Part shown: piece by piece, positions 1 to 39,121 of the stretch
Position numbering within the stretch: the stretch's first letter is position 1
How the letters are laid out: each line of letters begins with the position of its first letter
DNA from: a virus
Length of the DNA: 39,121 bases
Strand: one strand, 5' to 3'
IMG/VR virus record: IMGVR_UViG_3300048079_000019
Span: 1 to 39,121 of that record
The notes under the pieces: generated by a model
Databases searched by the model: none
The model's input: only the letters and a program-made list of their open reading frames with translations
Told to the model about the DNA's origin: nothing
Translations under genes and position numbers: made by a program

Positions 1-295
1 CTTCCTGCGAACCGGTGACCGCGTAGGTCTTTTCCGAGATCTGCATGCGGTTGCCGACGCGCACGGTCGGGGCGATCGCCGAGAACGTCGCCTCGTTGCC
101 CTGCTCGACCTTGTTGTTGGCGGCAGCGGCCAGCACGTCGGTCTGCCATTCCTCGTACTGGGCCGAGGCCTTTTCCTTGCCGATGGACGACAGGAACGGC
201 GTTTCTTCCGGGTTGATGTTGAAGATCTCGTTGGCGAGCGATTCACGCAGGCCGACGGCGTTGAAGGTTGCCATTGCGTTGGCGAGTTGTGCCAT
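1..295 (-). CDS. Major capsid protein, N-terminal part (cut by window edge)
   Basis: This is the first 98 codons of a major capsid protein; the rest lies beyond the left edge. The ATG at 295-293 follows the scaffold gene by 12 bases, and an AAGGAA ribosome site overlaps the scaffold stop codon. The encoded residues are identical to the start of the complete capsid gene at 38184-39119, but seven codons differ silently. Scaffold then capsid is the usual head-operon order, so this copy marks where the circular map was opened. It could also be a true second capsid gene, which only reads or flanking sequence can decide. Confidence 0.9.
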   Translation of the reverse strand, partial: MAQLANAMATFNAVGLRESLANEIFNINPEETPFLSSIGKEKASAQYEEWQTDVLAAAANNKVEQGNEATFSAIAPTVRVGNRMQISEKTYAVTGSQE

Positions 296-297
296 GA
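1..297. repeat. Left copy of imperfect terminal direct repeat
   Basis: Bases 1-297 align without gaps to 38825-39121. There are seven mismatches, at 89, 92, 98, 119, 125, 128 and 170, and all fall at third codon positions of the capsid gene. Bases 1-88 and 171-297 are identical in both copies. A repeat at both ends of a contig usually means a circular or terminally redundant molecule. Confidence 0.95.
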
Positions 298-307
298 TTT
301 TGATTCC

Positions 308-1252
308 TTAGATTGCGTTTTCGAGGAGCTTGGCGAAATTGCCAAGCGATTTGTTCTTGCCGAATGCCTTGACCTGCTGCTCAATGCCAGTCGGCGCGGC
401 AGTCGTGGACGCCTTCACCGGCTTGATCGGAGCAGCCTTGACCTTGTTGACCGCGCCGGGCGCCTTCGCTTGCAGCGCTTTCAGCTGCATCGCGTCGTGC
501 ACCAGACGGACGAAGCGCGGGTCTGCGATGGCCGCGAGCTCGTCGCCCGTGTAGCCATAGTCCTGCGCCGTTTTGTTCATCTTGCCGACCAGTTCCGGGC
601 CGAAGTTCGGGATCTGGGTCTGCAGGTCCGCAACCATGCGCTGCTGGGCCTGCTGCAGTTGCGCCTGCGTTTCCGCCTGACGTTGCTGGTCGAGCTGCTG
701 CACGCGGGCGGTCACGCCGGTGCGGCTCTCTTTCAGCGAATTCAGGTGGTCACGCGCCTCCATATACGAGACCGGGTCGCCGTGCTTGTCCATCATCGGG
801 ATGGCCTGCTCGAGCGCTGCGATCTGCAAATTGGTGGCGTGCAGGACGCCCAGGTCTTGCGCGTACGTCTGCGCCGCCTGGAACTGCTGTTGGATGTGCT
901 GGACGGTCTGTTCCCGCTCCTGCGCGAACGTCTGCGTCTTGTGGCGGTAGTCCTGGTCGCGCATGTAGCCTTGCTTCAGCTCTGCGACAGGGACTTCGAA
1001 CTTCTCACCAGATCCGGTTTCCCAGGACACCACCTTGTCGTCCAGCGATTCCGGGGCTGCCGGTTGATCGCCTTCACCCTCGACAGGGTCGGCCTGGTCT
1101 TCCTCCTGCTCGGCTGGTGCATCAGGCTCGTCGCTTTGCGCCTCCGGATCCGGTTGGGCGTTTTCGTCGTCCTGCTGCTCTGGCTCGCCTCCCTGTTCAA
1201 GGGCGGCTGCGAGCTGGTCGATGCTGGTGATGCTTTCGGTTTCTGTTGCCAT
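308..1252 (-). CDS. Scaffolding protein
   Basis: This 314-residue protein directly precedes the capsid gene and has the composition of a phage scaffold. It has a very acidic Glu/Asp/Gln/Pro-rich N-terminal third (about residues 20-75), a long Gln/Ala-rich coiled-coil centre (about 100-210) and a Lys-rich C-terminus that would contact the coat protein. Such proteins direct procapsid assembly and then leave or are degraded. The start at 1252 is chosen because AGAGG lies eight bases upstream and the reading upstream of it loses coding character. A proteasome-like hydrolase gene lies just upstream in the same operon. The function is inferred from composition and position. Confidence 0.85.
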   Translation of the reverse strand: MATETESITSIDQLAAALEQGGEPEQQDDENAQPDPEAQSDEPDAPAEQEEDQADPVEGEGDQPAAPESLDDKVVSWETGSGEKFEVPVAELKQGYMRDQDYRHKTQTFAQEREQTVQHIQQQFQAAQTYAQDLGVLHATNLQIAALEQAIPMMDKHGDPVSYMEARDHLNSLKESRTGVTARVQQLDQQRQAETQAQLQQAQQRMVADLQTQIPNFGPELVGKMNKTAQDYGYTGDELAAIADPRFVRLVHDAMQLKALQAKAPGAVNKVKAAPIKPVKASTTAAPTGIEQQVKAFGKNKSLGNFAKLLENAI

Positions 1253-1282
1253 TGCAAATCCTCTTTGAAGAATGTGACTCCC

Positions 1283-1307
1283 AAACAAAAGCCCGCGCAT
1301 GGCGGGC
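1283..1307 (-). terminator. Rho-independent terminator on minus strand
   Basis: A 6-bp perfect GC stem (1302-1307 with 1291-1296, loop of five) is followed on the minus strand by TTTTGTTTGG. It sits between the Ntn hydrolase gene and the scaffold gene, inside the late operon. It would therefore act as an attenuator or be read through by antiterminated polymerase. Confidence 0.65.
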
Positions 1308-1363
1308 CTGGGTTGGTCTTTTTTCAGTTCGTGCTCAGGGGCGCACGACGGGCCCTGTTATAG

Positions 1364-1795
1364 CTACAGCGTGAGGGTGTCGACACCGTTACCGCAGCCG
1401 ACATCGAATACGCATGCGACCTCGACGGCCTCACGAGCGGATTTACCGAGGTGCATGGCCGCCATGGCGTAATCACGACCGGCGCCGCGCGCGAAGAAGG
1501 GCGCTTCGATCAGCTCCGGCAGGCTGTTCGCCGCCGAATACATGAAAATTCGTCCCTTTGGATCAATTACTAGCATTCCGGCCCCGTCTTCATCGCCGGA
1601 ACGCTTTGGGTAAGTTTGGCTTATGCCATTCCGCTCGAACCAGTCCAGCAATTCCGCAGCATGGCCGCCGCTGCCCGAGAAGGCCACCAGATGCCCGCGC
1701 ACGCGGTGGATCTTCGTGACCGAGTAAGCCATGCCCGCCACGGTGCCGCGCTTGTCGGCCGCCAGCGTCTTGCCGTCCCACGCGATGACTGTCAT
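1364..1795 (-). CDS. Proteasome-beta/HslV-like Ntn hydrolase
   Basis: The 143-residue protein begins Met-Thr, so Met removal would expose an N-terminal threonine nucleophile. A strand-like start is followed by LAADKRGT (Asp14, matching the conserved Asp17 of proteasome beta subunits) and VTKIHRV (Lys28, matching Lys33). LVAFSGSG and GAGRDYAMAAMHLG resemble the later conserved glycine segments of HslV and 20S beta subunits. It lies between portal and scaffold genes, a common place for a prohead protease, and no classical S14, S49 or S78 prohead protease is visible elsewhere. It overlaps the preceding gene by 4 bases and is followed by a terminator. The fold assignment is fairly secure; a role in capsid maturation is inference. 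Confidence 0.75.
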   Translation of the reverse strand: MTVIAWDGKTLAADKRGTVAGMAYSVTKIHRVRGHLVAFSGSGGHAAELLDWFERNGISQTYPKRSGDEDGAGMLVIDPKGRIFMYSAANSLPELIEAPFFARGAGRDYAMAAMHLGKSAREAVEVACVFDVGCGNGVDTLTL

Positions 1796-2010
1796 GGATG
1801 CGTGCTGCCGTCGCTGTACGTGGCCTGCAGGTCGCCGGCGGCGATCGGGAAGCCCGAGTACACGCCGACATGCAGGCGCGGTGTGGCGTCCGGGTAGCTG
1901 ATCGCGGTCACGACTTGGCCGATGGCCTGCGCGGCGCGCTCGTGCTCGGCAATGAAGTCGTCGAGCTCGAGCACGGGATGATCGGGTGCTGCTGCTTTTT
2001 TAGCCGCCAT
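1792..2010 (-). CDS. Small hypothetical head-operon protein
   Basis: This 72-residue protein has an Ala/Lys-rich N-terminus (MAAKKAAAPD), an acidic helix and a C-terminal part with VYSGFPIAAGDL. I do not recognise a family. The start at 2010 is preceded by a strong AAGGAGG site. It overlaps the upstream gene by 11 bases and the downstream hydrolase gene by 4 bases, so it is translationally coupled within the head operon. Confidence 0.7.
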   Translation of the reverse strand: MAAKKAAAPDHPVLELDDFIAEHERAAQAIGQVVTAISYPDATPRLHVGVYSGFPIAAGDLQATYSDGSTHP

Positions 2011-2305
2011 TGATGGCCTCCTTGATTCTGGTTGCGAATGATTTCTTCTCCTCCTCGGCGCGCAGCTGGGAAGCAGCAAGCACGCCCTCGTTCAGCACGA
2101 TCTCGAAGATGGACTCGAAGCGGCGCTTGGCATGCAACAGCCGGTGCAGGTATTCGCGCCCCTCGACGTCACGCTCTGGCATGGCCTTCCACGCCTCGGT
2201 GATGCCATCCTCGATCGTCTTGAGCGCCTCGACGACCAGCGGGTCGGTGATGATCCGCTTGGCCGCCTCGGCGCGGTTGTTCGCTGCGTACTGCTCGTCA
2301 CTCAT
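2000..2305 (-). CDS. Small helical hypothetical protein after portal
   Basis: This 101-residue, charged, probably all-helical protein begins MSDEQYAANNRAEAAKR. It carries an Arg/Lys/Glu-rich second half ending in EEEKKSFATRIKEAINGG. It overlaps the portal stop by 8 bases and has AGGGGG about eight bases before its ATG. I recognise no domain. Its conserved position between portal and scaffold genes suggests a minor head or assembly protein, which is inference only. Confidence 0.7.
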   Translation of the reverse strand: MSDEQYAANNRAEAAKRIITDPLVVEALKTIEDGITEAWKAMPERDVEGREYLHRLLHAKRRFESIFEIVLNEGVLAASQLRAEEEKKSFATRIKEAINGG

Positions 2306-4412
2306 TGAATGCCCCCTGTTGTGGCTGCTGCATCGCCGGCTGCTGCTGGCGGGTGTTCGCCTCGAAGTCCTTGCGGTTCTGCTCGCGCTGGGCAACAGCC
2401 TCTTTCAACACCAGCTCGCGCTCCTTGATCTGCAGGTCGATTGCCTTGATCTGCAGGTCCAACTGCTTGAGCTCCTTGTCGGCTGCGATTTTCTCGCGCT
2501 GGCCCTGCAGCTTGATCATCTCGACCTCCTTCTGAGCGTCGGCCAGGATCTGCTCGGGAAGAGGTGGCGGCGGGGCAGGCGGCGGCGCCTGAACCTTGGC
2601 CGGATCGTTGAAGAACTTGTCCAGCCCCTTGATGTTCATCGCCTTGAGCAGCGCGCTGTACGCGTTGTACATCTTGCTCGGGTCCAGCATAGTCGAGCCA
2701 GCCTGCATCATCTGTTTCTGCTCGTTGATGACCATTTGCAGGTTCATGATCGTCTCGGACTTGTCGCCGGTGCCCAAGCCCACGTTGACCGTCGCGTCCA
2801 TTTCGTCCGACCAGGCGCGCGGGTCGATCGGCACCCACTCGTTGCGCAGCCGGATCGTGGTCTCGCGGTCCTGATGCTTGCACACCAGCTTGAGCAGCAG
2901 CTTGAACAGGTCTTTGACGCCGGTCTCAGCCATGATGCGCGCCATCATCTGCATGCGCTGCTGGCTGGCGGTCATGATCTTGGTCACGCCGGTCGCGGTC
3001 TTGTTCAGCGTGTCAGCTTCGAGGCCCTGGTTGTAGCGCGTGATGCCGGTCCGGATCTCGCGGCGCGTGTCCATGAACTCGATGCCCTGCAGCGCCTCGC
3101 CAGCGACCAGATTGGTCACGAGCGGCGACACCGCATTCATCATCGGGCCCTTGCCGCGGACGATACCGCCAATTCGGTTGTCCAGCAGGTCGCCCAGGTT
3201 GACCTGGGTATCCATGTTCACGTACGTGCGCGGGTTGTTCGCCAGGTACAGCGAATCGAGATACTGGCGCGTCAGCGCGGTGTTCGTGTCCTGGATCGAC
3301 GATGTCACGTCGGCCAGGGCCAGCCCGTGCACGCGGTGCGGAATCGGGATCGGCGTGATTAAGCAATAATCGTGCCCGTCCGATTCCTCGTTCTTGAGCG
3401 TCATGTTGGCGCCGCGCAGGACGTAGCGCCATTCCGCGATGCCATCGCCGCCATCGCACTGGATGAAGCCCTCGAATAGGGTGATTTCTTCCATCGCCTT
3501 GTCGAAGGTCTGGTCGTCGGTCAGCGACTCGGTTTCATCGTCGGCCAGCGACTTAAGCGACTCGGCGCCGTCGATGTGCGCGTTCATGTCGTAGCTCTGG
3601 ACCGCGAAAGCCTCGGCCTTCTCGATGCCCATTTCGACTAGGTCCGATCGGCGCAGCGTGGCGTATTGGCCGACCAGCGTCGAATCGTAGATCGAGCAGG
3701 CGCGGCGCGACACCAGGAAGGTTTCCGGCCGCACGTTGCGGATGGTGACTTGCCCCTTCTTGCGCGTGATCTTGAGCTTCACGTCGTACAGCATGCGCGG
3801 CGGCTGGGCGAGCTGCTGCTGTACCTGTGCTGCTGCTTCCGGCGCCATGGCCATGAGGCCACCGGCCAGCTGCTCGCGCTGCATTGCATCCTGCTCGTCC
3901 GGGTAGACCTGATGTTCGAGCACCTCGATGTTTTCCTGCTGCAGCATCTGCGTCAGCTGCATTTCGTCCAGGCCGGTGTATTCCTCGGTCGTGACCTTGT
4001 CGGCATCGTTCCAGAACGCGCGCACCACGCCGACCTTGGCCAGCAGCGCGTCCTTGAACCACGTGTTGAAGATCAGGAAACCCGGGTTCTGCTTCTTGAC
4101 GATGTGGTTGATGTAGTCGGTCGCCTGCGATGCGAACTGCTCATCCTCGACGCCGGTCGGCTCGTACTCCCCGATGTTGTCGCCCGACAGGAAAACGTCG
4201 AGCAGCGAGGGCAGGGCCGACTCGACCACCTCGAACACGTCCCGGCTCACGATCTGCGAGCGGCCCTCGACTTCCTTTCCGTCCGGCAGGCCCAGATATT
4301 GCGCATAGTTGCGCTCGCGCTCCGGATTGATGGCGTGATTCTGCCAGGTGGTTGCCTGCTCGATCTCGTGGTCGAGCAGCTTGTCGAACGTTTCAGCGGA
4401 GGGTTTTGCCAT
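2298..4412 (-). CDS. Portal protein
   Basis: This 704-residue protein has the length and layout of P22/SU10/BPP-1-class portal proteins, which form the dodecameric DNA gateway at one capsid vertex. The N-terminal part shows SQIVSRDVFEVVESALPSLL and FLSGDNIGEYEP, typical of this portal family. The C-terminal 120 residues are a long charged coiled coil followed by a Gln-rich tail, as in portals with a barrel domain. It follows the terminase genes with one virion gene between. Codon use is strongly GC-biased throughout. No frameshift or truncation is visible. Confidence 0.92.
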   Translation of the reverse strand: MAKPSAETFDKLLDHEIEQATTWQNHAINPERERNYAQYLGLPDGKEVEGRSQIVSRDVFEVVESALPSLLDVFLSGDNIGEYEPTGVEDEQFASQATDYINHIVKKQNPGFLIFNTWFKDALLAKVGVVRAFWNDADKVTTEEYTGLDEMQLTQMLQQENIEVLEHQVYPDEQDAMQREQLAGGLMAMAPEAAAQVQQQLAQPPRMLYDVKLKITRKKGQVTIRNVRPETFLVSRRACSIYDSTLVGQYATLRRSDLVEMGIEKAEAFAVQSYDMNAHIDGAESLKSLADDETESLTDDQTFDKAMEEITLFEGFIQCDGGDGIAEWRYVLRGANMTLKNEESDGHDYCLITPIPIPHRVHGLALADVTSSIQDTNTALTRQYLDSLYLANNPRTYVNMDTQVNLGDLLDNRIGGIVRGKGPMMNAVSPLVTNLVAGEALQGIEFMDTRREIRTGITRYNQGLEADTLNKTATGVTKIMTASQQRMQMMARIMAETGVKDLFKLLLKLVCKHQDRETTIRLRNEWVPIDPRAWSDEMDATVNVGLGTGDKSETIMNLQMVINEQKQMMQAGSTMLDPSKMYNAYSALLKAMNIKGLDKFFNDPAKVQAPPPAPPPPLPEQILADAQKEVEMIKLQGQREKIAADKELKQLDLQIKAIDLQIKERELVLKEAVAQREQNRKDFEANTRQQQPAMQQPQQGAFNE

Positions 4413-4448
4413 TGCGTGATTCCTGATGATTGGCCGAAGCCGGGCGCA

Positions 4449-6230
4449 TTACGGGATGCCGAAGATGGTCTTGTACAGCGCTTGCAAGCCTGGCTTTCCG
4501 CCATCGCCGTAGGTCAGCGCGTCTTGGCCGGCCTGGTTGGCGTGGATGCCGTCTGCATTCATAAAATCGGCTCGTCGCACTGGCGCGCTTGGATTGCTAT
4601 AGTCAAACATGATCAATTCGCTGTCGAAGCAGAAAACCGTCGATCCATTTGCCAGTGACTTCGCATAATTGATGCACTGGCGAACCTTTACGTCGGAAGG
4701 CACGCCCCAATAATCCGTGTCAAGGACAAACTTGATATTTGCAAGTCCAGTAATTGCACGAACCGACGCCATAAACGCATTGTTCCGGTCAATGAATCCT
4801 TGCGGATCACTGTTAAAACCGTTCTGGCTGAAGCCCGGCATATACAGAACCGTAGGGCGAAGACCGCTATTGAGGGCATCCAATGCCACTTGCAAATACT
4901 GTATTTGGCTATGGCCGGAGCCAGTCAAGTTGACGATGCTGATAGGTCGTGCTGGCGTGCTGAGCGGCAGCAGCGCCTGGCAGTTCGGATTGTTAAATGC
5001 GTAGGTCGAATACGCGGCCGCACGAACGCTGTCTCCGGTGAACATGACCAGCTCCGCGGGAACGCTTTTATCGGCAAGGGTGACAATCGGGTAGCCGATG
5101 GCACAATAGCCGGTGTTACTTTCGGCAACACCCGTAGGCAACGCGGTCAGCGTGGTAATGGCATTCACGCCATTGCGCTTGACGCTGAAAAATTCTCGGA
5201 AATAGGGCTGCAGGCCGCGCGCGGCGTCCCAAGCTTGGTTGGTCGATTTATCTTGGGTGTAGGCACCAGCAGAGTCAATCTGGACAACTTTGACGAGCAG
5301 GATACAGCCGGGCTTGCCGTCTGCACGCGCAACACTTGGCATTGACAGAACGTCGGTGGCCATCGTCACGCAACTATTACCAGTGCTTGGAGCCAAGCCG
5401 ATGCGCTTTGACGTTGCCCCGCCAAAAGTCATATCCTTCCAGCCGAATTCGGACTTTTCGTTGTATGCCACGCCTCCGCGCATCGGTACAAAAGCGCGGG
5501 TTGCGGTATCAACCCGGATCTCATCGGTGAATGCCGCTTGTGCCATGTATTCGCCCGGCGTACCTGAACCAACACCGCTACCAATGACCCATTGCACGGC
5601 ATCTGCCATCGACTCCAATTCGACCTTGTAGAAGAACGTTGCCAGACCACTGGCGCCATTGCTGTACATGTCGTTCGATCGCAGCTTCAACGATTGCTGA
5701 ACGATCGCGGCTGATGTCCCGCCGCTCGACACGGTTGATCCGACGCCCGACTGGACCGTCGTGCAATCCACGCCGATGGTGTAGCCCACGTCAGCCTGCT
5801 GCACCTGGTACGTGAGGCTGTTGACAGCGCTGGCCACCGCGCCGCTGATGGCGGTCTTGGTGAACGGCGTCGTCGTCAGCGTGCGCGTGAACTGGATGGT
5901 GCCAGTGACGCCAGCAGGGAACGTTGCAGTCAGCGTCTGGCCGACCACGTAGCTGCCCGTGATGGCTGCGACGCCACCGCCTGACGCAGCAACAGGGCGC
6001 ACGCCGTCAGCGACTTCATACGAGCATTCGACCACGGACGCGTCAATACGCAGCGAGCCAGGCGCAAACGGCCCGAACGTGCGCGAGCCGGTCAGCTCTG
6101 CCAGTTTGCCAGCAGGCACATCCAGGCCAGACACAACCGTGAGCACAGCAACGCCAGCGGTTGCGACAGTGACGCTATCCCAGTCGGTCAGGGTGAGGGT
6201 GACGTTCGCACCAGCGTTGATTTTCGGCAT
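4449..6230 (-). CDS. Virion protein with Ig-like region and C-terminal SGNH/GDSL hydrolase domain
   Basis: This is a 593-residue protein. The start at 6230 (MPKINAG) is preferred over an upstream in-frame codon because AAGGAA lies about nine bases upstream and the preceding gene stops just before. Residues 1-180 are Thr/Val/Gly-rich and beta-like, resembling phage Ig-like decoration modules. The C-terminal half has MFTGDS (Gly399-Asp400-Ser401, the nucleophile block) and DGIH (Asp560, His563, the block V DxxH pair), the signature of SGNH esterases. Such domains deacetylate surface polysaccharide or act as receptor-binding enzymes in tail fibres. It sits between the large terminase and portal genes, away from the tail genes. 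Its base composition is more AT-rich than its neighbours, which suggests exchange. Confidence 0.75.
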   Translation of the reverse strand: MPKINAGANVTLTLTDWDSVTVATAGVAVLTVVSGLDVPAGKLAELTGSRTFGPFAPGSLRIDASVVECSYEVADGVRPVAASGGGVAAITGSYVVGQTLTATFPAGVTGTIQFTRTLTTTPFTKTAISGAVASAVNSLTYQVQQADVGYTIGVDCTTVQSGVGSTVSSGGTSAAIVQQSLKLRSNDMYSNGASGLATFFYKVELESMADAVQWVIGSGVGSGTPGEYMAQAAFTDEIRVDTATRAFVPMRGGVAYNEKSEFGWKDMTFGGATSKRIGLAPSTGNSCVTMATDVLSMPSVARADGKPGCILLVKVVQIDSAGAYTQDKSTNQAWDAARGLQPYFREFFSVKRNGVNAITTLTALPTGVAESNTGYCAIGYPIVTLADKSVPAELVMFTGDSVRAAAYSTYAFNNPNCQALLPLSTPARPISIVNLTGSGHSQIQYLQVALDALNSGLRPTVLYMPGFSQNGFNSDPQGFIDRNNAFMASVRAITGLANIKFVLDTDYWGVPSDVKVRQCINYAKSLANGSTVFCFDSELIMFDYSNPSAPVRRADFMNADGIHANQAGQDALTYGDGGKPGLQALYKTIFGIP

Positions 6231-6244
6231 TACATAGTTCCTTG

Positions 6245-6448
6245 TTAGTTGCGCTTGAGCAGCGTCCCGCGCTGAAATGAGATCCCGTCGCAGTCGATCC
6301 ATACAGACCGCCACCGTGCGCCCATCCCGATCCATGCGCGGAACACGCGCCGTCCAACGCGGCCCGGCACCCACCGCAGGTAGAACGTGAAGTGGTGTCC
6401 GCCTTCGTTGAAGGAGACGTGCTGTCGGTCGATGCGTAGCAGGCTCAT
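6245..6448 (-). CDS. Small hypothetical protein between terL and SGNH gene
   Basis: This 67-residue protein is rich in Arg, Trp and aromatic residues, with FTFYLRWVPG and RVFRAWIGMGARW. Its ATG overlaps the large terminase stop codon (ATGA), and its TAA is 14 bases before the next start. I recognise no family. The composition suggests a small beta-rich virion or assembly protein, but no function can be assigned. Confidence 0.6.
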   Translation of the reverse strand: MSLLRIDRQHVSFNEGGHHFTFYLRWVPGRVGRRVFRAWIGMGARWRSVWIDCDGISFQRGTLLKRN

Positions 6449-7728
6449 ACGATTCCCATTGATTTGTAGTTCAGGGGCGCGCCCCAGTCTTCGTTGCTCA
6501 GGTTGTCAGCGACCAGTGCCAGGTAGCGGAATGCGTCGGCACCGTGCGAGAACTCGTCGTGCAGCGGCGTGACACCCTGCCCGGTCTTGCTGTTGATGTT
6601 CCAGCGGTAGCGCTTCAAGCACTCGACCAGACGTGCAGCGCGCTCTTTGTGGAAGTAGATGCGCGGGAATACCTCGCGCGCGCGATCGATGCCGCTGTTG
6701 ACTGCGATGTTCGGCACAGCGGTCACGCTCCAGCCCAAGCCGGAGAGCACAGCAGCATCGTCCTTGCCGGTCTGGTGACGCTTGTGGAAGCCGTCGTGCG
6801 GCAGGTAGATGCTGCCCCAGTTCATCGGCTGATCGTCCAGTCGCAGCGCGCGCAGCTCGGCGCTATAGTCGGCTAGGATGCGCTGCGTGCCCTCGATGTA
6901 ATGGATCACGCGAATCTCGGACGCAACCTTCTGCACCAGGATCAGCGTCATGCTGTCAGCCATGCCCAGGTCGAACACCACGTGCGTCTTGAGCGAGCCA
7001 TCGTGCGGCACCTCGCGGATGCGGCCGGCGTTGACCGTGGCCGACATCGCTTCGAAGTAGATGGCGCCCTCGATGGCCGGCTTGCACTGGCCTTCCCACA
7101 CGTGCTTGTAGTCTTCTGGTCGCATAGTCGCCTCGGCGTGCAGTCGTTCCTGCTCGAGCACAGCGGGGAACCAGGGGTTGTCGCTGTAATTCATGAGCAC
7201 CGACACGCAGTCGGGCGGCGGGTTGAGCACGAATCGCTCGTGCGTCGAATCGCTCTCCAGCTCCGGGTTGTACGTCACCCATATCTCGGACCCAGCCTTG
7301 CGGATCGTCGGCGTCAGCGTCTTCCAGCTCTTCTCGGAGATCGTTTGCGCTTCCTCGCACCAGCAGATGTCCACGCCCTCGAACGACTTGAGCGTGGTTG
7401 CGGTGACGTCGGACAGGCCAGAGAAGTGGATCGCTGACCCGTGCGGGCCTTGAATCTCCGTCTGCAGGATGCGGAACAGGTGCGACAGGCCCATCGATGC
7501 GATCTGGTCGGACAGCAGCTGGTGCACAGACTGCTGGATCGACTTCTGCACCTCACGGGTACACAGCACGCGCGTCTCTTGCTGCACACAGCGCAACAGG
7601 ATCGCACGGGCGAAGCTCCAGGACTTGCCAGAGCCACGCCCACCGCGCGCCACCTTGTATCGAGCCGGCTTGAACAGGAACGCCAGTTTGCGCGGGAATC
7701 GCGCGGTCAGGTCAGTCGAAGCAGACAT
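6445..7728 (-). CDS. terL: Terminase large subunit
   Basis: This 427-residue DNA-packaging motor resembles the PBSX/Terminase_3 family. It has a Walker A motif GGRGSGKS at residues 29-36 and a Walker B region VDICWCEEA at 119-127 with the catalytic Glu pair. A C-terminal RNase H-like nuclease domain begins near VFDLGMAD (Asp253) and includes a later DEFSHGADAFRY segment. It cuts concatemeric DNA and drives it through the portal. The start overlaps the end of the small subunit gene by 17 bases. Length is normal for the family. Confidence 0.95.
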   Translation of the reverse strand: MSASTDLTARFPRKLAFLFKPARYKVARGGRGSGKSWSFARAILLRCVQQETRVLCTREVQKSIQQSVHQLLSDQIASMGLSHLFRILQTEIQGPHGSAIHFSGLSDVTATTLKSFEGVDICWCEEAQTISEKSWKTLTPTIRKAGSEIWVTYNPELESDSTHERFVLNPPPDCVSVLMNYSDNPWFPAVLEQERLHAEATMRPEDYKHVWEGQCKPAIEGAIYFEAMSATVNAGRIREVPHDGSLKTHVVFDLGMADSMTLILVQKVASEIRVIHYIEGTQRILADYSAELRALRLDDQPMNWGSIYLPHDGFHKRHQTGKDDAAVLSGLGWSVTAVPNIAVNSGIDRAREVFPRIYFHKERAARLVECLKRYRWNINSKTGQGVTPLHDEFSHGADAFRYLALVADNLSNEDWGAPLNYKSMGIV

Positions 7729-8194
7729 TGATCGTCAGCGGCGCGCCACCGGCGCCGGTCAGTTCGTTGGTGATCTTGTCGCCGTACTTCTTCGGCTGCA
7801 TCTTCGACAGCATCCACTTGCGGGTGTCGACGCGCAGCTTCGAGCGGCTGATCCATTCGGAGTTGGCGCGGTCGCCGTTCTCGCCCTGGATCGTGTCGAA
7901 CCCGCTCTCGTCGGCGATGTCGAGCATGTCTTCGAACATGGCCTCGGCTCGGGTCTCGCACGCACGTGCGTATTGCTCCGAGAAGGCGGGCTGCTCACTC
8001 AACCACTTGAACACTGTCGAGGCGGCTGGTTGGTCAGGCATGCGGCAGACGGCACGAAGGCTTGCCCCCTCTGCGATCAGGTCACAGATGCGATCGGCTG
8101 CCTCTTGCGTGAACGTGCTCACCCGTAGGGGCGGGGCAGGCGACACGGCCTCAGCCTGCACCTTGCGGGACTTGGCTGGCTTCTTGTCGCTCAT
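7712..8194 (-). CDS. terS: Terminase small subunit
   Basis: This 160-residue protein lies immediately upstream of the large terminase. The N-terminal 25 residues are basic. A helix-turn-helix follows at about 30-70 (ADRICDLIAEGASLRAVCRM and the helix after it). The C-terminal half contains VDTRKWMLSKMQPKKYGDK, a segment typical of small terminases in temperate phages. It would recognise the packaging site and recruit the large subunit. Its ATG overlaps the stop of a 50-codon gene. Confidence 0.88.
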   Translation of the reverse strand: MSDKKPAKSRKVQAEAVSPAPPLRVSTFTQEAADRICDLIAEGASLRAVCRMPDQPAASTVFKWLSEQPAFSEQYARACETRAEAMFEDMLDIADESGFDTIQGENGDRANSEWISRSKLRVDTRKWMLSKMQPKKYGDKITNELTGAGGAPLTINVCFD

Positions 8195-8343
8195 GCAACC
8201 TCCAGCACCCGGCGAAGCTCATAGCCTGGGTTCAGCTGCGGACGTGGGCGAATGTCTTGCTCGGCCTGGCTAGCGTCGCTCGGCGGGTTGCGCAGGGCCG
8301 CGATCAGTGCAGCCACGGCAACCCATGCGTTGATGTGTGTCAT
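8191..8343 (-). CDS. Short hydrophobic-start protein upstream of terS
   Basis: This is a 50-codon gene whose TGA overlaps the terS start (ATGA), so it is translationally coupled. Codons are strongly GC-ending, like the neighbours. The N-terminus has a short hydrophobic helix (AWVAVAALIAAL, about residues 6-17); the rest is Pro/Arg/Gln-rich and polar. I see no recognised family and no good ribosome site. An in-frame stop lies 9 bases upstream of the ATG, fixing the start. A membrane or structural role cannot be decided. Confidence 0.55.
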   Translation of the reverse strand: MTHINAWVAVAALIAALRNPPSDASQAEQDIRPRPQLNPGYELRRVLEVA

Positions 8344-8428
8344 GGTTGCGGTTCACTTCAATTTGGATGAGCAGCATGAGCCACCGTCGCTCGTCGGCGA
8401 TGGACCAGCGATCGGAGGTGGTTGGCAT
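8270..8428 (-). CDS. Possible 52-aa protein overlapping the pre-terS gene
   Basis: This short reading frame begins MPTTSDRWSIADERRWLML. It has good codon bias for its first 30 codons, before it enters the overlap with the 50-aa gene, where bias falls away. There is no convincing ribosome site. It lies just downstream of a minus-strand terminator, so it would be the first gene of the late transcript if transcription starts here. It may be only a reading frame within the leader. Confidence 0.3.
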   Translation of the reverse strand: MPTTSDRWSIADERRWLMLLIQIEVNRNHDTHQRMGCRGCTDRGPAQPAERR

Positions 8429-8441
8429 GATGCTCGGGAAT

Positions 8442-8476
8442 AAAAAATGCCCAGCAGCGACTGGCGCAAGCTGGGC
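8442..8476 (-). terminator. Rho-independent terminator on minus strand
   Basis: A 7-bp stem (8470-8476 with 8449-8455) encloses a 14-base loop and is followed on the minus strand by ATTTTTTATT. It separates the 8741-9142 gene from the terminase genes and would stop leftward transcripts unless they are antiterminated. Confidence 0.7.
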
Positions 8477-8740
8477 GAAACGTCGGTCTTTCAACCGGCG
8501 GAGGAGATGGGGGTGGTGGAGCGCACCTCGTTGCGCCGCTCATGGCGGGAGAATGGGGTGAGAGGTGGTCCACCACATGGCTACCGCTTGCAGCCGCTCC
8601 TGGCGACCTCGTGGGCTATGCCCGATGAAACAACAGGCGGCAGTCATGTGGTGATTCGTTTCGTGAATCATTCGGGCCATTAACGGGTCGTCACCTGTAC
8701 CTGGCCACCTGGGATCGACCGGCTTTCACCGGGGCTGCGT
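8477..8740. other. Gene-poor stretch upstream of terminase genes
   Basis: These 264 bases carry no convincing gene on either strand. They contain a short inverted repeat, TGATTC/GAATCA, at about 8652-8670. The stretch lies just before terS, where packaging sites (cos or pac) and late promoters are often found. I see no sequence that proves either. Confidence 0.4.
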
Positions 8741-9142
8741 TCAGATGCAGAGGCGATGACGTGCGCCGCTGACGCGGTCGATGACCGATTGGACGCGCAA
8801 GCACATCACGATCAGCGCGTCATCCAGCGAGCATTGCGGCTCTTGAGCGGGTTCGCTGCCTTCGCCTTTATCCCCACCGGTAGGGCGCGACACTGGCGTC
8901 AGGCGATCGATCAGGGCTTCGCTTTGCTTGTCGAGCGCGTTGACCAATTCGGCCAAACGAGCAATCGATGCGGCCACGGGCGCGTTCACTTGGTTGCTGG
9001 CAGATGATGCCTTGCACCCGGTCATGCTATTCCCCATCCGCATCGAAGTGGCATTGAGGTTTTTCGCAAGAGCTTCACGCTCCATTTTGATGTGCGCTTC
9101 CCAGCGGGCTTGTTCGTCTGCGGTTTGATATTCACGGTCCAT
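8741..9142 (-). CDS. Hypothetical protein between antiterminator-like gene and terminases
   Basis: This 133-residue protein begins MDREYQTADEQARWEAHIK, with GGAGAG just upstream of the ATG. The N-terminal third is charged and helical. The centre (about 60-90) is a leucine/alanine-rich probable coiled coil, then comes a Gly/Pro/Glu-rich linker and a short C-terminal helix with two cysteines. I do not recognise a family. It is the last gene before the 8442-8476 terminator and lies where lambdoid phages place their first late genes. Confidence 0.6.
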   Translation of the reverse strand: MDREYQTADEQARWEAHIKMEREALAKNLNATSMRMGNSMTGCKASSASNQVNAPVAASIARLAELVNALDKQSEALIDRLTPVSRPTGGDKGEGSEPAQEPQCSLDDALIVMCLRVQSVIDRVSGARHRLCI

Positions 9143-9191
9143 GCTCTCTCCTGTTGGTTGTAGGGCGCACTCACGCGCGCGCGTAAACGAG

Positions 9192-9249
9192 AAAGCCCCG
9201 CTCAATCGAACCACTGCATTTTTTGCAGCAGTTCGATTTGCGGGGCTTT
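9192..9249. promoter_or_regulatory. Long inverted repeat downstream of antiterminator-like gene
   Basis: A 58-base hairpin has a 10-bp outer stem (AAAGCCCCGC with GCGGGGCTTT), an 8-bp middle stem (AATCGAAC with GTTCGATT) and a 5-bp tip (CTGCA/TGCAG) around a T5 loop. It could terminate transcription weakly in either direction, since each side ends GGGGCTTT, or act as an RNA control element. It lies in a 157-base gene-free gap between the possible Q gene and the next gene. That is where lambda has its late promoter and antitermination site. Confidence 0.6.
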
Positions 9250-9299
9250 ACACTATCTTGCGAATTCTTGGCGCAATGTTGACATCTAGCACGTATATC

Positions 9300-9644
9300 C
9301 TAATTGAAATATCGCCGAGTAGCAACGTTTTTGAGCATCTTCGGTTGCAATTTCAACTCCGCTGCAACAAGCGCGTCGGCCAGTGATCGCTCGGGATAGC
9401 GCCACGCTGTCGCCAGCCCATGCGCCTTGCGGATCGCCCACCGCTCATGGATTGGCAGGTCGTCAATCATGACGTCGACCGCCTCGCCGCACGCCATGAA
9501 CTCTTTCACGTCCTGCGGATGCGACAGTCCATCCGAGTGAGCACGATCGTTCAGCGTCATCCAGCGCGCCCACGTCTTCATCACGTTGTTGTACGGGGTG
9601 TCAGCCTCTGGTGCGGCGCCGACTGCCTGCAGTACCGCGCTCAT
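9300..9644 (-). CDS. Possible late antiterminator (Q-like) or small regulatory protein
   Basis: This 114-residue helical protein has Trp-rich NNVMKTWARWMTL near the N-terminus. Its second half (AVDVMIDDLPIHERWAIRKAHG and the segment after it) reads like the HTH-containing C-terminus of small phage antitermination Q proteins. It is the last gene before a gene-free gap that contains a large hairpin and precedes the terminases, the classical position of Q. The preceding gene overlaps it by 4 bases. The identification rests mainly on position and weak motif similarity; another HTH regulator is possible. Confidence 0.45.
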   Translation of the reverse strand: MSAVLQAVGAAPEADTPYNNVMKTWARWMTLNDRAHSDGLSHPQDVKEFMACGEAVDVMIDDLPIHERWAIRKAHGLATAWRYPERSLADALVAAELKLQPKMLKNVATRRYFN

Positions 9645-9967
9645 GGCTGCGCTCCGAACAGTCCCCAGATGAGCGCATCACGCGGCACTGGAACGAATTC
9701 CCACGACTTCACTGTTCGCTGCTTCGGGTAGTCGATACCGAGTGCCGGGTTCTTCGGGTCGTATTCTGGTGCGGGGCCAGCCTGCCATTTGGCGCAGCGC
9801 TCGCGCATGCTGTTCAGGCGATATATTTTGCCGTCGACCTGCAACTGATGAACCGCCATGTTCACGGATTGGCTAGGGATGCCGAGCCATATCGCAATGT
9901 CGCGAGACAATACCCCAGGGTTTTCTTTAACGATCGCTTCGACGCGCTCTTTTACTGATTTGGCCAT
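9641..9967 (-). CDS. Winged helix-turn-helix protein
   Basis: This is a 108-residue protein. Residues 1-55 form a predicted winged helix: a helix with VKERVEAIVKENPG, a second helix with SRDIAIWLGI, a recognition helix with SQSVNMAVHQLQVDG and a wing KIYRLN. The C-terminal half is Pro/Trp-rich with no known fold. It would bind DNA, perhaps in replication control or late regulation. Its ATG overlaps the NinG stop by one base (TAATG), and its stop overlaps the next ATG. Confidence 0.65.
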   Translation of the reverse strand: MAKSVKERVEAIVKENPGVLSRDIAIWLGIPSQSVNMAVHQLQVDGKIYRLNSMRERCAKWQAGPAPEYDPKNPALGIDYPKQRTVKSWEFVPVPRDALIWGLFGAQP

Positions 9968-10605
9968 TACATTTGCTCCTTGAGTTGTTTGAGCTGCGCG
10001 CGGAACTCTTTGGTCATCCGGCGCAGGTCGTCATGGGTCCACTTGGCGGGGGTGTTGTCGGCTTCGAGCGCCTCGACGCGCGCCAGGCCGATGCGGGCGA
10101 TCAGGCCCAGTCGGTAATCGACTGCGCGGCCAGCGCCGTGTCGGTTGCAATAGACCAGCTGTCGATGAGCATTGTCGAAGTTGAAGCGCAGGTGCGGTGC
10201 CGAACCGGTGCTGCGGAAGTGACCGCAATCCCAGCCGTGCCCGTGTAGGGCATCCACCTTCGTTTGCTCGCGGCCACAGCAGATGCACGGCTGGCCCTCG
10301 TCCCGGTGCCGCACCACGGCGTTGAACGCCTTCTGGCAGTCGGCGACCAGCTGCGGGTACGTCTTCATGCCGTCGAGCTTGGCCTTGTCCTGCGCGCGCT
10401 CGGCCCGCTGCTTCTTCGCCTTCTGCTGCGCCGTGACCTTCTTGCCGTGCTCGGCAGCGCAGGCCAGGCCGCACGCGACCTGCAGCGGCATGCGCGGCTC
10501 GAACCGGGCGCGGCACACCTTGCACGACTTCATGCGTGGCTTGCCGACTGCCGGCGCGGCCTGGCGCGGGAGCGGCGCCTTGCGTGCGAATGCTGTCCTG
10601 ATCAT
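9967..10605 (-). CDS. ninG: NinG-family recombination protein
   Basis: This 212-residue protein matches the lambda NinG (Rap) layout. It has an N-terminal zinc-binding part with CKVC (Cys28, Cys31) and Cys45/Cys49, then a Lys/Ala-rich helical stretch. A nuclease-like core follows, with CICCGRE, WDCGHFRS (His129) and VYCNRHGAG. NinG is a Holliday-junction and branched-DNA endonuclease used in phage recombination. The start at 10605 overlaps the upstream gene stop (ATGA). Length is typical for the family. Confidence 0.9.
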   Translation of the reverse strand: MIRTAFARKAPLPRQAAPAVGKPRMKSCKVCRARFEPRMPLQVACGLACAAEHGKKVTAQQKAKKQRAERAQDKAKLDGMKTYPQLVADCQKAFNAVVRHRDEGQPCICCGREQTKVDALHGHGWDCGHFRSTGSAPHLRFNFDNAHRQLVYCNRHGAGRAVDYRLGLIARIGLARVEALEADNTPAKWTHDDLRRMTKEFRAQLKQLKEQM

Positions 10606-10856
10606 GACAGCGCCCACATCGCCAGCAGCGCCAGGATCAGCAGGAGCAGGATTGCGGCCGGCCACAGGCTCTCGGCCGGCGGGCTGTCGAACACTTCCTC
10701 CCACGTCACGTAGTTGAGCGCCGAGCACTCGCCGTCGTCACCGTCCAGCCAGACGCACGGGAATACCAGGTGGCCGCCGTGCACTTCGCGGCCGTACAAG
10801 GCCGGGTTGCCCTGCTTGTCGTAGACGAGCTGGCCGGATTTGAAGGTTGGGGTCAT
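10602..10856 (-). CDS. Small protein with C-terminal membrane helix
   Basis: This 84-residue protein has a soluble N-terminal part (FKSGQLVYDKQGNPALYGRE), which looks like a small beta-barrel. It ends in one hydrophobic helix, WPAAILLLLILALLAMWALS, which would anchor it in the inner membrane with the N-terminus inside or outside. I recognise no family. It is coupled to ninG by an ATGA overlap and has GAGGGG upstream of its start. A membrane-anchored early phage protein could affect the host envelope or superinfection, but this is speculation. Confidence 0.6.
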   Translation of the reverse strand: MTPTFKSGQLVYDKQGNPALYGREVHGGHLVFPCVWLDGDDGECSALNYVTWEEVFDSPPAESLWPAAILLLLILALLAMWALS

Positions 10857-10867
10857 GGTCTGGCCCC

Positions 10868-11350
10868 TCAGTTCAGCAACGATGGCTGGATCTTGGATGC
10901 CAGTTCTTCGCGCTCATCGCGGAAGTTGGGCAGCGCGCGCTTGCGCTCGAGCATCAGGTGCGAACCGAACGACGCGCGGACCTGCGACTCGGCTTCCTTG
11001 GCGATCAGGGCCTGCATCTGCTGCCACAGGTTCTGTTCGCCGCGGCGCAGCGCGTCGGCCATCTCGTTGAAGGCCCGGATGTAGTCTTCCTTGAAGGCTG
11101 CAGCTTTTGGACCGGAGAAGCCCATCGCCAACATCGCAAAGCCGTCTTTGGTCATGGTGACACGGCGCCGCAGTTTGCCCTGCGCATCCAAATATTCGGC
11201 CAATCCATAATTGGATCGGCGAAATTCTTCAGAACATTTGAGGTTGACATAGGCGCGTAGCACGTGCGCATGCTGCTTGCCGAACGTGCGGGCCAGCGTC
11301 TGCGAGTCGGTCACGATGCGGTCTTGGTCGATATTTACGAGATTCGTCAT
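10868..11350 (-). CDS. rha: Rha-family phage regulatory protein
   Basis: This is a 160-residue protein. Residues 1-110 match the pRha domain: VTDSQTLARTFGKQHAHVLR, then FRRSNYGLAEYLDAQGKLRR, TMTKDGFAMLAMGFSGPKAA and FKEDYIRAFNEM. In phi80 and P22 relatives, Rha proteins interfere with infection of IHF-deficient hosts and are regulated with early genes. A C-terminal charged region has no clear fold. The ATG at 11350 has AAGGAA seven bases upstream. It is encoded in the replication arm between the helicase and ninG. Confidence 0.85.
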   Translation of the reverse strand: MTNLVNIDQDRIVTDSQTLARTFGKQHAHVLRAYVNLKCSEEFRRSNYGLAEYLDAQGKLRRRVTMTKDGFAMLAMGFSGPKAAAFKEDYIRAFNEMADALRRGEQNLWQQMQALIAKEAESQVRASFGSHLMLERKRALPNFRDEREELASKIQPSLLN

Positions 11351-11367
11351 GGTCCAGTTCCTTTCGG

Positions 11368-11589
11368 TTATGCGCTCGCGCGCTGGTCGGTTTCTGTCTT
11401 GTCCTGCTGCTGCGCCACATACCGCGCACGCGGCGCCCGGTCGCGCGCTTCCTTGAACAGCACGCCGATCTGGCCGTGCCAGGGGGTTACGCGCTCCCAG
11501 GCGGTGCACCAGCCGTGGCCGGCGGGAAGGTTGGGGCGGCCGGCTACGGTGTAGCGTTCGCAGTAGGCGCATGGGTCGTGGGCGCTCAT
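11368..11589 (-). CDS. Small Cys-containing hypothetical protein
   Basis: This 73-residue protein starts MSAHDPCAYCERYTV, with a CxxC pair (Cys7, Cys10) and a further HGWC that could complete a small metal site. The C-terminal half is Arg/Gln/Glu-rich. Its ATG overlaps the helicase stop codon (ATGA). Similar short CxxC proteins are common beside phage replication genes, but no function is known to me. Confidence 0.65.
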   Translation of the reverse strand: MSAHDPCAYCERYTVAGRPNLPAGHGWCTAWERVTPWHGQIGVLFKEARDRAPRARYVAQQQDKTETDQRASA

Positions 11590-12923
11590 TCGAAGCCTCC
11601 GCGTTTGGTGGTTGGTCGGGTCGAGGTCGGGCGCCGGAACCAGCGGTACGGCGGGTTCTCGAACCGGGTCTGCGAGCCGATGTACTGCAGGCCGACGACG
11701 CCGGGGCTGCCTTGCCGCTGCTTCGCGCTGATCCACTCGCAGATGCCACGGTCTTCGCTCTCCGGGTTCCACAGCTCGTCGCGGTAGAGAAAGATGATGT
11801 TGGCGGCGTCCTGCTCGATGTATCCGGACACGCCCAGGTCGGACATGATCGGGCGCTTGTCGGCGCGCTTCTCGCACTCGCGGTTCAGCTGGGCCAGCAG
11901 GATCACGACGCAATCGAGCTCCTTGCCCAAGGCGATCAGGCCGCGGGTGTACTCGCCCATCGCCTCGTGCAGCTTGTCCGACTTGGCGCCTGTGATGAAC
12001 GAGAGCTGATCGATGCAGATGACGTCCAGGCCGTGCGTGCGCTTGATCTTGCGAGCCTTGGCGCGGATTTCCTGCACGTTCAGCGAGGTCTGGTCGTCGA
12101 TGAACAGGTTCAGGTTGCGCGAGTTGATCGTCGCGGCCGTGATCGCTTCCCAGTTCGCCGTGTCGTCGGCGCGGTCTTCGCCTGGCCGGCGCAACCACTT
12201 CATGTCGACGCGGGCCAGGGCCGAAATATTCCGATCGTTGACCTGGTTCGTGGACATTTCCATGGACAGGAACAGCGCCGAGTAGTCGCGCGCGGCGTTG
12301 CGGCAGATGCCCAGGCCGGCGGCGGTCTTGCCGGTGCCGGGGCGGCCAGCGATCACCGTCAGCGTGCCGCGCTCGAAGCCACCGTCGAGCATGTCGTCGA
12401 GATGCTGGAACCCGGTCGGGATCGGGCGGATCTTGCCGTGCATGCGGTCCTGCAGCAGGGTCAGGTATTCGCCGAGCGTGTCGTCGATGCGGCGCGGGTC
12501 CTTCGTCGTCTTGCGCTGGGCCAGATCGTCCAGCTTGGCCGCGGCCTCGGCGATGCAGTCGGCGCTGTCCTTGTGCGAGTCAGCGTCGGCGCCCAGGTCG
12601 ATCGACAGGGCCTGCAGTGCTCGCTTCGTGGCCTTCTCGATGACGATGCGGCCGTGGTACTCGATCTTCGCCGCGCTGGATGCCGAGGCGTGTAGCGAGA
12701 TCAGGTACGGCAGCGTGTCCTGCCCCAGGCGTTCAGCCAGGGTGATGGCATCGACGCGCTTGCCGGCACGCAGCTGGTCGACGATCTCGCCGAACATGGC
12801 GCGGTGGTCTCCACGGAAGAAGTGGGCGGCGTCCAGGTCCGGAATGCGGTCCAGGGCGTCGTTGTCGCGCATCAGCGAGCCGATGACTTCCTGCTCGGCC
12901 TGAACGTTGAATTGTTCGCTCAT
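11586..12923 (-). CDS. dnaB: DnaB-type replicative helicase
   Basis: This 445-residue protein has both parts of the DnaB family. The N-terminal helical domain is at residues 1-110 (EQEVIGSLMRDN, AHFFRGDHRAMF). The RecA-like motor has Walker A GRPGTGKT at 193-200, Walker B VICIDQ at 301-306 and ILLAQLNRECEKR with the family's arginine-rich segment. It unwinds phage DNA as a hexamer at the replication fork. The gene is coupled by ATGA overlaps to the initiator gene upstream and a small gene downstream. This phage brings its own helicase instead of a lambda-P-type loader. Confidence 0.95.
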   Translation of the reverse strand: MSEQFNVQAEQEVIGSLMRDNDALDRIPDLDAAHFFRGDHRAMFGEIVDQLRAGKRVDAITLAERLGQDTLPYLISLHASASSAAKIEYHGRIVIEKATKRALQALSIDLGADADSHKDSADCIAEAAAKLDDLAQRKTTKDPRRIDDTLGEYLTLLQDRMHGKIRPIPTGFQHLDDMLDGGFERGTLTVIAGRPGTGKTAAGLGICRNAARDYSALFLSMEMSTNQVNDRNISALARVDMKWLRRPGEDRADDTANWEAITAATINSRNLNLFIDDQTSLNVQEIRAKARKIKRTHGLDVICIDQLSFITGAKSDKLHEAMGEYTRGLIALGKELDCVVILLAQLNRECEKRADKRPIMSDLGVSGYIEQDAANIIFLYRDELWNPESEDRGICEWISAKQRQGSPGVVGLQYIGSQTRFENPPYRWFRRPTSTRPTTKRGGFE

Positions 12924-13738
12924 GCGGCCTCCGCGTGCATGCGCTGGGCTTGCTGGCCGACGGTCGTCAGGGCGTAGTTGCCGTCAGCACCGACGAACCA
13001 GAGCTTGAACCAGTTGCCCTTGACCGATTTCAGGAACACCGTGCGCCAGGCCTTGTACCGCTTCGAGTCCGGCGCCTGGTAGCGGTCCTTGAACTCGCGC
13101 CACTGCAGCGACAGGAAGTCGGCAGGCAGCTTGACCTTGTCGGCATAGGCGAACACCGGGTCGTCGTCCGGGATCGGCTTGGCACCAGTCGAACGGCAGT
13201 CAGCCAGGAACGTCTGCAGGGAGACGGCTGCTTTCGGCTTGCCGATCTTCTCGACGGGCTGCCCCCCTTGGGGGGTATGGGGGGTTTTAAGTTCTTCTCT
13301 ACTCTTCTCTTCTCTAGGCGTGTCTTGGTGTGACGTGGCGTGACTTGGCGTGACAACAGACATATCACCATCGTTTGCACTGTCACGCTCACGCTGTGCA
13401 CGCTTGCGCTCTGCTGCAGTCGTGTCCACACGTTCACGCTTTGGCTGACGCTCTTCCCAGCGGGTGACGCGTTCGCCGTCGACCAGCGAGCGGCCTTGCA
13501 TTGCTTCGAGGATGCGTGCCGTGGTGCCTTCGTCGGCGCCCAGGAGGAAGTCGGTAGCGTCGCAGTCGACAGAGCCGTACAGGCCCCGTTCCGTGCTTGC
13601 GCTTGCCTGTTCGAGGATCAGTGCCCACACAGCGATGACGTCGCCGACACGGGCGCGGGCTTTCTTGGCCACCAGGCCGAACTTCGGATCGTTCACGCTG
13701 CCGTGGTGCCAGCGGAACCAGTCGATACCGTTAGCCAT
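12920..13738 (-). CDS. Replication initiator (O-like) protein
   Basis: This 272-residue protein lies directly upstream of the helicase gene. Residues 1-95 look like a winged-helix replisome-organiser domain (WFRWHHGSVNDPKFGLVAKK, then a helix-rich part). A Lys/Glu/Ser/Pro-rich linker spans about 95-165. The C-terminal part (AYADKVKLPADFLSLQWREF, KAWRTVFLKSVKGNWFKLWF) resembles the region that contacts helicase or binds ssDNA. As with lambda O, the gene contains DNA repeats that look like its own origin. The ATG at 13738 has GGGGAG eight bases upstream. Confidence 0.8.
   Translation of the reverse strand: MANGIDWFRWHHGSVNDPKFGLVAKKARARVGDVIAVWALILEQASASTERGLYGSVDCDATDFLLGADEGTTARILEAMQGRSLVDGERVTRWEERQPKRERVDTTAAERKRAQRERDSANDGDMSVVTPSHATSHQDTPREEKSREELKTPHTPQGGQPVEKIGKPKAAVSLQTFLADCRSTGAKPIPDDDPVFAYADKVKLPADFLSLQWREFKDRYQAPDSKRYKAWRTVFLKSVKGNWFKLWFVGADGNYALTTVGQQAQRMHAEAA
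13262..13356. other. Probable replication origin: four 10-bp iterons plus purine tract and C6/G6/G6 run
   Basis: Four adjacent 10-bp direct repeats lie at 13317-13326, 13327-13336, 13337-13346 and 13347-13356, with consensus GGCGTGACTT. Next to them (13291-13316) is a stretch that is almost pure pyrimidine on the plus strand. Beyond it, C6 (13262-13267), TT, G6 (13270-13275), TAT, G6 (13279-13284) can form a hairpin or a G-rich structure. The layout inside the initiator gene parallels the lambda origin, where iterons sit next to an easily melted segment. Confidence 0.65.
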
Positions 13739-13740
13739 GG

Positions 13741-13959
13741 TCAGTGCTCCCCGCCGAGAATGAGCAGGGACGCCTTGCGCGCCAGGGAGGCACGCTGGTC
13801 AGCTACTTGGGTTTCGTTCAGGCGGGCGCAGGCTTCGTCAGCCAGGGCCTTGGTAGGGCAGGCGCCGGCCGTGGTGAGCACGTGCGGGATGCCAGGGGTA
13901 GGGTAGGTGATGAGGTAGAGGCCTGATGAATCAGGCCCGGTGGTGGCGAAAGTAGTCAT
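13741..13959 (-). CDS. Small hypothetical early protein
   Basis: This is a 72-residue protein. The first half (TTGPDSSGLYLITYPTPGIP) resembles a small beta sheet, and the second half (ALADEACARLNETQVADQ) is an amphipathic helix. I recognise no family. It starts inside an ATGA overlap with the previous gene and stops two bases before the initiator start, so it belongs to the leftward early operon. Confidence 0.6.
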   Translation of the reverse strand: MTTFATTGPDSSGLYLITYPTPGIPHVLTTAGACPTKALADEACARLNETQVADQRASLARKASLLILGGEH

Positions 13960-14138
13960 GGCTGGCCGGCTTTCGTGCTGTCGATGATGCTGCGCAGCTG
14001 ACGGCGGGCCTGACGCTCTGCCTCTTGACGGAAAGCGTCGCCGCGATGAGCGATCGCATCTTTGTCGACGGTGCGCCAAATGCGGGCGGCCACTTCGATG
14101 GGGCTACTTTGCTGCTGTGCTGCTGTTTGTGTGCTCAT
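13956..14138 (-). CDS. Small helical early protein
   Basis: This 60-residue protein begins MSTQTAAQQQSSP and continues as one long charged helix (GDAFRQEAERQARRQLRSII). GGAG lies seven bases before the ATG at 14138, which argues against starts further upstream. It is coupled to the next gene by ATGA. No function can be given. Confidence 0.6.
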   Translation of the reverse strand: MSTQTAAQQQSSPIEVAARIWRTVDKDAIAHRGDAFRQEAERQARRQLRSIIDSTKAGQP

Positions 14139-14177
14139 AGCTACTCCGTGATTGGATTGATGACCCATTGCCCGGCA

Positions 14178-14420
14178 TCAAAGACGCATGCGCACTTGAG
14201 GGCGTGCTGCGCGGCCGGGCAGTAACATGGCCATGTTCTGGCCGTACACTGGTCGTTCTTGCCGCTGCTGAGCTCGCGTATCCTTTCGGTCTGCGAGCCA
14301 TCCTTTCGCCAGGTTGCGCAGCAAGGTGCTGTGCTTGACGTCGGCTGCGGCACATTCCTGTTGCAGGTCGATGAACTCGTCTGCGTTGAACAGGGTTTTC
14401 ACTTCGATGTTTCGTGGCAT
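14178..14420 (-). CDS. Ribbon-helix-helix (Arc-like) DNA-binding protein
   Basis: In this 80-residue protein the first 50 residues follow the ribbon-helix-helix plan. A short strand with basic and polar faces (RNIEVKTLF) is followed by a helix (ADEFIDLQQECAAADV) and a second helix (KHSTLLRNLAKGWLADR). The C-terminus is Arg-rich and probably disordered. Such proteins repress phage promoters as dimers. It is the second gene of the leftward early operon, straight after the cro-like gene, with AGGAG upstream of the ATG. It could control early timing or act like Arc in antirepressor systems, but no antirepressor gene is apparent. Confidence 0.65.
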   Translation of the reverse strand: MPRNIEVKTLFNADEFIDLQQECAAADVKHSTLLRNLAKGWLADRKDTRAQQRQERPVYGQNMAMLLPGRAARPQVRMRL

Positions 14421-14484
14421 TTCTGGCTCCTGGGGTAGTTCGGGTTGGGGGGCGTTCGATACTTCGGTGCTGCTGGTGCGGGGA

Positions 14485-14739
14485 TTAGTGCTGCTGCGCT
14501 GCGCGGCGCCGGCCTGGCGGTGGTGCTGCGCGGATGAAGGCCCAATCGGCTTCCGGGCACAACTCCTCGCAAACCAGCATCCGGCCGCTTTCGCGCTCCA
14601 GGTTGATCGCGAGCTTTTCGGTGCATGTCCGGTTGCCGTAGCCGACTTGGCGCAGGTAGTCGAACGATGTTCCGCAGCGGGCCGCGAAGGGTTCCCGGGC
14701 TTCCACCGGGATGGCGTTCAGGTAGTCGATGAGCTTCAT
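14485..14739 (-). CDS. Cro-like (YdaS-type) HTH repressor
   Basis: This 84-residue protein is divergent from the cI-type gene. The HTH lies in residues 1-55: MKLIDYLNAI, PFAARCGTSFDYLRQVGYG with the recognition helix, then EKLAINLERESGRMLVCEE. The last segment is typical of YdaS/Cro proteins (AINLERESGGxVxxxxL). A Pro/Arg tail follows. It would bind the operators between the two genes and favour lytic growth. AGGAGT lies just before the ATG. The best promoter leaves almost no untranslated leader. Confidence 0.75.
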   Translation of the reverse strand: MKLIDYLNAIPVEAREPFAARCGTSFDYLRQVGYGNRTCTEKLAINLERESGRMLVCEELCPEADWAFIRAAPPPGRRRAAQQH

Positions 14740-14746
14740 GACTCCT

Positions 14747-14775
14747 ACTTTATCAATTGGTACAGTCAAAGTCAA
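14747..14775 (-). promoter_or_regulatory. Leftward early promoter (PR-like) with 18-bp operator O1
   Basis: On the minus strand TTGACT (14775-14770) and TAAAGT (14752-14747) are separated by 17 bases. The operator at 14748-14765 is an imperfect 18-bp palindrome covering the -10 element (CTTTATCAA then TTGGTACAG on the plus strand). The same layout recurs at 16996-17024, where the operator matches this one at 16 of 18 positions, which strongly supports both sites. Confidence 0.75.
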
Positions 14776-14785
14776 GCGAATGCTA

Positions 14786-14815
14786 ATTTATCAGATGCTA
14801 AAAGTGAGAGATAAT
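14786..14815 (+). promoter_or_regulatory. cI maintenance promoter (PRM-like) with operator O2
   Basis: TTTATC (14787-14792) and GATAAT (14810-14815) are 17 bases apart on the plus strand. Transcription would begin close to the ATG at 14822, giving a leaderless repressor mRNA as for lambda cI. The -35 element lies in a second operator-like imperfect palindrome (14786-14803) that shares TTTA-N-CA half sites with O1. Confidence 0.55.
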
Positions 14816-14821
14816 TTCCGG

Positions 14822-15550
14822 ATGAACATGTACCAGCACCGGAAAGACCGACTGATCGCACTTATCGATGCCGAATACGGCGGCGAGCGCGTGCGCTTCT
14901 GTGACAAAACGGGGATGAGCGAGTCGCGCTTGGCGCAGCTGCTATCCAAGACCTATCGCAATGGGGAGGCATTCACCGAGAAGACGGCGCGGAAGACCGA
15001 AGAACTCGCGGGCCTGCCAATGATGTATTTCGATCAAGGCATGCCAGCAATTGAGCAATCGCCCGTCGACAACGTGCTGTCCCTGGTGCCTGGCGCCCGA
15101 CGCGTGCATGCCGTGGATGGTGACGATGATGGCCTCACCCAAATCATGAAGGTCCAGCTCAAGGTGCAGGCCGGCATGACCGGGTTCCAGGTCGAGCCGG
15201 AGCATCATGACGGCCGGACGACGGGGGTGCCTACGGAATGGATACGGCACAACCAGTTCACAGCCGGCGACCTGATCGCTATTACTGTGACTGGCCAGAG
15301 CATGGAACCTGCGCTGTTTGACGGCGACGTGATTATCTTCAATGCCAGTGACAAGAAGCTCGTCGATGGGTCGGTCTATGTGGTCAATTACGAGGGTGAG
15401 GTCGTGGTAAAACGGATGATGCGCGATGCCGGGATGTGGTGGCTGTCATCAGACAATGCCGACCAGCGCAAGTACCACCGAAAGGCATGCAAGGGCGGTG
15501 AGTGCATAGTTATTGGGAAGGTTGTCCGGAAAGAAAGTACACACATATGA
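14822..15550 (+). CDS. cI: cI-type repressor with S24 peptidase domain
   Basis: This is a 242-residue protein. Residues 1-65 form an HTH domain (RVRFCDKTGMSESRLAQLLS holds the helix-turn-helix). The C-terminal S24 domain has GQSMEPALFDGD with nucleophile Ser160 and VVVKRMMRD with base Lys197. This is the LexA/cI fold that self-cleaves when RecA is activated, so the prophage should be SOS-inducible. The cleavage dipeptide is not obvious to me. The start at 14822 fits a leaderless message; 14828 is an alternative. The stop overlaps the next start. Confidence 0.92.
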   Translation: MNMYQHRKDRLIALIDAEYGGERVRFCDKTGMSESRLAQLLSKTYRNGEAFTEKTARKTEELAGLPMMYFDQGMPAIEQSPVDNVLSLVPGARRVHAVDGDDDGLTQIMKVQLKVQAGMTGFQVEPEHHDGRTTGVPTEWIRHNQFTAGDLIAITVTGQSMEPALFDGDVIIFNASDKKLVDGSVYVVNYEGEVVVKRMMRDAGMWWLSSDNADQRKYHRKACKGGECIVIGKVVRKESTHI

Positions 15551-15909
15551 TGAAAATTAAATCTCTCATCTCACTGATATTGTTTTTGATGGCTAGCAAC
15601 GCCAGTGCCCAAATATACAATGGCAATCAATTAATGGAATGGCTTGCTGGGCAAGAGCGTTATGAACAGAACCGTGACACAGGGGCCGATTCGGTCAATT
15701 CTGCTATTGCTATTGGCTATGTTGTGGGTGTTACGGAAGGACTGCAATTCTCAATGCTTATATGCTTGACGCCGAATGTAACTGTGAAGCAATTGGTTTC
15801 TGTGGTTCATAAATTCATGAAAGAGAATCCTGGTAAATGGAATATGGAGGCTTCAGCATTAGTTCTCGTCGCAATGATGCGTGCATACCCTTGCGCCGAT
15901 AAAAAATAA
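15547..15909 (+). CDS. Rap1a/Tai-family secreted immunity-like protein (moron)
   Basis: This is a 120-residue precursor. Residues 1-21 form a signal peptide (two Lys, then a Leu/Ile-rich core, ending ASNASA). The mature part follows the Rap1a/Tai immunity pattern: a GNQL start, IAIGYVVGVTEGLQ, Cys73 in LICLTPNVTVKQL, then VVHKFMKENPGKW and a final RAYPC with Cys116. Known members bind and neutralise type VI secretion peptidoglycan amidases in the periplasm. The ATG overlaps the repressor stop (ATGATGA), so the gene would be expressed in lysogens. The sequence is visibly more AT-rich than the rest of the phage, which suggests recent acquisition. Whether it protects against T6SS effectors or serves another periplasmic purpose is unknown. 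Confidence 0.75.
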   Translation: MMKIKSLISLILFLMASNASAQIYNGNQLMEWLAGQERYEQNRDTGADSVNSAIAIGYVVGVTEGLQFSMLICLTPNVTVKQLVSVVHKFMKENPGKWNMEASALVLVAMMRAYPCADKK

Positions 15910-15926
15910 TCCCCGCCGTGGCGGGG
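15901..15926 (-). terminator. Minus-strand terminator between the two morons
   Basis: A GC stem (15920-15926 with 15911-15917) is followed on the minus strand by ATTATTTTTT. It would stop leftward transcripts from the HNH gene before they run antisense through the immunity-like and repressor genes. On the plus strand there is no T-run, so cI transcripts can pass. Confidence 0.6.
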
Positions 15927-15938
15927 AGTGGAGAGAAT

Positions 15939-16427
15939 ATGTTTGATGTAGCAACGCTTTCAGCCGCACTCGGTTCAGCGCAAGCGGCCGGGGCAATTAT
16001 TAAGTCTATGGTTGGAATTAAAAACAACGTAGACATTAATTCCAAGGCAATCGAGCTACAGTCGATTATTATTTCGTTGCAAGCCGACATTGGCAATGCC
16101 ATGGCGGCGCAGATGCAACTTGTACAAGAAAGCCAGCAGCTTAAAAACCAGTTGGTAGCAATAGAAGATTTTCATGAGGATGCGAAACGTTACAAACTCT
16201 ATGAGGCCTGGTCGGGCTCGTTGGTGTACGCGCTTAAGCAGTCTATGAGCGCTGGAGAACCAGCGCATTACCTGTGCACACGCTGTTACCAAGCGAAACA
16301 GAAATCGATTCTCAGCGGCGTACCAGACGGCGAGAAGGGCTGGACGTACTATAGGTGTCCAGCGTGCAAGTCGTCGGTCGCTACGCACTACCGTGGTGGG
16401 GTTCCTGCCCAGTACCCGCCAGAATAG
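15939..16427 (+). CDS. Helical protein with C-terminal zinc ribbon (moron)
   Basis: This is a 162-residue protein. The first 30 residues are hydrophobic and helical (LSAALGSAQAAGAIIKSMVG) and could touch the membrane. Residues 35-85 look like a coiled coil. The C-terminal region has two knuckles, CTRC (Cys113, Cys116) and CPAC (Cys140, Cys143), forming a zinc ribbon. I recall the same plan in a recurring phage and prophage family without known function. GGAGAG lies just before the ATG at 15939. It is transcribed after cI and the Rap1a-like gene and ended by a terminator, so lysogens probably make it. It is AT-richer than its neighbours. Confidence 0.65.
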   Translation: MFDVATLSAALGSAQAAGAIIKSMVGIKNNVDINSKAIELQSIIISLQADIGNAMAAQMQLVQESQQLKNQLVAIEDFHEDAKRYKLYEAWSGSLVYALKQSMSAGEPAHYLCTRCYQAKQKSILSGVPDGEKGWTYYRCPACKSSVATHYRGGVPAQYPPE

Positions 16428-16454
16428 ACCGCTCAGTTTCATCCCATCCTCCAT

Positions 16455-16480
16455 GCCCGCACTCGCGGGCTTTAGTTTTT
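16455..16480 (+). terminator. Terminator ending the cI-moron operon
   Basis: A 6-bp GC stem (16455-16460 with 16465-16470, loop ACTC) is followed by TTTAGTTTTT on the plus strand. It closes the lysogenic transcript, and the HNH gene from the other side ends inside it. Confidence 0.8.
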
Positions 16481-16909
16481 CCAAGTACGGCCGTCGATTA
16501 CGTCCCGTACGGCTCCTAAGCTGACCCCGAATAGAGTCATCCACTCATACCGCCGATGCGGCTCAGCACGAATCTGTGCGACCCGCTCGCGCGTCAATTT
16601 CGCTCCGTGATGTCTCTCGCCCGAGTGCGCTCCATGCGCCCGGCCCTTGGCGGTCTTGTCACGCATGTTGTCGGCGTGGGTGCCTGCAAACAGGTGCTCA
16701 GGGTTGACGCACTCTGGGTTGTCGCACTTGTGGCAAATCGAGTAGCCATGCGGAATCGGGCCGACATACAGCTCGTACGAAATCCGATGTGCCCAGACTC
16801 GTTTACCCAACCAGAAGCGTCCATAACCGAGCCGATGCTTGTTACCCGTCCACAGCCAGCACCCATCTGTCTTCTCTACTCTTGCCAGAAACTTTTCCTC
16901 GACACTCAT
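16472..16909 (-). CDS. HNH homing-type endonuclease
   Basis: This is a 145-residue protein. It has CWLWTG and GYGRFW at the start, [16 protein letters not shown] (His41) and [20 protein letters not shown], with the zinc/ββα-metal core and His72. A C-terminal helical DNA-binding part follows ([14 protein letters not shown] with a helix after it). This is the widespread free-standing phage HNH family. It is transcribed against the genes on both sides and sits between the immunity operon and the rightward early promoter, as a mobile insertion would. GGAGGAGC lies just before its ATG. Confidence 0.9.
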
Positions 16910-16982
16910 AGCTCCTCCATTCGTCCGTAGCTCGGACCGCAGGCCATGAATTTTCAGGGCGTGGAACTATTTTCGCACATTT

Positions 16983-17024
16983 CTTTATCAATCGCTTGAC
17001 TTCATCTTTACCACTTGATAAAGT
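16983..17024 (+). promoter_or_regulatory. Rightward early promoter (PL-like) with repressor operator
   Basis: TTGACT (16996-17001) and TAAAGT (17019-17024) are separated by 17 bases. An 18-bp operator at 17006-17023 (CTTTACCAC then TTGATAAAG) overlaps the -10 and matches O1 at 16 of 18 positions. An extra half site CTTTATCAA lies at 16983-16991. This promoter would start the recombination and integration operon and be shut by the cI and Cro-like proteins. Confidence 0.75.
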
Positions 17025-17061
17025 ACATCCATCGAAACACAACACGCAACCGGAGAACACC

Positions 17062-17373
17062 ATGATCAGCAACAGCAAACAAAACTGGACCATCGGCCAA
17101 ACCGTCAAGGTTGGCTTCATCGCTGGCCTGACCGTGGTTGCCTCCGTGCCGACCCCAGGCGACAGCAAGCCAGACGCCTACGTCCTGAGCCGCAACGAGC
17201 AGTTCTACTCGTTCGTGCCGCACAAGGGCCTGGCCAAGATCACCGCCGACGAAGCGCGCGGCCTGGTTGCTGCTGCCAGCGTGCACGCCCACCGCGCCGC
17301 TGCTGCTGCGCTGGCCAAGGCTGATGCATCGGCCCGCCACGCTGCGCTGGTTGCTGAACTGATCGCTGCATAA
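17062..17373 (+). CDS. Small hypothetical early protein
   Basis: This is a 103-residue protein, the first gene of the rightward early operon. Residues 8-60 (WTIGQTVKVGFIAGLTVVAS, PDAYVLSRNEQFYSFVPHKG) look like a compact beta domain seen in many short phage proteins of unknown role. The last 45 residues are an Ala-rich helix. CGGAG lies before the ATG at 17062, about 30 bases after the expected transcription start. Confidence 0.7.
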   Translation: MISNSKQNWTIGQTVKVGFIAGLTVVASVPTPGDSKPDAYVLSRNEQFYSFVPHKGLAKITADEARGLVAAASVHAHRAAAAALAKADASARHAALVAELIAA

Positions 17374-17394
17374 CCCCACCCGGAGCCAATAAAA

Positions 17395-17703
17395 ATGAAT
17401 CCGAAACTCGAGAAATACATAGCCACTCGCGACAAGAAAATGAAGATGCCGACTTCATCGACCCCCTTGCTCGATCAATTCAAAGAGCTGGAGCAGCGCA
17501 GGAGAGTTGAGGTCGGCGGGCGAGCATCTTGTGGCTCGGGAGTCGACCCGACTTGGAAGTTTTTCACTGCATGGAACGAGATCGTTCGGAAGGCACAGTC
17601 CCTCGGGTATGAAATCTCGTTCGAAGGTGTGAAGCACGCAAACGGATCGCCGACGCGCTCCGGTGGCTTTTGGAATTCAAATATTTACGTTCTAGCTGAT
17701 TAA
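17395..17703 (+). CDS. Hypothetical early protein
   Basis: This 102-residue protein has a Lys-rich N-terminus (KLEKYIATRDKKMKM) and a C-terminal part with FFTAWNEIVRKAQSLGYEIS and GGFWNSNIYVL. I recognise no family. CGGAG stands 11 bases before the ATG. Codon bias is weaker than in the neighbours. Confidence 0.6.
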   Translation: MNPKLEKYIATRDKKMKMPTSSTPLLDQFKELEQRRRVEVGGRASCGSGVDPTWKFFTAWNEIVRKAQSLGYEISFEGVKHANGSPTRSGGFWNSNIYVLAD

Positions 17704-17716
17704 CCCGGAGCCAACC

Positions 17717-18154
17717 ATGAACCAGTCCCACCCAATGACGCGCCTGGAAGTCGTCAACGTCGAAACGCTGGAGGTCACGAAGGCGGTCTACCTCGCCGGC
17801 CACAACGCGCTGGAGATACAGCAGATGTCCGACAGCCTGCTGCGCAACCTGAACACGTTCCAGTTCTTCGTACGTGCGACGCCGAGCGCGGGGCCGGTGG
17901 CGGAGATAGCGCCGGTGGCGGTGCCGCAGTGGATCAGCGTCCAAGATTTGCTTCCGCAGGAGGGTCAGCAGGTCATCGCTTACCGCCCGACGGCTGCGGA
18001 GACGCAAGACAGCCCACTGAAATTCGTCCGGTATTTGGGCCCGAAATCAGGTCGTGAGTCTTGGCAAGGCGTGACGCACCACTTCGATTGCGTTTGCCAC
18101 CCGACCCACTGGATGCCGTTGCCCGCCGCACCAGCCGCAGAGAAGGCGGTGTGA
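17717..18154 (+). CDS. Early protein with C-terminal DUF551 domain
   Basis: This is a 145-residue protein. Residues 80-140 match DUF551: WISVQDLLPQEGQQVIAYRP, then a run to HFDCVCHPTHWMPLP. This small domain recurs in phage early regions, often fused to varied N-termini, and has no known activity. The N-terminal 70 residues (MTRLEVVNVETLEVTKAVYL) are unlike any family I know. CCGGAG lies before the ATG. Confidence 0.75.
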   Translation: MNQSHPMTRLEVVNVETLEVTKAVYLAGHNALEIQQMSDSLLRNLNTFQFFVRATPSAGPVAEIAPVAVPQWISVQDLLPQEGQQVIAYRPTAAETQDSPLKFVRYLGPKSGRESWQGVTHHFDCVCHPTHWMPLPAAPAAEKAV

Positions 18155-18155
18155 C

Positions 18156-18515
18156 ATGGCACGCAACGAATCGAAGGACGAGCTGTACGAAGCCGAGCTG
18201 GCCAAGCTGATCGATCAGCGCATGAAGGCGCGCCGGGCGGCACTGGTGGCGCGTGACGAGCCGACGCTCAAGGAAGTGGCCGACGAGCTGCTCGATTTCC
18301 TGCTGATCGGCAGCCAGTTCCGCGAGCTGCTGGCGGTTGTCCCGAACGAGCGCCAGGCGGTGGTCGGCAAGCGCTTCGCCAACCTGATGGAACAGTACCT
18401 GGCCACCGAGGCGAAGAACTGGGCCAAGCGCGAGATCAAGAAGGTTGCGGCGGCGAACCGGGAAATGTCGGTCACCGATCGCTGCTTCCGCTACCTGGAC
18501 GGCATCACGGCTTAA
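18156..18515 (+). CDS. Hypothetical charged helical protein
   Basis: This 119-residue protein is highly charged and helical throughout, from ESKDELYEAELAKLIDQRMK to KREIKKVAAANREMSVTDRC. I know no family. It starts one base after the previous stop. Its helical, Lys/Glu-rich nature is common in early phage proteins that bind host proteins, but no partner can be named. Confidence 0.65.
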   Translation: MARNESKDELYEAELAKLIDQRMKARRAALVARDEPTLKEVADELLDFLLIGSQFRELLAVVPNERQAVVGKRFANLMEQYLATEAKNWAKREIKKVAAANREMSVTDRCFRYLDGITA

Positions 18516-18546
18516 TCGAAGTACCTATAACCACACAGGAGAAATC

Positions 18547-18867
18547 ATGAAAGTTCAGACCCTCACCGTCGAGAAGCGCCCAGCGTACGACGACCAGTAC
18601 CCGAACCAGTTGGTCGGCACCGTCACTCTGCAAGGCGATCTTGGCCAGCAGACCATGAAGCTGTCGAACGGCGCCCTGTCGCGCATCTTCGCGGTCATCA
18701 GCGCCGAAGTTCAGGACACGGCGCGCCGCAATGCCGAAGCCGTGACGCGCGGCATGCAGGACGCAATCGACGAGCCGCTGATGATTGCCTCGCAGACGAT
18801 CAGCTTGGATTCGCCGGCGCCGGCGCCAGCACCGCGCGCCCCGAACTTTGAAGACCACCCCTTCTAA
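18547..18867 (+). CDS. Hypothetical early protein
   Basis: This 106-residue protein has a beta-rich first half (YPNQLVGTVTLQGDLGQQTM), a helix (SRIFAVISAEVQDTARRNAE) and a Pro/Ala tail ending FEDHPF. The acidic, aromatic end resembles SSB-type C-terminal tips, but the fold is not that of an SSB. AGGAG precedes the ATG at 18547. Confidence 0.65.
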   Translation: MKVQTLTVEKRPAYDDQYPNQLVGTVTLQGDLGQQTMKLSNGALSRIFAVISAEVQDTARRNAEAVTRGMQDAIDEPLMIASQTISLDSPAPAPAPRAPNFEDHPF

Positions 18868-18922
18868 TCCGGCTGTCGCACATAAACCGAAGCCGGCCGC
18901 GCCGGCGCAACAGGAGAAGAAG

Positions 18923-19237
18923 ATGGAAGCGAAACATACACCGGGGCCATGGAAATACGAAGCCGATGACAACGTCATTATTGGCGGTGATGGCCTGATC
19001 ATGACCTGGCAGACACGCAGTATCGACGTTGGTGTTGCTGAGCGTGACGCCAACGCCGAGTTCATCGTCCGCGCCTGCAACTCGCACGACGACCTGATGG
19101 CTGCGCTCGAAGACATGATGGCTTGGGCACGTGCAGTGTCGGACGAATACATCGACGGTGGGGATCTGCGCGAGGATTATCGTCAGGCGCTGTCCGATGC
19201 CCGCGATGCACTGGCCGCCGGGCGAGGTGCCCCATGA
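18923..19237 (+). CDS. HTPGPW-type small phage protein
   Basis: This 104-residue protein begins MEAKHTPGPWKYEADDN and contains DANAEFIVRACNSHDDLMAA. It belongs to a family I recall as common in phage early regions, with an N-terminal HTPGPW and a central NAxxIxxA segment; its function is unknown. GGAG lies before the ATG at 18923. The stop overlaps the next start (ATGA). Confidence 0.7.
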   Translation: MEAKHTPGPWKYEADDNVIIGGDGLIMTWQTRSIDVGVAERDANAEFIVRACNSHDDLMAALEDMMAWARAVSDEYIDGGDLREDYRQALSDARDALAAGRGAP

Positions 19238-19449
19238 TCGCCGCCACCCACAAAGCGCGTCGCCTGGTGCGCGAGCTGACGAAGCCGCTGCGCCTGGCTG
19301 TAATCGATCGCCAGATGGCCATGTCGGCAGGCAACCTGCTGGCACTGGAGGGCGCGCGCATCGAGGCAATCGAAATGCTGCGCGACGAGAATTTCCGCCA
19401 GGTCGTGCTGATGCAGCGGCGCCAGGATATCGAGCGGGGGTTCAGATGA
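19234..19449 (+). CDS. Small basic hypothetical protein
   Basis: This 71-residue protein is basic and helical (THKARRLVRELTKPLRLAVI). It overlaps the previous gene by 4 bases and the next by 4 bases. I recognise no family. Confidence 0.6.
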   Translation: MIAATHKARRLVRELTKPLRLAVIDRQMAMSAGNLLALEGARIEAIEMLRDENFRQVVLMQRRQDIERGFR

Positions 19450-19667
19450 AACCGCGCCTGACAGAGTGGTTCGGACCCGAGGCGAAGCCCACGATCCCGG
19501 GCGTGTACCAGACGGACGTTTTCACCCTCTCCACGGTTTATCAGAAATGGGATGGCCACCGGTGGGGGTCGTATGCAAATTCGGTAATGCGCGCTGAGAA
19601 CGATGGGGACTGTGCATCAGGCTGCCAGCGCGTCAAATGGCGCGGCCTTGCGGAGAAACCAGAATGA
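19446..19667 (+). CDS. Small hypothetical protein with WRGL motif
   Basis: This 73-residue protein has PTIPGVYQTD, a Trp-rich centre (KWDGHRWGSYANSV) and a C-terminal RVKWRGLAEKP. The pattern of GVY, W-x-G-x-W and WRGL is shared by short phage proteins of unknown role that I have seen before. ATGA overlaps couple it to both neighbours. Confidence 0.65.
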   Translation: MKPRLTEWFGPEAKPTIPGVYQTDVFTLSTVYQKWDGHRWGSYANSVMRAENDGDCASGCQRVKWRGLAEKPE

Positions 19668-19768
19668 TCCAGCACCTCAAAACGCAGTATCGCCTCAGCC
19701 TGATCGCAGGCTTCGGGCGGCGCAAGGCGGTGACGCGCGCGGTGCGCACTTACCTGTGGGGGTTCTGA
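19664..19768 (+). CDS. 34-aa basic peptide gene
   Basis: This short gene begins inside the ATGA overlap with the previous stop and ends three bases before the next ATG. Nearly all its codons are GC-ending, like the neighbours. The peptide (MIQHLKTQYRLSLIAGFGRR at the start, ending RTYLWGF) is basic with a small hydrophobic patch. Its role is unknown. The tight packing is the main support. Confidence 0.5.
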   Translation: MIQHLKTQYRLSLIAGFGRRKAVTRAVRTYLWGF

Positions 19769-19770
19769 CC

Positions 19771-19956
19771 ATGAACAAGATGGAAGCCGAAGCATACGAC
19801 GCGCTGGTGGCCTACGAGGTCCGGCTGCGCAAGGCACCGATCGGCTACGGCCCACGGCCAGCGTCGAAGCCCTCCGGCACCTGGGCGCCGAAGATGACCG
19901 AGCAGCAGAAACAGACGCTTGACCAGTACGTACGAGACAACAACTTACCCTTCTAG
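19771..19956 (+). CDS. Small hypothetical protein
   Basis: This 61-residue protein has a helix (MEAEAYDALVAYEVRLRKAP), a Pro/Gly linker and a second helix with KMTEQQKQTLDQYV. The end RDNNLPF is close to the DIPF-type tip of SSB proteins. It lies just before the ERF gene and may belong to the recombination module, which is inference. Confidence 0.6.
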   Translation: MNKMEAEAYDALVAYEVRLRKAPIGYGPRPASKPSGTWAPKMTEQQKQTLDQYVRDNNLPF

Positions 19957-19965
19957 GCAGAGCAA

Positions 19966-20544
19966 ATGAAAACTTCCGACAGCATCAGCAACATCGCCAC
20001 CGCGCTACTGAAAGCGCAGCAGGAAATCACCTTCGCGGCGAAGGACAGCAAGAACCCGGCGTTCAAGTCCACCTACGCCAACCTGGAATCGGTCATCGAG
20101 GCCGTCAAGGGGCCGCTGAACGCGCACGGCATTGCCTTCGTGCAGAGCTTCTCGCCGTCGGCGCCGGGCTTCCTGGCCCTGTCTACGCGCCTCCTGCACA
20201 CGTCGGGCGAATGGATCGAGGACGAAATGACCGTACCTCTCCAGAAGAACGATGCGCAGGGCTATGGAAGCGCTGCGACCTACTCGCGCCGCTACGCGCT
20301 GGCCGCCATCACCGGCCTCTATCAGGCTGACGACGATGGGCAGGAGGCCGCCAAGCCGCGCGCTGAACCGGCACCAGCCAAGGTGGACGTGATGCCGCTG
20401 CTGGCCGCGATGGATGCCTGCACGACGGTGGGCGAACTGCAGGAAACGTTCGCTTCGGCCTGGAAGGAAAGCGCCGGCAACAAGAGCGTCAAGGCGCACT
20501 ACGATCGCCTCAAAGCAAAACTGATTGAAGGAGTTCCAGCATGA
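19966..20544 (+). CDS. erf: ERF-family single-strand annealing protein
   Basis: This is a 192-residue protein. The N-terminal 120 residues carry the ERF signature: QQEITFAAKDSKNPAFKSTY, NLESVIEAVKGPLNAHGIAF and GYGSAATYSRRYALAAITGL. ERF proteins bind single-stranded DNA and anneal complementary strands in phage recombination and circularisation. A Pro/Ala linker and a small C-terminal helical domain follow. It overlaps the SSB start by 4 bases. No exonuclease partner gene is evident next to it. Confidence 0.92.
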   Translation: MKTSDSISNIATALLKAQQEITFAAKDSKNPAFKSTYANLESVIEAVKGPLNAHGIAFVQSFSPSAPGFLALSTRLLHTSGEWIEDEMTVPLQKNDAQGYGSAATYSRRYALAAITGLYQADDDGQEAAKPRAEPAPAKVDVMPLLAAMDACTTVGELQETFASAWKESAGNKSVKAHYDRLKAKLIEGVPA

Positions 20545-20960
20545 ATGTCATCACCATCGCCGGCAATCTCGGCAAGGACTGCGAAAGCCGCTTTTTACCA
20601 AATGGCGACGCCGTTACGAGTTTCAGCGTTGCGGACAGCCAGGGCAAAGACAAGCAGTCCATCTGGTGGAACTGCTCCCTGTTCGGTAAGCGCGGCGAAG
20701 CTCTCGCCCAGTACCTGACCAAGGGCCAGACCGTCACCGTCGTCGGCAGCATCACCGAGCGCGAGTGGACTGACAAGGATGGCAACAAACGCAAGTCGAT
20801 GGACATTCGCGTGTCCGAGATCGCCCTGCAAGGCGGCAAGCGTGACGAGCAACCAGCGCGCCGGCCAGTCGAGGGCTACCAGGGCGGCACAGGGCAGCGC
20901 GACACGCGCCAGAAGCCGGCGCCGGACCAGTCGTTCAACGATCAAGACATCCCTTTCTAA
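20541..20960 (+). CDS. ssb: Single-stranded DNA-binding protein
   Basis: This is a 139-residue OB-fold protein. It has MNVITIAGNLGKDCESRFLP, AVTSFSVADSQ, WWNCSLFGKRGEALAQYLTK and VVGSITEREWTDKDGNKRKS in the normal order. A Gly/Gln/Pro-rich tail and the DIPF tip follow, which recruits replication and repair partners. It protects single strands in replication and works with ERF. The length is short but normal for phage SSBs. Confidence 0.95.
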   Translation: MNVITIAGNLGKDCESRFLPNGDAVTSFSVADSQGKDKQSIWWNCSLFGKRGEALAQYLTKGQTVTVVGSITEREWTDKDGNKRKSMDIRVSEIALQGGKRDEQPARRPVEGYQGGTGQRDTRQKPAPDQSFNDQDIPF

Positions 20961-20982
20961 CCTGACCAGGAGGCGGCCAGCG

Positions 20983-21003
20983 ATGGCCGCGTGCAGACCA
21001 TGA
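20983..21003 (+). CDS. Six-codon leader frame before the Gp157-like gene
   Basis: AGGAGG (20968-20973) stands ten bases before an ATG at 20983 that encodes only MAACRP. Its TGA overlaps the next ATG (21000-21002). The ribosome site is far better placed for this mini-frame than for the downstream start, so translation may reach the next gene by reinitiation. A GTG at 20991 in frame with the downstream gene is the simpler alternative. Confidence 0.3.
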   Translation: MAACRP

Positions 21004-21512
21004 CCGCAATGACACTGTTCCAGATCGCCGCGCAGTATCGCCACATCACCGACGTGCTGCAGGACTCGGGCTGTGACCCGCAAACGCTGACCGACACGCT
21101 CGAAGGCGAGGCGTGGCCGCTCGAAATTAAGGCACAAAACATCGGCTTCGTGATTCGCAACATGGAGGCGCTGGCCGCTTCGATGAAGGACGCCGAGAAG
21201 CAGATGGCCGACCGCCGCAAGGCGACCGAGAAGCGCGCGGCCGCGCTGGTCGAGTACCTCAAGACCGGCATGGAGATTGCTGGCGTGTCGAAACTGGAAA
21301 CGCCTCACTTCGCGCTGACGATCAAGAAGAACCCGCCGGGCGTCGAAGTGTGGGACGAGAAGCAGATCCCGGCCGAGTTCATGCGCGCGCCGGCGCCACC
21401 CCCGCCGCCTGTGCCGGTGCCTGACAAGGCCGCCATCAAGGATGCGATCAAGGCAGGCAAGGACGTTCCGGGCGCGCTGCTGGCCCAGGGTACGCGGCTC
21501 GAAATCAGGTAG
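21000..21512 (+). CDS. Gp157-like (Siphovirus Gp157 family) protein
   Basis: This 170-residue protein is counted from the ATG at 21000; GTG at 20991 is also possible. The helical N-terminal half has TLFQIAAQYRHITDVLQDSG, NMEALAASMKDAEKQMADRR and a coiled-coil. The C-terminal part SKLETPHFALTIKKNPPGVE and VWDEKQIPAEFM is diagnostic of the Gp157 family. A Pro-rich stretch and a short helix finish it. The family is linked to phage recombination operons and, in Streptococcus, to phage resistance; the mechanism is unknown. Confidence 0.8.
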   Translation: MTAMTLFQIAAQYRHITDVLQDSGCDPQTLTDTLEGEAWPLEIKAQNIGFVIRNMEALAASMKDAEKQMADRRKATEKRAAALVEYLKTGMEIAGVSKLETPHFALTIKKNPPGVEVWDEKQIPAEFMRAPAPPPPPVPVPDKAAIKDAIKAGKDVPGALLAQGTRLEIR

Positions 21513-21517
21513 CAGCG

Positions 21518-21928
21518 ATGGCATATACCCGCATCGGAACGATCACAGCTACAAACCGCCGGCACCTGGCTGAAAAAGTGGCGGCGCTGCCAGAGGGGTT
21601 CGACATCAAGGCTGGACCCAAATCACGCAGCCTGGACCAGAACGCAATGTTGCATGCCATGTTTGGCGAACTGGCGAAGCGGGCAACGTACATCGGCAGG
21701 CGCCTGAGTTTGAACCAGTGGAAAACGCTGATGATCAGCGGCCACGCAGTTGCAACAGGACTCGGCGCCGATCTGGTCCCTGGCATCGAGGGCGAGTTCG
21801 TGAATATCCGCGAATCGTCGTCGCAAATGAGCGTGGCCCGCATGACCAGCCTGATTGAATACGTGCACGCTTGGGCCGGAATGAACGACGTGAATATCGA
21901 ACAACAACGAACGGGAGAACCAGCATGA
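21518..21928 (+). CDS. ninB: NinB-family recombination protein
   Basis: This 136-residue protein shows the NinB core. RSLDQNAMLHAMFGELAKRA is followed by LSLNQWKTLMISGHAVATG and FVNIRESSSQMSVARMTSLI, then a C-terminal helix with HAWAGMNDV. NinB (Orf) binds single-stranded DNA and takes the place of host RecFOR in phage recombination. It fits with the ERF and SSB genes upstream. The stop overlaps the next ATG. Confidence 0.9.
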   Translation: MAYTRIGTITATNRRHLAEKVAALPEGFDIKAGPKSRSLDQNAMLHAMFGELAKRATYIGRRLSLNQWKTLMISGHAVATGLGADLVPGIEGEFVNIRESSSQMSVARMTSLIEYVHAWAGMNDVNIEQQRTGEPA

Positions 21929-22725
21929 ACACCACCACCCAGCAAGACACCCAGGCCGCTGTCAATAAGGCGGCAGAAGAAGGCGGACTGCCGATGACGG
22001 TTCGTGAGGCATTCGAGGATCGCCACGAGGGCTACGAGTTTCCAAGCGAGGCGCTGAAAAGCGGAGCCTTCGTGGAATACATGGCTGGCTGGCGCGCAGC
22101 CGACCGCGCATCCCGTCAGGTCGCCAATAAGGCGGAAGTCGAGGTGAACGATTGCGCAATGGCGATCTACGACATTAGCCTGATGCTGGGCCTGCCCCGA
22201 GGCGCAACGCCTGCTGACGTGTGCCTCGCTGTAGACCGTCTCGCCACCCCTCCTGCAACTACTGGTGCAAGCACTGTACTGACGGATGAGCGGACAAGCA
22301 TCGATACGCCTGAGTTCCGCGAGCGTCTTCGAGGCCTTGGCGCGACGTTCTCGGCTCATGGCGACGCTTACAAGCTGCTCGTCGGCTACGTCAACAGACA
22401 TAACACTATCGGTGCAGTAACCGCGCTTACAGATGAGCGGATCATGGCTCTTTACGATCAGGCCATCGCCAAAGGTGGCAGCGCAGATAACATGATTCTC
22501 AACACTTGCCGCGCTGTTGCCCGTGAGGTTGCGGCACAAGCCGGTCAGGTAGCGGTGCCGGTCGATTTGCTTGAGCGCTCAGCAAAAATCGTTGAATCGC
22601 ATGCGGTTGTTGACGAGGATGATTCCGAGGACAGCAAAGAAGAAGTTGTCAACTGGATACTGCGTCAGCGTGCAGCACAGATTCGTTCACTCGTCGCCCC
22701 ATCGCCAGCAAAGGAATCGAAATGA
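21925..22725 (+). CDS. Mosaic hypothetical early protein
   Basis: This 266-residue protein seems assembled from several small phage modules. It has an N-terminal REAFEDRHEGYEFPSEALKS segment and a centre with two LTDER motifs (about residues 118 and 168) that each begin a helix. The acidic C-terminal part ends EEVVNWILRQRAAQIRSLV. LTDER-type modules recur in phage proteins of unknown function. ATGA overlaps couple it on both sides. Confidence 0.6.
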   Translation: MNTTTQQDTQAAVNKAAEEGGLPMTVREAFEDRHEGYEFPSEALKSGAFVEYMAGWRAADRASRQVANKAEVEVNDCAMAIYDISLMLGLPRGATPADVCLAVDRLATPPATTGASTVLTDERTSIDTPEFRERLRGLGATFSAHGDAYKLLVGYVNRHNTIGAVTALTDERIMALYDQAIAKGGSADNMILNTCRAVAREVAAQAGQVAVPVDLLERSAKIVESHAVVDEDDSEDSKEEVVNWILRQRAAQIRSLVAPSPAKESK

Positions 22726-23396
22726 GCAATCCAACTGAGTTTGGTACAAACAACCTGCCGGACGAACGTGCTGAGTTTGAATCAGCGCAGCGTAAATACC
22801 ACCTACCTCTAGCAGAAGCCGATTTGCGTCAGGACAAGATCGGGAACTACTACAACCATGTGACCCAAGCAAATTGGAGTATGTGGCAGGCCCGTGCTGC
22901 CCTTGCTCGCCGCGCCCAGACAGAGGGCGAAGCGCCGCAAGCCGATAACGTGACACGCTCAGACCTTCTATTGGCACTTCAAGCGGCATTGGGAACCTGT
23001 CAGACCAAGAGTGGAGTGCCAAGAATGTCGCATTTGGAGACGTTAAACGCGCTCAATGCGGCAATTGATGCCGCGACCCGAGCTGCCACTTTGTCGCCTC
23101 TTTGTGGCGCCCAGCATGCAGAGAGCGGCAAAGAGGTGGCGGCGAAACCACCATTTCCGATCAGCGATGACGAAATGGCGGCGCTGCGCCGTTTCTGGGA
23201 ATGCGCGACGGATGGCGAGGGCTATGACGTTGAGAAGTCGATGATGCAGCGCCTGGCGGAAATGGGCCTCGTGCAGCGCAAGAGCGGCGCGTACTACATG
23301 TCAACGGAGTTCGGGCTGTACGTGCTGGGTGAATACACGATCGACAGCGCCGCCCAGCTCGACGGCGGCCAGGAAGGGAGCGAATCAAATGGCTGA
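22722..23396 (+). CDS. Hypothetical early protein
   Basis: This is a 224-residue protein. The first 80 residues include YYNHVTQANWSMWQARAALA, a segment I have seen in mosaic phage proteins. The middle is Ala-rich and helical. The C-terminal 60 residues (ISDDEMAALRRFWECATDGE, AEMGLVQRKSGAYYMSTEFG) resemble a winged-helix-like domain. It overlaps the next gene by 8 bases. No activity can be assigned. Confidence 0.6.
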   Translation: MSNPTEFGTNNLPDERAEFESAQRKYHLPLAEADLRQDKIGNYYNHVTQANWSMWQARAALARRAQTEGEAPQADNVTRSDLLLALQAALGTCQTKSGVPRMSHLETLNALNAAIDAATRAATLSPLCGAQHAESGKEVAAKPPFPISDDEMAALRRFWECATDGEGYDVEKSMMQRLAEMGLVQRKSGAYYMSTEFGLYVLGEYTIDSAAQLDGGQEGSESNG

Positions 23397-23844
23397 TACC
23401 GAGTTCACCGATGCAACGATCCGTCACCGCTTCTTCCGTGATCTGGTCGAATCCGAGCGCCTGAAGGTGTTCAAGGCGTTCGGCGTTTATCCCGAAGACT
23501 GCACAGAGAGGCTTGACCACAGCATCGAGCGCCGGCTGCTGAATCTGATCCTGCGTCGGCCCGCCCTTGCTTCTCGCCCTGCTGAGGTGGACGACAGAAC
23601 GCCGCGCCCGATCTCGACAGCGCCCCACGATGGCACTGAGGTGCTGGCGTGGAGCAAAACGGGCAAGACGTGGCATCAGGTCTACTGGAAGACGCAGGAA
23701 CACGGTAACTGGCTATGGGAGAAACCATTCCCGCCGCGCTGGGCCTGCCGCTGGAACAGCGATTACTACCAGGGGCAGAACGAATTTAGTCATTGGTTGC
23801 CGATCCCCGGTGCACCCTCACACACCACCAATAAGGAGAAGTGA
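23389..23844 (+). CDS. Hypothetical early protein
   Basis: This is a 151-residue protein. The N-terminal half is helical (FFRDLVESERLKVFKAFGVY). The C-terminal half has RPISTAPHDGTEVLAWSKTG and a Trp-rich run to HWLPIPGAP, close to the DUF551-like pattern of a repeated Trp-Leu-Pro end. Its stop overlaps the excisionase start by one base. Confidence 0.6.
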   Translation: MADTEFTDATIRHRFFRDLVESERLKVFKAFGVYPEDCTERLDHSIERRLLNLILRRPALASRPAEVDDRTPRPISTAPHDGTEVLAWSKTGKTWHQVYWKTQEHGNWLWEKPFPPRWACRWNSDYYQGQNEFSHWLPIPGAPSHTTNKEK

Positions 23845-24026
23845 TGCAAAAGCAAACGATCCAGTCGCGGTACATCACGCTCCAGGAATGGGCCGCGATG
23901 ATGTTCTCGAAGATCCCGCACCAGAACACGCTGCTGCGTTGGGTGCACGATGGCCATATCTACCCGCAGCCCAAGAAGGTCGGGAAGGCATGGCAGGTAA
24001 AGCGCGACGCGCAGTACGTGGAGTGA
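23844..24026 (+). CDS. xis: Excisionase
   Basis: This 60-residue protein lies directly before the integrase. It reads ITLQEWAAMMFSKIPHQNTL, then LRWVHDGHIYPQPKKVGKAW, the winged-helix plan of phage excisionases with the wing near PQPKKVGKAWQV. Excisionase bends attachment-site DNA and steers integrase to excision. AAGGAG stands before the ATG at 23844, and the integrase ATG follows one base after the stop. Confidence 0.88.
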   Translation: MQKQTIQSRYITLQEWAAMMFSKIPHQNTLLRWVHDGHIYPQPKKVGKAWQVKRDAQYVE

Positions 24027-24027
24027 T

Positions 24028-25128
24028 ATGGGGCGGCAGAGATTGGCGAAGAACCGGGCCTTGCCGCCCAATCTGTACGTGAACACTGGGGGATATTACT
24101 ACTACCGCGACGCGGCGAAAAAGACGCAGAAGGGACTGGGCAAGGACCGGGCGAAAGCGATTCTCGCGGCGAAGCAGGCGAATGCGGCAGCAGCAATGCG
24201 CGAGCCGTCATCACTGGTCGATTGGGTGATGGGTAAGAGCGACTACACGCTGGTCGAGTGGTTGCCCGTATACCGTGAGTTGTGGGATGCGAAAGTGCAG
24301 CCGACAGCGAACACGCGCTACGGGGCCAACAGCCTGATCCGCAAGATCGCCGCAGCCAACATCGGCCTGATGAAGATGCGGCACATCGAGACTATGCACG
24401 TGGCCCAGTTCCTCGACACGTTCGCGAAGGAGAGCGGCGCCGGCCACGCGCGCAACATGCGCTCGAAGCTGGGCGACATTTTCAGATGGGCCGAAACGCA
24501 GGGGGTGATCGATGTCGGCCGAAGCCCGGTAACGGCCACGTTCAATCCGGAGTACAAGGTGAAGCGCGAGCGCATGAGCTTGGAGCAGTTCTGGCTCATC
24601 CACGCACAGGCGTCGACCTGGGCGAAGAACGCGATGATGCTGGCACTGGTGACTGGCCAGCGGCGCGACGACATCGTGAACATGAAGTTCGCCGACTACC
24701 AGGACGGATACCTTCACGTGGCGCAAGGGAAGTCAGGCGGCGAGACGCGGCTGCAGATCGAAGGATCGATCAAGCTGGCCAAGGTCGGCGTGTCGGTAGC
24801 GGAGGTGATTGCGGGCTGCCGCGACCTGATCGTCACGCGGCATTTGGTGCATCACACCGAGCGCGTATCGACGGCCACGCCGGGCGGCAAGGTGGCGGCC
24901 AACTCGGTGACGATCGCGTTTGCAAAGGCGCGCGAGCTGGCCGGGATCACGGCATCGGAGAGCAGGACACCGCCGACTTTCCACGAGATTCGCAGCCTTT
25001 CGGAGAGGCTATACCGGGATGAGTTCGGGGCAGATTTTGCGCAAGCGATCCTCGGCCATCGCAGCGCGCAGATGACGGCGAAGTACGACGATTTGCGGGG
25101 CGGCTGGAAGAAGGTCAGCGCGAAGTGA
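24028..25128 (+). CDS. int: Tyrosine-recombinase integrase
   Basis: This is a 366-residue lambda-Int-type recombinase. The N-terminal arm-binding domain (LPPNLYVNTGGYYYYRDAA) is followed by a core-binding SAM-like domain (about 72-165) and the catalytic domain. The catalytic set is complete: Arg212 in TGQRRDDI, Lys235 in QGKSGG, His319 and Arg322 in FHEIR, His344 in LGHRS and nucleophile Tyr353 in KYDD. It inserts and removes the phage at attB. The adjacent gap should hold attP. Confidence 0.95.
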   Translation: MGRQRLAKNRALPPNLYVNTGGYYYYRDAAKKTQKGLGKDRAKAILAAKQANAAAAMREPSSLVDWVMGKSDYTLVEWLPVYRELWDAKVQPTANTRYGANSLIRKIAAANIGLMKMRHIETMHVAQFLDTFAKESGAGHARNMRSKLGDIFRWAETQGVIDVGRSPVTATFNPEYKVKRERMSLEQFWLIHAQASTWAKNAMMLALVTGQRRDDIVNMKFADYQDGYLHVAQGKSGGETRLQIEGSIKLAKVGVSVAEVIAGCRDLIVTRHLVHHTERVSTATPGGKVAANSVTIAFAKARELAGITASESRTPPTFHEIRSLSERLYRDEFGADFAQAILGHRSAQMTAKYDDLRGGWKKVSAK

Positions 25129-25325
25129 TTTCGGAAAGTATTCGATGAATTTCTGTAATCCTGGCAGACCGCCTTTAGGTACGGGCGCGCTTTCGGATGC
25201 AGCTATTTACATCTGAAACATGTTGCAGAATGAATGAATGCTCTTTTAAATCAGTGGGTTAAGGCTCAGATACCCTCCCTTTGACCCACACAATTTGGCA
25301 CTTTTTCATTGCATTTATCAAGGAC
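25129..25325. other. Intergenic region expected to contain attP
   Basis: These 197 bases lie between integrase and the end of the convergent late operon, the normal attP position. The stretch is AT-richer than its surroundings. The 10-mer TTTCTGTAAT occurs at 25150-25159 and again at 25337-25346, a candidate pair of Int arm sites. I see no tRNA 3-prime end, so the core cannot be placed. No terminator hairpin is apparent. Confidence 0.5.
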
Positions 25326-25514
25326 TTACACCGCTGTTTCTGTAATTTCTAGCGGCTCGCCCATCAGCCGCTCCATCATCGACTCGATGGCCGGCGAATC
25401 GCAAGGCTCGCCCGCGATGACCACCAGCTGCGGCAGCCGGTCCTTGTGCTCCTGGTGAACGGTTAGGACGTGGCCACCGCCGCCGGGCGTGATGGAGTGG
25501 ATCTCGAAGTTCAT
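25326..25514 (-). CDS. Small hypothetical protein at end of late operon
   Basis: This 62-residue protein begins MNFEIHSITPGGGGHVLTV and ends MMERLMGEPLEITETAV. A short beta-like start precedes an acidic helix. Its ATG overlaps the previous stop (ATGA). I recognise no family. It is the last leftward gene before the integrase-side gap. Confidence 0.6.
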   Translation of the reverse strand: MNFEIHSITPGGGGHVLTVHQEHKDRLPQLVVIAGEPCDSPAIESMMERLMGEPLEITETAV

Positions 25515-25888
25515 CGCTGCTGGAGATACCGGCTGCCGCCGAAAACGCGCACCGCGGCCCACATCGACCGGCGCCGCCACGCCGGCACGCCGCAGGCCTC
25601 CAGCGCCTCCAGGTACAGGGCGTCGGCCACCTCGCGCGGCACGAGGCCTTTCTCGTATGCGAAGTCGTGCACCACAGCCGCCTCGTCGCCGATGCCGCCG
25701 AACAGCCAGTAGGTGAACGGCGCCCGTGGTACTGACGCAAAATCAGTGACGTAACCCTCCGGCACGATGACCAGGCGGTCGAGCAGCTTCGACGAGAAAG
25801 CCAGCGGCGCGAGCAGCACGCGATCGCACGTCAGCAGGTCGACCCGCTCCGTGCGCAGGGTGGACAGGAAGCGCGGGCTATTTGACAT
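25511..25888 (-). CDS. DUF1353-family protein
   Basis: This 125-residue protein has VPEGYVTDFASVPRAPFTYW and EAAVVHDFAYEKGLVPREVA, the conserved core of DUF1353. The conserved Asp, Ser and His residues of that core suggest a small hydrolase-like site. The family is common beside phage lysis genes, but its job is unproven. It overlaps the lipoprotein gene upstream by 11 bases. Confidence 0.85.
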   Translation of the reverse strand: MSNSPRFLSTLRTERVDLLTCDRVLLAPLAFSSKLLDRLVIVPEGYVTDFASVPRAPFTYWLFGGIGDEAAVVHDFAYEKGLVPREVADALYLEALEACGVPAWRRRSMWAAVRVFGGSRYLQQR

Positions 25889-25988
25889 CGCGCACCTCGT
25901 CCCCGGTGTAGGTGCCTGTACACTTCATGGCCAGGTTCGAGCAGCCGGGCAGGGCCAGGAACAGGACGAGCAGCAGGATGCGTTTCAT
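25878..25988 (-). CDS. 36-aa lipoprotein in the lysis cassette (possible o-spanin-like)
   Basis: The gene starts inside the lysozyme stop (ATGA). It encodes MKRILLLVLFLALPGC, a signal peptide with a clear lipobox (LPGC, Cys16). The mature part of about 21 residues contains one more Cys. Signal peptidase II would process it to a lipoprotein. Its position after the endolysin fits a small outer-membrane spanin, but it lacks the Pro-rich stretch of Rz1 and no inner spanin gene is visible beside it. Confidence 0.6.
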   Translation of the reverse strand: MKRILLLVLFLALPGCSNLAMKCTGTYTGDEVRDVK

Positions 25989-26419
25989 GGCGTGCCTTTC
26001 ATGAACAGTTGGAATTCAGCCGCGCGCCGGCGCACAAGGCCGGGCAGGCGCTTGCCGCCGCCATTCACCCACAGGGGGAGCTGGCAGGCGGCCTTCTTGT
26101 ACTCGCGCTTGTTGAGCAGGATCAGCATCGTGGACTCGGCAAGCCGGCGCGTACCCAGGTTGTAGGTGAACGAGCACAGGGCGTCGAACTGGCCCTGGTC
26201 GAGCGGCACCGTCACTAGCGTGCGCACGGCGCGCGCGGCCGGCTCGACGTCTTCGATGCACCAGGCATCGGCCTGCGCTGGCGTGCACGTGTCGCCCAGC
26301 TTTACGCCGCGAGTGCGGCCGTAACCGATGGTCGGGATGCCAGCCGGGCAGATGTAGGCCTTCAGCCGCAGGCCCTCGAATTCTTTGATCAGCGCGAAGC
26401 ACTGTTCGGACGGCTTCAT
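25985..26419 (-). CDS. Endolysin, T4-type lysozyme (GH24)
   Basis: This is a 144-residue muramidase. The catalytic pattern E-x8-(D/C)-x5-T is present as Glu15, Cys24 and Thr30 (FEGLRLKAY, CPAGIPTIGYG). The rest follows the lambdoid lysozyme fold, with DALCSFTYNLG and a C-terminal GLVRRRAAEFQLFMKG. It cleaves the peptidoglycan sugar backbone. No signal peptide or SAR segment is present, so release should depend on the holin just upstream. Confidence 0.92.
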   Translation of the reverse strand: MKPSEQCFALIKEFEGLRLKAYICPAGIPTIGYGRTRGVKLGDTCTPAQADAWCIEDVEPAARAVRTLVTVPLDQGQFDALCSFTYNLGTRRLAESTMLILLNKREYKKAACQLPLWVNGGGKRLPGLVRRRAAEFQLFMKGTP

Positions 26420-26421
26420 GA

Positions 26422-26670
26422 TCAGGCCCTCAGGTGGGAAATGAACCAGGTTGCGGCGCTGCCCAGCGTGCCGGCGGCGCCGCCGATAAGCATCAACGTG
26501 CGCCAGCCCCCTCGCGCTTCTGCGAGTTGGGCCAGCACCTGGTCGAGCTTTGCGGACTGCGATGCGTTGGTGCTGCGGAGGTCAGCGACTGCGACCTTGA
26601 GGTGAGCGACTTCAACGGTGATTGCCGCGAGTTGTACTGCGTTGGCTTGCGCCGTCATGCTGGCTTCCAT
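26422..26670 (-). CDS. Holin (XhlA-like, single membrane helix)
   Basis: This 82-residue protein has a coiled-coil N-terminal part (VQLAAITVEVAHLKVAVADL, then residues 35-52) and one C-terminal membrane helix at about 57-79 (WRTLMLIGGAAGTLGSAATW). This order is typical of XhlA-type holin or holin-accessory proteins. It lies two bases before the lysozyme gene. A second start, Met5, is possible and could give the dual-start control known for holins. AAGG lies just before the first ATG. Confidence 0.75.
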   Translation of the reverse strand: MEASMTAQANAVQLAAITVEVAHLKVAVADLRSTNASQSAKLDQVLAQLAEARGGWRTLMLIGGAAGTLGSAATWFISHLRA

Positions 26671-26685
26671 AGGAGCCTTTCGGAA

Positions 26686-26712
26686 ATAAAAAAAGCCACC
26701 TCGACGGGTGGC
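26686..26712 (-). terminator. Minus-strand terminator before the lysis genes
   Basis: A 6-bp stem (GCCACC with GGTGGC, 26695-26700 and 26707-26712) is followed on the minus strand by seven T residues and ATTT. It divides the ejection-protein genes from the lysis cassette, so the lysis genes need read-through. Confidence 0.75.
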
Positions 26713-26742
26713 CTATAATTTGTAGAACTACATGGGGATCAC

Positions 26743-26940
26743 ATGGACGATAACGTTTTGCGCGCCGCCGCCTCTGCTGCTGGTGTTACTTTTTACTCCG
26801 TTCTATTCGCGCATCTGAAGGCCCAGTTGCGTAAATCCAGGGATCGCCACGGGTGCGACCTTCCGGAGCGAATTGGCCGCGCCTTGGGCCGCCTGTGGGC
26901 GCGAGGCGACCGCTGCTACCAGCGCGCGCTGCGCCGGTGA
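26743..26940 (+). CDS. Possible small plus-strand protein opposite the ejection gene
   Basis: This frame begins MDDNVLRAAASAAGVTFYSV and contains a short hydrophobic run. GGGGAT precedes the ATG, and TATAAT (26714-26719) lies about 30 bases upstream, without a good -35. Beyond residue 20 it runs antisense to the end of the ejection-type gene, where the minus-strand frame explains the codon bias. It may be spurious. Confidence 0.25.
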   Translation: MDDNVLRAAASAAGVTFYSVLFAHLKAQLRKSRDRHGCDLPERIGRALGRLWARGDRCYQRALRR

Positions 26941-28551
26941 CATGTAGGCCGCGCCGCCCGCCAGCAAGCTGATCGGGATTGCCGGGTTCACGACGCCTGA
27001 GCCAAGCGCGCCGGCACCCATCCACATGCGATCGGCTGTGCCGCTGTTCGGCACCTTGCCGGTCAGAACGGTTCGACCAGCGTCGCCCAGGTCCTGACCC
27101 AGCGCCGAGCCGCGCGCGAATGCGCCCTTGTCCTTCGACTTGTCCAGCGCGCGAACTGCGTTCTGGAACTGCGCCACGCTGAACCCGCCATCTTCGGCAC
27201 CCAGCTTGCCCGCTGCGTTCTGCACGCGCTTGAAGTTGGCCCAGCCGGTGTTGACGGCTTTCAGTTCGTCCGCCGAGTCACCGGCCTGACGCTGCAGCAG
27301 CCCACGCAGCTCATCCTGCAACTGGCGCACCGCCGGGGCCAGCCGGCCCTCGTAGATGTCCTGTGAGCCGCCCAGCTTGCGCGCGTCGGCGCCGAGCTGG
27401 CTCTCGACCCGCTTGAAGCCTTCCGACGTCAGGATGCCGTAGTCATCGAACGCGCCCTTCACATCGTTGAGCACCATCTGGAAAGTCTGCTTGGCCGTGT
27501 CCGACAGTACGTCGCGATCGACCATAGACTGCAGGCTCGACATCTTCGTGGTGAACTGGTTGTCAATCGGCACACCGCCGATCTTGCCCAGCACGCTGTC
27601 GTAGCGCTCGCGCAGCGCGTTCTCGGTGTAGACGATCGCGTCGCGGGGCCGCTGTCCTGCTGGCAGTTTCTCGCCGATCGGCTTGAGCGCGCGATTGAAT
27701 GCCGCGTTCTGGAACTGGTCATTGGCCCGGTTGCGCGCGCCGCTGATCGCATCACCCATGATCGGTACGCTCTGCAGCTTTTCCTCCATGCGGCCGGCCA
27801 TGCCACCCAGCGCCTGCCCGATCGTCGGCGTGACGCCTTCCTTGCGCAGCAGCTGCAGGTTCGTGTTGCGCGATGCGTTCGGGCTGACGACCCGCGCCAG
27901 GCCAGCGCCGAGAGCCGGAAGCGCGCCACCCGTTGCGGCGCCGGTGGCGACCTGCTGGCCTTTCTCGCTCCAGAAGTCACCGCTTGCGACAGGTGCCATT
28001 GCCGCCGATGCCGCGCCGCTTGCCACGCCGACACCGATACGGCCCGCCAGCGATGCCGCTGCCGGCGCGCGCGTCGCAAGCGCGGCATTGGCCGGCGACA
28101 GCACGTTGCCCAGCAGGCGGTAGCCGTCGATGCCGCTCTCGCCGCCGGCCGTGCGCTGGCCCGCGTACTGGGCTTCACGCTCGCGCACCTGCTGATCGAC
28201 GCCGCCGGCCGGCAGCCGCGCTACCATCCCGGTCTTGTCGGCCAGCCAGTTGTTGGCCTGGTTGCCGGCTTCGACCAAGCCTTTCGGCAAGGCGTTCGTC
28301 AGCATCTGCGCGCCGCCGTGGATCGGGTCCATCATGCCGAACTTGATCTTGTCCAGCGTGCTGAGACCTTTCGGCTTTGGCCCGACTGGAGCGGCAGCCG
28401 CTGCCGGTGCTGCTGGTGACGCGGCGGGCGCGCCACCTTGCCCGCCCATCTGCGCAGCCATCATCTGCTGCGCCTGCTCGGGCGTGGTCCCTTCTGGCAC
28501 TTCGAACCGGGCGACCCGGCCGTCTGGCATTGCGAAGCGTGCGATAGGCAT
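26803..28551 (-). CDS. Internal virion / DNA-ejection protein
   Basis: This 582-residue protein starts with ARFEVPEGTTPEQAQQMMAA, a short motif I recall at the N-terminus of several podovirus virion proteins. The next 230 residues are Ala/Gly/Pro-rich with possible membrane-active helices (ASLAGRIGVGVASGAASAAM). The remainder is helical, ending with NPAIPISLLAGGAAYMS. Length, composition and position between tail and lysis genes fit an ejection protein delivered with the DNA. It overlaps the upstream gene by one base. Confidence 0.65.
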   Translation of the reverse strand: MPIARFAMPDGRVARFEVPEGTTPEQAQQMMAAQMGGQGGAPAASPAAPAAAAAPVGPKPKGLSTLDKIKFGMMDPIHGGAQMLTNALPKGLVEAGNQANNWLADKTGMVARLPAGGVDQQVREREAQYAGQRTAGGESGIDGYRLLGNVLSPANAALATRAPAAASLAGRIGVGVASGAASAAMAPVASGDFWSEKGQQVATGAATGGALPALGAGLARVVSPNASRNTNLQLLRKEGVTPTIGQALGGMAGRMEEKLQSVPIMGDAISGARNRANDQFQNAAFNRALKPIGEKLPAGQRPRDAIVYTENALRERYDSVLGKIGGVPIDNQFTTKMSSLQSMVDRDVLSDTAKQTFQMVLNDVKGAFDDYGILTSEGFKRVESQLGADARKLGGSQDIYEGRLAPAVRQLQDELRGLLQRQAGDSADELKAVNTGWANFKRVQNAAGKLGAEDGGFSVAQFQNAVRALDKSKDKGAFARGSALGQDLGDAGRTVLTGKVPNSGTADRMWMGAGALGSGVVNPAIPISLLAGGAAYMSPAQRALVAAVASRPQAAQGAANSLRKVAPVAIPGFTQLGLQMRE

Positions 28552-29960
28552 TATTCAAACCCCAGGAATTTGGCGCCACCGGCATTGCCGGCCGGTGCGG
28601 GTGGTTGTTCTTCTTTCGGAGCCTCGGTGTCATACTTCTTGTACAGCGACTTCAAGGCGCTCAGCGCGGCCTTCTTCGTTACGTTCGGCACAGTTGGGTC
28701 TCCGATCTGCGCTGCCATCTGACGGTACAGAGCAACGTCCATGTTCGACTGCGGGCCTTCCATACGCGGCTGCGCCATCATGATGTTGCCCTCCAGGACG
28801 CGGAGCTGCGCGATGCTCTGTGCTCCTGCCGTCGATGTGCCAAACACACGCATAGCTTGGTCGTAGCCAGCGCCGCCGTACGAGCCAGTTGCATTCTTAA
28901 TCAGTTTCTCGGCATCCTTGATCAGAGGGATCAGGTTACGTCCTGCGGCATCTTTCTTTGCTGCTATTTCGCCTTGGACTGGCTGACCGTTCATCATCAC
29001 CGGGCGTCCCTCGCCAGTGGTTTTGTCGATCAGCATTGGCCCGTTGACTGGGTCATTGATGATCTGCGTGCGAGCGCCTTGGCGCGCGAACGAGTTGGCG
29101 TCTCGCTGACGATCATCGTTCATGTTTTGGCCGCGAATCGCTACTGCATTGTTCGCGCGCGTGTTCGGGTCGACCGAGTTTTCCATCGAGCGCACCGTCG
29201 CGCCGGTGATGGGGTTGACCAGCTCGGTTGTTCCGCCACGGTTGATCGCGTCCAGCTTTTTGGCCACGTCCAGCGGCACCGGCGCGCCGTTGGTGCCGTC
29301 TTCAAAGAACGGTGCGAACATCACGCGGCCACCTTGCTGGACTTCCTCCCAGCGGCTGACCTTCGGCTGCAGCTTGAGCGCCGATTCCTCGGCGGCGCTG
29401 GCCTCTGCCTGGTAGCCGTTGTCGCGCAGGTATTGGGCGTACTGCAGTCGCTCCTGCACCAGCGCGTTGCGGTTGGTGCCAGACGGGCCGGCCGGCGCCG
29501 CGCCCATTGGCTGCGGCATCTGCTCGCCTGGCGCGCTCATAGCCGGCGCCTGGCCATTCAGCAAGCCCTGGAACATCGCTGCACCTGAGCGGTCCTGCGG
29601 CGCCTGTGCGGCCTGCTGTGGCTGCTGCTGGGCGCCCCGGGTGATCTGGTACGACTTCGTCAGGTTCTGCAGCTCCTGTGCGCGTTGGCGTGCCAGCTCC
29701 TGCGCGGCCAGGTCGATCTCGGCGTTCTTGATGTCGAGGCCGCGCATCTGGCTGATCTGCTCCTGCTCACGCATCTGCGCCGCGCGGGATTGTTGCTCGG
29801 TCATCGAGTCTTGGTAGGCCACGCCAGCGGTGCCCATCGCCTGCCCGACACTGAACGGGCGACCAGGGCCGGAGCGCATGAGGATTTGCGACCCGGCCGT
29901 CAGCAGCGCGTTATTCTGCTCGGGCGTCATGTTTTTGAAAAAGTCCATGATTCCTGCCAT
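28551..29960 (-). CDS. Internal virion / DNA-ejection protein
   Basis: This is a 469-residue protein. A short amphipathic start (MAGIMDFFKNMTPEQNNALL) leads to a helical, Gln-rich part at 55-130. A Pro/Ala linker follows, then a charged helical C-terminal half with RDANSFARQGARTQIINDPV and IPLIKDAEKLIKNATGSYGG. Proteins with this plan accompany DNA in short-tailed phages. AGGAGA precedes the ATG. Specific activity is unknown. Confidence 0.65.
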   Translation of the reverse strand: MAGIMDFFKNMTPEQNNALLTAGSQILMRSGPGRPFSVGQAMGTAGVAYQDSMTEQQSRAAQMREQEQISQMRGLDIKNAEIDLAAQELARQRAQELQNLTKSYQITRGAQQQPQQAAQAPQDRSGAAMFQGLLNGQAPAMSAPGEQMPQPMGAAPAGPSGTNRNALVQERLQYAQYLRDNGYQAEASAAEESALKLQPKVSRWEEVQQGGRVMFAPFFEDGTNGAPVPLDVAKKLDAINRGGTTELVNPITGATVRSMENSVDPNTRANNAVAIRGQNMNDDRQRDANSFARQGARTQIINDPVNGPMLIDKTTGEGRPVMMNGQPVQGEIAAKKDAAGRNLIPLIKDAEKLIKNATGSYGGAGYDQAMRVFGTSTAGAQSIAQLRVLEGNIMMAQPRMEGPQSNMDVALYRQMAAQIGDPTVPNVTKKAALSALKSLYKKYDTEAPKEEQPPAPAGNAGGAKFLGFE

Positions 29961-29969
29961 GATTTCTCC

Positions 29970-31592
29970 TTATCCGCCGTAGCCGAATGACTGCACAGGC
30001 ATGTTTGATGGTGCCAGTTGGTAGTTGGTAGCCGTGCTGCCGGGGCTGGCGCCATTTGAGTTGCGAATCGCGTTCCAGTCCGTTGACCCGGTGCTTCCGC
30101 CGAACATGTTGCCCAGCGAGTTGCCGAACGCCATGCCCTGCATCGCGCCGCCTAGGCCTGCCGCGCCCGCGTTGCTGGCGACCGGCTGCTGGTTTGGCAC
30201 GCCGGAAAGGTACGGTTGCAGCAGAGAGTTTACGCCCTGCGCCTGCTGCAGCTTCCAGTTATCGTTCGCGTTGACCTGGCCCGAGGCCTGGTTCGACAGC
30301 CCGGACAGCAGGCCGGCGCCGCCAAGCAGCTGCCCGTTGTTTTGCGCGTTGGTCGAGAGCTGCGACTGCTGGTTGGCCAGCCCGGTTTGCTGCGCGAGGC
30401 CGGCGTTGAACTGCAGATTGTTTTGGCCGAGATTCGCGTTGAACTGCTGGTTCTGCTGGCCGAGGTTGGCGTTGGTCTGTCCGGTCTGCTGCGCCAAGCC
30501 CGCGTTGAATTGCTGGTTTTGCTGTCCCAAGTTGGCATTCGTTTGCCCGGTCTGCTGTGCCAAGCCAGCATTGAACTGGTTGTTGCTCTGGCCCAAGCTG
30601 GCGTTGAACTGGCCGTTTTGCTGCGCCATGTTCGCGTTGGTTTTCGATGCGTCGAACAGGTTGCCCACGTTCGCCATTTCTGCCTGCTGCGCGTTGGCCG
30701 CGTTCTGCTGCGCCACGCCGTATTGCTGCGCGCCCAGGCCCTGCGTCGCGGCCAGTTGGCGATCACGGTCAGTGTTGTATGCGCCGGCCTGCGCCGCGAC
30801 GGCCGCATCGGTGTTGTTCTGGCCGAACTGCGACGCCGCGCGCGACAGGTTCGTGTTCATGCTGTCGATCGCCTTGCCCTCGGCGATGCCCTGGCGCGAG
30901 CCGCCAAACTGCCCAGTCAGCACCGAGTTGCCGCGAATGCTGCCCAGCACGTCCTGCGTCGCGGCCTTGGCGTCGGTCACCATGTTGCCGAAAGCATTCT
31001 GCGACTGGTTGATGCCTTTCTGCACCGCGCCCGTCAGGTATGGGTTGGCGCCCGGCGCGCCGTTGATCAGACTGTCATACGAGCCGGACAGGTTCATGCC
31101 GTTCTGCGATGGCGCCTGCACCTGCGCGCCGACGGCATATGCTGGCAAGCTGGCCATCGCCGCGCCCGCCTGCGAGCTGGCAGCCTGCGGTGCTGCGCCC
31201 ATTTGCGTGCCGGCCGACTGGGCGGGCATACCCATCTGCGTGCCAGCCGACTGGGAATAGCCTGCTTGCGCTGACTGCGACATGGGCGCCTGGTTGCCCT
31301 GCATCGCCTGGAGTGCGGCGTTTCGCGTCGCGGCCATGTCGCCGGCGCCGTTGGCATTCAGGTAGTCAGCGTTTGCGTTGGCAAAGCCAGTACCTGCAGC
31401 CGAGCGCGGGTCATTGAGCATGCCCTGGTACTGCGAGAGCAGGCCCTGTTGCCCATTTCCGCCGTGCAGAATCGCAGCCAGGCGGGGATCGATCTTGTTG
31501 CCCTCGGCCGTGATTTTCGCTGCGTCCTTGGCGCCTTTCGACGAGATTGCAGCGCCTGCGACGGCGCCTACTACTGGGAGAACTGCTGGCAT
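29970..31592 (-). CDS. Ejection-type protein with 11-residue repeats
   Basis: This is a 540-residue Gln/Asn/Ala/Gly-rich protein. The start at 31592 is chosen because GGAAGGA lies six bases upstream; a second ATG at 31598 is too close to that site. The N-terminus (AVLPVVGAVAGAAISSKGAK) is a short hydrophobic helix. The middle has two SAGTQMG copies. Residues near 317-404 form eight consecutive 11-residue repeats. Low Cys and charged content with Gln/Asn-rich helices matches proteins that form a conduit or line the capsid before ejection. It follows the GNAT gene with a 22-base overlap. Confidence 0.65.
   Translation of the reverse strand: MPAVLPVVGAVAGAAISSKGAKDAAKITAEGNKIDPRLAAILHGGNGQQGLLSQYQGMLNDPRSAAGTGFANANADYLNANGAGDMAATRNAALQAMQGNQAPMSQSAQAGYSQSAGTQMGMPAQSAGTQMGAAPQAASSQAGAAMASLPAYAVGAQVQAPSQNGMNLSGSYDSLINGAPGANPYLTGAVQKGINQSQNAFGNMVTDAKAATQDVLGSIRGNSVLTGQFGGSRQGIAEGKAIDSMNTNLSRAASQFGQNNTDAAVAAQAGAYNTDRDRQLAATQGLGAQQYGVAQQNAANAQQAEMANVGNLFDASKTNANMAQQNGQFNASLGQSNNQFNAGLAQQTGQTNANLGQQNQQFNAGLAQQTGQTNANLGQQNQQFNANLGQNNLQFNAGLAQQTGLANQQSQLSTNAQNNGQLLGGAGLLSGLSNQASGQVNANDNWKLQQAQGVNSLLQPYLSGVPNQQPVASNAGAAGLGGAMQGMAFGNSLGNMFGGSTGSTDWNAIRNSNGASPGSTATNYQLAPSNMPVQSFGYGG
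30381..30644 (-). repeat. Eight consecutive 33-bp (11-residue) coding repeats, including an exact-length 66-bp tandem pair
   Basis: Reading down the minus strand from 30644 the units are KTNANMAQQNG, QFNASLGQSNN, QFNAGLAQQTG, QTNANLGQQNQ, QFNAGLAQQTG, QTNANLGQQNQ, QFNANLGQNNL and QFNAGLAQQTG. Units 3-4 and 5-6 form a 66-bp tandem duplication (30513-30578 and 30447-30512). Their protein is identical but their DNA differs at many silent sites, so the duplication is old and kept by selection. Confidence 0.9.
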
Positions 31593-32047
31593 GTCCATTC
31601 CTTCCGTGTTATTCCGAGCATTATTTGATCTTCCAGCTTGCCGTTTCGCAGGAAGCTGGAGCGGTTGTTGCCTTCGACCTGCATGCCGCTCGCTTTCGCG
31701 AAGCGCAGGGCGGGGCGGTTGTAGGCCGGGACGTTGGTGACCACCTTCTGGCAGTCGGCGTCTTCGAACAGGTGGGCGAGCAGCAGTTGCGCCGCGCGCG
31801 CCGCGCCAGCGCCCCATATGCGGGGCAGCAAACAGGTGTGCACCTCCCAGCAGGCCTCGCCGCGCGCATGCGCCAGGAACACGCCAGCCGGCGCGCCGTC
31901 CGTCACCAGCAGCCAGTGGAAGCCGTCCAGGTCGTGCGGCGCGGCCTCGGTCGCCCCGTCTTCGTGAATGTGTGGCCAGATGGCCGGGTGGGACAGGATC
32001 GCCGTCACCAGCCCCATGTCGCGTGTTCGCTCGATGTGCATGCTCAT
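31571..32047 (-). CDS. GNAT-family N-acetyltransferase
   Basis: This is a 158-residue protein. The acetyl-CoA pyrophosphate loop is LLPRIWGAGAARAA (about 73-86). The later half, NVPAYNRPALRFAKASGMQV (about 105-124), is the usual GNAT motif B with the Asn-x-x-(A)-x-x-F helix. Related genes lie in the tail and ejection regions of several podoviruses, where they may modify a virion or host protein; this is inference. The start at 32047 overlaps the previous stop (ATGA). Confidence 0.8.
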   Translation of the reverse strand: MSMHIERTRDMGLVTAILSHPAIWPHIHEDGATEAAPHDLDGFHWLLVTDGAPAGVFLAHARGEACWEVHTCLLPRIWGAGAARAAQLLLAHLFEDADCQKVVTNVPAYNRPALRFAKASGMQVEGNNRSSFLRNGKLEDQIMLGITRKEWTCQQFSQ

Positions 32048-32313
32048 CCCAAAAAGTGCCAGGTGCCGGCGCCGAAGCGGTACAGGCCCGCGCCGCTGCC
32101 GGGGTTCCAGCTCGTGCCGTCGGCATTGCGATACATGCCCTCGCGCGGCTTGAGCGGCGCCGCGTAAACGACCGGCGCGAAGCCCTCGGCCACGGCGTCG
32201 ATCGCCGCCTTCAGCTTCGGCAATTCTTCCCGCAGGAAGCGCTGCAGCTGCGCGGGGTCGGCCGGCGGATCGGCCGGCTGGTAGCTCGTCATGTTGCTGT
32301 TGGTCGGCCGCAT
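32044..32313 (-). CDS. Small tail-region hypothetical protein
   Basis: This is an 89-residue protein. A short Pro-rich start is followed by a helix (QLQRFLREELPKLKAAIDAV) and a C-terminal beta-like part with YRNADGTSWNPGSGAGLYRF. The latter resembles tail-fibre and head-tail connector pieces that appear in phage mosaics. It overlaps the previous stop by one base and the GNAT start by 4. Confidence 0.6.
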   Translation of the reverse strand: MRPTNSNMTSYQPADPPADPAQLQRFLREELPKLKAAIDAVAEGFAPVVYAAPLKPREGMYRNADGTSWNPGSGAGLYRFGAGTWHFLG

Positions 32314-33878
32314 CAATATTCCCCTGCGTCATCAACGAGCATGGCAAACCCGTCCAATTTCCAGCTGAACGCTGTGCCCGTCTCGAACCGAATGGCCAGG
32401 TAGCGGCCGGAAATGAACCGGTCCAACTTCACCGTGCTGCCGATCGTGTATGTCATCGGCGCGGCCCAGGTCGGCTCGTCGTCGGGTCCCTCCGCGCTGC
32501 CTAGGCGCACAATCACGGTCCCGCCGCGGTTGCCGGTGATGCGCGGGCGCACGCCGGAAATGATCTTGATGCGCTCGGGTGCGTCGAACGCCAGGCCGCG
32601 CCGCTCCAGGTAGGCGTCCGGCAGCTTGCCATCGAAGCTGCTCGAGGCGTCCAGCAGGAACAGCTTGGTGTCGGCGCTGCCCATCATCACGCGCGCGGTG
32701 TCGGGCGTGTAATCCGGCCCGTTCCAGGCGGTCAGGTCGGTGTCCCACGGCGCATCGTCCTGATTCCAGTTGCCGGCCAGCGAGTTGTCCACCGGGCCGT
32801 AGGCTGCGTACGTCACGTTCGGCAGGCTGCGGAAACTGACCGTTCCGTCGACATAGTTGTAGACCAGCGCCGTTTCGCACCAGACCGCGCCGATCGACGG
32901 GTAGCAGACGAAGATCTCGTTCAGGAACGGGTTCTTGAACACGAACACCTTGGCCTTGTTCGCCACGTCGATGCTCTGGAAGAAGAAGCGCCGCGCCTTC
33001 TTGTCGAGCACAGAGCGGGCCGAGAAGCCGTCGTGAATCACGATGTCGCTGCCGGTCACCGCGAAATGCATGTTCTGCATCCCGGTGTCGAAGTCAACCG
33101 CGCAATTCATGTTCAGCAGGCCGCTCATACCCGACACCTTGCGCGACTTGAGGATGAACGCCCCGCCGATGTAATCCAGCGCCCAGGTGCTCGACTCCTT
33201 GTAGATGATGAACGAGTCTTTCAGGCCCAGGCCGTCGATGATCGGGTCTTGCCCCTCGGCCAGGTCGAACTGGCCGGCGTCCTGCACCTGGTTCGTCTCG
33301 TCCCACGTCGTGGGCAGGCTGCCCGGGTCCGCGAGATTCGACCACTTCACCAGGAACGGGTTGGGCACGCCGGCGCGCACCACGTTCAGCGCGATCATGA
33401 GGTTCTTGTACTGGCGCAGCACCTTGCACGACGTGTTGCTCGGCCAGGCTGGCAGGTCCACGAACTTGTGCGTCAGGTTCGTGTCCCAGTACATCGGCGC
33501 CTTGCCGTCGCCAGCGTTGAGCACCGGGATGCCGCCGAACACGAAGCCGGACCAGGCATTGACCTGGCCGACCCGCGCGGTGACGTGCGTGATGTCGGTG
33601 TGCACCGACGCGCCAGAGGCGTTCGACACGGCGTATTGCTTGCCAGCCGAGGTGTACAGCCAGTACCGCAGGCCAGCCACGTTCGCCTGCAGCAGGTACT
33701 GCGGCGGCTCGGGCGGCGTCAGGTACACCTGGCCATGCCCGAGGAACTGCAGCGCGGCGCCGTCGAGGAAGCGGATGTTGCGCGCGTCGGACCACGCACC
33801 GGGCGGCAGTTCAGCCGGCGAGATGTCGCGCACCACGCCGAGCGCGCCGGCTTGGTCAAACTTGATCGATTGTGGCAT
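32313..33878 (-). CDS. Tail hub / stabilisation protein (P22 gp10-like)
   Basis: This 521-residue beta-rich protein starts SIKFDQAGALGVVRDISPAE, then LPPGAWSDARNIRFLDGAAL. This opening is shared by podovirus packaged-DNA stabilisation and tail-hub proteins. The centre repeats short beta motifs that could build a propeller-like ring (SFIIYKESSTWALDYIGGAF). It probably closes the portal channel and holds the tailspikes. Neighbouring genes are all tail components. No break or truncation is visible. Confidence 0.75.
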   Translation of the reverse strand: MPQSIKFDQAGALGVVRDISPAELPPGAWSDARNIRFLDGAALQFLGHGQVYLTPPEPPQYLLQANVAGLRYWLYTSAGKQYAVSNASGASVHTDITHVTARVGQVNAWSGFVFGGIPVLNAGDGKAPMYWDTNLTHKFVDLPAWPSNTSCKVLRQYKNLMIALNVVRAGVPNPFLVKWSNLADPGSLPTTWDETNQVQDAGQFDLAEGQDPIIDGLGLKDSFIIYKESSTWALDYIGGAFILKSRKVSGMSGLLNMNCAVDFDTGMQNMHFAVTGSDIVIHDGFSARSVLDKKARRFFFQSIDVANKAKVFVFKNPFLNEIFVCYPSIGAVWCETALVYNYVDGTVSFRSLPNVTYAAYGPVDNSLAGNWNQDDAPWDTDLTAWNGPDYTPDTARVMMGSADTKLFLLDASSSFDGKLPDAYLERRGLAFDAPERIKIISGVRPRITGNRGGTVIVRLGSAEGPDDEPTWAAPMTYTIGSTVKLDRFISGRYLAIRFETGTAFSWKLDGFAMLVDDAGEY

Positions 33879-33884
33879 GAGGCC

Positions 33885-34427
33885 TCACACGTAATAGCTG
33901 ATGTTCACCGAGCCGCCGGTTGGCACCGCGATGTTGTAGCTCGCACCGGGCGTGACAGCGACGTTGGCGAACACGGTCGGCGTCTGCGCCACGTTGCCGG
34001 TGCTGCCGGGGAAAGTTTTCCCGACGCCAGTTGCGGAAGCGCCGGTCGTTGGTGGCGTGGTGAAGTCGTAGCTGGTGTCCACAAAGTTGCTGTAACACGC
34101 CTGCGTCGACGAGTATTCGGAGGTCGGGCCGGTCGACACTGGGGCGTCGCAATACGCAAACGCCGGTGCCGACCCTTGGGCCGTCACCCCGAATTGCTGG
34201 AAGTCCACCACCGTGACGCCGTCGCTCTTTCGCACGCCGTAGTAGATGATGTCCCGCTTGTACTGGTCGACCCGGCTCGTGCTGCCATTGACGCCGCGCG
34301 AGCCGTAACCGCTCATGCTGACTGCGTTCACGCTCGCCGGCACCACCAGAACGCCGTTGGCCGTGAAAGGCACCGACACCAGCTGCGGGCGCCGGCCAGT
34401 GATCAGGGCGAACAGCCACGCTTTCAT
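33885..34427 (-). CDS. Hypothetical tail protein
   Basis: This 180-residue protein is rich in Ser/Thr/Gly/Val. After MKAWLFALITGRRPQ it looks like a beta sandwich (VSVPFTANGVLVVPASVNAV, VAVTPGASYNIAVPTGGSVN), similar in texture to receptor-binding or decoration proteins. Its start overlaps the upstream stop (ATGA). No family assigned. Confidence 0.6.
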   Translation of the reverse strand: MKAWLFALITGRRPQLVSVPFTANGVLVVPASVNAVSMSGYGSRGVNGSTSRVDQYKRDIIYYGVRKSDGVTVVDFQQFGVTAQGSAPAFAYCDAPVSTGPTSEYSSTQACYSNFVDTSYDFTTPPTTGASATGVGKTFPGSTGNVAQTPTVFANVAVTPGASYNIAVPTGGSVNISYYV

Positions 34428-35281
34428 GCTGCCTTCCCGTACACGGTGCCGTCACCGTACGAGAACAGCACCACGCGGCCGCGCCCGGCAGCCGGCAGGG
34501 TGATGCCCGAGGCGCCGAAATTGGTCGTCTCGGTGCCGTCGCTCTTGATCCACGTGATGCCCGTCGTGGTCAGCGCGATCGTGCCGTAGTTGGTCAGCTC
34601 GAGCAGCACGCCAGCCAGGCGGCCAGCAGGAAAGCCGGTCGCGGTCAGCGTGTGCGCACCGGTCGCGCGCGCCTTCTGGCCATCGCCCTTTGTGTAGTCG
34701 ATGACCAGCGTGCCGGTGGCCACGTCGCCGTTGTTGAAGACCGGGTCGCCACGCCCGTCCAGGCTGACCCAGGCGCCCACGCTGCCAGTCGAGGCAAACA
34801 CCTTGCCAGCGTTCAGCGGGTCGGCCACGCCAGGCACCGTGCCGGAGATCACCAGCTGGTCGACGTAGTTCTGCGTCACGTTGTCGAGGCGGAAGCGCGT
34901 GCCGTCGTAGAACGCGGTGTAGAAGCGGCCAGCGGTGATGTCGCCGGCCACCAGCGGCACGCCAGCGACGCTCACGACTTCCTTGGCGCCCAAGCCAGAG
35001 ATATTGAGCGTGGTCGCGCCCGTGTTCGACACGGTCGGCACGAACACGGCCAGCATCTTGGCGTTGTAGGCGATCAGCGGTTGCGCGGGCGTCAGCGTAT
35101 AGGCGTTGACCGCGCCGCCGTCGGCGCCGGTGACCAGGATCGCGCCCAGGAAGCCCGCGAAGCTCTGGCGCAGGCCCTTCTTGATGTTGCGGACGTGGTC
35201 GTCGCCTTCCGATTTAGGCTCGGCGCCGGTGGGCGTCAGCGGGTTCAGGTCGCCAACGTATGCGACATTTTCAACAGCCAT
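34424..35281 (-). CDS. Tail fibre-type virion protein
   Basis: This 285-residue protein starts with the widely shared tail-fibre N-terminal segment YVGDLNPLTPTGAEPKSEGD, DHVRNIKKGLRQSFAGFLGA. The following parts are beta-rich with Thr/Gly repeats (SNTGATTLNISGLGAKEVVS), and the C-terminus reads LPAAGRGRVVLFSYGDGTVY. It would form a short trimeric fibre or fibre base. The separate tailspike gene lies two genes upstream on the minus strand. Confidence 0.7.
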   Translation of the reverse strand: MAVENVAYVGDLNPLTPTGAEPKSEGDDHVRNIKKGLRQSFAGFLGAILVTGADGGAVNAYTLTPAQPLIAYNAKMLAVFVPTVSNTGATTLNISGLGAKEVVSVAGVPLVAGDITAGRFYTAFYDGTRFRLDNVTQNYVDQLVISGTVPGVADPLNAGKVFASTGSVGAWVSLDGRGDPVFNNGDVATGTLVIDYTKGDGQKARATGAHTLTATGFPAGRLAGVLLELTNYGTIALTTTGITWIKSDGTETTNFGASGITLPAAGRGRVVLFSYGDGTVYGKAA

Positions 35282-35298
35282 GGTGTGTCCTTATTGGG

Positions 35299-35934
35299 TC
35301 AGGTTGGGGCGCGCAGGGCCATCGTGCCGACGCTTTCCCAGTCGTCGTTGTCGAGCGCGGCAATGGCAACGGCGTATTTCGCCTCCCACGCCTGCAGGTT
35401 CGGCAGGTCGCGGATATGGGTCAGCGCCTCGCACATCGTTGCGGCGAGGTACGCTTCGGGGTGCTGCTCGATCAGCCAGTTCGTGCCGGCCGAGTCAGCC
35501 AGCGCAGGCACGGTCGAGCGCACCATCGCCGACAGCGTGACCGCCTCGCCCGGCTTGGGTCCGACGTACAGCGAATTGCCGATCTGCGTGTAGTGCACCG
35601 GCATGCCGCCAGCAGTACCGCGCGCGTACTCGGTGTTGAACTGCGCTGGGCTGAGGTAGCCGAGAGGCCCGCCGCCCGACACCGCCAGCGTCTTGATCGA
35701 CAGGATCGACAGCGGCAGGGTGATCGACTGGCCGCCTTCTGGCACGGTCAGGGTGGCCACGGCCTCCTGCAACTGCGCGCGCAGGGCGCCGTTGATGCGG
35801 TTCTCGGCGAGCATGACGAAATCCGCCATGAACTCGCCCAGGTCGGTGCGGTGAAGCCAGCGCGGCACCGCCGAGAGCAGCCAGTCGTAATCGCGGCTCG
35901 CGTTGGTGCCCAAGGAGGTGACGATAATGGTCAT
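35299..35934 (-). CDS. Head-tail adaptor (SU10-adaptor type)
   Basis: This is a 211-residue protein. RDYDWLLSAVPRWLHRTDLG, then FVMLAENRINGALRAQLQEA form the helical half. YLSPAQFNTEYARGTAGGMP and HYTQIGNSLYVGPKPGEAVT form the beta half shared by SU10/BPP-1-type adaptors. These proteins form the ring under the portal. The start at 35934 is supported by codon use and the MTIIVTS opening. The Pro/Asp-rich C-terminal helix is complete. Confidence 0.75.
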   Translation of the reverse strand: MTIIVTSLGTNASRDYDWLLSAVPRWLHRTDLGEFMADFVMLAENRINGALRAQLQEAVATLTVPEGGQSITLPLSILSIKTLAVSGGGPLGYLSPAQFNTEYARGTAGGMPVHYTQIGNSLYVGPKPGEAVTLSAMVRSTVPALADSAGTNWLIEQHPEAYLAATMCEALTHIRDLPNLQAWEAKYAVAIAALDNDDWESVGTMALRAPT

Positions 35935-35941
35935 GGCATTC

Positions 35942-37801
35942 CTATGCTTCGAGATCGAATACGACCCCATTTAGTGAAACCCACCCGGTTGTGCTTGAAA
36001 ACGCACCGCCTTGCGTCAGCAGGAGGACCGAGACTTCGCCAGTAGTCGGCGATACCTGGATGAACACCGGATAAGAGCGCAGGCCCGTGTTGTCGAAGGC
36101 TTGGCACATGAACTCACGGGTCGTCGTTGGCCAGAGTTCGCTGGGCAGGACGAAGCAAACTTCTTTGCCCGTCCACGGAGTTGGTGGAACAGCGATACGC
36201 CCGTACATAGACACTCGACTGTTTTTCAGCACGACACGGACCGGATCGGGAGCAGAATAGTTCGTCCACCCATTGGGCAGGGTGTAGCTGGCACCGTCCG
36301 CAACACGATTGATGTTGAGCGTGCCGAAGTAGGCGCCCAAGTTCCATTTCTTCGGAATCACGTTCGATACGGAAATTCCGCTTTTGGTAACCATGTCGTT
36401 GAGAATGGCATCGACGCCGTCCGCGACGAAGCCGCCACGCAGTTGCACGCTGTCAGCCTTGAACGCGGCTGCTCGGCCCTTCAAATTGCGAAGGCGGATA
36501 CCTTTTGTCGTGCTTTCGCTTGAATAGTGAATGCCGCTGCCAGGCGCGTTGCTGTCGACGCCATCAATCAGCACGTCCTGGCTATTCCCCAAGACCATGA
36601 CTCCCGAGCCGGACTGGCGAGATACCACGTTCGTGACCTGCACGTTGTTCACTGCTTGCGCCCCCGTTGTCTCGATCTGCAATGCAGTTCCGTAGCCTTG
36701 CACCAGAATGCCGGAGAGCGACACTTGCTCAAGCTGCGCGGTATCACTCCATACGCGGACGGCAATGCCATGGTTCGTGTCGCTGCGGGCCTTTATGTTG
36801 CTGACCACCAAGTTATTGCACTGTGCGTAGGAATCGGCCTTGAGGACAATGCCCCCCATCATGTTGTTTTCGGCCGAGATATCGCCAGCGATGGAATCGG
36901 TAGCCTTGATGACGACGCCCCACCAGCCGAAGGTGCCGTGCAGGCGACGATACCAGCTGCGGTTATGGCCTTCCATCAGAATGGCGTGGTACGGCACGGC
37001 CTTTTCCTTGCACAGGCCGATCAGCTGGTTCGCGTTGATATTGTTCAGGGTCGTGCCGCCGACAGGGTGCTTGACGACGAGAGCGTCTCGCGCGACACCG
37101 CCATAGAAGGTGTCGCAAACGGCGAGTCCTGCATCCACGCCAAAACCTTCAAGCGTGATGTTGTCTCCGTAGATCCAGAACGTTCCACAAATCGCGGTGC
37201 CACCGTCGAGTTGCGTACCGTCAGCGCGCACCCGCGGCATGCCAGCACCACGAATAGTGATGTTCGAGCGGGCAATGCCGGCAGGGAAATTGGCAACGAT
37301 GCGGCCAGATGAGAGGTTCAGGACTCCGTTCTCAGGCGTCTCGTTGATCGCTTTCAGCAGCGCGGCAGTGTCGTCAGCCACTCCGTTGCTGAGCACTCCG
37401 AAATCTTGGACGCTCACCCTTTCGCGCAGCTTGTTCTCGACCGTGCGGCCCTGGGCACCAACGCCACCAGCCAGGAACCCAACCCGGCTCGCAGCGCTTG
37501 GCAATGCGGCCTGCGCCTGCGTCAGCGGCGGGGCATCATCGGCGTCGTACAGCTCGATGGTGCGCTTGGTCGACTCAATCTGTGCGCCGGAGAAGGTCAG
37601 TTCGTACTCACCATTGGCCGCTTTGAAGCCGAAATAGCCGTTGGCGTCAGTCTCGACAGGGTTTGCCAGAACAGTCGCCTCGTTGTCTTTGTACAGCGTG
37701 GCCGGCAGCCCATTTGACGCTGTGACGGTAACCTTCACTCCCAGCATAGGCTGCAGCGCGCCATTCACACGTGAGGCGAGGTTTTCTTCGTATTTCAGCA
37801 T
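35942..37801 (-). CDS. Tailspike with right-handed beta-helix
   Basis: This is a 619-residue protein. The N-terminal 80 residues (NLASRVNGALQPMLGVKVTV, and DANGYFGFKAANGEYELTFS) are a head-binding beta module. RERVSVQDFGVLSNGVADDT opens a pectate-lyase-3-type helix spanning about 130-500, with typical repeating short strands (VVSNIKARSDTNHGIAVRVW). The C-terminal 110 residues are a separate beta cap. Such spikes bind and often cleave capsule or O-antigen. The region is AT-richer than the conserved tail genes, as expected for a host-range gene. AAGGACA precedes the ATG. Confidence 0.85.
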   Translation of the reverse strand: MLKYEENLASRVNGALQPMLGVKVTVTASNGLPATLYKDNEATVLANPVETDANGYFGFKAANGEYELTFSGAQIESTKRTIELYDADDAPPLTQAQAALPSAASRVGFLAGGVGAQGRTVENKLRERVSVQDFGVLSNGVADDTAALLKAINETPENGVLNLSSGRIVANFPAGIARSNITIRGAGMPRVRADGTQLDGGTAICGTFWIYGDNITLEGFGVDAGLAVCDTFYGGVARDALVVKHPVGGTTLNNINANQLIGLCKEKAVPYHAILMEGHNRSWYRRLHGTFGWWGVVIKATDSIAGDISAENNMMGGIVLKADSYAQCNNLVVSNIKARSDTNHGIAVRVWSDTAQLEQVSLSGILVQGYGTALQIETTGAQAVNNVQVTNVVSRQSGSGVMVLGNSQDVLIDGVDSNAPGSGIHYSSESTTKGIRLRNLKGRAAAFKADSVQLRGGFVADGVDAILNDMVTKSGISVSNVIPKKWNLGAYFGTLNINRVADGASYTLPNGWTNYSAPDPVRVVLKNSRVSMYGRIAVPPTPWTGKEVCFVLPSELWPTTTREFMCQAFDNTGLRSYPVFIQVSPTTGEVSVLLLTQGGAFSSTTGWVSLNGVVFDLEA

Positions 37802-37812
37802 TCTGGTTGTCC

Positions 37813-38130
37813 TTAGACTGAGGCTTTGTCGATGACGAAATACGCGTGATCAGGGTCGGCGAGGAAGCGGGAGAACAGCCGGTCGTCCTGCATCACGTCC
37901 TGGAAGCACTTGCCGAAGCGGCGGGCCCACGCGTCGATGACCGTGACCGGGATCGATGCCACGTGGCGGTCGCCCATGCCGGTGCGCGTGCGGCCGGCGT
38001 TGTGCAGCGCCTTGGCACGCTCCAGCTCCCGCGACACGTCGGCAACGGTTTCGATCGCCTGCTTGCCGTCCTGCTCGTCGTGCAGGAATGTGGTCGTCGC
38101 GCCGTTGATGGAGAGAATTCGTTTAGCCAT
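37813..38130 (-). CDS. Small virion-assembly hypothetical protein
   Basis: This 105-residue protein begins MAKRILSINGATTTFLHDEQ and has GMGDRHVASIPVTVIDAW and a C-terminal RLFSRFLADPDHAYFVIDK. A short gene between capsid and adaptor genes is usual in BPP-1-like phages. No function is known to me. A terminator stands just before its ATG. Confidence 0.65.
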   Translation of the reverse strand: MAKRILSINGATTTFLHDEQDGKQAIETVADVSRELERAKALHNAGRTRTGMGDRHVASIPVTVIDAWARRFGKCFQDVMQDDRLFSRFLADPDHAYFVIDKASV

Positions 38131-38131
38131 G

Positions 38132-38160
38132 AAAAAAGCCGCCCAGTTGCCCAGGTGGCT
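38132..38160 (-). terminator. Terminator-like hairpin after the capsid gene
   Basis: On the minus strand a GC-rich stem with one mismatch (GCCACC with GGCGGC) precedes TTTTTTC and then the ATG of the next gene. It could weaken transcription after the most abundant product, the capsid. Confidence 0.55.
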
Positions 38161-38183
38161 CCGTTGTTACTGCGGTGGATGGA

Positions 38184-39119
38184 TTACGACAGGTCGCGGA
38201 TCGCGGCGCTGGCGGCCTCGTTCTTGCTCTTGAGGGTCCATTCCGTGTTGATCATGCGTTTCTTGCTGTCGCCGGTCTTGGCCAGGTCCTCGCCCTTCAT
38301 CGGACGCAGGGTCATCAGCGACCACATTTCCGGATCCAGCAGGAAGATGTCGCGCGAACGCTGGTAGCGGCTGTTGATGATCGAGTAGCGGCCGAAGTCG
38401 CCGACGTACACCTCGACAGTCGCATTCAGCGTCTTGTCTTCGGTCTTGTCGAACTTGGTGGCGCCGCCGGTGAAGGCCGACACCGCGCCGCGCTGCGCCG
38501 ATGGTACGAACAGCAGGGTAGGGTTGCCGCCCTGGTCCCAGGCCGCTTTCGCCACGTCCTTGAGCATCTGCTCGGTGATCGCGCGCAGGGTGCCGTCAGT
38601 CGGCGCCACGTTCGTGATCGGGTTTGGAGCGACGCCGGTAGCGCCCAGGCTGTTGTTGGTCTGAATCCAGCCAGCCACGCCGCGCGCCTGGCCGGCTACG
38701 CCGGTTGCAGCAGCGATTGCCGTGGTGTTCTGCAGCGCAGCGAACTCGATGTCGCGCTTGAGCTCGACCATCTTCTTCGCGTCCTGGTAGGCGATTTCCG
38801 ACTTGCGGCCGGCCTTCGACACTGCTTCCTGCGAACCGGTGACCGCGTAGGTCTTTTCCGAGATCTGCATGCGGTTGCCGACGCGCACGGTCGGGGCGAT
38901 CGCCGAGAACGTGGCTTCGTTACCCTGCTCGACCTTGTTGTTCGCGGCGGCAGCCAGCACGTCGGTCTGCCATTCCTCGTACTGGGCCGAGGCTTTTTCC
39001 TTGCCGATGGACGACAGGAACGGCGTTTCTTCCGGGTTGATGTTGAAGATCTCGTTGGCGAGCGATTCACGCAGGCCGACGGCGTTGAAGGTTGCCATTG
39101 CGTTGGCGAGTTGTGCCAT
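38184..39119 (-). CDS. Major capsid protein (DUF5309/SU10-type)
   Basis: This is the complete 311-residue coat protein. The N-terminus (FNAVGLRESLANEIFNINPE, then ETPFLSSIGKEKASAQYEEW) and the C-terminal YSIINSRYQRSRDIFLLDPE and SLMTLRPMKGEDLAKTGDSK match the DUF5309 HK97-fold coat family. It assembles around the scaffold on the portal. Its first 98 codons are repeated, with silent changes, at the left end of the window. The ATG lies two bases before the right edge, so the ribosome site is seen only in the left copy. Confidence 0.95.
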   Translation of the reverse strand: MAQLANAMATFNAVGLRESLANEIFNINPEETPFLSSIGKEKASAQYEEWQTDVLAAAANNKVEQGNEATFSAIAPTVRVGNRMQISEKTYAVTGSQEAVSKAGRKSEIAYQDAKKMVELKRDIEFAALQNTTAIAAATGVAGQARGVAGWIQTNNSLGATGVAPNPITNVAPTDGTLRAITEQMLKDVAKAAWDQGGNPTLLFVPSAQRGAVSAFTGGATKFDKTEDKTLNATVEVYVGDFGRYSIINSRYQRSRDIFLLDPEMWSLMTLRPMKGEDLAKTGDSKKRMINTEWTLKSKNEAASAAIRDLS

Positions 39120-39121
39120 GA
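38825..39121. repeat. Right copy of imperfect terminal direct repeat
   Basis: This stretch matches bases 1-297 with seven third-position differences. It carries the N-terminal coding part of the complete capsid gene. Confidence 0.95.

Follow-up and report, generated by a model that had tools for sequence, protein, structure and literature searches.

A proteasome-like hydrolase in a variable slot of a phage head operon

What does a proteasome-like hydrolase do among the genes that build a phage head? The question is raised by an open reading frame at 1364–1795 on the minus strand of the window, by which we mean the whole 39,121-nucleotide stretch analysed (IMG/VR virus record IMGVR_UViG_3300048079_000019, positions 1 to 39,121). 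An initial annotation placed the frame exactly, omitting its strand, and proposed both that it encodes an HslV-like Ntn hydrolase with Thr, Asp14 and Lys28 at its centre and that the enzyme removes scaffold in the stead of a prohead protease. The first proposal is borne out by profile match, predicted fold and residue conservation; the second is not, since the gene is cleanly absent from relatives that share portal, scaffold and capsid. We consider it probable that the gene is an optional, horizontally acquired accessory, and that its product – a hydrolase made late – is not a head-maturation protease, the head assembling without it.

Phage proteasome homologues have already been described as PPH (Fuchs 2021, PMC8665760): proteins of ~140 amino acids, found in phages and prophages, that have neither H2 nor S12/H5, and for which the describers saw no genomic context hinting at function. 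Phage members thus being known (PMC8665760), the "new use of this fold" that the initial annotation envisaged is not supported. PPH are nonetheless among the few viral proteasome homologues, and a gene neighbourhood can now be supplied where none had been found informative: in unrelated phages PPH turns up again and again among head/connector genes, each time as one optional gene with exact boundaries, and elsewhere a specific second protein family occupies its position. Because the slot is optional and exactly bounded, function is testable by single-gene swap or deletion in near-identical phages. The tempting idea of a proteasome subunit that matures phage heads is removed as unsupported.

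Fold, active site and family

The protein (143 amino acids, beginning Met-Thr from an ATG start) matches phrog_1040, "peptidase HslV family", in PHROGs (E 2.3e-34), and scores just under the cut-off for Pfam Proteasome (21.9 against 22.4 bits). Detection in the PDB required a profile, the lone sequence being insufficient: single-sequence phmmer gave chance-level matches only (BPH weakly, E 0.62), whereas a profile built from 71 relatives found BPH at E 3e-7, and also HslV and 20S chains. The structure prediction and fold search that the initial annotation had proposed as a check came out in favour of its fold claim: for an AlphaFold model that drew on 66 relatives (pLDDT 94.5, pTM 0.89) the best PDB matches in Foldseek were BPH (E 1.9e-9), HslV and 20S beta subunits, and among viral models the predicted fold resembles other phage Ntn hydrolases.

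Thr2, Asp14, Lys28 and Gly104 are invariant in all 71 aligned relatives, and Gly41, equated by eye with the oxyanion glycine Gly47, is kept in 70 of them. The GSG loop is represented in the window protein by Gly104-Ala105-Gly106; position 105 is Ser in 53 of the 71 and Ala in the window and six others, and it is possible that Ala in place of Ser leaves activity lower or altered. Towards the C-terminus a motif Asp131-x-x-Cys134-Gly-Asn-Gly includes a cysteine present in 64 of 71 relatives. The only helices in the model (43–54, 107–115 and 120–130; the final strand is 138–142) fit H1, H3 and H4, with H2 and the C-terminal S12/H5 missing. Values of dN/dS of 0.10–0.17, with 0.14 against the nearest relative (L002), indicate purifying selection. 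Judged by conservation and predicted fold, the protein is apparently a catalytically competent hydrolase.

By length, helices and distribution the protein is a member of PPH. It shares with the family (PMC8665760) a length of ~140 amino acids, a Thr/Asp/Lys centre and similarity to BPH and HslV; there is no propeptide, Thr2 follows the initial Met in 71 of 71 relatives, the triad Thr1/Asp17/Lys33 corresponds to the invariant T2, D14 and K28, helices H1, H3 and H4 are present when the model is compared with the text of that paper, and no excluding feature was found. Relatives of the window protein occur in 454 of 50,697 phage records. BPH (PDB 5ovs/5ovt), with which the N-terminal Thr hydrolase fold is common, is the best match by both fold and profile, but its chains in the PDB run to ~185–200 residues, and it is described as a tetradecameric double ring (PMC5777263). 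HslV (ClpQ) has the fold (TM-score 0.72–0.81, normalised by query), the catalytic residues and the GSG loop in common with the window protein; it is longer, however, at ~175 amino acids, and its full fold includes H2, which is absent from our model. HslV acts as a dodecamer together with the ATPase HslU, and those window proteins that were scanned included neither HslU nor any other unfoldase. Classical prohead proteases (S78, ClpP-like, S49, S77) differ in fold and catalytic type. PPH resembles them in its location by portal and scaffold, but a protease of this class would be expected to accompany the head genes that depend on it, and close relatives sharing those genes lack PPH.

The slot between orf72 and scaffold

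The head region of the window is of SU10/LUZ24 type and runs on the minus strand in the order small and large terminase, a 641-amino-acid protein, portal, orf101, orf72, PPH, scaffold and capsid. The SU10-type portal gene (2298–4412, minus; PF23899, E 3e-195) is followed by orf101 (2000–2305, minus; a weak match to phrog_8161) and the small gene orf72 (1792–2010, minus), which forms the upstream edge of a variable slot; the downstream edge is the head scaffolding gene (308–1300, minus; phrog_3927, E 3.8e-38). The placement between portal and scaffold given by the initial annotation stands, with orf101 and orf72 intervening on the portal side. The stop codon of orf72 and the start codon of PPH overlap in an ATGA (1792–1795, minus), a geometry of translational coupling. 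Between PPH and scaffold lies a terminator-like hairpin with a T-rich tail (1289–1309, minus), a consensus match only, and a similar sequence is found in the PPH-less records L088, L099, L089, L091, L095 and L096.

The SU10-type major capsid protein (38184–39119, minus; 311 amino acids) aligns over residues 9–310 with positions 7–291 of the 292 in PF17236; filling the model from residue 9, it has no evident propeptide. The first codons of its gene recur at 2–295 because the ends of the record overlap by 297 nt. This end repeat (1–297 and 38825–39121, 98% identity) suggests a circular or permuted genome, the copies having slightly diverged. As a separate observation, the gene for the 641-amino-acid protein that separates terminase from portal (4449–6374) has the look of another variable insertion, since only 2 nt lie between the terminase and portal matches in L092, L095 and L100.

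Portal relatives were gathered independently of their PPH status. Only one of 15 portal-related records has PPH (absent from 14), and in 11 of the 13 portal relatives with readable gaps it is absent with no detectable classical protease in its place; several PPH-less relatives are fragments, and absence from the whole genome is firm only for records of about 37–46 kb. The related record L088 is 91% identical to the window in portal, 84% in scaffold and 91% in capsid, and its slot is empty. Here, as in L099, the scaffold leader directly follows the orf72 stop, an empty site of single-codon precision (window, AGCACGCATCCATGACAG[gene]CTGTAGCTATAACAGGGCC; L088, AGCACGCACTGATAACAGGGCC). In L092, the capsid of which is 94% identical, the slot holds an unrelated 121-amino-acid gene, and in L094 and L100 a gene of 61–62 amino acids. 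The head region of LUZ24-like PaP4 (portal 31% identical) has no PPH. In several PPH-less relatives orf72 is longer (124–152 amino acids); a long Pro/Ala/Glu-rich N-terminal extension is seen at L088:8409–8867 and L099:8403–8861 and in L091, L095 and L096, and not in the window.

As the initial annotation noted, no classical prohead protease is found among the window proteins scanned. This is normal for the head type and implies no lost activity: S78, ClpP and S49 were above cut-off in none of 50 PPH-bearing records and in none of 34 relatives that share these head types and lack PPH, and PPH therefore replaces nothing detectable. The absence of these proteases from PPH-bearing records was considered as evidence of replacement and rejected, since the PPH-less relatives are without them too. 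It appears that the PPH-carrying head types do without a classical protease, PPH present or not. A search of a limited literature collection for a phage HslV-like capsid protease found no such work.

Mobility and exchange of the gene

Copies of PPH that are 64–73% identical occur in phages without detectable head-gene similarity to the window. In a tree of 72 sequences the window protein falls in a 12-member PPH clade (SH-aLRT 100) in which three head lineages, A, B and C, are intermingled; on this tree the lineage labels require at least eight changes. Compared with L002, the window's PPH has a synonymous divergence of 0.82, well over the 0.10–0.33 of the four neighbouring genes compared, as would fit a history apart from theirs within one slot. 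Of the 80 IMG/VR relatives that are nearest, 74 have an upstream neighbour on the same strand, which overlaps PPH by exactly 4 nt in 45 of the 74; portal, scaffold, adaptor Ad1 and head-closure Hc1 are among the neighbours. One PPH-bearing phage also encodes a Mu F-like minor head protein (L044:553–2334) whose terminal domain matches PF03496 (ADP-ribosyltransferase).

In cultured phages PPH lies mostly outside head regions: in convergent small-gene islands in some, in early or lysis-side clusters in others. It adjoins tRNAs and tellurite genes in the jumbo phage Machina, sits within small-gene clusters in CcrPW and Kikimora, and is found also in early, tRNA or small-gene regions in MAL1 and SZH-1. 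Caulobacter phage C1 has it in its terminal repeat. In phiM5, which has a related head, PPH is placed between large terminase and portal; according to the phiM5 record, portal, scaffold and capsid were detected in particles, whereas the peptidase carries no such mark, which leans against its being virion cargo in that phage.

PPH occupies the slot orf72|scaffold in lineage A, portal|scaffold in lineage B and adaptor|head-closure in lineage C – three unrelated head lineages. Scans seeded on the lineage C capsid protein and the lineage B scaffold likewise showed presence or absence of PPH in fixed slots. The alternative occupant is phrog_17560, a protein of 121–124 amino acids with an invariant GFIMDGWHR that is homologous across the three lineages (L092:8618–8983, L180:4506–4880 and L142:7005–7376; also L187–L259). 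Its model (pLDDT 91.3) gives weak Foldseek matches to sulfiredoxin and ParB (best E 0.007), and Pfam offers no convincing assignment for this ParB/sulfiredoxin-like (ParB/Srx-like) protein. It takes the same slots as PPH but has a different fold and no protease signature.

Deduplicated occupancy (PPH, ParB/Srx-like, neither) is 2, 1 and 11 of 14 records in lineage A, 6, 3 and 7 of 16 in B, and 26, 49 and 15 of 90 in C, counts that draw in part on searches starting from one or the other family and that include many fragments. Scans seeded on neither gene gave 1, 1 and 11 of 13 in A, 4, 1 and 6 of 11 in B, and 10, 2 and 15 of 27 in C. Both genes in one slot were never seen in lineages A, B or C; across whole IMG/VR records, none of 44 that bear PPH has the ParB/Srx-like gene, and none of 50 that bear the latter has PPH. 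Machina has PPH and a divergent ParB-like gene in one genome. In lineage C the swap is bounded by an ATGA at the adaptor stop and an ATGA at the start of the next gene. A third occupant was noticed in the lineage B slot, a 163-amino-acid protein (L177:4013–4504 and L185:4414–4905) that contains an HECTH (HExxH-like) motif and matches phrog_1365 weakly. None of the three occupants (PPH, the ParB/Srx-like protein and that of L177) has a match in PADLOC.

What the hydrolase may do

Could the enzyme nevertheless be a prohead or scaffold protease, cutting scaffold within the procapsid as a substitute for S78, ClpP or S49? Its position between portal and scaffold, repeated in lineage B phages, its intact active site and the 50 PPH-bearing records with none of these proteases above cut-off all speak for such a role. 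It is nonetheless very unlikely, and the evidence does not support it: relatives 91% identical in portal and capsid and 84% in scaffold have an empty slot and no classical protease, and the slot of L092, with its 94% identical capsid, is occupied by the ParB/Srx-like protein, an occupant without protease signature in three head lineages. Moreover, the capsid has no evident propeptide, the phiM5 record notes scaffold in virions and makes no such note for the peptidase, the PaP4 head region does without PPH, and cultured phages have PPH far from head genes. Somewhat less improbable, though still unlikely, is a monomeric, highly specific connectase-like enzyme that processes or ligates one phage structural protein and is dispensable, tuning the head and not maturing it. 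PPH is without H2 much as connectase is without the first helix pair (PMC8665760), and PPH often adjoins portal, adaptor and head-closure genes; but from one lineage to another (A, B, C) the structural neighbours change while PPH of the window clade stays 63–73% identical, so that a single structural substrate is unlikely. That the gene is decaying and no longer functional, as Ala105 in the GSG loop might hint, is barely credible with catalytic residues and reading frame intact and a dN/dS of 0.14.

The reading that we prefer, an optional accessory hydrolase, is favoured by the exact empty site in L088 and L099 and by the unrelated genes that fill the slot in L092, L094 and L100. Against a mere passenger counts the frequency with which PPH is found in head/connector operons of metagenomic relatives, which exceeds the specificity that a chance passenger calls for and makes a head-linked role conceivable. 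On the accessory reading, PPH would be a passenger between orf72 and the scaffold gene, and the layout suggests late translation, tied to that of the structural genes by the ATGA overlap. Host methionine aminopeptidase would expose Thr2 as the nucleophile, which with Asp14 and Lys28 is predicted to form the catalytic centre. Late in infection the enzyme most likely would cut specifically, or modify, a single protein or a small number of proteins of host or phage.

A sharper version, compatible with the accessory reading, is that PPH and phrog_17560, of unrelated folds, are interchangeable for one late task – countering one host process, for example, or serving as virion cargo for the next host – and are swapped ORF-for-ORF in at least three lineages. 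We consider this possible but less likely than not. Three common slots in which the two are never together, their complete separation across whole records (0/44 and 0/50) and the lineage C swap, with ATGA overlaps on both sides, are as a shared task would have it. However, a slot with room for one gene would yield exclusivity without common function, the counts are partly family-seeded and many records are fragments, Machina carries PPH plus a divergent ParB-like gene, slots A and B are also used by other genes, and the unmarked phiM5 peptidase argues against the cargo version. The exchange is the most interesting lead from this locus, and the slot pattern is new here.

Elsewhere in the window, a small N-acetyltransferase-like protein (31571–31951; phrog_1249, and phrog_651 "head morphogenesis") is encoded among virion genes, and an integrase and an S24-type repressor (24028–25128 and 14729–15550) indicate that the phage is probably temperate.
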